From positions 1 through 51,319 of the forward strand of contig JAQXQN010000050.1 of assembly GCA_029101185.1 (NCBI GenBank): 51,319 nt of DNA. The letters are read 5' to 3'. Numbering within the stretch: the first letter of the stretch is position 1; every line of letters starts with the position of its first letter. A program made the translations under genes and the position numbers. The notes below the pieces were generated by a model. That model had not been told where the DNA came from and ran no database searches. It saw only the letters and a list, made by a program, of their open reading frames with translations. The DNA comes from Eggerthellales bacterium (GTDB lineage: Bacteria > Actinomycetota > Coriobacteriia > Coriobacteriales > Eggerthellaceae). Of this stretch, positions 1 through 51,319 are shown one piece after another.

Positions 1-468
1 GAAGTAGAAGTAGCTCCCATCCGGTACGCCGGCAAACAGGGGGTTTTCCGCTTCAGTAAAGGCCACGGAGTTCCATCCCACATGGGGCACCTTTAACCTG
101 CGGCCATCAGCGGTCTCGGCAGGCATACGGGTGACCAGACCGGGAATGAGCCCCAACCCTGGGATGAACTGTCCCGGTTGGCACCCTTCGTCACCCCGAT
201 CATAAAGCAGTTGTAATCCAAGGCAGATACCCAGAAGGGGCGTGCCCGCCTGGGCCGCCCCGCGAATGGCGTCGGCCTGACCCGAGGCCTCCAGGATGCC
301 CATGGCATCGGCAAAGGAGCCTACCCCGGGCAGCACCAGCCCATCGGCAGAGAGGATGTCAGCGGGATCGTCGCTGATAAAGGCGTAGTAGCCCGCGTCT
401 TGCAGCCCGCGGCGCACGCTGGCCAGGTTGCCCCGCTGGTAGTCAATGATACAGATGCGTGCGGCCAT
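1..468 (-). CDS. hisH: Imidazole glycerol phosphate synthase subunit HisH (partial)
   Basis: Glutamine amidotransferase subunit of imidazole glycerol phosphate synthase; it supplies ammonia to HisF in histidine synthesis. Only the first 156 residues lie in the window and the C-terminus is cut off by the left edge. The N-terminus reads MAARICIIDYQRGNLASV, followed by the class-I amidotransferase features LVLPGVGSF and the nucleophile elbow GICLGLQLL. The ATG directly abuts the hisB stop codon (TAGATG, no gap), so translation is probably coupled. It is the last his gene visible in the operon; hisA and hisF would be expected beyond the edge. Confidence 0.93.
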   Translation of the reverse strand, partial: MAARICIIDYQRGNLASVRRGLQDAGYYAFISDDPADILSADGLVLPGVGSFADAMGILEASGQADAIRGAAQAGTPLLGICLGLQLLYDRGDEGCQPGQFIPGLGLIPGLVTRMPAETADGRRLKVPHVGWNSVAFTEAENPLFAGVPDGSYFYF

Positions 469-1053
469 CTACAGCGCCCCCTTGGTGGAGGGAACCCCCA
501 CAACCCGCGGGTCCGCCTCAACCGCCTGCCGCAGGCTGCGGGCCACGGATTTGAAGGCGGCCTCAAGGATGTGATGGCCGTTTTCGCCGCAGACCAGACG
601 GGCATGGAGGGTCACCCCCGCCTCCCGGGCAAAGGCAATAAAGAACTCCTTGGCCAGCTGGGTGTCAAAGGCACCCACGGCACACACTCCCACGGGCACG
701 TCGTAGTAGGCCTGCCCTCTGCCGGAGATGTCCACCGCGGACATGACCAGGGTCTCGTCCATGGGAAGCAGGCAATCCCCAAACCTGCGAATGCCGGCCT
801 TGTCCCCCAGGGCCTGGGCAAAGGCCTGCCCAAGGACGATGCCGCAGTCCTCCACCGTGTGATGGGAGTCCACCTCCAGGTCCCCCCTGCAGGTGAGCGC
901 CAGGTCAAAGCAGCCATGCCGGGCAAAGGCCACCAGCATGTGGTCGAAAAAGCCCACGCCCGTGGACACTTCGGCAGCACCTGTGCCATCCAAGTTCAGC
1001 GACAGAGTGATGTCGGTCTCTTTGGTGGTTCGGGAAATGGCGGCGGTCCTCAT
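469..1053 (-). CDS. hisB: Imidazoleglycerol-phosphate dehydratase HisB
   Basis: Monofunctional dehydratase of 194 residues, the usual length for the family; no phosphatase domain is fused. It converts imidazoleglycerol phosphate to imidazoleacetol phosphate in the cytosol. The manganese-binding signatures are present: GFFDHML at residues 34-40, DSHHTVED at 62-69 and [12 protein letters not shown] near the C-terminus. The Shine-Dalgarno AAAGGAG lies in the last codons of hisC, five bases before the ATG, and only two bases separate the genes. It is co-transcribed between hisC and hisH. Confidence 0.96.
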
Positions 1054-1055
1054 TA

Positions 1056-2207
1056 CTACTCCTTTACAATCTGGGCAAGCGCGGCAATCACGCGGTCGTT
1101 CTCCTCAGGGGTGCCCACGGTGATGCGCAGGCAGTCCTCAAGGCCAGGGGTGCTGCTGAAGTCCCGCACCAGGATTGAGCAACAATCCCGCAGCTGGCAC
1201 CACACCTGATGGGCATGGGGCACCCGCACCAGGATGAAGTTGGCGTCAGAGGGGTATGCCACGCATCCGGGGATGGCCCCAATTCGGGCTATGGCCTCAT
1301 CCCTGCTTGCCATAATGGCCCTGATGGCGGGCTGGAACGCTTCGGCATGCTCCACCGCCACCTGGGCGATGGCCTGGGCCGCCACGTCCACGGAATAAGG
1401 CTGCCTCACGGCGGAAAGCCCATCAATCACCGCAGGATCCGCCAGCAGGTATCCGCAGCGCACCCCGGCAAGGCAGAAGGCCTTGGAGAAGGTGCGCAGA
1501 CAGGCCACGTTGCGGCAGGCGGTCACAAGGGAGGTGCAGCTGGCCTGGGGGGAGGCAAACTCAATATAGGCCTCATCCACCAGGATGAGTGAGGTGGGGT
1601 TGGCGTGGGCCAGCCTTTGCACCCATACCGGGTCCACCAGGTTTCCCGTGGGGTTGTTTGGCGAGGTCAAAACCACAATCCCTCCGTTGCCCATGGCTGC
1701 CTCAACCGCCTGGGTGTCCACATCAAAGTCCGCGGTGCGGGGCACGTCCACGCACGGGGTGCCGGTAAGCTGGGCGTAGAGCTTGTAGACGGAGAAGGTG
1801 GGGATGCAGTTGATCAGGGGCATGCCGTCAGGGCCGCCAAAGGCCAGCAGCAGGTTGAAGAGCAGCTCGTCGCCACCGTTGGAGACGCACACGTTTCCCC
1901 TGGTCAGACCATGCCCCTGCCAGCTGGCAATGGCGTCGCGCAGGGCGTTGGACATGGGGTCTGGATACCGGTTGAAGGCCTGGTTGGCCACAGCCTGCAC
2001 CATAAGCTGCTGCACGGGGGCAGGCACACCGTAGGTGTTCTCGTTTGCGGACAGGAGCACGTCTACAGGAGTGAAGCCTGGGTCGTAGGGCGCAAAATCC
2101 CTAAAGCTTTGCCGCATGGGCACAGGCGGCAAATCCTGGCAGCAATCCTGGCGGCCGGCTGGCGAGGCTTGTAGTTCCTGGGTTTGAGAGCTGGTCTGCT
2201 GGGTCAT
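1056..2207 (-). CDS. hisC: Histidinol-phosphate aminotransferase HisC
   Basis: PLP-dependent class I/II aminotransferase of 383 residues that forms L-histidinol phosphate from imidazoleacetol phosphate and glutamate. Visible features are SANENTYG near the N-terminus, [17 protein letters not shown] (Asp about 211) and the PLP lysine in RTFSKAF (about 242). The ATG at 2207 is preferred over an upstream in-frame start because AGAAAG sits just before it and the extra 21 residues are arginine-rich and unlike the family. It has a short, cysteine-containing N-terminal extension of low conservation. It lies 125 bases downstream of hisD, with an intervening hairpin. Confidence 0.95.
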
Positions 2208-2295
2208 AAAAGGGCTTTCTTGAAGATGGTGGATGGCGAAGCGTGCGCGACATGCGCCTTCACGGCTCATGGGCCTTGGCGGCTCATGGGCCCAA

Positions 2296-2318
2296 GCGCC
2301 CCAGGTTATCTGGGGCGC
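2296..2318 (-). other. Intercistronic hairpin between hisD and hisC
   Basis: A perfect 9-bp inverted repeat (GCGCCCCAG, loop GTTAT, CTGGGGCGC) starts 14 bases after the hisD stop codon on the transcribed strand. No U-tract follows, so it is more likely an mRNA processing or stability element, or a weak pause, than a full terminator. Confidence 0.5.
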
Positions 2319-2332
2319 AGGCGTGGGCAGGA

Positions 2333-3697
2333 TTACTTCTTATAGGGAGGCCAAGCAATGGCGGTCAGGTCCATCTGAGCGGGATCAACGCCGTCATAGG
2401 ACTCCATCCCCTGCTCAAGTAGGTTGCGGCGCAGCCCCACGGACAGAGCGTGGGCCCACAACCCCTCGTGCTCGGCCATGATCTGGGTGGCGGGGGCGTC
2501 GTTGAGCAGGCCTGCAGGGGTATAGCAGACAACGGAGGACTGCTTTACGAAGTCGTCCACGCCCAAAGGGTTGGAAAACAGAGCGGTGCCGCCGGTGGGC
2601 AGGGTGTGATTGGGGCCTGCCACATAGTCTCCCAGGGGCTCGGAGCTCCAGTCTCCCACGAAGATGGCGCCGGCATTGTGAATCTTGCCCAGCAACGCCA
2701 TGGCGTCAGGGGCGTGCAGCTCCAAATGCTCGGGGGCGATGGTATCAACCGCCTTGCACGCGGTGTCAAGATCCGGGCACACCACAATGGTGCCCTGGCC
2801 GTCAAAGGAGGCCTGAGTGATCTGGGCCCGAGGGCTCTGGGCAACCATAGCATCGATCCTGCTGCATACCTGGGCGGCAAAATCCCCATCGGTGCACACC
2901 AAGTAGCAGGCGGCCATGGGATCATGCTCGGCCTGGGCCATCAGATCCGCCGCCACGATGGTAGCATCCGCAGGGCCATCCACCAGCACGCACACCTCAG
3001 AGGGGCCAGCCACCATGTCAATGCCCACATCACCGGAGACGATGTGTTTGGCAGCAGCCACATAGGCATTGCCCGGTCCCACAATCACGGACACATTGGG
3101 GATGGACTCGGTGCCATAGGCAAGGGCGGCAATGGCTTGAGCTCCGCCTACGGTGTAAATCTCATCCACTCCGGCCACCTTGGCTGCCGCAAGCGTGGCG
3201 GCAGAGATGCCCCCGTCAGGCTGGGGCGGGGTCACCATGACAATGCGCTCTACGCCGGCAACCTTGGCGGGAATCACGTCCATCAGCACCGTGGAGGGAT
3301 ACTGGGCACGGCCGCCAGGCACGTACACGCCGGCGGAATCTACCGGGGTGAACTTCACCCCAAGAATGGTGCCATCGGGCTTGGTGTTCATCCAGGACTG
3401 CCTGACCTGACGCTGATGGAAATCCCGAATCTGGTCCGCGGCCTTCTGCAGGGCCTCCACGTACTCGGGATCTGCCTGGTCAAGGGCACGGTCAAGCTTC
3501 TCCTGGGGAAAGCGGAAATCCTCCACCTCCACCTTGTCAAAATCCCGGCAGTACCTGCGCAGGGCGGCGTCGCCCTCCTGCTTCACCGTGTCCACGATTG
3601 CCTGGGCGGAGGCCATCACCGAGGCAGGCAGCACGCCCTGCCGAGGAAGCTGGCTTGCCTGAAGGGTCTGACCGGGCTGAAGTTCTATGGTCCTCAT
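2333..3697 (-). CDS. hisD: Histidinol dehydrogenase HisD
   Basis: Zinc-dependent enzyme that oxidises L-histidinol to histidine in two NAD-linked steps. The 454-residue product is near the family length of about 430. Recognisable segments are VYVPGGRAQYPS, GPGNAYVAAAKHIV, AGPSEV, QAEHDPMA (catalytic His/zinc region) and APEHLELHA. The start at 3697 (MRTIELQPG) is chosen because GAAAGG lies eight bases upstream; the alternative ATG at 3712 would make that ribosome site part of the coding sequence. It is the second gene of the his operon, 141 bases after hisZG. Confidence 0.96.
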   Translation of the reverse strand: MRTIELQPGQTLQASQLPRQGVLPASVMASAQAIVDTVKQEGDAALRRYCRDFDKVEVEDFRFPQEKLDRALDQADPEYVEALQKAADQIRDFHQRQVRQSWMNTKPDGTILGVKFTPVDSAGVYVPGGRAQYPSTVLMDVIPAKVAGVERIVMVTPPQPDGGISAATLAAAKVAGVDEIYTVGGAQAIAALAYGTESIPNVSVIVGPGNAYVAAAKHIVSGDVGIDMVAGPSEVCVLVDGPADATIVAADLMAQAEHDPMAACYLVCTDGDFAAQVCSRIDAMVAQSPRAQITQASFDGQGTIVVCPDLDTACKAVDTIAPEHLELHAPDAMALLGKIHNAGAIFVGDWSSEPLGDYVAGPNHTLPTGGTALFSNPLGVDDFVKQSSVVCYTPAGLLNDAPATQIMAEHEGLWAHALSVGLRRNLLEQGMESYDGVDPAQMDLTAIAWPPYKK

Positions 3698-3838
3698 GAT
3701 TCTTCCTTTCATGAATGGGTTTCCTGATGTGGCGCTCTTTCCTACATGACCTGATCTTTCCTGACGGTCTTACCTGGTCTGGCTGGTCTTATCTAACCCG
3801 ACCTGGCGTAGGCTGGAGCGCACGCTTCGACGGTATGG

Positions 3839-5569
3839 TTATTGCCTCTGGCAGGCGGCCAGGCGTGCGGCCAGGCGAGCCACCCGCCCGTCGCAGCGCA
3901 CCGAGGCCGGGCTGGCAAAGAACCGGGCGTTGCACTCGAGCACCGTGTCAACCACCTCCAAGTTGTTCTCCCTGAGGGTGGTGCCAGTTGCCGTGATGTC
4001 CACGATCCGGTCGGACAGGCCCACAATGGGACCAAGCTCGATGTTGCCGTGGAGGTGCACGATTTCCACCTGCTGGCCTTGACGGCGATAATACTCCCGG
4101 GTGATGCGGGGGTACTTAGTGGCAATCCGAAGGGTCCTATCCTGCGGCGGCTGGGGGGCGTCCGCCGGCTGGGCCACCACAAACCTACAGGAGCCGAAGC
4201 CCAGATCCACCAGCTGCACCAGGTCAAGGCCCGCTTCAATCAGGGAGTCCCGCCCACAGATGCCGCAATCCGCCCCGCCGCTGGCCACAAAAGCGGGAGC
4301 GTCGGTGGGCCGCACGATCACGTACTCCACCCCAGGCGCGCGCACGATCAGATGCCGGCCGGGATTTCGCAGGTCCTCCACGTCAAACCCGGCTGCCTCA
4401 AGCATGGCCACGCTGCCCTCAAACAACGACCCCTTGGGCACCGCGATTCTCAGCGGCCTGGATTCGTCAGATGCCGAAGCGTCCTGGGCAGCCTGTGCTG
4501 CCTGTGCCTTGAGCAGATGCTCCAGGCACAGGGCAAATCCCGCTGCGGGCACGTCCTTACAGCCAAGCTTGGCAAAGGAGTCATCGTAGCGGCCGCCGGA
4601 TCCCACCGGATCTGCAACCCCATCGGCAAACAGGGCAAACACCAAGCCGGTGTAATAATCAAAGGAATTGAGGATGGAAAAATCCACCACCGCGTTATCG
4701 GGCCAGCCCCGGGTCTGCATGGCCTCAAGGAGCCAGGACAGCTGCGGGATGCCCGTGTCCTGGGCGTCAAGGTCAATCCCCGCACGGGCAAGCAGGTTGC
4801 ACGCTTCGTCAAGGGCATCCTGACCGCCGCAGGTCCGGGGAAGAGCCTTGAGGGCCTCGGCCACAGCGGGGTCAAGTTCTCCCGATTCAACCAGGTCAAT
4901 GACGAAATCGTCCAGACCCACAAAGTCGGAGCTGTGAATGAACGAGAGCAGCCCGTCCTGGGCGTCAGCGGACAGGCCCGCCGCGGCAAGCAGCAGGTTC
5001 AGGGGCTTGACGCTGCCAAAGGCAATCTTCCATCGGCTGAGGCCGCAGGCCTGCAGACAGGAGGCGGCCATGCAGGCAAGCTCAACGTCGGCCTCAAGGC
5101 CCCCGGCGGCAATCAGCTCCGCGCCAATCTGGGTCAGCTGGCGGGTCTTGCCGGCATTTTGAGGCTGCTGGCGCACCACCGGACCGCAGTAGCGCAAACG
5201 AATCTGCCCCGCCCGAGGGTCAGAGGGCTGGCCGCCTTGCATGCACTGGCCGCCCTGCGCGTCCTGGCCGCCTTGCATGCCCTGGCCGCCCTGCGCGTTG
5301 CGCAGCTGGGTGGAAACCAACCGGGCAATGGGCATGGTGAAATCCGACCTGATGGTCAGCAGCCTGCCGTCGGAGTCAAACAGCCGAAAACTATCCCCCT
5401 CCTGGCCGGCCATCCTGTCGGGGGTACCTGCGTCCTCAAGCAGCGGAGTCTCCACAGGCGCATATCCTTGCTCCGCGAAGATACCGCTAACCAGCTGGCA
5501 GACCCGCTCCCGCTGCAAAGCCTCAGCGGGCAGGATGTCTCTAAATCCCTGAGGTGTCACCGGTCTCAC
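3839..5569 (-). CDS. hisG: HisZ-HisG fusion: ATP phosphoribosyltransferase with its regulatory subunit
   Basis: First enzyme of histidine synthesis, which joins ATP to PRPP. The 576-residue protein fuses two chains that are usually separate: an N-terminal HisZ domain (about residues 1-355, histidyl-tRNA synthetase-like, with TPQGFRDILP, TIRSDFTMPIARL and GGRYDD) and a C-terminal short-form HisG (from about 372, IAVPKGSLF, then TATGTTLREN in the PRPP loop). Short HisG needs HisZ for activity, so the fusion makes biochemical sense. The start is the GTG at 5569, seven bases after AAAGGAGG; in-frame ATGs further upstream lie before or inside this ribosome site. HisZ carries a 24-residue Gly-Gln repeat insertion, and the interdomain linker (DASAS) holds one ACGCTTCG motif. 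Confidence 0.93.
   Translation of the reverse strand: MRPVTPQGFRDILPAEALQRERVCQLVSGIFAEQGYAPVETPLLEDAGTPDRMAGQEGDSFRLFDSDGRLLTIRSDFTMPIARLVSTQLRNAQGGQGMQGGQDAQGGQCMQGGQPSDPRAGQIRLRYCGPVVRQQPQNAGKTRQLTQIGAELIAAGGLEADVELACMAASCLQACGLSRWKIAFGSVKPLNLLLAAAGLSADAQDGLLSFIHSSDFVGLDDFVIDLVESGELDPAVAEALKALPRTCGGQDALDEACNLLARAGIDLDAQDTGIPQLSWLLEAMQTRGWPDNAVVDFSILNSFDYYTGLVFALFADGVADPVGSGGRYDDSFAKLGCKDVPAAGFALCLEHLLKAQAAQAAQDASASDESRPLRIAVPKGSLFEGSVAMLEAAGFDVEDLRNPGRHLIVRAPGVEYVIVRPTDAPAFVASGGADCGICGRDSLIEAGLDLVQLVDLGFGSCRFVVAQPADAPQPPQDRTLRIATKYPRITREYYRRQGQQVEIVHLHGNIELGPIVGLSDRIVDITATGTTLRENNLEVVDTVLECNARFFASPASVRCDGRVARLAARLAACQRQ
5228..5299 (-). repeat. In-frame 18-bp tandem repeat inside hisZ
   Basis: Four 18-bp units (alternating two variants, so also 36 bp x2) encode NAQGGQ, GMQGGQ, DAQGGQ and CMQGGQ, about residues 91-114 of HisZG. 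The insertion falls in a loop between the TQLR helix and the RLRYCGPVVR strand of the synthetase-like fold. Confidence 0.85.
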
Positions 5570-5644
5570 CGCGACGCCTCCTTTCTTCATCATGTGCACG
5601 CCAACAGCCCTCAGGCCCCAGCGCCGCCCTTGCGTGGTGGATAC

Positions 5645-5675
5645 TTTATCACACTAGAGTGGTAAAGCGTTTCAA
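5645..5675 (-). promoter_or_regulatory. Candidate his operator and promoter
   Basis: A 22-bp imperfect palindrome at 5645-5666 has the pattern TTTA-n-CAC-n-CTAG-n-GTG-n-TAAA, symmetric except at two pairs. It overlaps a plausible promoter on the minus strand (TTGAAA at 5670-5675, 18-bp spacer, TGATAA at 5646-5651). It lies about 75 bases upstream of the hisZG start, where a repressor would control the whole his operon. A CTAG-centred palindrome is reminiscent of TrpR-type operators; the identity of the regulator is inference only. Confidence 0.55.
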
Positions 5676-5690
5676 ATCGGTGAACGAAAC

Positions 5691-5719
5691 AAAAAGCCGG
5701 GGTCACGGGGACCCCGGCT
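5691..5719 (-). terminator. Rho-independent terminator after the 307-residue membrane-anchored protein gene
   Basis: On the minus strand a 10-bp perfect stem (AGCCGGGGTC / GACCCCGGCT) with a five-base loop is followed directly by a run of T (TTTTTG). It starts about 20 bases past the stop codon at 5739 and insulates the his promoter downstream. Confidence 0.85.
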
Positions 5720-5738
5720 CGGATAAATCCTTGGCCTC

Positions 5739-6662
5739 CTATGCAGCATCCACCGTGATGTAGACCTGCCGGAGCACATCGTCGTAGTTTGACGACACGT
5801 TGTAGGTGGAATAGTCATAACTCAGACGAAGGGTCCAGGCCATCGAAGACTCATCGGTGCTACGGGCGGCAGTACCCGAAAAGGTGTACTGATCAGACAC
5901 CAGCGTGGCGCCGTCCTCGGAGAACTTGTGGTACTCGTCCTCCTGAGGAAGGGCGACCGAGCCCGCCTCCACCTTAAGGCCCACTTCTTCAAGCAAGGTC
6001 TCGACCACGTGGTCGGTGCCCACTGCATAATCAAAGGGCCAGTACTCGAAATTCAAAGACGCCATGGACACGGACAGGGCGGACTGGGTGATCACGTCGT
6101 CGGAATCCAAGGTCAGATACAGCCTCACGCCCGTATCACCCTGCGCATCCGCCAAAGACACGGTCAGCGTGGCGCCTACCACCTCGGTCTTCTTTTCCTC
6201 ACCCTCACCGGTGGTCTCCTCGATGGGGGTCTCCTTCTCAATGGCCGCCCCCGTACCCAAGGCCGCCAGGGCGTCTTCCCGGCCCATCCCCACCAGGGAT
6301 GCAATCTCAGGGGCAGGAATACGGGCCACCGAGGTGCTCGCATCGTCCACATTGTTCACATTGGTGGGCTGATCCACGGGAGCATCCGGCACCGCATTGG
6401 GATCATGGGAATCATTCCACAGCTTGTAGGCCCCGGCGCCAAGGGCAGCCATAGCCAGCATCAGCAGCACAAGACCCACAATCAGGACAATACGCTTGCG
6501 CTTGGACTTGACCCGATGCTCGTTAATGCGGGATTGCTGGGCCAAGTTCAACCCTCCGGTTTGCTCGGCACTCCTGCGTCGGGATTGAATCATGTCCTGC
6601 TTCTGAACGTCAAAGGCGGTCTGGACCTGAGGGTCGCGGCCATGTTTGGCGTGCTTTGCCAT
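5739..6662 (-). CDS. Conserved membrane-anchored protein of unknown function
   Basis: 307 residues. A charged cytoplasmic N-terminus (residues 1-57, rich in Lys, Arg and Gln) precedes one transmembrane helix at about 58-79, so the rest should be outside the membrane. An Asp/Pro/Thr-rich linker (about 83-115) leads to a globular domain with many acidic residues and a tyrosine-rich C-terminus. It has no lipobox and I recognise no family. GAAAGG lies eight bases before the ATG. It follows a small membrane protein gene with a terminator-like hairpin between them and is followed by its own terminator. The topology suggests an envelope role, but no function is assigned. Confidence 0.75.
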   Translation of the reverse strand: MAKHAKHGRDPQVQTAFDVQKQDMIQSRRRSAEQTGGLNLAQQSRINEHRVKSKRKRIVLIVGLVLLMLAMAALGAGAYKLWNDSHDPNAVPDAPVDQPTNVNNVDDASTSVARIPAPEIASLVGMGREDALAALGTGAAIEKETPIEETTGEGEEKKTEVVGATLTVSLADAQGDTGVRLYLTLDSDDVITQSALSVSMASLNFEYWPFDYAVGTDHVVETLLEEVGLKVEAGSVALPQEDEYHKFSEDGATLVSDQYTFSGTAARSTDESSMAWTLRLSYDYSTYNVSSNYDDVLRQVYITVDAA

Positions 6663-6682
6663 ACACGATTCCTTTCAACGGC

Positions 6683-6706
6683 AAAACCCCTGTGACCAGG
6701 GGTTTT
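6683..6706 (-). terminator. Hairpin terminator or attenuator between two membrane-protein genes
   Basis: Perfect 10-bp stem AAAACCCCTG / CAGGGGTTTT with a four-base loop; the arms end in A and T runs so it could work in both directions. It lies 19 bases after the 46-residue gene and about 20 bases before the start of the 307-residue gene, so it may partially attenuate read-through. Confidence 0.65.
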
Positions 6707-6725
6707 GTACACTTTCATACAAGAA

Positions 6726-6866
6726 TTAGAACACCAGCACGTACACGACGAAGCACACCAGGAACAGGAGCGCGGCGCCAATGACAACCTTTTGAGTCTT
6801 GCCCATCACGGGGCCCTGAAGATCTTCCAGGGTCTGCTCTCGGTACTCTTCCTGTTTCTTTGCCAT
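6726..6866 (-). CDS. Small single-span membrane protein (46 aa)
   Basis: A 46-residue product begins MAKKQEEYREQTLEDLQGPV and ends in one hydrophobic helix (about residues 26-46) that stops almost at the C-terminus. This layout resembles a tail-anchored or very small membrane protein. A strong AGGAGG lies six bases before the ATG and the frame is closed cleanly by TAA, followed by a terminator hairpin. It sits 29 bases downstream of the solute-binding lipoprotein gene and is probably co-transcribed with it. Function unknown. Confidence 0.7.
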   Translation of the reverse strand: MAKKQEEYREQTLEDLQGPVMGKTQKVVIGAALLFLVCFVVYVLVF

Positions 6867-6895
6867 TTCTGCCTCCTATCTGGGCTCACGGACCG

Positions 6896-7834
6896 TTACT
6901 CGGTCACCGCGTTAGACCCTGCGGTGGATTCGGAGCCAGCGGCGTCACCCTCGGCATCGGAGCCGCCTGCGGCAGGCACGGCAGTTTCGATCACCGGCAG
7001 GTTGGACAGGTCAATCACGGTACCCAGGTTGCGGGTACTCAACAGGCTGCCAATGCCATTTGAGGCAATGCCAGAGAGGGAGTTGGCCACCGCCTGCTGC
7101 AGATCTGTATTGGAGGCGGCAATGGCCACCCGGTATCCGGACGCTTCGCCAAGCAAAGCAACAGGAACCACATCGAGGTTTTGATAGGTGACCACATACG
7201 AGCCAATCACCGCGTCCGCCGCCACAAACTGGGCAGCGCCGGACTGGTAGGAAGAGAAGGCGGACATCAGGTCGGAGCTAGAGACCACGCACCCTTCGCC
7301 AAAGGCATTGGTAACCGCCCAGGCGCTGGTGGAGGAGTCCTGAGCCGCAATCATGGGCAGGCTTTCACCTACGGGGTTGGGCACCGTGGCATCAGAAGCG
7401 CCAAACAGGACCACGCCGGAGGAGATGTAGGCCTCGGAAAGCCACACATTCTCGGACTCGACGCTAGAACCCGCTCCCATGACCATGTCCACGGAGCCAT
7501 TGACCAGGGCTTCCTCAATGGCGGCGGGATCCGTGCCAAGGGTCACCACTTCAAGCTTCAGGCCCAGATCATCGGCGATAGCAGCGGCAAAATCCACATC
7601 CAAGCCCCCCATGGAGCTGGAAGTCTCAATCACAAAGGGAGCTCCACCAGTCACGCCTACCCGCAGCACCCCGTCCTGGGCGATGGCGGGAGACGTGATG
7701 GAGGGGGTCAGCTCCTTAGGGGTGTACTCCTCCTGGGTGCACCCGGTCAAACCCAAAGCCATGGCGGCGGACACGCCCACGGCACAGGCAAACGCAGCAA
7801 GTCGCTTCATTGACTCATACCTCTTCTCGCTCAT
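6896..7834 (-). CDS. Family-3 solute-binding lipoprotein
   Basis: Extracellular substrate-binding protein of the bacterial family-3 type (amino-acid-like ligands), 312 residues. A positively charged N-terminus is followed by a hydrophobic signal and the lipobox LTGC, so it should be lipid-anchored. The mature part opens with LRVGVTGGAPFV, the typical first strand and ligand loop, then GLDVDFAAAIADDLGL. The C-terminal tail is rich in Ala, Gly and Ser. No permease or ATPase gene is adjacent, so it may be an orphan or feed a transporter elsewhere. The start at 7834 is likely; the ATG at 7810 (MKRLAAF) is an alternative with AGAGG upstream. Confidence 0.82.
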   Translation of the reverse strand: MSEKRYESMKRLAAFACAVGVSAAMALGLTGCTQEEYTPKELTPSITSPAIAQDGVLRVGVTGGAPFVIETSSSMGGLDVDFAAAIADDLGLKLEVVTLGTDPAAIEEALVNGSVDMVMGAGSSVESENVWLSEAYISSGVVLFGASDATVPNPVGESLPMIAAQDSSTSAWAVTNAFGEGCVVSSSDLMSAFSSYQSGAAQFVAADAVIGSYVVTYQNLDVVPVALLGEASGYRVAIAASNTDLQQAVANSLSGIASNGIGSLLSTRNLGTVIDLSNLPVIETAVPAAGGSDAEGDAAGSESTAGSNAVTE

Positions 7835-8223
7835 ATCAGGCTCTTCTTCCGGCTGACCTAGTCTTTGCCCCCACACTCGCGCACTGGGGGTTTGCAGCTT
7901 ACCGCCACGCCGCCCTCTCCCCTGGCGCGACACCGTGCCGCGCAGCACATACAGGGGGTGCGTCTTACCTCTAGGATACGCCATGCTCACGAAACCGCTT
8001 ACGTGGATCCTTTCGACCGCATCTGCCGTGGACTAGGAGCGCAAACTTCTGGCGAAGCGTGCTGAGCACCCTTGCCAAAGGCCCGCTTGCGCGTACGCTC
8101 CGCAACTACAGACCCGAAAGAAGTACCGCAAAATTCTATCAGACTTTTGCCCTGGGGCTTCATAGGCGACGTTTCCCCTTTTCCGCATGGAAAAACCAAC
8201 ACATTTTCCTCCCCTGGGCGTTT

Positions 8224-8303
8224 CCCGCCTGCGCCGGCACCCGCCTGCGTCAGCGCCCGCCTGCGTCAGCGCCCGCCTGCGCCGGCACCCGCCTGCGCCT
8301 GTG
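8224..8303. repeat. 16-bp tandem repeat x5
   Basis: Five contiguous 16-bp units starting CCCGCCTGCG, with two alternating tails (CCGGCA and TCAGCG); the fifth is diverged. The array lies about 60 bases upstream of the pnuC start. Confidence 0.9.
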
Positions 8304-8352
8304 AAGCGCCCATGGCACAACCCCTGTGGATGCGCGATACGGCCAGGTGTGG

Positions 8353-8365
8353 CATAATCCCTGTC
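8353..8365 (+). promoter_or_regulatory. Putative -10 element for a leaderless pnuC transcript
   Basis: CATAAT at 8353-8358 ends seven bases before the ATG, and no Shine-Dalgarno is present in the intervening sequence. If it is the -10 box, transcription starts at or beside the A of the start codon. No clear -35 is seen. Confidence 0.45.
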
Positions 8366-9115
8366 ATGCTACGACCCTTAGACATACTCGCCTACGCCAA
8401 ACACTCATTTGCCAGCCTCACCATATCCGAGCTTCTTCTCTGGATTGGATCTATGGCCATTCTCACCTGCTCATACATTGCCAGCGGCGCAGGATCTACC
8501 CTCTCCCTCATCTCCACCCTGCTTGGGGCCACCTGTCTGATCTTCATGGCCAAAGGAAACGCCATCGGCCACATCTTCGGCATTGGGTTCATCATTACCT
8601 ACGCCATTGTGGCCTGGGGTTTTTGTTATTGGGGCGAAGTCCTCACCTATCTGGGCATGTCCCTGCCAAGCACCCTGTTCGCCCTGATCTCCTGGGTCCG
8701 CCATCCCGTAAAGACCGGAGAAGGAGGTCCGCGGGAATCAAGCTCCCACGTGGCGGAAGTGCAGGTCTCCCACCTTTCTCCGGCAAAGTTTGCCGCACTT
8801 CTGGCCATTTCCGCAGTGGTCACCGTGGTCTTTTACTTCCTGCTTGGCGCCCTTGACACCCCAAATCTTGTGGTGAGCACTATCTCGGTTACCACGAGCA
8901 TGCTCGGCGCGGGACTGATGTTTATGCGCAGTCCCTATTACGCCCTGGGATACATGGCCAATGACCTGGTGCTTATCCTGCTTTGGATCCTAGCCTGTAT
9001 GGAGGATATTTCCTATCTGCCGGTGGTGGCAAACTTCGCGGTGTTTCTTGCCAACGATTTCTACGGCTTCCTTAACTGGCAGCGCATGAAGCGGCGCCAG
9101 TTGTCCTCGGACTAG
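8366..9115 (+). CDS. pnuC: Nicotinamide riboside/mononucleotide transporter PnuC
   Basis: Integral membrane transporter of 249 residues, the normal PnuC length, with about seven or eight hydrophobic segments. Family marks include the aromatic WGFCYWGEVLTYLGM segment followed by the LISWVRHPVK loop, and the C-terminal NDFYGFLNWQRMKRRQ. It imports an NAD precursor (nicotinamide riboside in most PnuC proteins) for salvage. The start at 8366 is set by homology; the frame stays open for about 290 bases upstream, but that segment is Pro/Ala-rich repeat translation. It is convergent with queA. No NadR kinase gene or riboswitch is visible nearby. Confidence 0.9.
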   Translation: MLRPLDILAYAKHSFASLTISELLLWIGSMAILTCSYIASGAGSTLSLISTLLGATCLIFMAKGNAIGHIFGIGFIITYAIVAWGFCYWGEVLTYLGMSLPSTLFALISWVRHPVKTGEGGPRESSSHVAEVQVSHLSPAKFAALLAISAVVTVVFYFLLGALDTPNLVVSTISVTTSMLGAGLMFMRSPYYALGYMANDLVLILLWILACMEDISYLPVVANFAVFLANDFYGFLNWQRMKRRQLSSD

Positions 9116-9126
9116 CCCGCCACACA

Positions 9127-9184
9127 AACCGCCCAAGGCCGAACCGCCTAGAGCAAAATCACCCAGGGCAAAACCACCCAAGAC
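9127..9184. repeat. 15-bp imperfect tandem repeat x4 abutting the queA stop
   Basis: Four diverged 15-bp units of the form AACCRCCCAAGRCNR run from just after pnuC to the base before the queA stop codon. The array fills the whole convergent gap, and no classical terminator is seen there. Confidence 0.6.
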
Positions 9185-10270
9185 CTACTTGAGCAGCATG
9201 GCATCCCCGAAGCTGAAGAACCGATACTCCTGCGCTACCGCGTGCCGGTACGCCGCCATGACCTTCTCCCGGTCACTAAAGGCACTCACCAGCATCAGTA
9301 GGGTAGACCGGGGCACATGGAAGTTGGTAATCAGGGCATCAACCACCCCAAACTCGTACCCGGGAAGGATATAGAGGCTGGTTGCCTCCCTATCCCGAGG
9401 ACGCAGGCAGCCCGCCTGCCTGTCAAAGGCGCTCTCAAGGGACCTTACCGACGTGGTACCAACCGCCACTACTTTATTGCCCCGGTCGTGAGCGGCATTG
9501 CAGGCATCGATGGTCTGCTGGCTTACGGTGTAGTACTCGGTATGGATGATGTGCTCGGCGGGGTCCTCCTCATCCACGATGCGGAAGGTATCCAGCCCCA
9601 CTTCCAGCTCAACGGTGCACCACTGCACGCCCTTCGCCTTGCACTGCTCAATCAGCTCAGGGGTGAAATGCAGCCCCGCAGTTGGCGCCGCCGCGGAGGT
9701 CTCCGCCTTCGCGTATACCGTCTGATACATCTCCTCGTCTCCCACATAGCCCTTGATATAGGGAGGCAGAGGGGTGTGACCCACCGCATGCAGGGCCTCA
9801 TCAAGACTGGGAAGGTCCGTGGTCAGTCGAGCAATCCGCTCACCTCGTCCCTGGTTGGCTCCCCAGTCCACAATCTCGGCGCTTAACGCCACGTTGCCCT
9901 CGGCGTCGCAGAAGTCCACCGCCGCTCCGGTTCCAGGCTTCAGGCGCTTGCCAGGCTTGACCAGCACCTCCCAAATGGCCTTATTGCTGGTCTTCGGCTC
10001 CAGGTCAAAGCGCTCCCGCAGCAAGAACACCTCCGCCGCGCCGCCAGTGCCCCGCTTTGCGCCGAGCAGTCGGGCAGGCATGACCCGGGTCTCGTTTGCC
10101 ACCAGCACATCACCGGGCTCCAGATAGTCGATGATGTCCCGAAACACCCTATCCTCCACCTGGCCCGTTTCCCGGTCCATAACCAGAAGCTTGCACTGGT
10201 CCCTGATGGGGGCAGGGGCCTGGGCAATGCGCTCCTCGGGAAGCTGATAATCAAAATCGTCGGTTCTCAT
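9185..10270 (-). CDS. queA: S-adenosylmethionine:tRNA ribosyltransferase-isomerase QueA
   Basis: Transfers and isomerises the ribosyl group of SAM onto preQ1-tRNA to give epoxyqueuosine in tRNAs with a GUN anticodon. The 361-residue length fits the family. Signatures include FDYQLPEERIAQAP at the N-terminus, ANETRVMPARLLG, AAPTAGLHFTPELI and GTTSVRSLES. AAGGA precedes the ATG. It lies directly downstream of queH on the same strand with 56 bases between them, so the two last steps of queuosine synthesis form one unit. Confidence 0.96.
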   Translation of the reverse strand: MRTDDFDYQLPEERIAQAPAPIRDQCKLLVMDRETGQVEDRVFRDIIDYLEPGDVLVANETRVMPARLLGAKRGTGGAAEVFLLRERFDLEPKTSNKAIWEVLVKPGKRLKPGTGAAVDFCDAEGNVALSAEIVDWGANQGRGERIARLTTDLPSLDEALHAVGHTPLPPYIKGYVGDEEMYQTVYAKAETSAAAPTAGLHFTPELIEQCKAKGVQWCTVELEVGLDTFRIVDEEDPAEHIIHTEYYTVSQQTIDACNAAHDRGNKVVAVGTTSVRSLESAFDRQAGCLRPRDREATSLYILPGYEFGVVDALITNFHVPRSTLLMLVSAFSDREKVMAAYRHAVAQEYRFFSFGDAMLLK

Positions 10271-10326
10271 GGGGTGTCCTTAACTCATGGATGATTGGAT
10301 GATGTCAGAATCGTGCTCAATGCGTG

Positions 10327-11061
10327 CTAGAAATCCTGATCTGTGCGCTGGGCCTGCTTGTATGCCTTCAAGGCGGCGCGCTGGGCAGCACGCTTCGCCT
10401 GGTATGCAGCCTTCTGCCTGGCCGCTTCGGCTCGCTGCTCCTGGGCAATCTTGTCTTGATCGGCCCTCAACGCCGCCGCACGCTCCTTTTGCTCCTTGCG
10501 CTGCTGGGCACGCTCCTGCCTCTCGCGCCTGGCCTCCGCATCCGACAGGGAGCATCCGCAGTAGTTCTGCCGATACATCCCCATTGCCCGGCTGAGCTTT
10601 GTCGCCTGGGGGTAGTAGGGGGTGAAATCCCGAAACACCGCCGTGAGGCCCCAGGGTTGGCAAGCCCGATTCAGTTCCTCCTCGATGACGGGGATGTACT
10701 GGTAGGGGCTCACGTCAAGGGTGGTGGACAGTCCTTCAAAGCCATGGGTTGCGGCGAAGCGTGCTGCCTCCTCAAGGCGCAGCCGATAGCACTGTCGGCA
10801 CCGTTGCTGCCGGGTTTCTGGATTATCCCCAAACACCCCGGCCACCCGCGCCCAAGACTGGGGGTCGTAGATGCCCTCCACCAGTTCGATGCCTTGGGAT
10901 TGACAGTAATCCACCAGCACCGCAAGGCGCTTATCGTACTCGGAGCGAGGATGGATGTTTGAATTGTTGTAGGAGACCGTGATGTCATGGCCCTCCTGCG
11001 CAAGGATCCTCAGCGGTTCAAGGGTGCACGGAGCGCAGCAGGCGTGTAACAGCAGTTTCAC
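10327..11061 (-). CDS. queH: Epoxyqueuosine reductase QueH with basic C-terminal coiled coil
   Basis: Non-cobalamin epoxyqueuosine reductase (DUF208 family), which completes queuosine in tRNA. The metal-binding cysteines are clear: HACCAPC at residues 6-12, CRQC at 88-91 and YCGC at 167-170. The catalytic part ends near 175; residues 176-244 form an Ala/Lys/Arg/Gln-rich, probably helical tail not needed in the family core, perhaps for tRNA contact. The GTG start at 11061 has GGGGGAG upstream. The partner queA follows. Confidence 0.92.
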   Translation of the reverse strand: MKLLLHACCAPCTLEPLRILAQEGHDITVSYNNSNIHPRSEYDKRLAVLVDYCQSQGIELVEGIYDPQSWARVAGVFGDNPETRQQRCRQCYRLRLEEAARFAATHGFEGLSTTLDVSPYQYIPVIEEELNRACQPWGLTAVFRDFTPYYPQATKLSRAMGMYRQNYCGCSLSDAEARRERQERAQQRKEQKERAAALRADQDKIAQEQRAEAARQKAAYQAKRAAQRAALKAYKQAQRTDQDF

Positions 11062-11159
11062 GATTCTCCCCCTTATCCGCTTAATTCATGATTCCCGCAA
11101 CAACTGGCCTATACTAGCACGTTATAACCTGAGCTTCCCCATTTCCAGAAAGGCACGAC

Positions 11160-11981
11160 ATGACGCATACGGCAAACCCCCTCTACAACCAGGACACCAG
11201 TTGCGTGATGGAGGCGGACGGCGCGGCCTGCACCCAGGCGGACAGAGGCTACGCCATGGTCTTTTTCGACCTAGACGGCACCCTGCTTTCCATGGACACC
11301 TCGGATTTCATGCACCATTACATGGGCAAACTCATGCGCCATTGCGCAGGATGCGGGTTTGACCCCCAACTGACCCAGCAGGCCCTCATGGCAGGCATCT
11401 CCGCCATGGCAAAGGACGACACCCCTGCCACCAACGACCAGGTGTTCTGGGCGGCATTCAACGCAGCCATGGGGCTTGACTCCAACTCCGATGCCTATCA
11501 GCGGATTCAGGACATGTTCCTGTCCTTCTACGCCACCGAGTTTCTCACCATTGGCCAGCTTTCCGAGGTCAACCCCCATATCGTGAAGGCAGTTGAGACT
11601 ATCAAGGGCAAAGGGTACCGCATGGCCGTTGCCACCATGCCCATGTTTCCCCTTGATGCCGTACACGCCCGCGTCCGCTGGGCAGGACTTGACCCTGAAG
11701 ATTTCGAATTCATCACCCACTACGAGTCAAGCGCCTCGGTCAAACCAAAGCTCTCCTTCTATCAGGAATGCCTGGATAAGGCGGGCGTTTCACCTGATGA
11801 GGCCCTGATGGTGGGCAACAACTCCCGGGAAGACGGTGCCGCCACCCAGCTTGGGATTGACCTGTACCTGATCACAGACCACCTGATCAGGCAGGAAGGG
11901 GGCGTGAAGCTCTCCTCGGTCAAGCATGGAACCTCGGCGGACTTTGTCACCTTTGCCCAAAGCCTCCCTGCGCTCAATTAG
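11160..11981 (+). CDS. HAD-superfamily hydrolase
   Basis: Cytosolic phosphatase-like protein of 273 residues. HAD motif I is FFDLDGTLL (Asp 37 and Asp 39), motif II lies in MAVATMPM, the motif III lysine is in SVKPKLSFY, and motif IV is MVGNNSREDGAA. A helical cap domain lies between motif I and motif II (about residues 50-150). The N-terminus has about 30 extra residues before motif I. AGAAAGG lies about eight bases before the ATG. Substrate cannot be told from sequence. Its 3' end is part of a 17-bp tandem array. Confidence 0.88.
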   Translation: MTHTANPLYNQDTSCVMEADGAACTQADRGYAMVFFDLDGTLLSMDTSDFMHHYMGKLMRHCAGCGFDPQLTQQALMAGISAMAKDDTPATNDQVFWAAFNAAMGLDSNSDAYQRIQDMFLSFYATEFLTIGQLSEVNPHIVKAVETIKGKGYRMAVATMPMFPLDAVHARVRWAGLDPEDFEFITHYESSASVKPKLSFYQECLDKAGVSPDEALMVGNNSREDGAATQLGIDLYLITDHLIRQEGGVKLSSVKHGTSADFVTFAQSLPALN

Positions 11982-12037
11982 GGGCCACACTCAAATAGGG
12001 ACCGCATTGAACTAGGAACCACGCTCAATTAGGAAAC
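11973..12037. repeat. 17-bp tandem repeat x3.8 that includes the HAD gene stop codon
   Basis: The last codons and stop of the HAD gene (CTCAATTAG) form the start of the first 17-bp unit; three further diverged units follow at 11990, 12007 and 12024, ending in CTCAATTAGGAAAC. The repeats therefore appear to derive from the gene's own 3' end. Confidence 0.75.
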
Positions 12038-12042
12038 AAGAA

Positions 12043-12071
12043 GCCCGCATCCAGACCACCTGGGTGCGGGC
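12043..12071. terminator. Hairpin between convergent HAD and cold-shock genes
   Basis: 12-bp stem (GCCCGCATCCAG / CTGGGTGCGGGC, one G-T pair) with a five-base loop. On the minus strand it is followed by TTCTTGTTTCC, so it most likely terminates the cold-shock transcript; it may act in both directions. Confidence 0.65.
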
Positions 12072-12136
12072 AGGTTTAACCGTTCTGTGCGTCAGATGCC
12101 TCTATGATGGCGAAGCGTCCAGACAAGAACCGAGCA

Positions 12137-12340
12137 CTACAGCTTTACTACGTTGCTGGCCTGCTTCTTGCCGTTTTGACCCTCGGTCACCTCAAAGGAA
12201 ACCTTCTGGCCCTCATCAAGAGTGCGATACCCGTCCATCTTGATCTCGGAGAAGTGGACGAACAGATCGTCCCCGCCCTCCTGAGAAATGAACCCGTACC
12301 CTTTCTCGGCGTTAAACCATTTCACAGTACCTACAGCCAT
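12137..12340 (-). CDS. Cold-shock domain protein (CspA family)
   Basis: Single-stranded nucleic-acid binding OB-fold protein of 67 residues, the standard CspA size. It begins [18 protein letters not shown] and contains both RNA-binding motifs, KGYGFI and LFVHFSEI. The start at 12340 is fixed by homology and by AGGGGG a few bases upstream. A promoter about 165 bases further up gives a long 5' leader, as is usual for cold-shock mRNAs. One CGAAGCGT motif sits between its stop codon and the hairpin terminator. Confidence 0.96.
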
Positions 12341-12539
12341 CACTGGCCCCCTCTCATCCTCCCACCCATGGAGGCATACAGCCGGACAATCCGGCAACTC
12401 CCGAGGGTCTATCTCTCCCCGGGTAACGCACGGGCCAATGTGAAGAAAGTTGGTGTAGAGCAAGATTGAATTGCGCTTTTGTACCTCCCGCACAAATCAC
12501 CCACGATGTGCTTATACGCTTTTTGATCCCACTAATCAA
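12341..12539 (-). promoter_or_regulatory. Cold-shock gene promoter and long 5' leader
   Basis: On the minus strand TTGATT (12534-12539), a 17-bp spacer and TATAAG (12511-12516) make a good sigma-70 type promoter. Transcription from about 12504 gives a leader of about 164 nt before the ATG. Long leaders of csp genes often act as RNA thermosensors; that role is inferred here. The AT-rich 120 bp further upstream (to 12663) holds a short palindrome (AAATTAG-T-CTAATTT) and no gene. Confidence 0.65.
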
Positions 12540-12663
12540 TAACGCAAATAGTAAATTAGTCTAATTTTTTCAATAATGCCTGATGGAGATTGAAGTCAGC
12601 CCAGTTCATTAACGAGAAAAACTATTCACTGTCCCAAAACTCGCACACCTCAGACCTGGAAGG

Positions 12664-13074
12664 CTACCCCTCCTGCAAAGACAGAGCCAGCTGCTCAAGC
12701 TCCTCAGCCGTGGGCACATAGGAGGGGTCAAAGGGCTCCATCCCGTACTCACTCATGAGACATTCCGCCTGCCGCAACCGTAGATCCCCCGTATCTTCAT
12801 CCCCCGCCTGGCGCAGGTACCAGGCCTGCAAGACAAGGGTTCTGGCAACGTATTCCACCACCCGAGGGTCAACTCCCGATACCGACATCACCATTGAGAA
12901 GCTATCCGGGTTCAAGGTCAGCAAGGTGCTCATGTCAAGATCCAGCGCATCCGAGAGTATCTCTTCAAGATCATCGGAGGCCCGAGCGGGGGTCTTGACC
13001 TGGTGGATGAGGTTGCGCTGCATGCCCGCAATGAGCATGCCAATCAGGCGCATCAGATAGTCCTGCTGCAGCAC
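12664..13074 (-). CDS. Small helical protein of unknown function (possibly DUF6483-like)
   Basis: 136 residues, predicted all-helical and cytosolic, with N-terminus MLQQDYLMRLIGMLIAGMQ and an acidic C-terminal half. The pattern DYxMRxI at the N-terminus recalls the DUF6483 group, but this is from memory. The GTG start directly follows the ruvB stop codon (TAAGTG) and GGAGG lies five bases upstream inside ruvB, so it is translationally coupled to ruvB as the last gene of the ruv operon. Confidence 0.75.
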   Translation of the reverse strand: MLQQDYLMRLIGMLIAGMQRNLIHQVKTPARASDDLEEILSDALDLDMSTLLTLNPDSFSMVMSVSGVDPRVVEYVARTLVLQAWYLRQAGDEDTGDLRLRQAECLMSEYGMEPFDPSYVPTAEELEQLALSLQEG

Positions 13075-14151
13075 TTACGCCTCCGTTCCGGGCCTGCGCA
13101 CTCCAAGGTGCTCGAATGCTCTATCAGTGGCAACCCTGCCCTTTGGTGTGCGCATAATCAACCCCTGTTGGATCAAGAAGGGCTCATACACATCCTCAAC
13201 GGTATCGGGATCCTCAGACAGGGCGGAAGAAAGGGTGGTAAGACCCACCGGCCTGCCCGAGAAGCTGACGCAGAGCAACTCAAGGATGCGGTTATCCAAA
13301 TTATCAAGACCCAGGGAGTCCACCTCAAAAAAGCTCAATGCAGCGGCGGCGGTGTCCTCATCAATACGATGCTTGCCAAGCACCTGAGCCCAGTCCCGCA
13401 CCCGCTTGAGCAGCCTGTTGGCAAGACGGGGCGTTCCTCTGCTGCGGCGGGCAATCTCAAGGGCCCCCTCCTGGTCAATCAGGACATCTAGGATTCCTGC
13501 AGATCTGATCACGATATCCGCAAGCTCCTCAGGCGTGTAATAGTCCAGCCGAAACACGATGCCAAACCTATCCCGCAACGGTCCGGTAAGCAGACCGGTG
13601 CGGGTTGTTGCGCCAATCAGGGTGAAATGGGGCAGGTCAAGACGGATGGAGCGGGCTGCCGGGCCCTTGCCCACCACGATGTCCAAGACACAATCCTCAA
13701 GGGCGGGATAGAGCACCTCTTCCACCTGCCGATTCAGGCGGTGGATCTCATCGATAAAGAGCACGTCCCCTTCTTCAAGGTTGGTGAGAATGGCCGCAAG
13801 ATCTCCCGGCCGAGCAATTGCCGGACCCGACGTGGTTTTGATGCTTGCCCCCAACTCATTTGCGACCACCTGGGCTAGCGTGGTCTTTCCTAGGCCCGGA
13901 GGCCCGCTGAACAACACGTGATCCATACATTCCCCGCGCTGTTTGGCGGCCTGAATGAGGATGGATAGGGACTCCTTCACCCGAGTCTGACCAAGGTAAT
14001 CCCCCAGAAACTTTGGGCGGAGTGACCTGTCAAGCACCAGGTCATCCTCCACCAACTCAGGGGTGACCGATCTTGTACGGCCCGTGCCTGCAACCGCCGA
14101 TCCAGCGCCGGACTCATACACCAGCCCCTCTATACCCAAAATGTCTGCCAT
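13075..14151 (-). CDS. ruvB: Holliday junction branch-migration ATPase RuvB
   Basis: AAA+ motor that drives Holliday junction branch migration with RuvA. The 358-residue protein has [14 protein letters not shown] at the start of the AAA+ core, Walker A GPPGLGKT, Walker B and DEIH box [10 protein letters not shown], sensor 1 GATTRTGLL and arginine finger region GPLRDRFG, then the C-terminal winged-helix domain. The ATG at 14151 is preferred; an alternative GTG lies two codons upstream. It follows ruvA by 19 bases. Confidence 0.97.
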
Positions 14152-14170
14152 ACCCACTCCGAACTATCGC

Positions 14171-14773
14171 CTACAGCGCCGATGATCCCAGACGTTTCAG
14201 TGCGTATTGTAGCAATGCGCCTTCCGTGGTGGCCGTTTCCGGAGCACCCTTCAGGGCCAGTTGGGCCTCTGCAGAGGTGAACCCCATAGACAGCAGGGCC
14301 TCCTGAGCCGAAGCCACCAGTGCCGCCGCCTGGTTGCCCGATGAGGCAAACAGATCCGCCTGCCCAGACGCCGAGGCATCAATGCTGCCCTTCAGTTCAA
14401 GAATGATGCGCTGGGCCGTTTTCTTCCCCACTCCGGGAATAGTGGCTATCGATTTATCATCCTGAGCAGCAATGGCCGACACTAGGCTTTCTGGAGAAAA
14501 GGTGCTCAGGGCGGACATTGCCGCCTTAGGTCCGACACCGGAAACCCCAATGAGCCGAGTAAACATGACCCGGGCATCCTGGGAAAGAAACCCATAGAGT
14601 TGCATGGCGTCCTCACGGACGGACATGTGGGTGAGTACCGTATACTCCTCCCCACATTGCATCCTGCCCCTATCCGTGACGCACATGAACACCTCAAAGC
14701 CCACGCCCTGCACGTCAAGGTAGACACTTTCCGTGCCAAACCCTGCGCAGGTTCCTCTCAGGAAGGTTATCAT
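14171..14773 (-). CDS. ruvA: Holliday junction DNA-binding protein RuvA
   Basis: Tetrameric junction-binding subunit of RuvABC, 200 residues. The N-terminal OB fold starts MITFLRGT, followed by two helix-hairpin-helix motifs (LIGVSGVGPKAA and IATIPGVGKKTAQRI) and a C-terminal domain that contacts RuvB (SAQEALLSMGFTSAEA). The start at 14773 is set by homology with an AG-rich ribosome site upstream; the longer open frame has no support. It lies between ruvC and ruvB. Confidence 0.97.
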   Translation of the reverse strand: MITFLRGTCAGFGTESVYLDVQGVGFEVFMCVTDRGRMQCGEEYTVLTHMSVREDAMQLYGFLSQDARVMFTRLIGVSGVGPKAAMSALSTFSPESLVSAIAAQDDKSIATIPGVGKKTAQRIILELKGSIDASASGQADLFASSGNQAAALVASAQEALLSMGFTSAEAQLALKGAPETATTEGALLQYALKRLGSSAL

Positions 14774-14858
14774 CCCCTCTTCCCTTCTCTTACCGCCCCG
14801 AACACCAAACGCGTTGCACGATTCGCTCCACAATCGACCCCCCGTCAGTAGGCCCAAA

Positions 14859-15365
14859 CTAGAGCCTAGCGTCTGCCCAGTCTGGGCCATGGGTCACATA
14901 GGTAATTGCCGCAGCAAGGGCATCCGCCGCATGATCAGGCGATGGGACCTGAGGAAGACCCAAGATTTGCTGGACCATGTACTGCACCTGATATTTGTCT
15001 GCGGTGCCCTCTCCCACTACGGCAAGCTTGATTTTTGACGGAGCAAACTCCGCAACCCTCAGACCGCCTTCCGCGGCAGCCACCAGGACTGCACCCCGGG
15101 CCTGCCCAGTGGGAAGAGCGGATTGGGTGTTTGCCCCAAAGTAAATCTTCTCAATGCCCAGACAGGTGGGGCCGTAGCGTTTTACCACCATGCTGATCTG
15201 GTCATGGAGCTTGAGCAGCCTGTACGCCAGGTCTTGGTCCTTGGAGGTGGATACGCAGCCGTATGCAAGGCAGCTTAGCCGAGGACCCTGTTGGCGGATA
15301 ACCCCCCAGCCTGTGTTTTGTAGGCCCGGGTCAATGCCAAGAATGACCCGATCCGATACCGGCAT
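14859..15365 (-). CDS. ruvC: Crossover junction endodeoxyribonuclease RuvC
   Basis: RNase H-fold resolvase of 168 residues. The acidic catalytic residues are visible in LGIDPGLQNTGWG, CLGIEKIYFG and PDHAADALAAA. It is the first gene of the ruvCAB group, 85 bases upstream of ruvA, and carries an SOS box about 60 bases before its ATG, so the group is likely LexA-controlled. Confidence 0.96.
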   Translation of the reverse strand: MPVSDRVILGIDPGLQNTGWGVIRQQGPRLSCLAYGCVSTSKDQDLAYRLLKLHDQISMVVKRYGPTCLGIEKIYFGANTQSALPTGQARGAVLVAAAEGGLRVAEFAPSKIKLAVVGEGTADKYQVQYMVQQILGLPQVPSPDHAADALAAAITYVTHGPDWADARL

Positions 15366-15422
15366 GATTCACACCCCCTTGCACCCTCAGGCACCCGCGT
15401 GATTCTCACGCAGACTCATCTA

Positions 15423-15444
15423 CAAACGTTTGTTCGCAATGATA
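15423..15444 (-). promoter_or_regulatory. LexA (SOS) box and -10 element of ruvCAB
   Basis: On the minus strand CGAACAAACGTTTG (15423-15436) matches the Gram-positive/actinobacterial LexA consensus CGAACRNRYGTTYG. It lies just downstream of TATCAT (15439-15444), a plausible -10 box, so bound LexA would cover the transcription start. A second, partial half-site (GCGAACATCTGTGC) lies immediately upstream. Confidence 0.8.
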
Positions 15445-15494
15445 GCACAGATGTTCGCATGTCCAGGGGACAGACTCAATTTGCGAAAAAATGC

Positions 15495-16649
15495 CTATTC
15501 CCGGGTCCTGCCCACTGGGGTGACCGCGGCGGACTCTCCAGGTGCCGTACCCTTGATAAATTCGTTACCCGCGGGAATGGCGCATCGGACAGCAACAATG
15601 CGTTCCTTGAGATTGGCATCAGGGTCAGACACAGGCTCACGCAGGGCTTCTCCCCTAAACGTCCTGGTCATGTTAATGAGCACCGCTCCCACAAAGAAGG
15701 GCATCCAAAACACCAAGGCCCGATAGCACAGCACCGCCGCCATACCGCGGCCCATAAGCACCCCGTAGGCGCCAAAGAGCGCAACCACCGCGGCCTCCAC
15801 AAAGCCAACGCCCTGGGGCACGGGAGTCACCATGGCAACCAAGGTTGCCACCACATATCCGCACACCAGCACCAGAGGATCCTCAATGCCAAACGCCACT
15901 CCGCACAGGACAAACGCGGTCAGTTCAAAGGCGCTGGCCACCACCGAGCACGCAAAGGCCGCAATCGCTGGCCATGGATTATGTCGAACAATCCTGCCCG
16001 CATCAACAAAGGACTCCACCACGCCTCGGGCCCAAGGCTGCAGAGGATTGCGGCGTATTGCCACCAGCAGCCGATTGACGGCCCTCTCCACAGGAGTCAA
16101 AAGTCGCACCACAGCCTCCGGCTTTTTGCAGGCCAGGTACAAAATCATCACCATCACCAGGATGATGCATGCCACCACAGCCCCCATCAGGGCCCATTGA
16201 GGTGAGAGCCTGCCGGTGAATTGAAGGTTGGCAAACCCCAGCAGCATAATGACCAGGAATCCCGTATCCACGGTAATCTGCATCAGCAGAGAGGCCGATG
16301 TGGCCTTTCCCACAGGAATCCCCCTGCGTCGGGCGTCGTCTACCACCAGCGTAGCACCGGCAATATTCAGCGAGGGTGCCACCGTGTTCATAAAGAAGGA
16401 GCCGAACACCAGCGGCAGGGCGTTGCGAGCGCGCATGCGCTCACCCACCGCTTTAAAGCAGAAATGGTACGCCCAGCTTTGAGCCAGATATTTACCCAGT
16501 TGAGAGACTACCGCCGCTAGCAGGGGCGCCGTAAGTGCGCCAGCCGCAACAAGGCGCAAATCCGCCAGCTGGTCTCCCCGCGCAAGCAGCACGCACAGGA
16601 CCACGATGATCACAATGCCCAGTAATATGTAACGCAGACTGTGCTTCAC
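15495..16649 (-). CDS. Flippase-like membrane protein (UPF0104 / LPG-synthase TM family)
   Basis: 384-residue integral membrane protein with about eight hydrophobic helices. It resembles the transmembrane part of lysylphosphatidylglycerol synthase (family UPF0104), with FGSFFMNTVAPS in an early helix pair and VTPVPQGVGFVEAAVVALF in the later one. It has no synthase domain, so a lipid-flipping role is inferred from the family. The GTG at 16649 follows AAGGA by five bases; a longer open frame upstream is cysteine- and arginine-rich and not family-like. The last 50 residues are a cytoplasmic tail. Confidence 0.8.
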   Translation of the reverse strand: MKHSLRYILLGIVIIVVLCVLLARGDQLADLRLVAAGALTAPLLAAVVSQLGKYLAQSWAYHFCFKAVGERMRARNALPLVFGSFFMNTVAPSLNIAGATLVVDDARRRGIPVGKATSASLLMQITVDTGFLVIMLLGFANLQFTGRLSPQWALMGAVVACIILVMVMILYLACKKPEAVVRLLTPVERAVNRLLVAIRRNPLQPWARGVVESFVDAGRIVRHNPWPAIAAFACSVVASAFELTAFVLCGVAFGIEDPLVLVCGYVVATLVAMVTPVPQGVGFVEAAVVALFGAYGVLMGRGMAAVLCYRALVFWMPFFVGAVLINMTRTFRGEALREPVSDPDANLKERIVAVRCAIPAGNEFIKGTAPGESAAVTPVGRTRE

Positions 16650-16755
16650 AGATGTCCTTGAAAAACTAAGCGCGCCGCACAGGACGCTTCGACAGGAAAT
16701 GCATGGGGCGAGCCCCAATAACGCACTGGACAAACCCCGAAGGCATGCTCGACAA

Positions 16756-16784
16756 ACTCTAGCGATACCAGGCGAAACGGTCAA
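16756..16784 (-). promoter_or_regulatory. Promoter for the flippase-like gene
   Basis: Minus strand TTGACC (16779-16784), 17-bp spacer, TAGAGT (16756-16761), about 107 bases upstream of the GTG start. An ACGCTTCG copy (16684-16691) lies in the leader. Confidence 0.45.
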
Positions 16785-16817
16785 AGCCTGGGGTGGTTTC
16801 GTTATTGCAACGTGAAC

Positions 16818-16847
16818 AAAAAGACCCGACCGCAGTGCGGCCGGGCC
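16818..16847 (-). terminator. Rho-independent terminator of yebC
   Basis: Minus strand stem CCCGGCCGCA / GCGGTCGGG with a very short loop and one G-U pair, followed by TTTTTG, about 22 bases after the yebC stop codon. Confidence 0.8.
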
Positions 16848-16869
16848 CAAAAGCGACACTCAGTAAGGC

Positions 16870-17667
16870 TTACTCCTCTTCCAGAGCAGCCACGATTTCG
16901 TCAGTCATCTCCATAGTGTGGTACACGTTCTGCAGGTCCTCAAGCTCCTCAAGGCGATCGAACAGACGCATGACCTTAGCGGCATCAGAAACAGACACCT
17001 GGGTGTAGGTGGAGGGGACGCGAGTCAGTTCTGCACCCTTAACCTCGATGCCCTGAGCCTCAAGACCAGCAACCACGGACATGAGCTCGGAGGGATCGGT
17101 GTAGACCAGCCACTGCTCGTCGTCATCCTCATAATCCAGACCGCCGGCCTCAGCCACCTGCATCATGAACTCATCCTCATCCACGGCGTTGAGTTTGTCA
17201 GCAACCTTCTTCTCCTCAGAGGGGATGATCTTCTCGACCATGATCTGGCCTTTACGCTCAAACTGGAAGGCCACGCAGCCGGGGGTGCCCAGGCTTCCTC
17301 CGGCATGACGGAAGGCGGCAGCAACGTCAGCGGCGGTGCGATTGCGGTTGTCAGTCAGGGCCTCACAGTAGAAGGCGACGCCTGCAGGACCGTATCCTTC
17401 ATAGGTCAGGGTCTCGTAGTTGGCGGCATCCTTACCGGTTCCAAACGCCTTGTCAATGGCGGTCTTGATCTTGTCCTTGGGCAGGGAGTAGCCCTTTGCC
17501 TTCTCAATTGCGGCGGCAAGGGAGGCGTTGTTCTCGGGGTTGGGGTCTCCACCCTCCTTAGCCGCAACGGTGATGTTACGGGAAAGCTTGCTGAACAGGG
17601 CGGAACGCTTGGCGTCCTGAGCAGCCTTACGATGCTTGGTGGTGGCCCACTTTGAATGTCCGGACAT
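16870..17667 (-). CDS. yebC: YebC/PmpR-TACO1 family protein
   Basis: 265-residue cytosolic protein that starts MSGHSKWATTKHRKAAQDAK, the diagnostic YebC N-terminus, followed by SKLSRNITVAAKEGG, NYETLTYEGYGPAGVA and GGSLGTPGCVAFQF. Members have been described as transcriptional regulators and more recently as aids to translation of proline stretches. AAGAGG precedes the ATG. It is commonly next to ruvCAB, as here, but has its own promoter and terminator. Confidence 0.94.
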   Translation of the reverse strand: MSGHSKWATTKHRKAAQDAKRSALFSKLSRNITVAAKEGGDPNPENNASLAAAIEKAKGYSLPKDKIKTAIDKAFGTGKDAANYETLTYEGYGPAGVAFYCEALTDNRNRTAADVAAAFRHAGGSLGTPGCVAFQFERKGQIMVEKIIPSEEKKVADKLNAVDEDEFMMQVAEAGGLDYEDDDEQWLVYTDPSELMSVVAGLEAQGIEVKGAELTRVPSTYTQVSVSDAAKVMRLFDRLEELEDLQNVYHTMEMTDEIVAALEEE

Positions 17668-17736
17668 GTTTGCCTCTTTCTTGACCAACGCGCCACGAGT
17701 GCCAGCGCGCATGCGTACGAAAAATACTGACGCGTT

Positions 17737-17765
17737 AGTATATCCATACCTGCTGCCTGGGTAAA
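17737..17765 (-). promoter_or_regulatory. yebC promoter
   Basis: Minus strand TTTACC (17760-17765), 17-bp spacer, TATACT (17737-17742); transcription would start near 17730, about 60 bases before the ATG. Confidence 0.7.
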
Positions 17766-17827
17766 GAACAAGAACGACACCACCACGGGACTACCACGTA
17801 ATCCCGCCAGATGGCACCAGGTGTTCC

Positions 17828-19750
17828 CTACCCTTCGGTAAACTGGGAGTTGTAGAGCTGGGCGTACAATCCGCCTTGGGAAAGAAGTTGAGCATGGGTG
17901 CCCTGCTCAACAATGTCGCCCTTGTCCATCACAAGAATCAAGTCCGCATTGCGTATGGTAGAAAGCCGATGGGCGATCACGAAGGACGTCCTGCCCCGCA
18001 TCAGGTTATCCATGCCCCGCTGAATTCGCTCCTCGGTCCGAGTGTCAACAGAAGAGGTGGCCTCATCAAGAATGAGCATCCTGCGATCGGATAGAAACGC
18101 CCGGGCAATGGTAATCAGCTGGCGCTGGCCCTGACTGATGTTGGTGGCATCCTCGCTGATGACAAAGTCATAACCCCCGGGCAGCGTGGTGATGAAGCGA
18201 TGGGCGCAGGCCTTACGTGCCGCTTCCCGTACCTCCTCGTCAGTGGCCTGGGAGTTTCCGTATCGGATATTGTCAGCAACGGTGCCGTTGAACAGCCAGG
18301 TCTCCTGAAGGACCATGGCAAACAGGCTGCGCACGTCCTCCCTGAACATATCCTTGATGCTTACTCCCCCGATGCGGATATCTCCCGAATCCATCTCATA
18401 GAACCGCATGAGCAGCTTGACCATGGTGGTCTTTCCCGCACCGGTGTGCCCCACAATGGCGACGGTCTGCCCCTGGTCCACCTGCGCGGAGAAGTCCTTG
18501 ATCACCGGACTCTGGGGATCATAGCCGAAGCGCACGTGGTCAAACTCCACTGTGCATGCCAGCTCTTGGGACGCGGGCCCCTTGGGCCCTTGGTCCCTCA
18601 GACCAGCCTCGGGCTCAAGCTCAGGTTCCTCCAGGAACTCAAAGATGCGTTCTGCGGCTGCAGCCAACTGCTGCAAAACGTTGGACACCTGGGCAAGTTG
18701 GGTTACCGGCTGGGTGAAGTTCTTCACGTACTGAATAAACGCCTGGATGTCTCCTACGGTGATAACACCCCTAAAAGCAAACATCGCCCCAAGCACCGCT
18801 ACCGCCACATAGCCCAGGTTGCCCACGAAGCCCATCAAAGGCTGCATAAGCCCAGAGAAGAACTGGGATTTCCACGCGGATTCGTAGAGCTTGTCATTGG
18901 TGGCTTTGAACGCTTCGACAGCACTATCCTCACGACAGAAGGCCTTTACCACCACGTGGCCCGAAAAGGTCTCCTCCACCTGGCCGTTAATCCGGCCAAG
19001 GAGGGATTGCTGGGCGTAGAAGTACTTCTGGGAGTGCTTCACGATTATCGCCACCAGAATCAGAGACACAGGCACCATCAGCAGAGCCACTAATGTCATG
19101 ACCCAGTTGATGGAAAACATCATAATCACCACGCCGATGATGGTGGTCAGGCTGGTGATCAGCTGGGTAATGCCTTGGTTGAGGCTCTGGCCAAGGGTGT
19201 CCACATCGTTGGTAATACGGGAGAGGACATCTCCGGTGGATGTTTTGTCAAAGTATCCAAAGGGCAGCCTATTGATCTTTGCGTCGATGGATTTGCGCAG
19301 GTCAAAACAGGTCTTCTGAGAAACGTAGCTCATAATCCACCCTTGGACCCACGAACAGCCCGCGCTGAGCAGGTACAGACCAAGGGTGGCCAGAAGAATG
19401 GACCCGATAAGGGAGAAATCAATGCCGCCGGTGCCCTGCACCTTGGCCACCAAGCCGTTGAACAGTTGCGTGGTTGCCTCGGAGAGGACCTTCGGACCGA
19501 TGATGTTGAAGATGGTAGAACCCACCGCGAAGACCATCACCACAACCAGCAGGGCCTTGAACCTGCCCATAAAAGACAAGGCCTTCTTGATGGACCCCCC
19601 GAAATCTCGAGGTTTCTCTGTGGGCAGCATAGGGCCGCGGCCCATAGGACCATGGCGACGAGGGCCGGCGGCGCGTTCATGGGAAACAGAGCCCTGGGTC
19701 ACCCCACCAAGGGAGGCGTTGCTGCTAACGGCAGTCTTGCGTCCACTCAT
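17828..19750 (-). CDS. ABC exporter, permease-ATPase half-transporter (catalytic NBD)
   Basis: 640-residue half-transporter with an N-terminal Gly/Pro/Arg-rich cytoplasmic stretch (1-60), six transmembrane helices (about 60-350) and a full ATPase domain. The NBD is canonical: Walker A GHTGAGKTT, signature SQGQ, Walker B LILDEATSSVD with the catalytic Glu, and switch AHRLST. The ATG overlaps the stop of the upstream half-transporter by four bases, so the two are made together and should form a heterodimer. Such pairs export drugs, lipids or peptides; the substrate is unknown. Confidence 0.9.
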   Translation of the reverse strand: MSGRKTAVSSNASLGGVTQGSVSHERAAGPRRHGPMGRGPMLPTEKPRDFGGSIKKALSFMGRFKALLVVVMVFAVGSTIFNIIGPKVLSEATTQLFNGLVAKVQGTGGIDFSLIGSILLATLGLYLLSAGCSWVQGWIMSYVSQKTCFDLRKSIDAKINRLPFGYFDKTSTGDVLSRITNDVDTLGQSLNQGITQLITSLTTIIGVVIMMFSINWVMTLVALLMVPVSLILVAIIVKHSQKYFYAQQSLLGRINGQVEETFSGHVVVKAFCREDSAVEAFKATNDKLYESAWKSQFFSGLMQPLMGFVGNLGYVAVAVLGAMFAFRGVITVGDIQAFIQYVKNFTQPVTQLAQVSNVLQQLAAAAERIFEFLEEPELEPEAGLRDQGPKGPASQELACTVEFDHVRFGYDPQSPVIKDFSAQVDQGQTVAIVGHTGAGKTTMVKLLMRFYEMDSGDIRIGGVSIKDMFREDVRSLFAMVLQETWLFNGTVADNIRYGNSQATDEEVREAARKACAHRFITTLPGGYDFVISEDATNISQGQRQLITIARAFLSDRRMLILDEATSSVDTRTEERIQRGMDNLMRGRTSFVIAHRLSTIRNADLILVMDKGDIVEQGTHAQLLSQGGLYAQLYNSQFTEG

Positions 19751-21837
19751 GCCTGACCACCCCCTTGGGAAAGCTCCTCCTCCGTGAGTTGGGAGCAGGC
19801 AATCTCGCGATACTCGGGACAGGACTCCATCAGTTGTCGATGGGTGCCCTGTCCGACCACCCTTCCCTCATCAAGAACCACGATCTCATCCGCATTCATG
19901 ACCGTTGCGATGCGCTGGGCCACAATCACCCGCGTGGTATGGGCGCAATACTTCTCAAGGGCCTGACGCAGCGCCGCATCCGTCTTGTAATCAAGGGCGG
20001 AGAAGGAATCGTCAAACAGGATCACCCGAGCGTCCTTTGCCAACGCGCGAGCAATGGCAAGCCTCTGACGCTGACCACCGGATACGTTGGTGCCACCCTG
20101 AGAGAGCTCAAACTGGGTTCCCCCATCAAACTCCGAGACAAATCCCTCTGCCTGGGCCACCTGAAGGGCCTGGTAAATACGGGAAGGATCCATGCCCGGA
20201 TCCGAGAAGGACACGTTGTCCGCCACGGTGCCCGAGAAGAGAAACGCGGTCTGGGGCACATAGGATATCTGCTGGCGAAGCTGAGTCTGGCTGAGGGTGC
20301 GGATATCCCTCCCATCAAGAAGAACCCGACCGGAGGTGGGATCATAAAACCGCTCCATCAATTTGAGCACGGTGGATTTCCCCGAGCCCGTAGGTCCGAT
20401 GATGGCAAGGGTGGTTCCGGGCCGAGCCGTGAAGGAGACGTCTTCAAGGACGTTCTCGCTGGTATTGTCATAGGCGAAACACACCTGGTCAAACCTGATT
20501 TCCGCCCCCTGACGGGTTGCTTGCGGCGAAGCATCCTGCCCTTGAGGGGTTGCTTGCGGCGAAGCGTCCTGCTCCACAACCGGGTCTTTAATGGAGGGCT
20601 CGCAGGAGAGAACCTCATCAATACGGGCAGCAGCAACATCTGCCCGAGGCAGCATCATAGAAATCATGGCCAGGACCAAGAAACCCATGATAATCACCAT
20701 GGCATAGGTGATAAAGGCAATCAGATCTCCCGTCTGCATGGACCCCTGATCCACCGCAACGCCGCCGAACCACACAATGGCCACCGTGGCCAGGTTCATA
20801 ATCAGCATCATGGTGGGCATCAAAAAGGTCATGACCCGATTGGTGAACAACTGGGTTTTCATCAGCGCTCCGGACGCTTCGTCAAAGCGGTCCTCTTCTC
20901 GGGACTCCTGGCCAAAAGCCCTGATTACGGCCATACCAGTCAGCTGCTCACGAGAAACCAGATTCACCCGGTCCACCAACTGTTGCATGATGCGGAACTT
21001 GGGCATGGCAATCTTAAAGAGCACCCCTACCACCACAAGCACCGCAGCAATGGCAACAAGGATGATCCAGCCCAAGGAGGGGCTGGTGACCATGACCATG
21101 ACCACACCGCCGGCGGCTAAGATGGGCGCGTAGAACACCATGCGCATCAGCATGATGGAGACGTTCTGGATAAGCTGGATATCATTGGTGCCCCGGGTGA
21201 TAAGCGAGGCGGCGGAAAACCGGCCCACCTCCGCCTCGGAGAACTGTACCACCTTGGTGAATAGGCGATTGCGCAGGTCACGCCCGATGGCAGCGCCAGT
21301 GCGGGAGGAGATGAAACCAACAAGCACGTTTACCGCCAGGCCGAATCCAGCAAGGACCAGCATGAGGGCGCCCTGCTCGATCAGATAGGACATTTGCATG
21401 TCCCACATTTCATATCCCAGGTTCTGGTACTCCTGGATTGCCGCGGCGATTGCCTGCTGAGCGATGATGGCGTCCGTGGCCCCAAGCTGGGCCTGGGGGT
21501 TGAAGGCGTAAATCATGGGCACGGCCATGATGTCATTGAGCCGGGAGCGGTTATCAAAACCAGTCTGATTGAGCAGGTATGTCTGACCCTGAGCGTCATA
21601 GCAGGATTGGAAGAACTGGGCATCTTCAGGCGAGAGTTGGCTGGCCACAGACTGGTAGGTCTGGGGGGAAAGCTCCGTCACCGAAGGGTCGCTTACGCCG
21701 GACTGCTGGATTCCCACATCAACGATATCGGAGTTGATGGTGGGAAGGGCCAGGTCAACCGCGGCAAGAACGACAAGCAGCACCGTTACGAGGGCAAGAG
21801 CCGCCTTGTGCTGAAATAAATACTTTATGACACGCAC
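19747..21837 (-). CDS. ABC exporter, permease-ATPase half-transporter (degenerate NBD)
   Basis: 696-residue partner of the downstream half-transporter. A large loop of about 120 residues lies between TM1 and TM2, followed by the rest of the six-helix domain and an ATPase. Walker A (GPTGSGKST) and the signature (VSGGQ) are intact, but the Walker B glutamate is Asp (ILFDDSFSALD) and the switch histidine is Gln (VAQRIAT). Both are hallmarks of the degenerate site in asymmetric heterodimeric exporters. The GTG at 21837 is the likely start, though its ribosome site is weak. The linker before the NBD holds an 11-residue duplication. Confidence 0.88.
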   Translation of the reverse strand: MRVIKYLFQHKAALALVTVLLVVLAAVDLALPTINSDIVDVGIQQSGVSDPSVTELSPQTYQSVASQLSPEDAQFFQSCYDAQGQTYLLNQTGFDNRSRLNDIMAVPMIYAFNPQAQLGATDAIIAQQAIAAAIQEYQNLGYEMWDMQMSYLIEQGALMLVLAGFGLAVNVLVGFISSRTGAAIGRDLRNRLFTKVVQFSEAEVGRFSAASLITRGTNDIQLIQNVSIMLMRMVFYAPILAAGGVVMVMVTSPSLGWIILVAIAAVLVVVGVLFKIAMPKFRIMQQLVDRVNLVSREQLTGMAVIRAFGQESREEDRFDEASGALMKTQLFTNRVMTFLMPTMMLIMNLATVAIVWFGGVAVDQGSMQTGDLIAFITYAMVIIMGFLVLAMISMMLPRADVAAARIDEVLSCEPSIKDPVVEQDASPQATPQGQDASPQATRQGAEIRFDQVCFAYDNTSENVLEDVSFTARPGTTLAIIGPTGSGKSTVLKLMERFYDPTSGRVLLDGRDIRTLSQTQLRQQISYVPQTAFLFSGTVADNVSFSDPGMDPSRIYQALQVAQAEGFVSEFDGGTQFELSQGGTNVSGGQRQRLAIARALAKDARVILFDDSFSALDYKTDAALRQALEKYCAHTTRVIVAQRIATVMNADEIVVLDEGRVVGQGTHRQLMESCPEYREIACSQLTEEELSQGGGQA
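20514..20575 (-). repeat. 33-bp in-frame duplication carrying the ACGCTTCG motif
   Basis: Two 33-bp units encode QDASPQATPQG and QDASPQATRQG in the linker between the membrane and ATPase domains. Each unit contains the octamer motif (one exact at 20560-20567, one with a single change). Confidence 0.85.
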
Positions 21838-22022
21838 GCTGCAACCACCACGCTTTATACTCGTCTCAATAATCGGAGAGATTGTACGCGGGACCCCTCT
21901 GGTGGCTGTACCATGCATGGGATTGACACGGTTTTGTTTCAATAATCCACAGCACGATTTCGCCGCAGGAGGGGGGCGCGCTGCAGCCTAGGGCCGCGCA
22001 GGCGCGATTGCTGGCTGAGACG

Positions 22023-22053
22023 CAAAACGGGCCGCGCCCTTCGACGCGGCCCC
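22023..22053 (-). terminator. Terminator downstream of the DUF4428 gene
   Basis: Perfect 8-bp GC stem (GGGCCGCG 22029-22036 / CGCGGCCC 22045-22052), followed on the minus strand by CGTTTTGCG. It sits about 65 bases past the stop codon, after the inverted motif pair. Confidence 0.65.
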
Positions 22054-22081
22054 ATGTTGATGATGTTCAGAATGGAGATGG

Positions 22082-22107
22082 CGAAGCGCTCCAGGCAGGA
22101 CGCTTCG
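22082..22107. repeat. Inverted pair of the CGAAGCG / CGCTTCG motif
   Basis: Two oppositely oriented motif copies, CGAAGCG (22082-22088) and ACGCTTCG (22100-22107), can pair into a hairpin whose stem extends through TCC/GGA with one bulged base. The pair starts nine bases after the stop codon of the DUF4428 gene. Confidence 0.7.
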
Positions 22108-22115
22108 ACGTTTTC

Positions 22116-22835
22116 CTAGCTCAGGGCACCACCGCAATACTCGCAAGTATTGCCCGCAGCAGGAGTGGTGGTAGCACCGCACCAGGGGCAGGTGGTGGCA
22201 ACCTTAGGAGCGTTCTCCTGCTCAATCTGGTCGCGAACCTGCTGACGGAAGTCCATGAGGGTGGTCTTGATCTCCTCGGCCATGGCCGTGTAACGCTGCT
22301 GATTCACGCGATCGTTAGAAGGCACCCGGGAGTCGCTCAACTGAAAACGCATCCGGTCAAAATAGGGGTTGTTCACGTAGATGTTCAGGTAATAGTTGTA
22401 ATAGAGGTTGTAGCGGGGCGGAATGAAGCTGACCTCTTCGCCCTCGGCGTTCCTGTACATGACCTCTTCCCGGTCCTCATCCACCTCAAGCTCGCAGCCA
22501 GTGCAATCAGCAAAGTTGAGCACGTCGGGATTGGCCTCGCGAAGGTTACGGGCGCTGGTGACCATGAAGCGCTGATTGTCCTCGTCGAACAGGACGCGGG
22601 TGCCTGTTCCAAGGGTACGGGTGACGGTAAAGGATTCCACCAGTTCCTGGTTTGCCTCGCGATACGCCAGCTGACCGCGGATGTCGTCAACGGTGGAACG
22701 GCGGCGGTCGCTAAACCAGGGAGAGAGCTTCTTGGCGCACTCCTTGCACAGGTTGCCGTCCTCAAGCTTGCGATTTCCCAGCAGGCCGATTTTCTCACCG
22801 CAAATGTCGCAGTACTTCTTGTCGAAAAGTCCCAT
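22116..22835 (-). CDS. DUF4428 zinc-ribbon protein
   Basis: 239-residue cytosolic protein. The N-terminal DUF4428 zinc finger reads CDICGEKIGLLGNRKLEDG with a second CKEC pair; the C-terminus has another zinc ribbon, CPWCG and CEYCG. The middle is acidic and tyrosine-rich (PPRYNLYYNYYLNIYVNN). AAGAGAGG lies just before the ATG. It follows the SPFH/zinc-ribbon gene on the same strand with about 115 bases between them. Function is unknown; the shared zinc ribbons suggest that the two work together. Confidence 0.88.
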   Translation of the reverse strand: MGLFDKKYCDICGEKIGLLGNRKLEDGNLCKECAKKLSPWFSDRRRSTVDDIRGQLAYREANQELVESFTVTRTLGTGTRVLFDEDNQRFMVTSARNLREANPDVLNFADCTGCELEVDEDREEVMYRNAEGEEVSFIPPRYNLYYNYYLNIYVNNPYFDRMRFQLSDSRVPSNDRVNQQRYTAMAEEIKTTLMDFRQQVRDQIEQENAPKVATTCPWCGATTTPAAGNTCEYCGGALS

Positions 22836-22901
22836 GGTGCCTCTCTTTCTGTGTTACATATGGGCATATGCACAGGGGCGGTTCACACCCCAAGACTAGG
22901 T

Positions 22902-22934
22902 GGATGCGCCCCCCGCAAACACAGGGCGCGCATC
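22902..22934. other. Intercistronic hairpin between the SPFH and DUF4428 genes
   Basis: GGATGCGC-CC pairs with GGGCG-GCGCATCC-type sequence (one bulge) around an A/C-rich loop. No T-run follows on the minus strand, so it is likely a processing or differential-expression element. Confidence 0.4.
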
Positions 22935-22950
22935 CCGTTACGGACGATTG

Positions 22951-24327
22951 CTACTTGATGTCCTCGTCACCAAAGGGGTCCCCGCACTCAGGGCAGAACC
23001 TGGGGGGCTTGGTGGGGTCGGCAGGCTCCCAGCCGCACTTGTCGCACTTATACTGGGGCACGCCGGCAGGCTTGGGAGAACCGCACTCGGAACAGAATCG
23101 GCCCTTGTTAACATTCCCGCAAGAGCAGGTCCAGCCGGCAGCCTCAGCAGGTTTGGGGGATCCGCACTCAGGACAGAACTTGCCGGTTGCCATATTGCCG
23201 CAGGAACACTTCCAGGCTCCTGCTGCGGGCGCGGGTGCGGGAGCAGGTGCGGCAGCGGGCTTCGCGGCACCGAATCCGCCATCGGCCGCCATGCCGTACT
23301 GGTTCTGCATGGGGGCCGCAGCAGGGGCGGGCTGGCTGAACGCCGCAGCCTGCTGGCCGCCGAACATGTTGGCCATACCCATGCCCACAAACCCGTTCAT
23401 AGCACCAGCCTCGTTGCCGGCAGCGGTCTGCATGGCGGCAGCAGAGGCGCCTGCCATGTGTGCCATGCGCATGTTGGGATCGCGGAGAGTGGCGTTGCGC
23501 TGCAGCTCCTTGATCATCTTCTCATCCTCTTCCGGCGCCTTCACGGAAGAGATGCCGAAGGCCACGATCTCGATACCGCGCAGGTCGCGCCAGCGGCCGG
23601 AGAGTTCCTCATTGAGGAACGTGGCCAGCTTATCAGTATGGGCAGGCAGGGCGGAGTAGCGCACGCCCATCTCGGAAATGCGAGCGAAGGCGGGCTGCAG
23701 AGCGGTGAGCAGCTCGGTCTTGAGCTGGGAGTCAATCTGATCGCGGGTGTAGGTGGAGGTCACGTTTCCGCATACGTTGGTGTAGAACAGAATGGGATTG
23801 GAGATGCGGTAGCTGTACTCGCCGAAGCAACGGACGGAGATGTCGATATCCAGCCCGATGTTCTGGTCAACCACGCGGAAGGGCACAGGAGCGGCGGTGC
23901 CGTACTTGTTGCCGATGATCTCCTTGATATTAAAGTAGTAGATGCGCTGATCTTTGGGGGCCTCGCCGCCGTAGGTGAAACGGGTAACCATGTTCTTCAG
24001 CACAGCCAGGGCGCTTTCGCCAAGGTTTCCGGCAAACACGGAAGGCTCGGTGGAAGCATCGTAGGTGTACTCACCGGGCTCGGAGCAGACCTCAACCACG
24101 CGACCCTGATCCACAATGATCATGCACTGGCCGTCTGCCACCACGATCATGGAACCAGTGGTAATGATGTTGTCCCCACCCTTGGTATTGGTGGAGCGCC
24201 CAGAGGCGCGATGCTGGCCCTTTGCCACAAGGACGTCAACCGGCAGCGCCTCACAGTAGAAGTACTCTTTCCATTGGTCGGCGAGCACGCCGCCTGCAGA
24301 TCCCAGTGCCGCAGCAACAAGTCCCAT
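22951..24327 (-). CDS. SPFH-domain protein with C-terminal zinc ribbons (YdjI-like)
   Basis: 458 residues. The N-terminal two-thirds is an SPFH/virion-core type domain (ALPVDVLVAKGQHRASGRSTNT, TRDQIDSQLKTELLTALQPAF, GIEIVAFGISSVKAPEED). Next come a Met/Ala/Gly-rich region (AMNGFVGMGMANMFGG) and a Pro/Ala linker, then three zinc ribbons (CSCGNMATGKFCPECG, CSCGNVNKGRFCSECG, CDKCG with CPECG). Proteins of this kind associate with membranes and with PspA-like stress systems in Firmicutes. GAAAGGAAG precedes the ATG. It is first in a two-gene unit with the DUF4428 protein. Confidence 0.87.
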   Translation of the reverse strand: MGLVAAALGSAGGVLADQWKEYFYCEALPVDVLVAKGQHRASGRSTNTKGGDNIITTGSMIVVADGQCMIIVDQGRVVEVCSEPGEYTYDASTEPSVFAGNLGESALAVLKNMVTRFTYGGEAPKDQRIYYFNIKEIIGNKYGTAAPVPFRVVDQNIGLDIDISVRCFGEYSYRISNPILFYTNVCGNVTSTYTRDQIDSQLKTELLTALQPAFARISEMGVRYSALPAHTDKLATFLNEELSGRWRDLRGIEIVAFGISSVKAPEEDEKMIKELQRNATLRDPNMRMAHMAGASAAAMQTAAGNEAGAMNGFVGMGMANMFGGQQAAAFSQPAPAAAPMQNQYGMAADGGFGAAKPAAAPAPAPAPAAGAWKCSCGNMATGKFCPECGSPKPAEAAGWTCSCGNVNKGRFCSECGSPKPAGVPQYKCDKCGWEPADPTKPPRFCPECGDPFGDEDIK

Positions 24328-24470
24328 AGTCTGCTTCCTTTCTCATGTTTCTACATGGAGCCCGGTTGGCCCTTTGAACAGGCCACATTGATGCTTCCAT
24401 CATTGATTGAGCATCTAAGCACATTGCCGGCCCATAAGGCGCGCACGCAAGGCAGCCTGAATCTTTGGTC

Positions 24471-24476
24471 ATTATA
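24471..24476 (-). promoter_or_regulatory. -10 box for the SPFH gene
   Basis: A perfect TATAAT on the minus strand, about 145 bases upstream of the ATG; the -35 region is T-rich but not a clear match. The rest of the 295-bp gap to the next gene shows nothing else recognisable. Confidence 0.45.
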
Positions 24477-24622
24477 ACGAAACGCGAAATGCGCAAAAAT
24501 CACCAATAATCGTGTTTCCAATCCAACTAACCTCTAATAGGATGTGTGCAACGGTGGCGCTACACCGCGCCCATATAAGGCTGCGCCTAGCAAGGCGTCG
24601 CATGCAACAGAAAGGAACTGGC

Positions 24623-24985
24623 ATGAAGAAACTGGCAATTGCGATCTGCACCCTGGCAGTGGCCCTGTGTGCTCTGACGGCATGCGGCGGAGGAGCCGAG
24701 AGCCCCTATGCGGGAACCTGGAAGCTTGACGGGTTTGCCATGGAGGGACTTGAGATGACCCTCGAGGATCTGGAGATGTCCGCCGATGACGCCGTTATCG
24801 TCATCAACTCCGACGGCACTGCAGAGATGACCATGGACGGAGACACCTACCCCCTGACCTGGACTGAAGCTGACGGAATCCTCTCCTTTACCGACGGCAC
24901 CGACACCCTTAATGCCACCATCCTTGACGACGGCAGGCTTTCTATAGATATCGAGGGCTTGGCCATGCTCTTTGCCAAAGCGTAA
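24623..24985 (+). CDS. Small lipoprotein, lipocalin-like
   Basis: 120-residue secreted lipoprotein. The signal MKKLAIAICTLAVALC ends in lipobox LTAC followed by a Gly stretch. The mature part starts YAGTWKLDGF and has alternating strands with GTAEMTMDG, YPLTWTE and LSFTDG, typical of small lipocalin-like barrels that report ligand or stress, though no function is assignable. GAAAGGA lies about eight bases before the ATG. It is convergent with the response-regulator gene and shares a terminator region with it. Confidence 0.8.
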   Translation: MKKLAIAICTLAVALCALTACGGGAESPYAGTWKLDGFAMEGLEMTLEDLEMSADDAVIVINSDGTAEMTMDGDTYPLTWTEADGILSFTDGTDTLNATILDDGRLSIDIEGLAMLFAKA

Positions 24986-25109
24986 CGTGGATAACGCCTA
25001 GGGTTTCCAAGACGTAGCCACACGCACGCTCGGCCTGCACAAGCCCGCTTCATGAGCACCTGCTTCGTGCAAGCACACTTCGTTACAATCCTGCGTTTCA
25101 CGCACTCAT

Positions 25110-25152
25110 CCGGCCTGGTTCGCTAGTATCCGCGAATAACCAGGCCGGATTT
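25110..25152 (+). terminator. Terminator of the small lipoprotein gene, overlapping the response-regulator 3' end
   Basis: A 10-11 bp stem (CCGGCCTGGTT / AACCAGGCCGG) with an inner TCGC/GCGA extension is followed by ATTTTCTT on the plus strand. The right arm lies inside the last codons of the convergent response-regulator gene. Confidence 0.65.
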
Positions 25153-25746
25153 TCTTCCCTCCACTGCCAGGCTCGTGCGAGACTCCAGCCCTGTCTTCTC
25201 CATCAGATGCCGAATATGGCTGCGCACGGTCCATACGGACATGTTCAGTCGCTGGGCGATCTCCACGTCGGAATCCCCGCTGGTCAGTTCCCTGAGCACC
25301 TCAAGCTCCCGACTGGTGAAGTTTGAGCTGAGGGCCTGGCCGATGCGCAGCTGCGGGGTGGAATCGGGATAGACCCGCTCCCCCGCCATAGTGCGGTCCA
25401 TCACGTCAAGCAGCTGAGCCCGAGCGTCACTCTTATACCAGAAACTGTCCACGCCGGCCTCCCGGGCCCGAGAGACAAAGGAGAACTCGGGCATGGAGGT
25501 CATGACGATCACCTTTATCCAGGGATATTTGGCCTTGATGCGCGCCGCCGCCTCAAGCCCGCTTTCCCCAAAGGCCGTAAGCACGTCCATGAGCACCAGG
25601 TCAACCTTGGAAGTGGCGCAGTACACCTCCGCCATGGCCGCGGAATCGATGGAATACGCCATGGCATAGTCGTCGCTGCCCTCGACGATGATCTCGAGGA
25701 GTTGCCGCTCCATGATCTGGTCTTCCACCACCATCACGTTGACCAT
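25123..25746 (-). CDS. NarL/LuxR-type response regulator
   Basis: 207-residue DNA-binding response regulator. The receiver domain begins MVNVMVVEDQ, has the phospho-acceptor Asp 54 in LVLMDVL, and the conserved Lys in WYKSD. The C-terminal LuxR helix-turn-helix reads TSRELEVLRELTSGDSDVEI to VRSHIRHLMEKTGL. Its start overlaps the kinase stop by one base, so it is the output of the kinase directly upstream. Its targets may include the divergent channel promoter nearby (inference). Confidence 0.93.
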   Translation of the reverse strand: MVNVMVVEDQIMERQLLEIIVEGSDDYAMAYSIDSAAMAEVYCATSKVDLVLMDVLTAFGESGLEAAARIKAKYPWIKVIVMTSMPEFSFVSRAREAGVDSFWYKSDARAQLLDVMDRTMAGERVYPDSTPQLRIGQALSSNFTSRELEVLRELTSGDSDVEIAQRLNMSVWTVRSHIRHLMEKTGLESRTSLAVEGRKSGLVIRGY

Positions 25747-26936
25747 TACGGTCTCCTTTCGGCTTCTGGCGAAGCGTCCCGTCCCATGGGGTCATCAAGC
25801 ACCTCAGAAGGATCCTTCCCCAGGCCGTCGCTTCGAACGACTTTGACCCGCAGCTCCAATCTGGGATTCATGACCAGTTCCATCACGCCACCGGACGCTT
25901 CGACGCGATTACGAAGATTGCTCAAGCCCCCGCCTTCCACCACGGGATCTTGCGGAGGAGCCCCGTTGCTCGCGATTGTCAAATCATACCAGTCGGGCTC
26001 GGCGGTCAGGCTCACGTAAAGGACATCCGCCCCGGCGTGGCGCACCGCGTTGACCATGCCCTCGCGGACCGCCGCGTGGATAATGCGGATTGCGGGGTCG
26101 TCATCAAGAGGCAGCGCGCCACTGACCTGCACGTCAATGCCGATCGCCCGCCCGGCTTTCACGATAGCCTCCGCGGGATCCGGCTTCTTGCGAGGCACGA
26201 TTTGCTGACGTAGCAGGGCCGCGGCACTTCGCCAGGAGTCCACGATTCCCTGATACTCCCCCACCCCGCCGGCGGCTAGGAATCGCTTGGTGGCGGCGAG
26301 GGTCTGGCCGATCTCGTCATGGATGCGCGCCTTGGTCTCAAGGATTTCCTCCTGCCTGACCAGGGAATTCACCTCTTTGTTATAGGTGAGCAGACGTTTA
26401 TTGGCCTCAGAGAGCTGCTGGTTTTCCCGCTCAAGTTCTTGGCTCACCAGGTACCGTGACGTCATATCCGTTGCCTCGATCATCCAAATCCGCTGGTCGG
26501 AGAGGGTGATAAGCGAGCGAGAAAAAGTCCAGACGCTGCCGTTCTCAAGCACCACGGTGGGCTGGGAGGCCTGGGCCATACGCATGCCTCGCAGCAACGG
26601 AAGCGGTTCCGTGCCTACGGAATCCGTGCTGGGGAGTTCCTCCAGATAGGAGGGGTCAACCTGGGCCCAGAACCGCACGCCGTTGATAAGGGTTTCCCCT
26701 GTCAAGCTCAGGCTCAAATCACGCATGACGGAGTTGACCAGGATGACTATCCCGTTTTCCTGGTAAAAGCACAGCCCCTGCTGGATGTAATCTATGCCGA
26801 AATGAACTGCCCGCGCCACAGCCGACTGGCGAAATGGGCTGCAGCTTAGCAGTTTGCGTTTGACGCGCTCCCCGCGGGCTTCCCCCAGCATCCCACGGCC
26901 GCCCTTTGGCACCTTGGATTTAGCGTTCACAGCCAT
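25746..26936 (-). CDS. Soluble sensor histidine kinase (HisKA_3-type)
   Basis: 396 residues and no transmembrane segment. The N-terminal 170 residues look like a PAS-type sensor, followed by a coiled coil (about 165-200), the phospho-acceptor His 206 in RIHDEIGQTLA, and an ATPase domain with N-box EGMVNAVRHAGA and G-box GGGLSNLRNRVEASGG. It pairs with the LuxR regulator downstream. The ATG at 26936 lies inside the 3' end of the upstream multi-TM gene (17-base overlap), so translation is coupled. The C-terminal tail (GRDASPEAERRP) is made by a motif copy. Confidence 0.88.
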   Translation of the reverse strand: MAVNAKSKVPKGGRGMLGEARGERVKRKLLSCSPFRQSAVARAVHFGIDYIQQGLCFYQENGIVILVNSVMRDLSLSLTGETLINGVRFWAQVDPSYLEELPSTDSVGTEPLPLLRGMRMAQASQPTVVLENGSVWTFSRSLITLSDQRIWMIEATDMTSRYLVSQELERENQQLSEANKRLLTYNKEVNSLVRQEEILETKARIHDEIGQTLAATKRFLAAGGVGEYQGIVDSWRSAAALLRQQIVPRKKPDPAEAIVKAGRAIGIDVQVSGALPLDDDPAIRIIHAAVREGMVNAVRHAGADVLYVSLTAEPDWYDLTIASNGAPPQDPVVEGGGLSNLRNRVEASGGVMELVMNPRLELRVKVVRSDGLGKDPSEVLDDPMGRDASPEAERRP

Positions 26937-28647
26937 CACCCACCTGTACTGAAACGCTGCGCGTACACAAGCCACCACCTTCGGGAGGATCCAGCTCCAC
27001 GGTCAGCTTAAGCTCCCCGAAGGATTCCGTCACGCTCACCTGCGCATCAACCGAGATCAGACCCTTGAAGTTGGCTTCGATCGCCTTCTGGAACTGATCG
27101 TACAAATCGATGCAGACAGACACCGCCACCATCTGGGACGCTTCGTCATGATAATCAGAGGCAACAGGAGCGGGTCCAACAGGCGCAGGCCCAACGGGCG
27201 CGGGCCCAACGGGCGCGGGCCCAACGTATGCTACGCAATAGGAGGTCCGCACGCCGCATATCCGCAGAGCCTCGGCAGACTCCCGAAAACAGTACGCCAG
27301 CTCCTGGACGTTGAGGGCATTCGCGCCTTCCGCCATCAGCAGCAAGTTGGAGCGGCGCTTCACGTACGATCCCAGAACGCATACGTATTTCAGCAGTTCA
27401 TAGGCCATCTGGGGAGATTCCACCACGTCGTCAAGCATGTCATCGATTGTTGCCAGCTGGCCACTGGTCTCCTGGACGATGCGGTCATAGAGCTCGGAGC
27501 GGATCTTGACTCGGGCAGCCCGGGCCTTCAACGCGTTCTCGCGGACCAGGATCTCGTCGGCGGCGGTCAGCTCCTCTTTGATGTTGGTCAGCTGGTCGAG
27601 CATGGAATTGAGGGCCGACACATCCTCCCGCCACAGCACGTATCCAAAGGGCGCCCTCTCCACCCGGGTCCGCGTTACCCTCGTATCCGACCCTCCTTGC
27701 CTGACCTGGGATTGTAGGATGGACAGAGGCACCGACTCCAACCCTTGCGAAAGTGTCAGGAGCTCCACGTCCTGGTCAAAGAGGGCGATCTCCAACTGGG
27801 AGCAGGAAATCATCCGGCCATACTGGGTGTTTGAGGGTATGAGCCCTTCGGCGGTCAATGCCTCCATGGTGAGCACCACAAGCACGATAAACGCGTCGAT
27901 GAGCAGGATGCCCGGGCCGTGCTTGAACGTAACGATGGAATAGACGTATATGGCGAAGTAGACCATCATCACAATCATCACGATGGTGGGAAGCGCCAGA
28001 CTCGGGCGGATGCCCCGACGCAGGCAATAACGCTGAAGCACGTATACGCTCGACGCCAAGAGATACGCGATCCACCCCATCACCAGATAATACCCAAACC
28101 GATAGGTGTACGTGAGATTGCCCTCCGCTGCGTAGTCGATGTCAAACACTAGCCCGTGCAGGTCATTGGAAAGCACCAGGACAAACACGGCCGCTGTTGC
28201 CACGCAAAGCGGGACCGTTCTAACAGCAGGCGCGACCTGTCTTTCGGATACTGCCAAGCGAGACGCCAAGGCCAGAGCCAAGGGGGCTCCCAGCATAGGC
28301 GCGTAGTAGAAGTACCAAAATAGCCGATCAACCACAGGAAGCCAATCGAAGGCATAGCGGGCCCATTGCACTTCCGTCCAAAACAACATGCAGGCCAGTG
28401 CTGCCCAGGTGAGCCATCGATAGCCCAAATCCCTCATCCTCGATATGGCAAAGAATCCCCATGTCGAAATGAACAGGACGCGAATCGGCATGGTAATGAA
28501 TCCGCGAATATCGCTCTCGAAGCCCCAAAGGAGCATGGTGCAATACCTCGCGGTCTCTACGACGGCAAGGAACAAAAAACACGCGACCACCGCAGGGGCA
28601 ACCCGCACAATTGCGTGTCGAAGACGACGAAGGCGTTCTACCGCCAC
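26920..28647 (-). CDS. Multi-TM sensor-like protein lacking a kinase ATPase core
   Basis: 575 residues. About eight hydrophobic helices occupy residues 10-265, similar in layout to the 7TM sensor modules of histidine kinases. A cytoplasmic part follows with a coiled coil (about 335-375) and a helical pair resembling a dimerisation domain (RIVQETSGQLATIDDML), but the acceptor His is missing and no N- or G-box of an ATPase is seen. A PAPVG tandem repeat (about residues 473-493) separates a final domain. It overlaps the soluble kinase gene, so it may be the membrane input partner of that kinase. The GTG start is supported only by a distant AAGGG. Confidence 0.75.
   Translation of the reverse strand: MAVERLRRLRHAIVRVAPAVVACFLFLAVVETARYCTMLLWGFESDIRGFITMPIRVLFISTWGFFAISRMRDLGYRWLTWAALACMLFWTEVQWARYAFDWLPVVDRLFWYFYYAPMLGAPLALALASRLAVSERQVAPAVRTVPLCVATAAVFVLVLSNDLHGLVFDIDYAAEGNLTYTYRFGYYLVMGWIAYLLASSVYVLQRYCLRRGIRPSLALPTIVMIVMMVYFAIYVYSIVTFKHGPGILLIDAFIVLVVLTMEALTAEGLIPSNTQYGRMISCSQLEIALFDQDVELLTLSQGLESVPLSILQSQVRQGGSDTRVTRTRVERAPFGYVLWREDVSALNSMLDQLTNIKEELTAADEILVRENALKARAARVKIRSELYDRIVQETSGQLATIDDMLDDVVESPQMAYELLKYVCVLGSYVKRRSNLLLMAEGANALNVQELAYCFRESAEALRICGVRTSYCVAYVGPAPVGPAPVGPAPVGPAPVASDYHDEASQMVAVSVCIDLYDQFQKAIEANFKGLISVDAQVSVTESFGELKLTVELDPPEGGGLCTRSVSVQVGDGCER
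27170..27229 (-). repeat. 15-bp tandem repeat x4 encoding PAPVG
   Basis: Four 15-bp units, in frame, encode a Pro-Ala-Pro-Val-Gly repeat in the cytoplasmic part of the multi-TM sensor-like protein. Confidence 0.85.
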
Positions 28648-28683
28648 CTGTCACCGCCCTTCCCATGAGCCGATATGTGTCGT

Positions 28684-28749
28684 GGGGTATGGATTGATGC
28701 AAGCAGGACATGGCTGACTCGCACAACCGCACGCCTCATCCCATACCCC
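28684..28749. promoter_or_regulatory. Long-spaced inverted repeat in the divergent sensor/channel promoter region
   Basis: GGGGTATGG (28684-28692) and its exact complement CCATACCCC (28741-28749) are 48 bp apart between the divergent start codons. The bases inside each arm continue with partial symmetry (GATGMGC-like). A TATAAT (28768-28773) points toward the channel gene. The arms could be sites for the nearby response regulator; this is inference. Confidence 0.4.
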
Positions 28750-28845
28750 GATAAGGCGTGATGTGCTTATAATGCCACGGATAGCCCCTTACATTGAGGG
28801 ACATCTGGAGCAAACCCCCTATCTGAACCTATTCAAGGAGCAATT

Positions 28846-29763
28846 GTGCCATCTCAGCCACAGACGTTTTCCGCCAAAGCCTCTACTGGATCCGAGACCA
28901 CCGACCATTCTTGCGGGTCAGGACGCTTCGACAGACAGAATGCACAGCCAGCGATGCGGGAGCGCGTGCGGGGATTCGTGGAGTCGGATCCGTTCAAGCT
29001 AGCGATTATGATCATCGTGGTAGTGAACTCGGTTATCGTTGGCGTGCAAACCGCACAGCTGCCCACAGGCGTATCCTGGACGCTTAACGCCATTGACGTA
29101 GTATTTCTTGTCGTGTACACGGCTGAGGCGACCCTGAAGATCTACGCACTTGGAGCGGGCTATTTCCGCGACCCCTGGAACGTGTTTGACTTTCTGATTC
29201 TGCTACTGTGCGTTGCATCGTCGGCATTTGTGCCCATTCCAGCGCAAGCGGCTCGAGTTCTACGAGTCTTTCGCGTGGTGAGGGCGCTGCGGCTGGTAAC
29301 TGCATTTAAGGAGATGCGGATTATTGTGGAGGCGATCGGACGATCAATCCCGAGCGTCTGTTGGACTGCGCTGTTGCTGACGGTAATCATGTACGTGTAC
29401 GCGGTGATAGGAACCAGCATATTTGGAAGGGAGTTCCCCGATCTGTTTGGGAATCTGGGGGCAAGCCTGTTCACGCTGTTTCAGACCATGACCCTTGAGG
29501 GGTGGTCGGGAGACGTTGCCCGACCTGTTATGGAAGTGTTCCCGATTTCGTGGGTGTACTTCGTCAGCTTTGTTGTGATTGCTGCGTTTGTCGCGCTTAA
29601 CGTTGTCGTGGGCATCGTAGTGAACACCATTGAGGAAACCCAGAGAAACGCCAGGAATCAAGAGGTTCTTGAAGGAGGCTCCGACCTGCAACGGGAGTTC
29701 CTGGCTTTGCGGGAACAGCTTAATCGAGTTGAAGCCCTGATTGAATCGGACAGCGGGCGATAA
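28846..29763 (+). CDS. Voltage-gated cation channel (BacNaV type) with TLEGWSG filter
   Basis: 305-residue single-domain channel with six helices. S4 carries five arginines every third residue (137, 140, 143, 146, 149: RVLRVFRVVRALR). The pore segment FQTMTLEGWSG (filter at 216-222) matches the FQVMTLESW of bacterial sodium channels except for Gly in place of Ser. S6 (about 236-262) leads to a C-terminal coiled coil (LQREFLALREQLNRVEALIE) that should help tetramerise. The GTG start is well supported by AAGGAG. The first 37 residues are not conserved and hold one ACGCTTCG motif. Likely a sodium or calcium channel. Confidence 0.92.
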   Translation: MPSQPQTFSAKASTGSETTDHSCGSGRFDRQNAQPAMRERVRGFVESDPFKLAIMIIVVVNSVIVGVQTAQLPTGVSWTLNAIDVVFLVVYTAEATLKIYALGAGYFRDPWNVFDFLILLLCVASSAFVPIPAQAARVLRVFRVVRALRLVTAFKEMRIIVEAIGRSIPSVCWTALLLTVIMYVYAVIGTSIFGREFPDLFGNLGASLFTLFQTMTLEGWSGDVARPVMEVFPISWVYFVSFVVIAAFVALNVVVGIVVNTIEETQRNARNQEVLEGGSDLQREFLALREQLNRVEALIESDSGR

Positions 29764-29784
29764 GCGAAAACGCGGAGAGACTGA

Positions 29785-29988
29785 TTGACCACCTGCCGTG
29801 GGCGAAATGCTATCCCGGTTGTTATTTAACTGGTTGACCACCTGCCGTGGGCTGGCGTATCCGCCCGTTTAAACCTGGCGTATGCGCCCGTTTAAACCTG
29901 GCGTATGCCGCTTGTTTGCTTGTTTATGCCGCTTGTTTATGCCGCTTGTTTATGCCGCTTGTTTATGCCGCTTGTTTATGCCGCCGCC
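29785..29988. repeat. Cluster of tandem repeats (19, 23 and 13 bp) between the channel and exonuclease genes
   Basis: Three families in a row: TTGACCACCTGCCGTGGGC twice (29785, 29834), a 23-bp unit starting CTGGCGTATSCGCC twice (29852, 29875), and the 13-bp unit TATGCCGCTTGTT four times in a row from 29925 with an earlier copy at 29904. The last 13-bp units run into the exonuclease stop codon (29976-29978). Confidence 0.85.
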
Positions 29989-30698
29989 TCCAAACGAGCA
30001 CGAAGTTCTGCGAGGGCGCTGCACGCACTCCCGATGTTTGTGGTGCACGAATGGCTGCCCAGACGGCCCATAGCCTGCTGCATAGCAAGGCGATGCTCTT
30101 CAAACCCACCAGTAAGCAGCTCAACAAGGAATTCCGAGGTGACCCGTGCGTCATACAGCGCTCGATGAGCGCTTGCGCTGTCCACTTCGATCCCGTACCA
30201 ACCTGCCGCGTCCTCGAGCGAGAGATGCCGTTTATAGTTGATGCCCATGACCCTTGGATATACCGCCTGCAGGTCCATCCACCGACGCAACCGAGATGGC
30301 ACCTCTACACCTTTTGCCCGGCACTCTTTCTCGAATTGCCTTTGGTCGTTGTCGCTCCAAGCAACCATCCTTACCGGACCTTGGCCAATCCAGGTAAAAA
30401 ACTCCTCCATCACCTGGGAAAACGGAGCTGCTTCGCACACATCGCAATCCTGGATGCCCGTAAGTTTCCTCACGCAGGGATCTATTGCCGTTGCAATCTC
30501 GGGACAAACGAGCCGCGCAAATGTGTCAACCACGGCGCCATCAGGAAAGACCTTTACGGCTCCGACTTCGATGATTTCTTGTCTGAGGCCGTTGCGCCAT
30601 GTTTCCTTTGGAGTACCGGTCCACTCAAAGTCAACAACAATATTGGATTGATAACACTGGATGGTGCTCATGCTGTTTGCGCTGCTCATGCTGGTCAT
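29976..30698 (-). CDS. DEDDh-family 3'-5' exonuclease
   Basis: 240-residue exonuclease of the DnaQ/ExoX type. Exo I is VVDFEW (Asp 23, Glu 25), Exo II is in VAWSDNDQRQF, and Exo III is HRALYDARVTS (His and Asp). The N-terminal 20 residues are Met/Ser-rich and variable; GAGG lies five bases before the ATG at 30698. The C-terminus ends in Ala-Ala-Ala just where the 13-bp tandem array begins. Substrate (DNA or RNA) is not clear. Confidence 0.87.
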   Translation of the reverse strand: MTSMSSANSMSTIQCYQSNIVVDFEWTGTPKETWRNGLRQEIIEVGAVKVFPDGAVVDTFARLVCPEIATAIDPCVRKLTGIQDCDVCEAAPFSQVMEEFFTWIGQGPVRMVAWSDNDQRQFEKECRAKGVEVPSRLRRWMDLQAVYPRVMGINYKRHLSLEDAAGWYGIEVDSASAHRALYDARVTSEFLVELLTGGFEEHRLAMQQAMGRLGSHSCTTNIGSACSALAELRARLEAAA

Positions 30699-30960
30699 GG
30701 AAACCTCGATTCCGCTCCGTCGGCCTATTTGCCAATGATTGCCAATACGCGCCGGCGCTTCAGGTCGAATGCTTGTATGGCGGCATTATTCCAACCTTGC
30801 ATGAATTGAGTGTACCGGTCTTGGGACACGCATAGTTTACACGCCGCATTTTGTGGAATTCTCCGATTTCAAACGCCGTTTTTGTGGCCATGTTTTCAAA
30901 GGATTCCATAGATTCCCAGACCTCATCCGCACCCTCATGCTCTGTGACGCAAAAGCGGCC

Positions 30961-31090
30961 CAATTGCGCGATTCTAAGGTGTTGTCCGCTCTTTTGGCGT
31001 GAATTGCACGTTTCATATACTCCAGAGCCCCTTTTGGCACGAATTGCACGTCTAGCAGATCAGGCACAACCCAAGATTCGGGATGCTCGT
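30961..31090. repeat. Periodic TTGCACGT array A (40-bp spacing)
   Basis: TTGC(G/A)CG cores begin at 30964, 31004 and 31044, and a decayed ATGCTCGTC lies at 31083. The two central units share CTTTTGGCRYGAATTGCACG; the rest of each 40-bp unit differs. Confidence 0.75.
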
Positions 31091-31235
31091 CAGCCCCGTT
31101 AACTAAAGTCCTCTCGACTAGGACGCTTCGACATGACTGATTTCCGCTTGACCTGGTATTTTTTCGAACAGCGCAAGACCTATTTCCTTTTGCATCGGAT
31201 TACGAATCATCGTATTGATTTATATCCGGACAAGA

Positions 31236-31292
31236 ATACGTGCAAACCACGGCAAGAAGGGACAAAACATGGACACAAACGTGCAATCGGAC
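31236..31292. repeat. Periodic ACGTGCAA pair B (41-bp spacing)
   Basis: ACGTGCAA at 31238 and 31279, exactly 41 bp apart, opposite in orientation to array A. Weaker copies (ACGCACAATC at 31331, TCGTGCAATC at 31401) follow without regular spacing. Confidence 0.6.
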
Positions 31293-31566
31293 ATGAGGCT
31301 GAACACCCAGAAACGAACCTGGGCACTAGGACGCACAATCGGGCAAGCGGATAGCAAACGAGCCCGCAGATAGGACTCCAACCATGCAGCCATCCACCAA
31401 TCGTGCAATCGGGACACAACCCAAAAACAGAGATAGGGCAGATCAACCGCCCTATCTCATACCTATTCTAAGATTGCTTGTGGGCAATCCGTATGCGCCC
31501 TAATATCTCGGGTATCAATCCCAGCTGGAACAACGCGGAACCCAAGGCCGAGCAGGCCCACCAACT

Positions 31567-32268
31567 TTAATCCTCCACAACACCTTCAAGCATCTTGTCA
31601 CGACGCTTGCGAGCCGAACGGAAGGACAGCCAGAACGCCAAGAAGCAAAGCGCGAAAACGCAGACGCCCACGAAGAGCCCAGAAAACGCATCAGCTACCC
31701 AAAATACCTGGTCAAACCCAATAATTTGGAGTTGGGCAAGCACTTCGCAAAGGAACAGGCCGCCGCACACCGAAAGCCCCGCGCCCAAAGACCAAGCCAA
31801 AGCCCAGCCCACTGGAAACGAATCGGCCTGAGCAATCTTCGTGTTCGTCGATACAATCCCCCGGCGGCAAAACGCTACAGCGCATGCACCGCAAATAGCC
31901 ACGCATCCGATTGCCAAAATCAAACCGGAATGAATGACCCCAAACGAATATTCGCTGGTCACGAAGCCTTCGGCATAAGCGGTATTGATCAAGCAGATGT
32001 CGTAGTAGCACGCAAGCAAGGCCAAAATGATCATGATTTTGAACCCTCTCGCATAAATCCTGTTCTCCTCTACCAGGATGCGTTCATCCCGCTGCCGGTT
32101 GTTGTTCAGCAATGCGCCGACACCCGTTTGGCTTCCTTGACCAGCATGCGTAGAGCGAGCCGAAGCGGAGGGCAGAGGATCTACGCACTTGGCCCCCATG
32201 ATCCGTGGGTCATTCACACCTTCGAAACCAGTTGAAGACGGTTTATCGGCTGTTCCATTGATAATCAT
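31567..32268 (-). CDS. Membrane protein paired with an XRE regulator
   Basis: 233 residues. A soluble N-terminal region of about 75 residues containing RDERILVEENRIYARGFK precedes four hydrophobic helices and a basic C-terminal tail (RSARKRRDKML). This RDERxxxExxxIYARxF motif plus four helices is typical of small membrane proteins encoded with XRE regulators in Firmicutes and Actinobacteria (DUF6773/DUF3278-like, from memory). The ATG overlaps the regulator's stop by four bases. Function unknown. Confidence 0.75.
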   Translation of the reverse strand: MIINGTADKPSSTGFEGVNDPRIMGAKCVDPLPSASARSTHAGQGSQTGVGALLNNNRQRDERILVEENRIYARGFKIMIILALLACYYDICLINTAYAEGFVTSEYSFGVIHSGLILAIGCVAICGACAVAFCRRGIVSTNTKIAQADSFPVGWALAWSLGAGLSVCGGLFLCEVLAQLQIIGFDQVFWVADAFSGLFVGVCVFALCFLAFWLSFRSARKRRDKMLEGVVED

Positions 32269-32486
32269 TTCTCATTCCCTTCATCCCAAAAGAGTTCATC
32301 AAGCGTTTTACCCAAGGCCTTGCAAATCGAAATACACAAATTGAGCGTGGGGTTATATCCACCTGCCTCAATCAGCCCAATTGTCTGCCGTGTTACTCCA
32401 ACAATGCTGGCAAGGTCCGACTGAGATAGCCCCAGAGCTACCCTTGCGGCCTTCAATTTAAGGTTTCTCATATCCGGCGTAGGCAT
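32265..32486 (-). CDS. XRE-family transcriptional regulator
   Basis: 73-residue single-domain helix-turn-helix protein: LKAARVALGLSQSDLASIVG, then VTRQTIGLIEAGGYNPTLNL and ALGKTLDELFW, the Cro/CI-type fold of the YgzD-like group. AAAGGAGG lies just before the start. It is first of a two-gene unit with the membrane protein and sits behind a promoter with an inverted repeat in its spacer, which suggests autoregulation. Confidence 0.92.
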   Translation of the reverse strand: MPTPDMRNLKLKAARVALGLSQSDLASIVGVTRQTIGLIEAGGYNPTLNLCISICKALGKTLDELFWDEGNEK

Positions 32487-32555
32487 GCATCCTCCTTTCC
32501 CTCTTCACCTTTCCCTCTTCAGTCAGACGACCGATATGCTTAACTTGATGCAATG

Positions 32556-32584
32556 TTTATATTACATTCTTTGATTGATGTAAA
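32556..32584 (-). promoter_or_regulatory. Promoter of the XRE/membrane-protein unit with internal operator
   Basis: Minus strand TTTACA (32579-32584), 17-bp spacer, TATAAA (32556-32561): a near-consensus promoter. An inverted repeat TTACAT-N10-ATGTAA (32562-32583) fills the space between the two boxes, the expected place for a repressor such as the XRE protein encoded about 70 bases downstream. Confidence 0.75.
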
Positions 32585-32749
32585 GTATATTTTGCAAAAT
32601 GTTTGGTTTTCCTTCTGTTAGGGTCATTGAATTCATACCATTGGTTGATATGTCCTTGCTAATCCCTTGGTAAGCCACCAGACGTCCAGTTATCGTTCAT
32701 TAGCCCTTTTCCAACAGCGCGTCGATCCTTCTTTGCCACCAGCCGGCTC

Positions 32750-32884
32750 TTTGCCCGCCACCTGTCATCACCACCAGCCATTCCCTCTATAAATGCACGT
32801 CTACCCACCCCGAAAAGACGGAGGCTGGCTCAATTGCACGTCAGCATCCCTGAATCAGCCAATGCAAAGCTCTAATGCACGTTG
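32750..32884. repeat. Periodic TGCACGT array C (41-bp spacing)
   Basis: TGCACGT at 32794, 32835 and 32876, each 41 bp apart, with a degenerate TGCCCGC at 32752. Unit flanks are different, so only the core is conserved. Confidence 0.75.
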
Positions 32885-33530
32885 CGTCTTGAGCTAATTG
32901 CTCAAATCGAACGGTCCAGAGCACCGATACCCTTTTCATTTCAAATCTATCTAGTCAACCATCCTATACATGACCGCATATCACCAGGTCATGCAAACGG
33001 TTTTCAACATATCCTCCTTTGCGGAGTCTGATCAACAATTCCGCAAGGGATGCCAAAGCCTCTTTGCCCACGAGAAACAAACCGCTCGACATGCATTTCA
33101 CACCCAAATGTGCAAAGCGGACCAGAAAACGTGCAAACCAGGCCCTTTCGTCATCCGCGACTCAGACCTAACACAAACCACCGGCACCGCCAAAAAGACG
33201 CACATCCCAAAGGGACGCTCCTCTCTGATAGGACCCCGTGTCGAAAAGGGTCCTCCGACTCGAAGGAAGCCCAATCTGAAAGAATTCCACATCCCGAAAT
33301 GATCCCTGCCGCGAATACACTTCTTATACCCCAGATCAATCTGCGGAAAAACAAACCCGAAATCAACAAGGCAGCACTCTACAACCAGCCTATGACCTGG
33401 AGAAACAAACAGCGATTACCATCTAGCGCACAACACATGCAATCCCTGAAAACAACGAGTGCAGTCTCGTCTGAAAACCTGTGAAGACTCTGTCTACCGG
33501 CGGTAGAGCCCAGTGTAAGAAACCGGCCAG

Positions 33531-34688
33531 ATGCCGCTCAACAAATTGAAGGATCGACCCGCTACCCTCTGCCCCATGACCCTATTTGCCTCACATATCA
33601 CGGCGCTAAAGTTCTGGATGTCCTCACTCAGAGAGTCCGGCAAGTCAGTTACGCGCCTTTCCCCAGGCGATTGCCCGGCAGCAACGGCCAAAAACGTGCG
33701 AGATTTCGCGCTCATGGGATTAGCGGAACGAGAAAATTTGCACGCGGTAGTATCGCGACCCAACGACAGGCGACCTGACCTCGGATTATTCCGCATGTGG
33801 AACCCAAAAACCCCGCGCCCAAGCTTCCTGCAAATCGGAGATGACCTGCATGTCTCAACTCCCGAAGCCTGTTTTCTCCAACTTGCCGGGATCCTCGATG
33901 CAATTGACTTGATCATCGCAGGGATGGAGCTGTGTGGACAGTACGTAATAGACACAAAAACGGGGGCACTTCGTCGAAGCAACCCCATCACCACCCCAGA
34001 AAAGATCCTCGATTACCTAAACTCCTGCTCACACGTACGGGGACTACCCCTGGCGAAACGTGCCCTCAAGCACGTTGTCGCCGGGGCCCAATCACCAAAG
34101 GAAATTGAGCTGTGCATGCGGCTGTGCCTGCCAAGACGCATGGGTGGTCTCGGCGTGCCAAAACCCGAGTTCAACCCTGAAATCCGCATAAGCCCTCGGA
34201 ATCTGCCGAGTCAGGATGCACTCACGCTGCGACCCGATCTGTTCTGGAGCCCCATCAAATACGGGGTTGAATACGATTCAAAGCTTGAACACTTTAACGA
34301 AAAGGCCGCCGAGAACGACTCCCAGAGACGCGCGCTATTCTCCATGGCCGGATACAGCATTGATAGCGTTCTTCCCAACCAATTGTACCGAATTGAGAAA
34401 CTCCAGGTCATAGCTATCATTGTCAAGAAAATGTACAGAAAGCTGCGGCCCAATAGGCCATTTGCCGCGCCCGCAGATCAAATACAGCTCCGAAAACAAA
34501 TCAGTTCCTCACAAGCCTTCTCCTGCCTGACCGCCCTGCGGATTCGCAACCAGGCCGGCAGCCAGGCCAAAAACCATGCTGGCAGTCGGACCGACAACCA
34601 ACCCAGAAACCCGGCCAACAATCAGCGTCGCACTCCCACAGAACAGGTCCATAACGAGCCACAAGGGCAAAGGGCAAAATGCTCCTAG
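33531..34688 (+). CDS. DUF559/Vsr-like fold protein, orphan accessory gene
   Basis: 385 residues. The central part (STPEACFLQLAGIL, MELCGQYVID, ARRAL-like AKRALKHVV, LCLPRRMGGLGVPKPEFN) and the C-terminal YGVEYDSKLEHF to GYSIDSVLPNQLY segment resemble a protein family common in Coriobacteriia in which a DUF559/Vsr-type endonuclease-like domain follows an AbiEi-like region. I base this on pattern memory. The last 60 residues are a Gln/Asn/Arg-rich repeat tail. There is no good ribosome site; ATG 33576 (MTLFASHITA) is an alternative start. It stands alone in lower-GC DNA and no toxin partner is visible. Confidence 0.65.
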   Translation: MPLNKLKDRPATLCPMTLFASHITALKFWMSSLRESGKSVTRLSPGDCPAATAKNVRDFALMGLAERENLHAVVSRPNDRRPDLGLFRMWNPKTPRPSFLQIGDDLHVSTPEACFLQLAGILDAIDLIIAGMELCGQYVIDTKTGALRRSNPITTPEKILDYLNSCSHVRGLPLAKRALKHVVAGAQSPKEIELCMRLCLPRRMGGLGVPKPEFNPEIRISPRNLPSQDALTLRPDLFWSPIKYGVEYDSKLEHFNEKAAENDSQRRALFSMAGYSIDSVLPNQLYRIEKLQVIAIIVKKMYRKLRPNRPFAAPADQIQLRKQISSSQAFSCLTALRIRNQAGSQAKNHAGSRTDNQPRNPANNQRRTPTEQVHNEPQGQRAKCS

Positions 34689-34748
34689 TTGGACAAAATG
34701 TTCTCCATCCCCTTCATTTTTTGAGTCAATGCTTCACACTAGTCCTTG

Positions 34749-34770
34749 CCGTTGACCAACTGGTCAACGG
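34749..34770. promoter_or_regulatory. Palindromic operator of the TetR-ABC operon
   Basis: Arms CCGTTGACCA and TGGTCAACGG are exact complements around a two-base centre (22 bp in all). It lies about 108 bases upstream of the TetR gene, and TTGACC in the left arm could serve as a -35 box. Size and symmetry fit a TetR-family operator, so autorepression is likely. Confidence 0.75.
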
Positions 34771-34878
34771 TGACGTACGTACATGGCGAAACGTGCAAGG
34801 CGCAAGCCACACGCTGCTTGGGCATACACTACATGCACCACGGCTTACGAATCGCACGCCCCACGGATAGGACAAAAC

Positions 34879-35748
34879 ATGAGCAGCCCCCCAATGCCCC
34901 GCTTAACCGAGGACCTGCAGCCCACAAAAGACATGGACGAAGGGCGCTTCGACATGGTGGCAAACGCCGCCCTTGAAGCCTTCGGCAGGGATGGATACAA
35001 AGGCGCATCAACGGAGCAGATTGCCCGAAAGGCGGGAATGAGTAAGGGGCTGTTGTTCTTTTACTTCCGCAACAAACGAGAGCTGTACCTCAAAACCATG
35101 GAATGGATGTACGGCAAAGCGGTTGAGATAGCTGTTGACCAGGAGTTTTGGGAGATTACGGACCTCTTTGACCTGCTGATATACGCAGCGGAGAAGAAAT
35201 CCGCGCTCATGCGTCAGTATCCCTGGGCGATGGAGTTTTGCATTCGGGCGTTTTACCCGGACCATCGCGACATCGCGGGCACCATGAATTCGTGGAACGC
35301 GGCCATGATTGATCAGATGCCCAAGCACTATTTCAAGAACGTGGATTGGAGCAAGTTCCGCGACGGGATCGAGCCGTCCTACGCGCTGAATCTGCTCATC
35401 TGGCTCGCTGACGGATGGATGCATTCTCGCAGGTCAACTGGGTCTCCGGTGGATATAGACCAAATGATGGAGGAGTTTTACCGCTGGTGCGATATGGTTC
35501 GATCATGGACATACAAGCCTGAGTACCTTGTCGAAGCGTCCTGGCCCCCAACCCGCGCGAGCTCGTCGGACGCAGCGGGCTCGCACGCCACGTCGGGCTC
35601 GTCGGACACGTCGGGCTCGCACGCCACGTCGGGCCCATCGGACACGGCGGGCTCGTCCGACACGGCGACGCGGCCAACCGAGATCCCGCCCGTCCCAACG
35701 ACAAAGCCAACCGAGGCCTCGCCCGCTCAAACAAAGGAGGAAGCATGA
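34879..35748 (+). CDS. TetR-family repressor with repetitive C-terminal tail
   Basis: 289 residues. The N-terminal DNA-binding domain reads VANAALEAFGRDGYKGASTEQIARKAGMSKGLLFFYFRNK (about residues 20-65). A ligand-binding helical domain follows up to about residue 215. The rest is a Ser/Thr/Gly/Ala-rich tail with repeated SHATSG and SDTAGS blocks, unusual for TetR proteins; an ACGCTTCG copy (VEAS) marks where it starts. The ATG at 34879 follows AGGA. It overlaps the ABC ATPase gene by four bases, so it is the regulator of that exporter. Confidence 0.88.
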   Translation: MSSPPMPRLTEDLQPTKDMDEGRFDMVANAALEAFGRDGYKGASTEQIARKAGMSKGLLFFYFRNKRELYLKTMEWMYGKAVEIAVDQEFWEITDLFDLLIYAAEKKSALMRQYPWAMEFCIRAFYPDHRDIAGTMNSWNAAMIDQMPKHYFKNVDWSKFRDGIEPSYALNLLIWLADGWMHSRRSTGSPVDIDQMMEEFYRWCDMVRSWTYKPEYLVEASWPPTRASSSDAAGSHATSGSSDTSGSHATSGPSDTAGSSDTATRPTEIPPVPTTKPTEASPAQTKEEA

Positions 35749-36680
35749 CCGACGCATCACCCACAATTATCCAGGTGCAGCACCTCACCAAGGACTACCG
35801 CAAGGGCAGAGGCATCTTTGATGTTTCGTTCCAGGTGAAAAAAGGCCAGGTCTTTGGTTTTCTCGGCAGCAACGGCGCTGGCAAAACTGTCACCATGCGC
35901 CATTTAATGGGATTTATCCGCCCCCAATCCGGCAGCGCGGAAATCTTCGGCCTGGACTGTTTCGACAAGCGAGCCCAGATCCAAGGCCGACTTGGATATC
36001 TTCCTGGAGAGATCTCCGTGGACGAGTCCCTCACCGGAAGACAGTTTCTGCAGTTCACGGCCAAGATGCGGGGAATGAAAGACCTCCGACGCATGGAAGA
36101 GCTCATCGAGCGGTTTGAACTTGACCCCAAAGCGCGCATCGGACGCATGTCAAAGGGAACCAAGCAAAAGGTGGGGCTGGTGGCGGCATTCATGTCCCAA
36201 CCGGAGGTGCTGCTGCTCGACGAGCCCACCAGCGGCCTCGACCCCCTGATGCAAAACCGCTTCATTGATCTGGTGCTTGAGGAGCGGGACCGGGGCGCGA
36301 CGGTGTTTCTCTCCTCCCACATCTTCGAGGAGGTAGAGCGCACCTGCGATCAGGTTGCCTTCATCCGCGCAGGAAAGATTGCCTCCATAGAGGACGTGTC
36401 CCAGGTCAGATCATCCCGAAGCCAGGCCTTCGTGGTGGATTTCGCCTCCGAGGAGCAGTTGCGCCGATACCTGGACAGCCACCCCAATTCTGGATCGGCC
36501 CGTACCGAGATTTCACAGACTGGATGTCGAAGCGTCCTGTGCCGCATCCCCGGAAGCGTTGATGCCTTTATAAAAGACCTGGGCGGATATGAAATTGAAG
36601 GGCTTGCGTCCCGGGAGCAGTCCCTTGAAGAGGCGTTCATGGGGTTCTATGAGCCCGCACAGAAGGAGGATTTGGCATGA
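35745..36680 (+). CDS. ABC exporter ATP-binding protein
   Basis: 311-residue ATPase of the drug/bacteriocin-export (ABC-2) type. Walker A GSNGAGKT is at 41-48, the signature is MSKGTKQKVG in place of LSGGQ, and Walker B is LLLDEPTSGLD, followed by the D-loop and switch (FLSSHIFEEVE). Residues 230-311 form the extra C-terminal domain seen in such exporters. It starts inside the TetR stop (ATGA) and overlaps the permease gene by four bases. Confidence 0.92.
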   Translation: MTDASPTIIQVQHLTKDYRKGRGIFDVSFQVKKGQVFGFLGSNGAGKTVTMRHLMGFIRPQSGSAEIFGLDCFDKRAQIQGRLGYLPGEISVDESLTGRQFLQFTAKMRGMKDLRRMEELIERFELDPKARIGRMSKGTKQKVGLVAAFMSQPEVLLLDEPTSGLDPLMQNRFIDLVLEERDRGATVFLSSHIFEEVERTCDQVAFIRAGKIASIEDVSQVRSSRSQAFVVDFASEEQLRRYLDSHPNSGSARTEISQTGCRSVLCRIPGSVDAFIKDLGGYEIEGLASREQSLEEAFMGFYEPAQKEDLA

Positions 36681-37483
36681 GCCTTGCGCTGTTCACGAAG
36701 GAGTTGCGATCCTACGCAATCCCCACCCTGGTAGTCACTGCAATTTTGGCAATGTACATCGCCTGCATCGCCTACATGTACGACCCCGAGATTGCCCAAA
36801 GCCTCGACGACCTCATGGACATCATGCCGGAGCTCTACGCCGCCTTTGGCATGGCAAATCCTACCGATAGCATGCTCGACTTCCTGCTGAACTATCTCTT
36901 CGGGTTCCTATTTACCCTCATGCCCCTGATCATCGTCATGATTGCCATCAACCGCAGCATCATCCGCCCCATAGACAGAGGCTCCATGGCCTACCTGCTT
37001 GCAACCCCCGCAAGCCGCCTGCGAATTTCCACCACCCTTGCCCTTGCCCTGATTGCCGTCATGGCCCTGGTCATGGTTGCGGTCGTGGCCATACAAATCG
37101 GGTGCTGCGAGGCAATGTTTCCCGGAGAGCTAGACATCCCCGGACTGCTTGCCGCCAGCGCTGGGCTCTTCGCCCTGTGGCTGTTCATGTGCGGGCTGTG
37201 CTTTGCCTGCGCCACCATCATCCCCGACACCCGAATCGGGTTTTGGGCGGGCGGCGGCCTGTGCGTGGTCATGTTCCTCATGCAGATGGTTTCCCAGATG
37301 GGAGATGGGCTTTCCAGCCTGAAGAGATACAACCCCATCCAGCTGTTTGACTGCTACGCCCTTGCAGGCGGCGGCACTGCGGCTTCGGATGCGGCAGTGC
37401 AAGCGTGCATCCTTGGGGCCATGGGTATTGTCCTGTTTTGCCTTGGCATCGCGGTCTTCTGTCGAAGGGACCTGAGCCTCTAG
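36677..37483 (+). CDS. ABC-2 type exporter permease
   Basis: 268-residue permease with six predicted helices. It begins MSLALFTKELRSYAIPTLVV, a typical N-terminus for ABC-2 permeases, with a central cluster of hydrophobic segments and short loops. A single permease gene implies a homodimer with two copies of the ATPase. The substrate is unknown; with a TetR repressor in the operon, export of a toxic compound or lipid is likely. Confidence 0.88.
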   Translation: MSLALFTKELRSYAIPTLVVTAILAMYIACIAYMYDPEIAQSLDDLMDIMPELYAAFGMANPTDSMLDFLLNYLFGFLFTLMPLIIVMIAINRSIIRPIDRGSMAYLLATPASRLRISTTLALALIAVMALVMVAVVAIQIGCCEAMFPGELDIPGLLAASAGLFALWLFMCGLCFACATIIPDTRIGFWAGGGLCVVMFLMQMVSQMGDGLSSLKRYNPIQLFDCYALAGGGTAASDAAVQACILGAMGIVLFCLGIAVFCRRDLSL

Positions 37484-37526
37484 ACCGCTATACCCGCAAC
37501 TTTGACGGAGCCCGCCGCTGCAGCCG

Positions 37527-37618
37527 CCCCGGGTGCCGCAGCCAACTGGTGGTGCCGCACCGCCCCGGGTGCCGCAGCCAACTGGTGGTGCCGCACCGCC
37601 CCGGGTGCCGCAGCCAAC
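37527..37618. repeat. 36-bp tandem repeat x2.6
   Basis: Two full 36-bp units starting CCCCGGGTGCCGCAGCC and a partial third, between the ABC permease and iscS. The unit is a multiple of three but no gene with a ribosome site covers it. Confidence 0.9.
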
Positions 37619-37658
37619 CCGGTTCGCTTCGCCTCACACCCACAAATCCAAAACAATT

Positions 37659-37699
37659 CCTATCAACCTACTTGTTTAGTGGGTTGATAGGATTATAAT
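37659..37699 (+). promoter_or_regulatory. isc promoter with inverted-repeat operator
   Basis: TTGTTT (37672-37677), 16-bp spacer, TATAAT (37694-37699). A perfect 10-bp inverted repeat CCTATCAACC (37659-37668) / GGTTGATAGG (37682-37691) encloses the -35 box. It lies about 36 bases before the iscS start and is a candidate site for an Fe-S or redox regulator not seen in this window. Confidence 0.7.
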
Positions 37700-37734
37700 T
37701 GGCGTCAAGATTGAACATTCGAGAAAGGCGCATC

Positions 37735-38925
37735 ATGATTTATGCAGACAACGCTGCCACCACAAAAATGAGCCAGGTGGCACTTGACGCCATGATTCCA
37801 ATCCTGGAATCCAACTGGGGAAACGCTTCGAGCCTGTACTCCTTCGGCCAACAGGCAAAAGACGCCCTCGAAGACGCCCGCCAGCGTATCGCCGTATGCC
37901 TTGGCGCCCAGCCCCGTGAGATTATCTTCACCTCCGGCGGCTCCGAGGCGGACAATCAGGCAATCGTCTCCGCCGCCCGAGCAGGCGCGCGCAAGGGCAA
38001 GAAACACATCATCTCCTCGGCCTTTGAGCATCACGCCGTGCTCCATGCCCTCAAGGCCCTCGAGCAGCAGGGCTTCGAGGTCCAGCTCCTTGACGTGGGC
38101 GAGGCAGGCACCGTCACTCCTGACCAGGTAGAAGCCGCGATTCGACCCGACACCTGCCTGGTCACCCTCATGTTTGCCAACAACGAAATTGGCACCATCC
38201 TGCCCATTGCCCAAATTGGCGAAGTGTGCAAGGCCCACAAGGTTCCCTTCCACACCGACGCGGTCCAGGCGGTCGGCCACATCCCCGTTGACGTGGTGGC
38301 CCAAAACATCGACATGCTCAGTCTCTCGGCCCACAAGTTCCATGGACCCAAGGGTATCGGCGTTCTCTACGTGCGCAAAGGCATGCCGCTAACCAGCCTC
38401 ATCGAAGGCGGCGCCCAGGAGCGGGGCAAGCGGGCCGGCACCGAGAACATCGCCGAGATTGTCTCCATGGCCGCGGCGCTTGAGGACGCCTGCGCTAATA
38501 TGGAGCGCAACGCCAACCATCTCATCCCCCTGAGAAACCGCCTGATAGAAGGCTTGTCTTCCATCCCCTACTCCGCCCTTAACGGCGACGCCGAGCATCG
38601 GCTGCCCGGCAACGTTAATTTCTGCTTCGAAGGCATCGAAGGTGAAAGCCTGCTGCTGCTCCTTGACGACAAAGGCATCTGCGCCAGTTCCGGCTCCGCC
38701 TGCACCTCCGGGTCCCTTGACCCCAGCCACGTGCTGCTGGCCATCGGCCGTCCCCACGAGGTGGCCCATGGATCCCTGCGGCTTTCCCTCTCCGAGTACA
38801 ACACCGCTGAGGAGGTCGAGCAGATAATCGCCGCCGTCACCGAAGTGGTGGAATATCTGCGCGGCATGTCCCCCCTTTGGAAGGCGAAGTGTGCCGGCAA
38901 GGTTCCCTTCGTCCTGCCTGAATAA
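37735..38925 (+). CDS. iscS: Cysteine desulfurase IscS/NifS
   Basis: PLP enzyme of 396 residues that takes sulfur from cysteine for Fe-S cluster assembly on IscU. It starts MIYADNAATTKMS; the PLP lysine is Lys 201 in LSAHKFHGPKG, and the active-site Cys 323 lies in SGSACTSGSLDPSHVL, the flexible-loop type of group I enzymes. GAAAGG lies seven bases before the ATG. It is first in the iscS-iscU unit. Confidence 0.96.
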   Translation: MIYADNAATTKMSQVALDAMIPILESNWGNASSLYSFGQQAKDALEDARQRIAVCLGAQPREIIFTSGGSEADNQAIVSAARAGARKGKKHIISSAFEHHAVLHALKALEQQGFEVQLLDVGEAGTVTPDQVEAAIRPDTCLVTLMFANNEIGTILPIAQIGEVCKAHKVPFHTDAVQAVGHIPVDVVAQNIDMLSLSAHKFHGPKGIGVLYVRKGMPLTSLIEGGAQERGKRAGTENIAEIVSMAAALEDACANMERNANHLIPLRNRLIEGLSSIPYSALNGDAEHRLPGNVNFCFEGIEGESLLLLLDDKGICASSGSACTSGSLDPSHVLLAIGRPHEVAHGSLRLSLSEYNTAEEVEQIIAAVTEVVEYLRGMSPLWKAKCAGKVPFVLPE

Positions 38926-38945
38926 CCCCGTCGCCGCTCACCGTC

Positions 38946-39010
38946 CCACCTGGGACCCGTGTCCCGACGCCCCAAGTGGGACCCGTGTCCCGACGCCCCA
39001 CCTGGGACCC
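38946..39010. repeat. 26-bp tandem repeat x2.5 between iscS and iscU
   Basis: Units start CCACCTGGGACCCGTGTCC at 38946, 38972 and 38998 (partial). The array fills most of the gap inside the operon. Confidence 0.88.
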
Positions 39011-39066
39011 ATTGCGCCGGCCCCGTAGGCCGGCACCACCCAACTCCGTCAAGAAAGGAGCCCCCT

Positions 39067-39582
39067 ATGGCGCTCTACAGCGAAAAAGTCATGGATCACT
39101 TCCGCAACCCCCGCAACGTCGGCGAGATGCCCGATGCCAACGGCGTAGGCGAAGTGGGCAACGCCGTCTGCGGCGACATCATGAAAATCTATCTGAAAAT
39201 CGAAGACGACCTGGTCAAGGACGTAAAATTCGAAACCTTCGGCTGCGGTTCGGCCATCGCGTCAAGCTCCATGGCTACCGAGCTGATCAAGGGCAAGCCC
39301 CTCAGCGACGCCCTCAGCCTCACCAACAAGGCCGTGACGGAGGCCCTCGACGGCCTACCGCCCCACAAATTGCACTGCTCCGTCCTGGCCGAAGAGGCCA
39401 TTCGCGCGGCGGTCAAGGACTACTACGACCGCACCGGCACCGACTACGACCCGAGCCTCTTCCCCGAGGAAGGCTCCTGTGCCCACAGCCATGACCATGG
39501 CGAATCGGACGACGCCGCATTTGAACTTGACCTGCCCGAAGACGTCAAGGAGCAACTGGCCCAAATAAAGGCCGCCCAGTAA
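39067..39582 (+). CDS. iscU: Fe-S cluster scaffold IscU/NifU-like
   Basis: 171-residue scaffold on which clusters are built. It starts MALYSEKVMDHFRNPRNVGE, has the three ligand cysteines (Cys 35 in NAVCGD, Cys 60 in FGCGSA, Cys 104 in LHCSVL) and Asp 37, and IASSSMATELIKGK. The C-terminal 30 residues after YYDR contain an acidic, His-containing tail (CAHSHDHGESDD), longer than in E. coli IscU. AAAGGAG lies seven bases before the ATG. No iscR, hscA or fdx is present nearby. Confidence 0.95.
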   Translation: MALYSEKVMDHFRNPRNVGEMPDANGVGEVGNAVCGDIMKIYLKIEDDLVKDVKFETFGCGSAIASSSMATELIKGKPLSDALSLTNKAVTEALDGLPPHKLHCSVLAEEAIRAAVKDYYDRTGTDYDPSLFPEEGSCAHSHDHGESDDAAFELDLPEDVKEQLAQIKAAQ

Positions 39583-39588
39583 TCGCTT

Positions 39589-39646
39589 GCCCGTGGGGTG
39601 CTGGCCCGCAAAGGCGGCCTGCAAACCGCCACACCCCACGGGCTTT
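39589..39646 (+). terminator. Terminator of the isc operon
   Basis: 12-bp stem GCCCGTGGGGTG / CACCCCACGGGC with a nested GGCGG/CCGCC hairpin in its loop, followed by TTTCG. It begins just after the iscU stop. Confidence 0.6.
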
Positions 39647-39706
39647 CGTATCACGCGGGCTTTCATACCCCTCGGGCTTTCATACCCCTCGGGCTTTCAT
39701 ACCCCT
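39639..39706. repeat. 17-bp tandem repeat x4 seeded from the isc terminator tail
   Basis: Three exact units of CGGGCTTTCATACCCCT at 39656, 39673 and 39690, preceded by a diverged unit (39639-39655) that includes the 3' arm and tail of the terminator. Confidence 0.9.
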
Positions 39707-39741
39707 CGGACTACCGGTCGCGAGCACCATCAACCCAAAGG

Positions 39742-40638
39742 TCACGATTCGCTCGCGCAGGCCGCGGATGCATCCCTCACAAACTCAACGAACCCTTCCC
39801 CCATGTGTAGTTCCAAAAGGATGCTTGCATATCCTCCTGACAGCCACCCGTCAATGACCTGGGAAAACAATCCTAGCGACATTCCCGGAATCACACGTGC
39901 CACCTGCTGTGACCATTGCCGGATAGCACGCTTCGCCAACTCGAATCTGGGCTCCGTTTCAGGAAGGCCCCAGATTCTTGCTAGTTCAGCGAGCGCGTCC
40001 GCTTCGCCACATTCCCCACATGCTGCACTTATCGAAGCGCCCGTGCCTTCGGGTATCTTCGGCTGAGCCCGCTGGCTCTGGGACTGGGCTCGCTGGACCT
40101 GGGGCTGGAATCGCTGGCTGGATATGTCAAAGTCCGCTGTGACCTGGGCAAGGCTTTCTGAGAACTCAGCGGCAATCAATCCTCGGAGCTCATCGATGAC
40201 AGGCGCAGACCCTGGAAGACTTGCCACTTCGATGCCGCTTCGTCCGCCCCATACCAGGCAAATTGCCTGAGCGAGGCGAATGCGGTGGTCTATTTCCCGC
40301 CGCGCAGAAACGAGACGGTCGATATGATCAGCGGTGAGAGATAGCAGCCTTCGGTCTAAACCCTGCATCATGTCTTGGATTTCGGATTGGGAATACCCCG
40401 AATCCTTTGCCATCTGGATAGTGAGAACCTCGGCCAGGGAGTCTTCGCTAAACGAACGGTACCCGTTCTCCTCCTCAACGTAGGAAGACAAGATTCCCGC
40501 ACCTCCTCCCCGGTTTGCTTGGACGGATTTCCCACTGGTTTTCGGGCTTTTGGGGCTTCCTTTACATGGCTGGCTCCAGTACTGCAGCGTCCGCTTGGGC
40601 ACACCCGTCAGCCTGGAGAACTGGCTAGTGGTCCACAC
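39742..40638 (-). CDS. MerR-like transcriptional regulator with wing insertion
   Basis: 298 residues. The N-terminus MWTTSQFSRLTGVPKRTLQYW is a MerR helix-turn-helix, and ENGYRSFSEDSLAEVLTIQMAKDSGYS is the second winged-helix part. Between them an extra 27 or so Lys/Ser/Gly-rich residues interrupt the usual turn. A long coiled helix (about 95-125) and a helical C-terminal domain follow, with a Gln/Arg-rich linker (QPQVQRAQSQSQRAQ) in between; a TipAS-like drug-binding domain is possible but not clear. The GTG start is embedded in the end of a 37-codon upstream frame. Confidence 0.75.
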   Translation of the reverse strand: MWTTSQFSRLTGVPKRTLQYWSQPCKGSPKSPKTSGKSVQANRGGGAGILSSYVEEENGYRSFSEDSLAEVLTIQMAKDSGYSQSEIQDMMQGLDRRLLSLTADHIDRLVSARREIDHRIRLAQAICLVWGGRSGIEVASLPGSAPVIDELRGLIAAEFSESLAQVTADFDISSQRFQPQVQRAQSQSQRAQPKIPEGTGASISAACGECGEADALAELARIWGLPETEPRFELAKRAIRQWSQQVARVIPGMSLGLFSQVIDGWLSGGYASILLELHMGEGFVEFVRDASAACASES

Positions 40639-40738
40639 GGCACATCACCCTTCCTTCGAACCAAACCATAAGCCGCGCAACCGTTGCGCGGTCAAGACGG
40701 AATCCGCTGGTTGGCAATTTGGTCACAATCCCTTTCAT
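40625..40738 (-). CDS. Possible 37-codon leader ORF upstream of the MerR-like gene
   Basis: Begins MKGIVTKLPTSGF and ends RVMCRVDH. AAAGGAG lies five bases before the ATG, a better ribosome site than that of the regulator itself, and its stop overlaps the first codons of the regulator in another frame. It may couple or regulate translation of the MerR-like protein. GATCGAAA occurs twice just upstream and TTGACA lies about 50 bases above the ATG. Confidence 0.5.
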   Translation of the reverse strand: MKGIVTKLPTSGFRLDRATVARLMVWFEGRVMCRVDH

Positions 40739-40928
40739 GTGCTTCTCCTTTCGATCACTTTTCGATCAGGGAAGCGGGAGACCTGTCAACCTGATTAATC
40801 CGTTGAACCGTAGCAGCTGATTGGTTGGGCAATCGCAGGCTGATTGATTGACGCTCCCGCCATGAAAGGACTTGTTTTTTTCGCGTGACCGTTGCGCAGA
40901 TGCCAAAAACTGAGAAAGGGCGCCGGGG

Positions 40929-41030
40929 GCCTCCTGGATTGCACGTTTTTGCCCACGGCAGCGCCAAGGGCCTCCTGGATTGCACGTTTATACGGCGCAC
41001 ACCGCCAAAAGCAACGTGAATTGCATGTCA
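40929..41030. repeat. Periodic TTGCACGT array D (41-bp spacing)
   Basis: TTGCACG at 40939 and 40980 and TTGCATG at 41021, exactly 41 bp apart. The first two units share GGCCTCCTGGATTGCACGTT; the third has its own flank (CGTGAATTGCATGTC). Confidence 0.8.
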
Positions 41031-41190
41031 ATAACGGCTCCGACAGCCCAGGACGCTTCGCCTAAGACCAATCTTTAACGGACCCTTGAGATTGTCTCTC
41101 TATGCTCTTCGAATAAAGCCTGGTCAGAGGGCCGTATCTTAGCCAACCGAAGAATCAAAATCCTAAAGCCTTCCAAGATCCGATAATCCC

Positions 41191-41330
41191 AACGTGCAAT
41201 TCAGCCACTTGCTGGTATTCAGAAGGCAAACAACGTGCAATTCAGCCACTCGCTGGCACTCAAAGGTGGCGAAACGTGCAAACCGGCATCTTTTCGCCCA
41301 AAGCCAGCTGCCGGACTCGCAAACAACTCC
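41191..41330. repeat. Periodic ACGTGCAA array E (41-bp spacing)
   Basis: ACGTGCAA at 41192, 41233 and 41274 and a decayed ACTCGCAAAC at 41315, all 41 bp apart. The first two units also share CAATTCAGCCACT and GCTGG; the third differs outside the core. Orientation is opposite to array D. Confidence 0.82.
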
Positions 41331-41487
41331 CGAACTGCCACTCAAGAGTCCGCTCGTGCTGGCGCTTACGCACCTGCGCGATCATATGAGGTCAAGACGC
41401 AAAAGGGGCCCGCGCAACGCGAGCCCCCAGCATTCCCTGCTTTCTATCCCCAGGCTTCTATCCCTGGGCTTCTATGCACATAGCACC

Positions 41488-41612
41488 TGGCCAAGCACCA
41501 GTCGAACGCCTGCTCAAGCGCCAGTCAAGCACCCGCTCGAGCACCTGGCCAAGCACCTGCTCGAGTACCTGATCATGCCCCTGGTCAAGCCCCTATTCAA
41601 TCCCCTGGTCAA
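41488..41612. repeat. 12-bp imperfect repeats spanning the cydDC stop codon
   Basis: About ten diverged 11-12 bp units of the type TGGYCAAGCACC run from 41488 into the last codons of cydDC. The stop codon at 41593-41595 lies within one of the units. Confidence 0.6.
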
Positions 41613-44600
41613 ACGCGAGCAACCGACGATACCTCGCATTGCCCTCGGCCAACGCGGACGGCTTTCCGTCAATCATCACGCGGCCCTTTTCAAGAAACAC
41701 CACTCTGTCCATCAGCTCCACGCCCGCAAGGTGATGGGTACACATGATCACCGTCTTGTCTCGCAGGGTCTCCATCATTGACTCAAGCAGGGCCTTTTCC
41801 GTTGTCGGGTCCAGGCTGACCGTAGGCTCGTCAAGCAAGACCACAGGCACATCCCGAAGCAGCACTCGAGCTAGCGCAATCCGATGTCGCTCGCCGCCGG
41901 AAAACCGAAGCCCCGCCTCATCCACCATGGTGTCAAGGCCCTGTGGCAGCCGCGCATACAGCCCAGATAGACCCACTTGCTCAAGCACCGCGACGCAACG
42001 CGCCCTGTCAATGCCTCGGTCCCCCAGCGTCAAATTGTCCAGGATCGTCTGGTTGAACAGGTACGTTTCCTGCGAAATCACACCCACCAGGCCACACGCC
42101 GCCCCCGACTCCGCCAGCCTCCAGCAGTCACGGCCGTCAATCTGCGCCGCACCGTCCCTTGGCTTGAGGTCGCCGCGAACCAACTGCAGCAACGTGGACT
42201 TCCCCTCGCCGCTCGGTCCTAGAATTGCCACATGCTGACCTGCGGGAATGTCCAGCCACACGCCATTGAGCACCGAGCCGGTTGAAGTATAGGAGTACTT
42301 CAACCCTCGCAAAGACACTTCACCTGGCGAAGCGTCCGCTCCTGCAACAATTCCCCGGACGCGTCGTTTCTCCCCGGCCACAGCCATGGCCCCAGTAACC
42401 CCCGCGCCGGCGCCGCCCGCCCCGGCAGCCCCGCAGCAACTCGCGGTCCTAGCACATGCGGCACCAGCGCTCGCGTTCCTAGCACTTGCGGCACCAGCAC
42501 TTGCGGCACCAGCGCCGTTAATGCGTCCTGCCGCCGACACCTCATTCAACCTGCGCAGACTATCAAGATGGCCGCCCGCAAGCACCGCAGCATCTGACAG
42601 TGGCAAGAAGCTCTCCAACAGCGGGAAGAAGCCCAGCACAAAGGCGGCCATCCAATCCGCAGGCCGCGACGACGCTCCCGAAGCCGCAGCCACCTGATCC
42701 GCGCCTCCAAAGACAACCGCAACAAATATGCAGATGACCAGGGCAATCACCCCAAACAGAATCTGCACGATGCAATCCCTGCGCCGCGCAAACTCATCCC
42801 CATCCGCTCGGCTTTGCCGCAGCCGCTCATCCGCCTCCATGATCTTGCCCACATAATCACCGCGCCGCAGGGAGAACCGCCAATCCGCCAGACCTTCCAC
42901 GTCATCAACGGCAACAGCGTACATCTCGTCCACAAACTGCTTATCCCGAGTGTGCCTATCGCTCATCCGCACCAGCGAGACCATCGGCGGAACCACGATC
43001 AGCGCCCCAACGGAAACGCACACAAACAGCCCGCACCACACGTTCACAAATCCGTACAGCACGGTGGCAAGCACCCACATCACACCGGCAATGACCAGCG
43101 GGAACGCGGTCCTCAAATACAAATCCTGCACATGCCCAATATCCTCGGCCAGCATCCCGAGAGCATCCCCAGCCCGGCTTCGCGCCGCCCAGAGCACTCC
43201 GTCGCTCTCAATCTCCCTAAACAGCCGGACTCGCATGGTGCTGACCAGGCGCAACACCCAATCGTGACTCGTGAGCCGCTCCTGATATCCCAGCAGCGGC
43301 TTGCCCACCCCGAACACCTGGACCAGCCCCAAAGGCACAAGGATGGCGAAAAGTCCTAAGAGCGGCTCTTCCGCCGCCGCCGAAATCACGTATCCCGACA
43401 TGAACATCAGGCCAACGGCAAATACCATGGTGAGCACGCCTAAAGCAAGGGACAGGAAGAGCTGTCCAGAGAATTGACCCAGGCACGGCCGGGCCCAGGT
43501 ATCGTCTCTCCACATCCCAATCCAAGAACGCAGCCGCTGCCTTAGTGGCCGATGACCCGGCTCCTTGCTTTCTTGGGCACCCGCATCGGCGCCCGAGCCC
43601 GCGCCCGCACTTGCATCAGCACGCGCGCCCGAGCCCGCATCGACGCCCGCACCCGCGCCAACACTTGCATTCGCAGGCGCATCAGCACTCACCACGGCGC
43701 CAATCGCAGCCTTGCCAGACCTATATCCTAGATCCTCAGGCTTGCCCTGCCTGACAACGCGACCTTCCTCAAGCTCCACCACATAATCCATGTCCCCCAG
43801 CCAGTGAAGACGATGCGTGGCAAAAAGCACCGTCCTGCCCTCCATCAGGGCAATCATCCGCTGCTTAAGCGCGTATTCAGTCTCGATATCCAAATGGGCC
43901 GTGGGCTCGTCAAAAACCAGCACGTCCCTTTCAGCGCACAAAAACGCCCGCGCCAGCGCAAGCCTCTGGGCCTGCCCGCCGGAAAGCGCCCTGCCGCCCC
44001 GACCAACCACGGTCTGCAGCCCCTGGGGCATAGCCTCCACGCACTCCCGCAATCCGGCCTGGTCAATGGCACTCCAAATATCCTCATCACTGGAATCCGG
44101 CCGATAAAACGACACATTGTCCCTGATAGACCCATAAAACACATGGGGGTTCTGAGGAATGTACATTACACGGCTACGCCACCACGGCTCTTCGAGGCTG
44201 TCAACCCGCTTCCCGCAGGCAACAACCTCTCCCCCACTCGGCGCCGCAAATCCCGCCACCAAATTGACCAGCGTGGTCTTTCCCGATCCGCTTGGCCCCA
44301 CAATCCCCACGCGACATCCCGCAGGAACCGTCAGATTCACGTCCTGCAACGCCCGATGGGTTTCATCATCAGTATAGTAGTCAAAGCGTACTGACCGCAT
44401 CTCAAGGTTGACCTGGGATTTTGCGCCATCTTGAGCCTGCGCGCCCGCGCCCGCATCGCCCGCGCCCGCCACGCCAGCGTTCCCACCGCCGATAAAGTCA
44501 CCATCCAGGACCTTCGCCATGGCAGCCAGCTGATTCTGCCCGTCCAAACCCGCGTGAAAATCGGTGGAGTATCGCCTGATGGCAGCAAAGAACTCCGGCA

Positions 44601-45444
44601 CCATCACCAGCACCGCCAAGGCAGGCATTAACGAAGCGTCCCCAGCCAACAGCCGAAATCCCAGCATAATGGCCACCGCAGCAAGGGCAAACACCCTAAA
44701 CAAGTCCATGACCAGGCTTGATGTAAATGCCATCCGAAGCGTCTTGACCGTTGCCTTACGCAGCCGCTCACTCGAGGAGAAGATCCGCCGAGCGTAGGCC
44801 TCGCCACGGCCAAACTGATGGATGGTGCCCACGCCGCGCATGGTGTCGGTAAACGCGTTAGTAAGACGCCTAAACTTGTCATACTGCCGAGCAGCGGCAT
44901 CTTTGGAATTGGCGCCTAGCATCTGCATGTAAAAAATCACGATAGGAATGATGATCAGGCAAATCACACCGCTAATCAAGTCAAACCACATCAGCGCCAC
45001 GCCAAGAACCAGCGGAATCACCATCAGGTCCGCAGTTTTTGGCAGCACCAGAGCAATGTAAGTCCGCACCTGGTCAATGCCTTCAATCATCATGGACACA
45101 AGAGAACCGGTTCCTGTTCGTTGCACCAGGTCAGGGCCGGAATCATACACCTGTTCAGCCAGCCGACGACGCAATCCCGACACCGTCTGGTCCGCATACC
45201 CCTGAATCCTTTTCTGTCGAAGCGCCCCTACAAGCTGGCGGGCAGCAAAGCAGCAGATGAACATGGCAAGCAGCCCCACCTGCGCAGAAAGCGGCTGGCC
45301 CTGCCACAAATTGGTGAGAGCGCACGCCAAACCAAAGGCCTCTCCCACCGTAAAAATCGCGTCAGCAGCGCCACCCAAGAACAACGCAGCAAGCTCGCGT
45401 TTTGCTCCAGGCAAACCGATGAGATTCTTATCTATGAGCGCCAC
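41593..45444 (-). CDS. cydDC: CydDC fusion: ABC transporter for cytochrome bd assembly
   Basis: 1283 residues containing two full half-transporters, CydD-like (about 1-600) and CydC-like (about 680-1283), each with six helices and an ATPase. NBD1 has GPSGSGKTT, LSGGQ and VFDEPTAHLD; NBD2 has GPSGEGKST, FSGGE and LLDEPTVSLD. The pair exports thiols (or handles heme) needed to mature cytochrome bd, encoded divergently. The two interdomain linkers are Ala/Gly/Asp-rich repeats (around residues 575-625 and 965-1015); an octamer copy (GADASPG) lies after the second. The GTG start follows AGGAGG. Fused CydDC is known in actinobacteria. Confidence 0.93.
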   Translation of the reverse strand: MALIDKNLIGLPGAKRELAALFLGGAADAIFTVGEAFGLACALTNLWQGQPLSAQVGLLAMFICCFAARQLVGALRQKRIQGYADQTVSGLRRRLAEQVYDSGPDLVQRTGTGSLVSMMIEGIDQVRTYIALVLPKTADLMVIPLVLGVALMWFDLISGVICLIIIPIVIFYMQMLGANSKDAAARQYDKFRRLTNAFTDTMRGVGTIHQFGRGEAYARRIFSSSERLRKATVKTLRMAFTSSLVMDLFRVFALAAVAIMLGFRLLAGDASLMPALAVLVMVPEFFAAIRRYSTDFHAGLDGQNQLAAMAKVLDGDFIGGGNAGVAGAGDAGAGAQAQDGAKSQVNLEMRSVRFDYYTDDETHRALQDVNLTVPAGCRVGIVGPSGSGKTTLVNLVAGFAAPSGGEVVACGKRVDSLEEPWWRSRVMYIPQNPHVFYGSIRDNVSFYRPDSSDEDIWSAIDQAGLRECVEAMPQGLQTVVGRGGRALSGGQAQRLALARAFLCAERDVLVFDEPTAHLDIETEYALKQRMIALMEGRTVLFATHRLHWLGDMDYVVELEEGRVVRQGKPEDLGYRSGKAAIGAVVSADAPANASVGAGAGVDAGSGARADASAGAGSGADAGAQESKEPGHRPLRQRLRSWIGMWRDDTWARPCLGQFSGQLFLSLALGVLTMVFAVGLMFMSGYVISAAAEEPLLGLFAILVPLGLVQVFGVGKPLLGYQERLTSHDWVLRLVSTMRVRLFREIESDGVLWAARSRAGDALGMLAEDIGHVQDLYLRTAFPLVIAGVMWVLATVLYGFVNVWCGLFVCVSVGALIVVPPMVSLVRMSDRHTRDKQFVDEMYAVAVDDVEGLADWRFSLRRGDYVGKIMEADERLRQSRADGDEFARRRDCIVQILFGVIALVICIFVAVVFGGADQVAAASGASSRPADWMAAFVLGFFPLLESFLPLSDAAVLAGGHLDSLRRLNEVSAAGRINGAGAASAGAASARNASAGAACARTASCCGAAGAGGAGAGVTGAMAVAGEKRRVRGIVAGADASPGEVSLRGLKYSYTSTGSVLNGVWLDIPAGQHVAILGPSGEGKSTLLQLVRGDLKPRDGAAQIDGRDCWRLAESGAACGLVGVISQETYLFNQTILDNLTLGDRGIDRARCVAVLEQVGLSGLYARLPQGLDTMVDEAGLRFSGGERHRIALARVLLRDVPVVLLDEPTVSLDPTTEKALLESMMETLRDKTVIMCTHHLAGVELMDRVVFLEKGRVMIDGKPSALAEGNARYRRLLAFDQGIE

Positions 45445-45489
45445 GACTCCTCCTTATCGTAGGCGACATTTTGAAACGATTTCTGCGGA

Positions 45490-45560
45490 GTATTGCTTCG
45501 GTAAAAACAATACCGTCTTTGCCCAATCGCATTGACCAGAACCCTCATGAATACGACAAT
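45490..45560. promoter_or_regulatory. Divergent cyd control region: inverted repeat and cydA promoter
   Basis: GTATTG (45490-45495) and CAATAC (45508-45513) form an inverted repeat with a 12-bp gap; TTG-N12-CAA is also the outer frame of Rex sites, but the inner bases do not match. TTGACC (45532-45537), 17 bp, GACAAT (45555-45560) is a plausible cydA promoter. An ACGCTTCG copy (45648-45655) sits in the leader, 55 bases before the cydA start. Confidence 0.4.
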
Positions 45561-45710
45561 CGGTATACACATGCACAGCATGTCGAAGGTCAATGATCGC
45601 CCTCCGCTGGCGGGTGCAGCTGACGGGCGCAGTCAGATGCGAGAAGGACGCTTCGCCATGCTGGGCATGATGAGTACCCAATCGTTCGTTGGAAAGGAGG
45701 GCATGAGGAT

Positions 45711-47138
45711 ATGGATGCATTGCTGATGTCACGAATCCAGTTCGCAAGCACCGCCGTGTACCATTACCTGTTTGTTCCGCTCTCTATCGGCTTCGGCCTG
45801 GTCCTAGCGCTGCTGGTGACCCGAGCCTACCGGTCGCAAGATCCCCACGATGACGCCTTGGCAACCATGTGGCTGCGGCTATTTGCCGGCACCTTTGCCG
45901 TGGGCGTGGCTACCGGCCTGACCATGGAGTTCTCCTTCGGCACCAACTGGGCCGATTACTCCCGGTTCGTGGGCGACATCTTTGGCGCGCCTTTGGCCGC
46001 TGAAGCACTGCTGGCTTTCTTCATGGAGTCCGTGTTTCTGGGTGTCCTGATCTGGGGCAAGAAGAAGGTGAGCCCAAAGGCGTACATGGCAAGTGCCTGG
46101 ATCGTATGGCTGGGCTCGTGCTTCTCCGCTCTGTGGATCATCATTGCCAACTCCTGGATGCAGACCCCCGCAGGCTATGAGGTCATCCAGACTGAAGCGG
46201 GACCTCGAGCAGTACTGACAGACTTCTTCGCTGCGGCTTTTAACGCCTCCACCCTGGAGCGCTACTTCCACGTAATCTGCGCCCTGGTCATCGTGGGCGG
46301 ACTGGCTGCCATTGCCGTGGCGGCCTACTACATGCTCAAGAACCGCAACGAGGACCTGAGCAAGAAGCTGATGAAGACCGGCCTGATCGTGGCCATCGTC
46401 GGCTGCGTGTTCATGGCCCCCGCTGCCCATCAGCAAGCCGTCGAGGTCACCGAGGAGCAGCCCGCCAAGTTGGCCGCCATGGAAGGCCAGTGGGAATCTG
46501 GCCCCTCAGAGATGAGCTTCTTCGGTTGGGTTGACGAAGAGAACCAGGTCACCTACACCATTGGCATCCCAGGCGGCACCTCGTTCTTGGCCTCCGGAAG
46601 CTTTGACACTGTCTACCCCGGCCTCAACGACTTCGATGAGGACTACTACCCCGGCAACGTCAACGCCATCTACCAGGCGTACCACATGATGCTCTACATG
46701 CTTGGCGTCATCGGCGTGGTCATTGTCCTGGCCCTGCTGATCTCCCTGGGCAAACTGCGCAACGGCGTGACCCTCCGAGTCCTACTGGTTGGCTGGATTG
46801 CCGGCCTGGTTGCCATCGAGTGCGGCTGGCTTGTTGCCGAGCTTGGCCGCCAGCCCTGGATTGTCTACGGCGAACTATCCACCGCCGACGCCGTCTCCGG
46901 TGTGGTCGATCCTTGGATGCTGGTCATTACCCTGCTACTGTTCGCGGTCATCTACATCGCCATTTACGCCCTGTGGCTGAGGGCCAGCTTCAAGATTATC
47001 AAGAAGGGCCCCGAGGCCTTCTTCCCTGGTGCCCAAGCCGACCCCGATGACAATGAGGACGAGTTTGGCGAAGCGTCCCCTGCCGCACCCGCCCCCGCCG
47101 CCGATGCCGCTGAGGATACGAAGGAGGCGCACGCATAA
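45711..47138 (+). CDS. cydA: Cytochrome bd quinol oxidase subunit I CydA
   Basis: 475-residue membrane subunit carrying the hemes and the quinol site; it reduces oxygen to water at low oxygen tension. MDALLMSRIQFASTAVYHYLFVPLSIG includes the heme b595 ligand His 18. The GFxxx-like segment EALLAFFMESVFLG carries the conserved glutamates, and YFHVICAL holds the heme b558 histidine. The periplasmic Q-loop is the short type. The cytoplasmic C-terminal tail is Ala/Pro/Asp-rich and contains a motif copy (GEAS). AAAGGAGG lies 10 bases before the ATG. It overlaps cydB by one base. Confidence 0.96.
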   Translation: MDALLMSRIQFASTAVYHYLFVPLSIGFGLVLALLVTRAYRSQDPHDDALATMWLRLFAGTFAVGVATGLTMEFSFGTNWADYSRFVGDIFGAPLAAEALLAFFMESVFLGVLIWGKKKVSPKAYMASAWIVWLGSCFSALWIIIANSWMQTPAGYEVIQTEAGPRAVLTDFFAAAFNASTLERYFHVICALVIVGGLAAIAVAAYYMLKNRNEDLSKKLMKTGLIVAIVGCVFMAPAAHQQAVEVTEEQPAKLAAMEGQWESGPSEMSFFGWVDEENQVTYTIGIPGGTSFLASGSFDTVYPGLNDFDEDYYPGNVNAIYQAYHMMLYMLGVIGVVIVLALLISLGKLRNGVTLRVLLVGWIAGLVAIECGWLVAELGRQPWIVYGELSTADAVSGVVDPWMLVITLLLFAVIYIAIYALWLRASFKIIKKGPEAFFPGAQADPDDNEDEFGEASPAAPAPAADAAEDTKEAHA

Positions 47139-48160
47139 TGACTACCCTTGGAATCCTTTGGTTCGTGATCATGTTCGTGCTCATCGCGGGCTATTTCATC
47201 CTGGACGGCTTCGACCTAGGCGTAGGCGTCCTTTATCCCTTCCTGGCCAAGTCCGAGTCCGAGAAAAAGGACCTGATTTGGTCTATTGGCCCTGTTCGGG
47301 ACGGTAACGAGGTCTGGCTGATCACCGCAGGCGGCGTACTGTTTGCCGCATTCGCCCCGGCATATGCCACCACGTTCTCAGGTTTCTACCTGGCCATCAT
47401 GCTCGTTCTCTTCGGCCTAATTCTGCGCGCCGTCTCCATCGAGTATCGCGCCCATGCCGAGGACATGACCAAGCTGTGGGATACCACCTTCTTTGTGGGA
47501 AGCCTCCTTCCTGCTCTGCTGTTTGGCGTTGCCATCGGTAATGTGCTGGTGGGCATCCCCCTTGACGCCCATGGGGACTACACGGGGACTTTCATCGCCC
47601 TGCTTAATCCCTTCTCCCTGATGTGCGGCGTGGTGGGTCTGGTCCATATGCTGACCCAAGGTGCATCCTGGATTGCCCTGAAGGCCCCTGTGAACTCTGA
47701 GTTGAGGAACCGCGCAGCCGCACTGCGCAAGCTTTTGGCTCTTGCGGATGTCGCGGTGTTTGCCCTGACCAGCATTGTGTATCTGGCCTTTGTGGCACCT
47801 GGCGCCTCCTATCAGGTTGCTTCTATGCCTCTGGCGATCGTCTGCGCCGTGCTCTTTGTTGGCAGCGGCCTTGCTGTAGCCCTGACCTGCAAGAAGGAAG
47901 ACTCCAGCAAGGACCTTCCCTCCCAGCTGCTGTTGAGCCTGGGATGCGTGGCCTTGGTAACCTTGGTGGCGGCAAGCCTCTTCCCCAATATCGTGCCGGC
48001 CACAGACGCGGCTCTGTCCCTGACCATCGCCAACTGCGCGGCCACAGACGTGACCCTGCTGCCCATGACCATCATCGCCTGCATTGGCGTACCCCTGGTG
48101 CTGGTGTATCACTTCTTGGTCTACCGCTCCTTTAAGGGAAGGCTGAAGGGGGACTACTAG
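47138..48160 (+). CDS. cydB: Cytochrome bd quinol oxidase subunit II CydB
   Basis: 340-residue partner of CydA with eight to nine helices. It starts MTTLGILWFVIMFVLIAGYFILDGFDLGVG, the family signature, followed by WSIGPVRDGNEVWLITAGG and RAVSIEYR. Its ATG overlaps the cydA stop (TAATG). A strong terminator follows, so cydAB is a two-gene operon. Confidence 0.96.
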   Translation: MTTLGILWFVIMFVLIAGYFILDGFDLGVGVLYPFLAKSESEKKDLIWSIGPVRDGNEVWLITAGGVLFAAFAPAYATTFSGFYLAIMLVLFGLILRAVSIEYRAHAEDMTKLWDTTFFVGSLLPALLFGVAIGNVLVGIPLDAHGDYTGTFIALLNPFSLMCGVVGLVHMLTQGASWIALKAPVNSELRNRAAALRKLLALADVAVFALTSIVYLAFVAPGASYQVASMPLAIVCAVLFVGSGLAVALTCKKEDSSKDLPSQLLLSLGCVALVTLVAASLFPNIVPATDAALSLTIANCAATDVTLLPMTIIACIGVPLVLVYHFLVYRSFKGRLKGDY

Positions 48161-48191
48161 TCTCGTCCGATTCTCCCCAACCTGCACATCA

Positions 48192-48230
48192 ACGGGGGCC
48201 GCAGCATTGTAAGCTGCGGCCCCCGTTTTT
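48192..48230 (+). terminator. Rho-independent terminator of cydAB
   Basis: Perfect 14-bp stem ACGGGGGCCGCAGC / GCTGCGGCCCCCGT with a seven-base loop, followed by TTTTTG, about 30 bases after cydB. Confidence 0.92.
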
Positions 48231-48321
48231 GTTGGCCCCGCGTGTTGCGGCCAGGACGCTTCGACATATTCGGGCCCTGCCTCGTGCGACAATGCCTAGC
48301 ACACAGCCACCCAGTCCAGCG

Positions 48322-49455
48322 CTACCCCACCAGCAGGCTTATTCCAACCACAAAACCCACGGTAATAACTACACCCGCAATCATGATTGCCCATACGGCG
48401 GGCCGAGCCAGATTCACAGTCCAACCCACGCCAAACCGCTCAGGCAAAAACAGCGAAGGGTCCTCAGGGTTGAAGTAGAACACTCCCAGCTTCCAATGGG
48501 CGTCCTCATCTGCCAGGATAAGGTCCTCGCCCTGAAGCCGGACAAACACCCGAGATCCCGCTTGTCCGTAGACCACCGAGATACCCACAGCGCCAATCAC
48601 CAGCAGCATGGCTACCGCCATCACCATCATAGCCGCGACTCCCAAACCTATCACCTCGGCGCTTGAAAGCATAAATACCACGCCAAGCACCGCCGCAAGA
48701 GCCAGGCCGCCTGCCACCAGATAAATGCTCTGGGCACGGGCGAACATGCCGTAAGCCAATGCGCTCGCCGCAGGTGCCGAAGGGTCCAAGGGTCGCTTTG
48801 ATCTGGAGATGCTCCAATGGCTAAACACGAAGCACGCCGCAATAAACGCCTGCACCGCCAAAGGAAACACCACGACCGACGGGGACTTGGGAGTCCAGTT
48901 GCTCACATTGCCGGACAGGTCCATATTCATGGCAACCATATCGGGCATGGAGTCATACAGCACCGCGCCCAAAACCCCACTCATAAGAATCACCGGTAGA
49001 TATGCTAGGTTCCACTTCAGAGAGATGGCCTGGGGAATGTCCCCCTCGGATACGGCCGCGCTCACCCGCGACGAAGTGGCCCGCCAGCCCTCGGCAGCCT
49101 TAATGGCCTGGACTTTTTTCCGAAATGCCAGCATCACCACAAAAGAAACCAGGCACAGCCCCAGTGCTCCGCCCACCAGGAGTATGACGAAGCGTATTTC
49201 GCCCGCTAGGGTGGACAGGCTGTCTCCTGCCAAACTTGCCGCTGAAACCACCACACTCAGCACCAGAGTCAGCACCACCATGAGGATGGTGTAGCGTTGC
49301 TTGAGGGTGCGAAGTCTTGGGTCAGCCTGTGCAGAGGCCGGAACGGTGACGGAGAAGCACTCGTGGCGGCGCTGCAGCCAGGGTATCAAGGCAAGAAAGA
49401 GGCCCTCCATAAAGATGCAGCAGACAATCAGGAGGAGAATCATCCAAACTTCCAT
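48322..49455 (-). CDS. DUF1648/DUF5808 membrane protein
   Basis: 377 residues with about eight helices. A DUF1648-like segment (VLYDSMPDMVAMNMDLSGNV) lies in the middle, and the C-terminal DUF5808 motif reads WKLGVFYFNPEDPSLFLPERFGVGW. Proteins of this type occur in operons with YtrA-like GntR regulators, as here: it is the third gene after the CPBP protease and GntR, 12 bases downstream of the latter. Role unknown; a cell-envelope or antibiotic-stress function is suggested only by context. Confidence 0.85.
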   Translation of the reverse strand: MEVWMILLLIVCCIFMEGLFLALIPWLQRRHECFSVTVPASAQADPRLRTLKQRYTILMVVLTLVLSVVVSAASLAGDSLSTLAGEIRFVILLVGGALGLCLVSFVVMLAFRKKVQAIKAAEGWRATSSRVSAAVSEGDIPQAISLKWNLAYLPVILMSGVLGAVLYDSMPDMVAMNMDLSGNVSNWTPKSPSVVVFPLAVQAFIAACFVFSHWSISRSKRPLDPSAPAASALAYGMFARAQSIYLVAGGLALAAVLGVVFMLSSAEVIGLGVAAMMVMAVAMLLVIGAVGISVVYGQAGSRVFVRLQGEDLILADEDAHWKLGVFYFNPEDPSLFLPERFGVGWTVNLARPAVWAIMIAGVVITVGFVVGISLLVG

Positions 49456-49467
49456 GGGATTCCTTTC

Positions 49468-49968
49468 CTAGAAGGGAGAGGGGTCGCATGCGGGTGAATC
49501 AGGGGCGCCTGGGACAAGGGCACCTGGGGCGACAGCGTCCCCGCTGGCGGCCTGAGCAGCAGGGGTCCCGCCAGTTGCCGGAGCGTACGCTTCGACAGCC
49601 GCCTTTGACGCCAGATCCACGAACCCCGTCTGGGACCCTCCCCGAGCTTTATGCTCGAGGGCCAACTGGCGAAGGGAGTCCTCAAGGCGAGCATCGGCGC
49701 TGGCCAGGCGCTCGGGGCTGGCATGCTGGGCGTAGTCCGCCACAAAGGCTCCGCTGCGCCCGCGCATCATGATATGGCCCTCGTCTCTGAGCACGGCGTA
49801 GGCCTTATTGACCGTATGGAGGTTAACTCCCAGGTCAGCGGCGAGGGACCGAACACTCGGCAGGCCATCGCCAGGGCGCAACTCCCCGTGGGCAACCGCA
49901 GCCACCACCTGGTCGCGTATCTGCTGGTAAATGGGATCGGGCGAGGCCTGATCGATGGTGAGTATCAT
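49468..49968 (-). CDS. GntR-family (YtrA-type) transcriptional regulator
   Basis: 166 residues. The N-terminal winged helix-turn-helix reads PIYQQIRDQVVAAVAHGELRPGDGLPSVRSLAADLGVNLHTVNKAYAVL, typical of the YtrA subfamily, which has only a short C-terminal part; here it is a helix and an Ala/Pro-rich tail with a motif copy. The ATG overlaps the CPBP gene stop by four bases. It probably binds the palindrome in front of this operon. Confidence 0.92.
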   Translation of the reverse strand: MILTIDQASPDPIYQQIRDQVVAAVAHGELRPGDGLPSVRSLAADLGVNLHTVNKAYAVLRDEGHIMMRGRSGAFVADYAQHASPERLASADARLEDSLRQLALEHKARGGSQTGFVDLASKAAVEAYAPATGGTPAAQAASGDAVAPGALVPGAPDSPACDPSPF

Positions 49969-51104
49969 CGTGCTGCTCCTGTCTCGGGAACCGTCAGGAG
50001 GGGTACGCCATCCCGCTCCTGCTTGTGCAACACCCACAGTAGCACGACCGCCGTCACCGTGAGAGCGCAACCACCTGCCAGTCCGGTGATGCCCGGCCCC
50101 ACAAAGGGGTTACCGCCGCTAACGGAGAACAGCATCGCCGCCGCACCGAATCCGTTAAACGCCCCATGACCGATGGCCGCCGCCAGGCAACTTCCCGTCC
50201 GAAGAGTCACGAAGCCGAGCAGTACGCCCGCACAGGTGCAAAACAGGCACATTGCGGCAATCCCTAACCAGGGCCACCCGGGATACCCCACGCCGAAATT
50301 GTGGCCAAGCACCGTCATGGGCGCATGCCACACACCCCAGATTACACCCGTAATCAGCAGCGTAGGCACGACCCTGAAACGACCCAACAGCTTCGGGAGC
50401 AGATAACCCCGCCAACCCCACTCCTCACCAAAGCAGGTGAGCAAATTGATGACCGGCGCCAGCAAAGCGCCCAGGACAAGCTGGCCTATGACCACTCCCG
50501 TGTACGCCTGGTCGGACAGTTCTCCCCCGACCGCCTGCTGATACTGAACCACCATGGCCTCATGGGTTGCCGATTCAAAGAACCCCAGGTCAGATGGGAA
50601 TATTACGAAGTACACCACGCCGCCGACCATGATAAGGATCGACGGCAGAAACCAGGCCACCACCCACCACTTCCATGTCTTGGCGAAGTGTACTGGCCTG
50701 ATCATGGAGTGGGCAAACCCCTCCTTAGTCAAGATACGGGTGAACACCACGCCAATGGCGGGAAAGAACATGGCTGGAGCCAGAAGCATGGATGCGGACG
50801 ACGACAAAGCTGTGGCGCCGGATCCGAAAGGCCCGTTTCCAGATAAGGTTGCCTGTAGGTCAAACCCTGCGGCAGGGTACACCACCAAGAAGCAATATCC
50901 CCAGGTCAAAACAAAAGTGATAACCAGATACATGAGGATTCTGATACGGGACTTGTCCTGAAGAGCTCCTTCGGATTGAGGCATGTTCGTAGGCTGAGGG
51001 GCGCTCGTGGATTGCGAGGCGCGTGCGGGCTGAAGGCCGCCCGCTGGATAGGTGGACTCCTCGTCCCCTCTGGGAACTACCTGGTACTGCCGCGTTTGTT
51101 TCAT
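49965..51104 (-). CDS. CPBP-family intramembrane metalloprotease
   Basis: 379 residues with an unstructured N-terminal stretch (1-50) and about eight helices. The catalytic motifs of the CAAX protease/bacteriocin-processing family are present: EEWGWRGYLLP (tandem Glu and Arg), WGVWHAPM (His) and IGHGAFN (His, Asn). Such proteases often give self-immunity or modify membrane proteins. GGAGG lies four bases before the ATG at 51104; longer in-frame starts overlap the promoter. First gene of a three-gene operon with GntR and the DUF5808 protein. Confidence 0.9.
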   Translation of the reverse strand: MKQTRQYQVVPRGDEESTYPAGGLQPARASQSTSAPQPTNMPQSEGALQDKSRIRILMYLVITFVLTWGYCFLVVYPAAGFDLQATLSGNGPFGSGATALSSSASMLLAPAMFFPAIGVVFTRILTKEGFAHSMIRPVHFAKTWKWWVVAWFLPSILIMVGGVVYFVIFPSDLGFFESATHEAMVVQYQQAVGGELSDQAYTGVVIGQLVLGALLAPVINLLTCFGEEWGWRGYLLPKLLGRFRVVPTLLITGVIWGVWHAPMTVLGHNFGVGYPGWPWLGIAAMCLFCTCAGVLLGFVTLRTGSCLAAAIGHGAFNGFGAAAMLFSVSGGNPFVGPGITGLAGGCALTVTAVVLLWVLHKQERDGVPLLTVPETGAAR

Positions 51105-51152
51105 TGCTCCTCCAATCCCTATTTCACATAGTTCTGTTCTATCTGTTCTAGT

Positions 51153-51188
51153 TGTTATAGATATACTATTACAGATGGAACATGTCAA
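51153..51188 (-). promoter_or_regulatory. Promoter and GntR-like operator of the CPBP operon
   Basis: Minus strand TTGACA (51183-51188), 17-bp spacer, TATATC (51160-51165). A 21-bp palindrome of the form TGT-n-ATAG-TATAT-CTAT-n-ACA (51153-51173, one mismatched pair) covers the -10 box, the expected place for autorepression by the YtrA-type regulator in the operon. Confidence 0.75.
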
Positions 51189-51319
51189 GACGGAGAGGCT
51201 TGGAAAGCTGCTGTTCCGTGAATTGGCGGCTTATTCCTTGACAGTCCACTTCATCATGCACTCTGGCATTTCATCCCGCCACATCCCCATTCTTTACGCT
51301 GTGTCTCGCTTCATTCTGG

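Follow-up and report, generated by a model that had tools for sequence, protein, structure and literature searches.

A canonical-type bacterial sodium channel relative with a TLEGWSGD filter, predicted to be permeable to both Na+ and Ca2+

The channel gene, its product and its surroundings

The window, meaning the whole stretch of 51,319 nucleotides analysed here, carries a gene for a single-domain voltage-gated cation channel, the features of which are collected in Table 1. The reading frame is intact with no internal stops, and its product matches Pfam Ion_trans over residues 49–269 (167.5 bits, E = 3.8e-49). In sequence searches the solved single-domain chains of the bacterial sodium channels (BacNaVs) NavMs and NavAb are matched at ~6e-53 and ~1e-50, respectively. 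The earlier note had described a voltage-gated channel with a TLEGWSG filter and a pore like that of the bacterial sodium channels, and both statements are borne out. The Ion_trans match and the conserved scaffold rule out chance or a frame artefact as the origin of the open reading frame. The gene encodes the only channel of the BacNaV kind found in the genome; one further Ion_trans match is weak (19 bits).

Table 1. Features of the channel gene and its product, in window coordinates
Feature	Position	Strand	Basis
Probable ribosome-binding site AAGGAG, 5 bases before GTG	28835..28840	+	sequence
Voltage-gated cation channel gene, single-domain, 305 aa, GTG start, TAA stop	28846..29763	+	ORF, Pfam, sequence search, AlphaFold2
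S1 helix, residues 48-68	28987..29049	+	AlphaFold2 secondary structure
S4 voltage-sensing helix, residues 133-153	29242..29304	+	alignment, AlphaFold2
P1 pore helix, residues 204-215, including Q213 (= NavAb Q172)	29455..29490	+	alignment, AlphaFold2
Selectivity filter TLEGWSG + D223	29491..29514	+	sequence, alignment
Remainder of P2 helix, V224-E231, including conserved R226 (= NavAb R185)	29515..29538	+	alignment, AlphaFold2
S6 pore-lining helix continuing into cytoplasmic neck and C-terminal helix, residues 235-303	29548..29754	+	AlphaFold2

The AlphaFold2 model, which describes the monomer only, has a mean pLDDT of 85, with values >90 in the pore, and lays out S1–S4, the S4–S5 linker, S5, two pore helices and a long S6. 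When this model is used as a Foldseek query, structures of NavMs, CavAb and NavAb rank first. NavAb and NavMs are the nearest solved single-domain structures both by sequence and by fold; they share with the channel the single-domain six-transmembrane fold, the S4 arginines, the filter length, Gln172, Arg185 and the long S6 with its C-terminal helix, and differ from it in the filter (TLESWSMG versus TLEGWSGD), with ~36% identity. In the alignment, R140, R143, R146 and R149 of S4 correspond to the NavAb gating arginines R99, R102, R105 and R108. The heptad-like end of the protein, LQREFLALREQLNRVEALI, suggests that its C-terminus may be coiled-coil-like. By analogy with the family, the channel would form a homotetramer in which the four S4 arginines sense depolarisation and the S6 gate opens in response, with the C-terminal helix presumably keeping the tetramer together.

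The gene is flanked by a divergent LuxR-family response regulator gene, two sensor-like open reading frames with no Pfam match, and an exonuclease gene. One sensor-like frame (26920–28647, minus strand) encodes a membrane protein with a VGPAPVGPAPVGPAPV repeat and is divergent from the channel gene. None of the neighbours is conserved among the loci of relatives, the regulator and the sensor-like frames beside this channel not being common to them, and a function read from the gene neighbours was rejected for that reason. Just 3' of the channel gene, 29852–29984 holds two tandem repeat arrays (23 bp x 2.6 and 13 bp x 5.2), the latter consisting of perfect copies of GCTTGTTTATGCC.

Channel genes of this kind were found in 16 of the 395 genomes of the order and in none of the 11 other genomes of the genus. 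The GC content (0.55; GC3 0.63) is somewhat lower than that of most neighbours measured and near that of the exonuclease gene (0.55, 0.59), and therefore gives no clear sign of recent transfer. A phage or mobile origin was likewise rejected: no relatives were found in viral contigs, plasmid matches are distant only, the neighbours are not conserved, and the one phage match is weak. This last is a channel fragment, 36% identical to our channel, near the end of MT835812.1 (16644–17087), a "Bacteriophage sp." record of 17 kb that carries no annotation and comes from human faeces.

The filter and its phylogenetic placement

The filter proper runs from T216-L-E-G-W-S-G222 (29491–29511), with E218 at the position of the glutamate ring, and is followed by D223 (codon at 29512–29514), the NavAb equivalent of which is Gly182. 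Relative to NavAb, whose reference sequence was checked against 5yua, there are three differences, with Gly219 in place of Ser178, Gly222 in place of Met181 and Asp223 in place of Gly182, that is, Ser4Gly, Met7Gly and Gly8Asp. The earlier note had correctly seen the glycine at position 4, where serine is characteristic of canonical BacNaVs, if not universal among them; it overlooked the change at position 7 and the next residue, D223. Shared with NavAb are Gln172, Glu177, Trp179, Arg185, Pro186 and all four S4 arginines; the NavAb filter is held by a hydrogen-bond network made up of Gln172, Glu177 and Arg185 (PMC12919392).

Among 217 homologues, 141 have a filter of canonical length (TLESWSMG-I-x-RP) and 76 have filters that are mostly one residue shorter (TLEGWx-D-I), where the aligner chooses on which side of the acidic residue the one-residue gap falls. 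L063, with TLEGWVDV, is an example of the short type, which the CavMr filter TLEGWVD also fits, so CavMr itself would appear to be a short-filter channel. Our channel resembles CavMr and the AnclNavs in having Glu3, Gly4 and an acidic residue close to where the P2 helix begins (PMC7041947); in CavMr-type filters an acidic residue nearly always stands just before the P2 hydrophobic residue. In contrast, the CavMr filter belongs to the shorter type and has Val6 and Asp7, whereas ours has Ser6, Gly7, Asp8 and one residue more. The AnclNav-like short channels have mostly Arg at 172 and Tyr at 185, while our channel has canonical length and the canonical residue at both positions. CavMr also has an extended L6 loop with a disulfide (PMC10120453), whereas the P2–S6 loop here is short and lacks Cys.

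Several further arrangements were seen among the homologues. Six channels that are otherwise collinear (L044, L053, L058, L065, L082 from Nesterenkonia, and L100) have filters of the form TLSSWETI or TLSNWQNV, lacking the high-field-strength glutamate. Channel genes occur as adjacent pairs at L036, at L067, where one filter is long (TLEDWAAG) and the other short (TLEGWNEL), and at L229/L259 (G1039, contig 71). The window's own order has a short-filter relative, L244 (G1229; TMEGWQD), whose neighbour is an SNF-type sodium symporter-like frame.

A phylogeny, which the earlier note had proposed, sets the channel apart from the relatives of CavMr. In trees built without the filter columns, with AnclNav-like channels standing in for the CavMr group and CavMr itself absent, the channel falls inside the canonical, NavAb-type BacNaVs, in a clade of 12 (support 100/98) whose members all come from the window's own order, kinship being taken from the genome search. 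The AnclNav-like L063, L074 and L151 lie far away, beside NaChBac, and AnclNav-like relatives mostly lack the Gln172 and Arg185 that our channel has. Membership of the CavMr/AnclNav group is ruled out by the tree and the filter length. Within the clade, six relatives (49–55% identity) keep Ser4, with TLESWSMG in L084, L094, L095, L096 and L105 and TLESWSAG in L243, the closest member (53–55%). Five others have short filters, four with Gly4 (L104, L097, L099, L085) and one with Ala4 (L098); in L104, L097 and L099 the filter is TLEGW[AP]D, the CavMr-like short type. Neither a grouping of our channel with the short set (AU p 0.17) nor one with L243 alone (0.30) is rejected, and its end branch is long, at ~1.03 changes per column. 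One genome of the clade (G419), an assembly with 8% contamination, holds both a long Ser4 channel (L105) and a short Gly4 channel (L104).

Glycine at position 4 and an acidic residue at position 8

In the first collection of canonical-length filters, residue 8 is Asp or Glu in all 13 Gly4 channels and in only 1 of 119 with Ser4. Loci fetched later, a partly independent set since L276 and L277 (two of its five Gly4 channels) are close kin of L125, give 4 of 5 and 2 of 38; in the remaining Gly4 channel, L268 (TLEGWVEG), the acid stands at position 7. Pooled, an acidic residue 8 accompanies 17 of 18 Gly4 filters and 3 of 157 Ser4 filters, the latter in L012, L282 and L285 (Fisher p 1e-19, kinship ignored). 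On the best tree, Gly4 changes at least 11 times and the acidic residue 13 times, and an opposite-direction contrast appeared in only one of 200 random pairings of contrasts. On well-supported branches there are 4–5 independent Gly4 contrasts, nearly all in the same direction, too few for a sign test to reach 0.05. Within a single family, L125, L276 and L277 have TLEGWSED while their near relative L278 has TLESWSEA.

These observations suggest that the paired change arose several times independently among relatives of the sodium channels. The canonical-length Gly4 channels that share an Asp or Glu at 8 with ours (L007, L125, L169, L222, L204, L263, L266 and a Sulfuritalea/Propionivibrio group) come from other bacteria and have a separate origin on the tree. 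The filter of L222, TLDGWSGE, is nearly the same as ours, while the Sulfuritalea group retains Met7 (TLEGWAME) where our channel has Gly7.

The recurrence of the pair also bears on the idea that the filter differs merely through weakened selection on a decaying gene. The long end branch and the scattered distribution (16 of 395 genomes of the order, 1 of 12 in the genus) would fit such a history. However, the frame is open behind a plausible ribosome-binding site, the fold is predicted with high confidence, the four S4 arginines, Gln172, Glu177, Trp179 and Arg185 are all retained, and the same Gly4/acidic 8 combination recurs in other channels; we consider decay very improbable.

Predicted ion selectivity

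The earlier note had called the channel possibly calcium-selective on account of Gly4. Its statement that this glycine matters in CavMr and occurs in mammalian CaV domain I is right, the eukaryotic CaV domains with it being I/III (PMC7041947). In CavMr, which a 2026 paper gives as the only identified prokaryotic Cav (PMC12919392), G4S lowers PCa/PNa from >200 to 11.9, and D7M leaves a value of 144, so that selectivity is kept; NavAb carrying the CavMr filter gives no current (PMC7041947). A review proposes a link between Gly at the "beacon" position and Ca2+ selectivity in one-domain channels (PMC10120453), a rule that is contradicted for the canonical backbone by the 2026 NavAb data: S178G prefers Li+, with PCa/PNa <0.05, whereas S178G/M181A has lost the Li+ preference and has a value of 0.47 (PMC12919392). 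M181A gives 0.36–0.47 with or without S178G, and Met181 is reported to exclude divalents (PMC12919392). Therefore, given the canonical clade, the canonical length, the S178G data and the currentless CavMr filter in NavAb, the step from Gly4 to calcium selectivity is insecure and Gly4 alone is insufficient in NavAb, while raised Ca2+ permeability is plausible because Met7 is lost and an acidic residue is gained at 8.

The nearest measured analogue is NavAb S178G, S178G/M181A (LivAb; PMC12919392), with Gly4, a small residue at 7 and a canonical backbone, although the double mutant has Ala rather than Gly at 7 and lacks the acidic residue 8. On this basis we predict, with rather more confidence than doubt, that the channel is a canonical NavAb/NavMs-type BacNaV with a mixed Na+/Ca2+ filter and a PCa/PNa of roughly 0.3 to 20; judging from these analogues, it probably passes Ca2+ besides Na+. 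Gly219 would remove the side chain above the E218 ring, leaving a wider outer mouth and an exposed ring; with Gly222 the divalent-excluding residue of NavAb would be lost; and Asp223 would supply a second acidic ring of four charges at the start of the P2 helix. The three changes, which together depart from the Na+-selective TLESWSMG, may act jointly. Mixed permeation is expected because S178G/M181A passes both ions comparably, and the extra acid should push the filter further towards Ca2+.

The main rival to the mixed Na+/Ca2+ reading is high Ca2+ selectivity, in which Gly4 and Asp8 together stand in functionally for the CavMr filter in a canonical backbone. This is possible, though we hold it unlikely. 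CavMr requires Gly4, as G4S demonstrates, the canonical-length Gly4 filters regain the CavMr-type acid before the P2 hydrophobic residue, and the sisters L104, L097 and L099 carry short CavMr-like filters. But S178G does not raise Ca2+ selectivity in NavAb and the transplanted CavMr filter gave no current, CavMr also needs Val6 where our channel has Ser6, and the D7M result shows that the acidic residue is not decisive in CavMr. A historical version, to which we give about the same small weight, would have canonical BacNaVs repeatedly evolving Ca2+-selective filters through linked Ser4-to-Gly and Gly8-to-acid changes, after which the clade of our channel lost one residue to give TLEGW[AP]D. 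If so, bacterial calcium channels would have come from sodium channels many times, and not from the AnclNav group alone.

Conversely, the canonical scaffold may dominate, so that the filter changes merely tune monovalent selectivity or block in a functional Na+ (or Li+/Na+) channel. The canonical clade and length and the retained Gln172 and Arg185 speak for this, as do NavAb S178G, still Na+/Li+ selective, and NavPp, which prefers Na+ despite more filter acids (TLEDWTD). We nevertheless consider a Na+ channel unlikely, since Met181, whose replacement in M181A already admits Ca2+, is replaced here by Gly, and an added acid ring in a canonical channel normally favours Ca2+, as in CavAb (cited in PMC7041947, PMC10120453).

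The mixed Na+/Ca2+ reading carries a simple, testable rule. Should Gly4 be effective in canonical channels only where residue 8 is acidic and Met7 is gone, these changes would turn a sodium channel into a calcium-permeable one, and natural near-matched pairs are at hand in our channel versus L243/L094, L125 versus L278 and L154 (TLEGWAME) versus L155 (TLESWAMG). The published view that canonical BacNaVs do not show Gly at position 4 with an acidic or polar residue after it (PMC7041947) would then need qualifying. The main interest thus lies in the recurrent Gly4/acidic 8 pairing and the clear mutational prediction that it offers, more than in this single channel.
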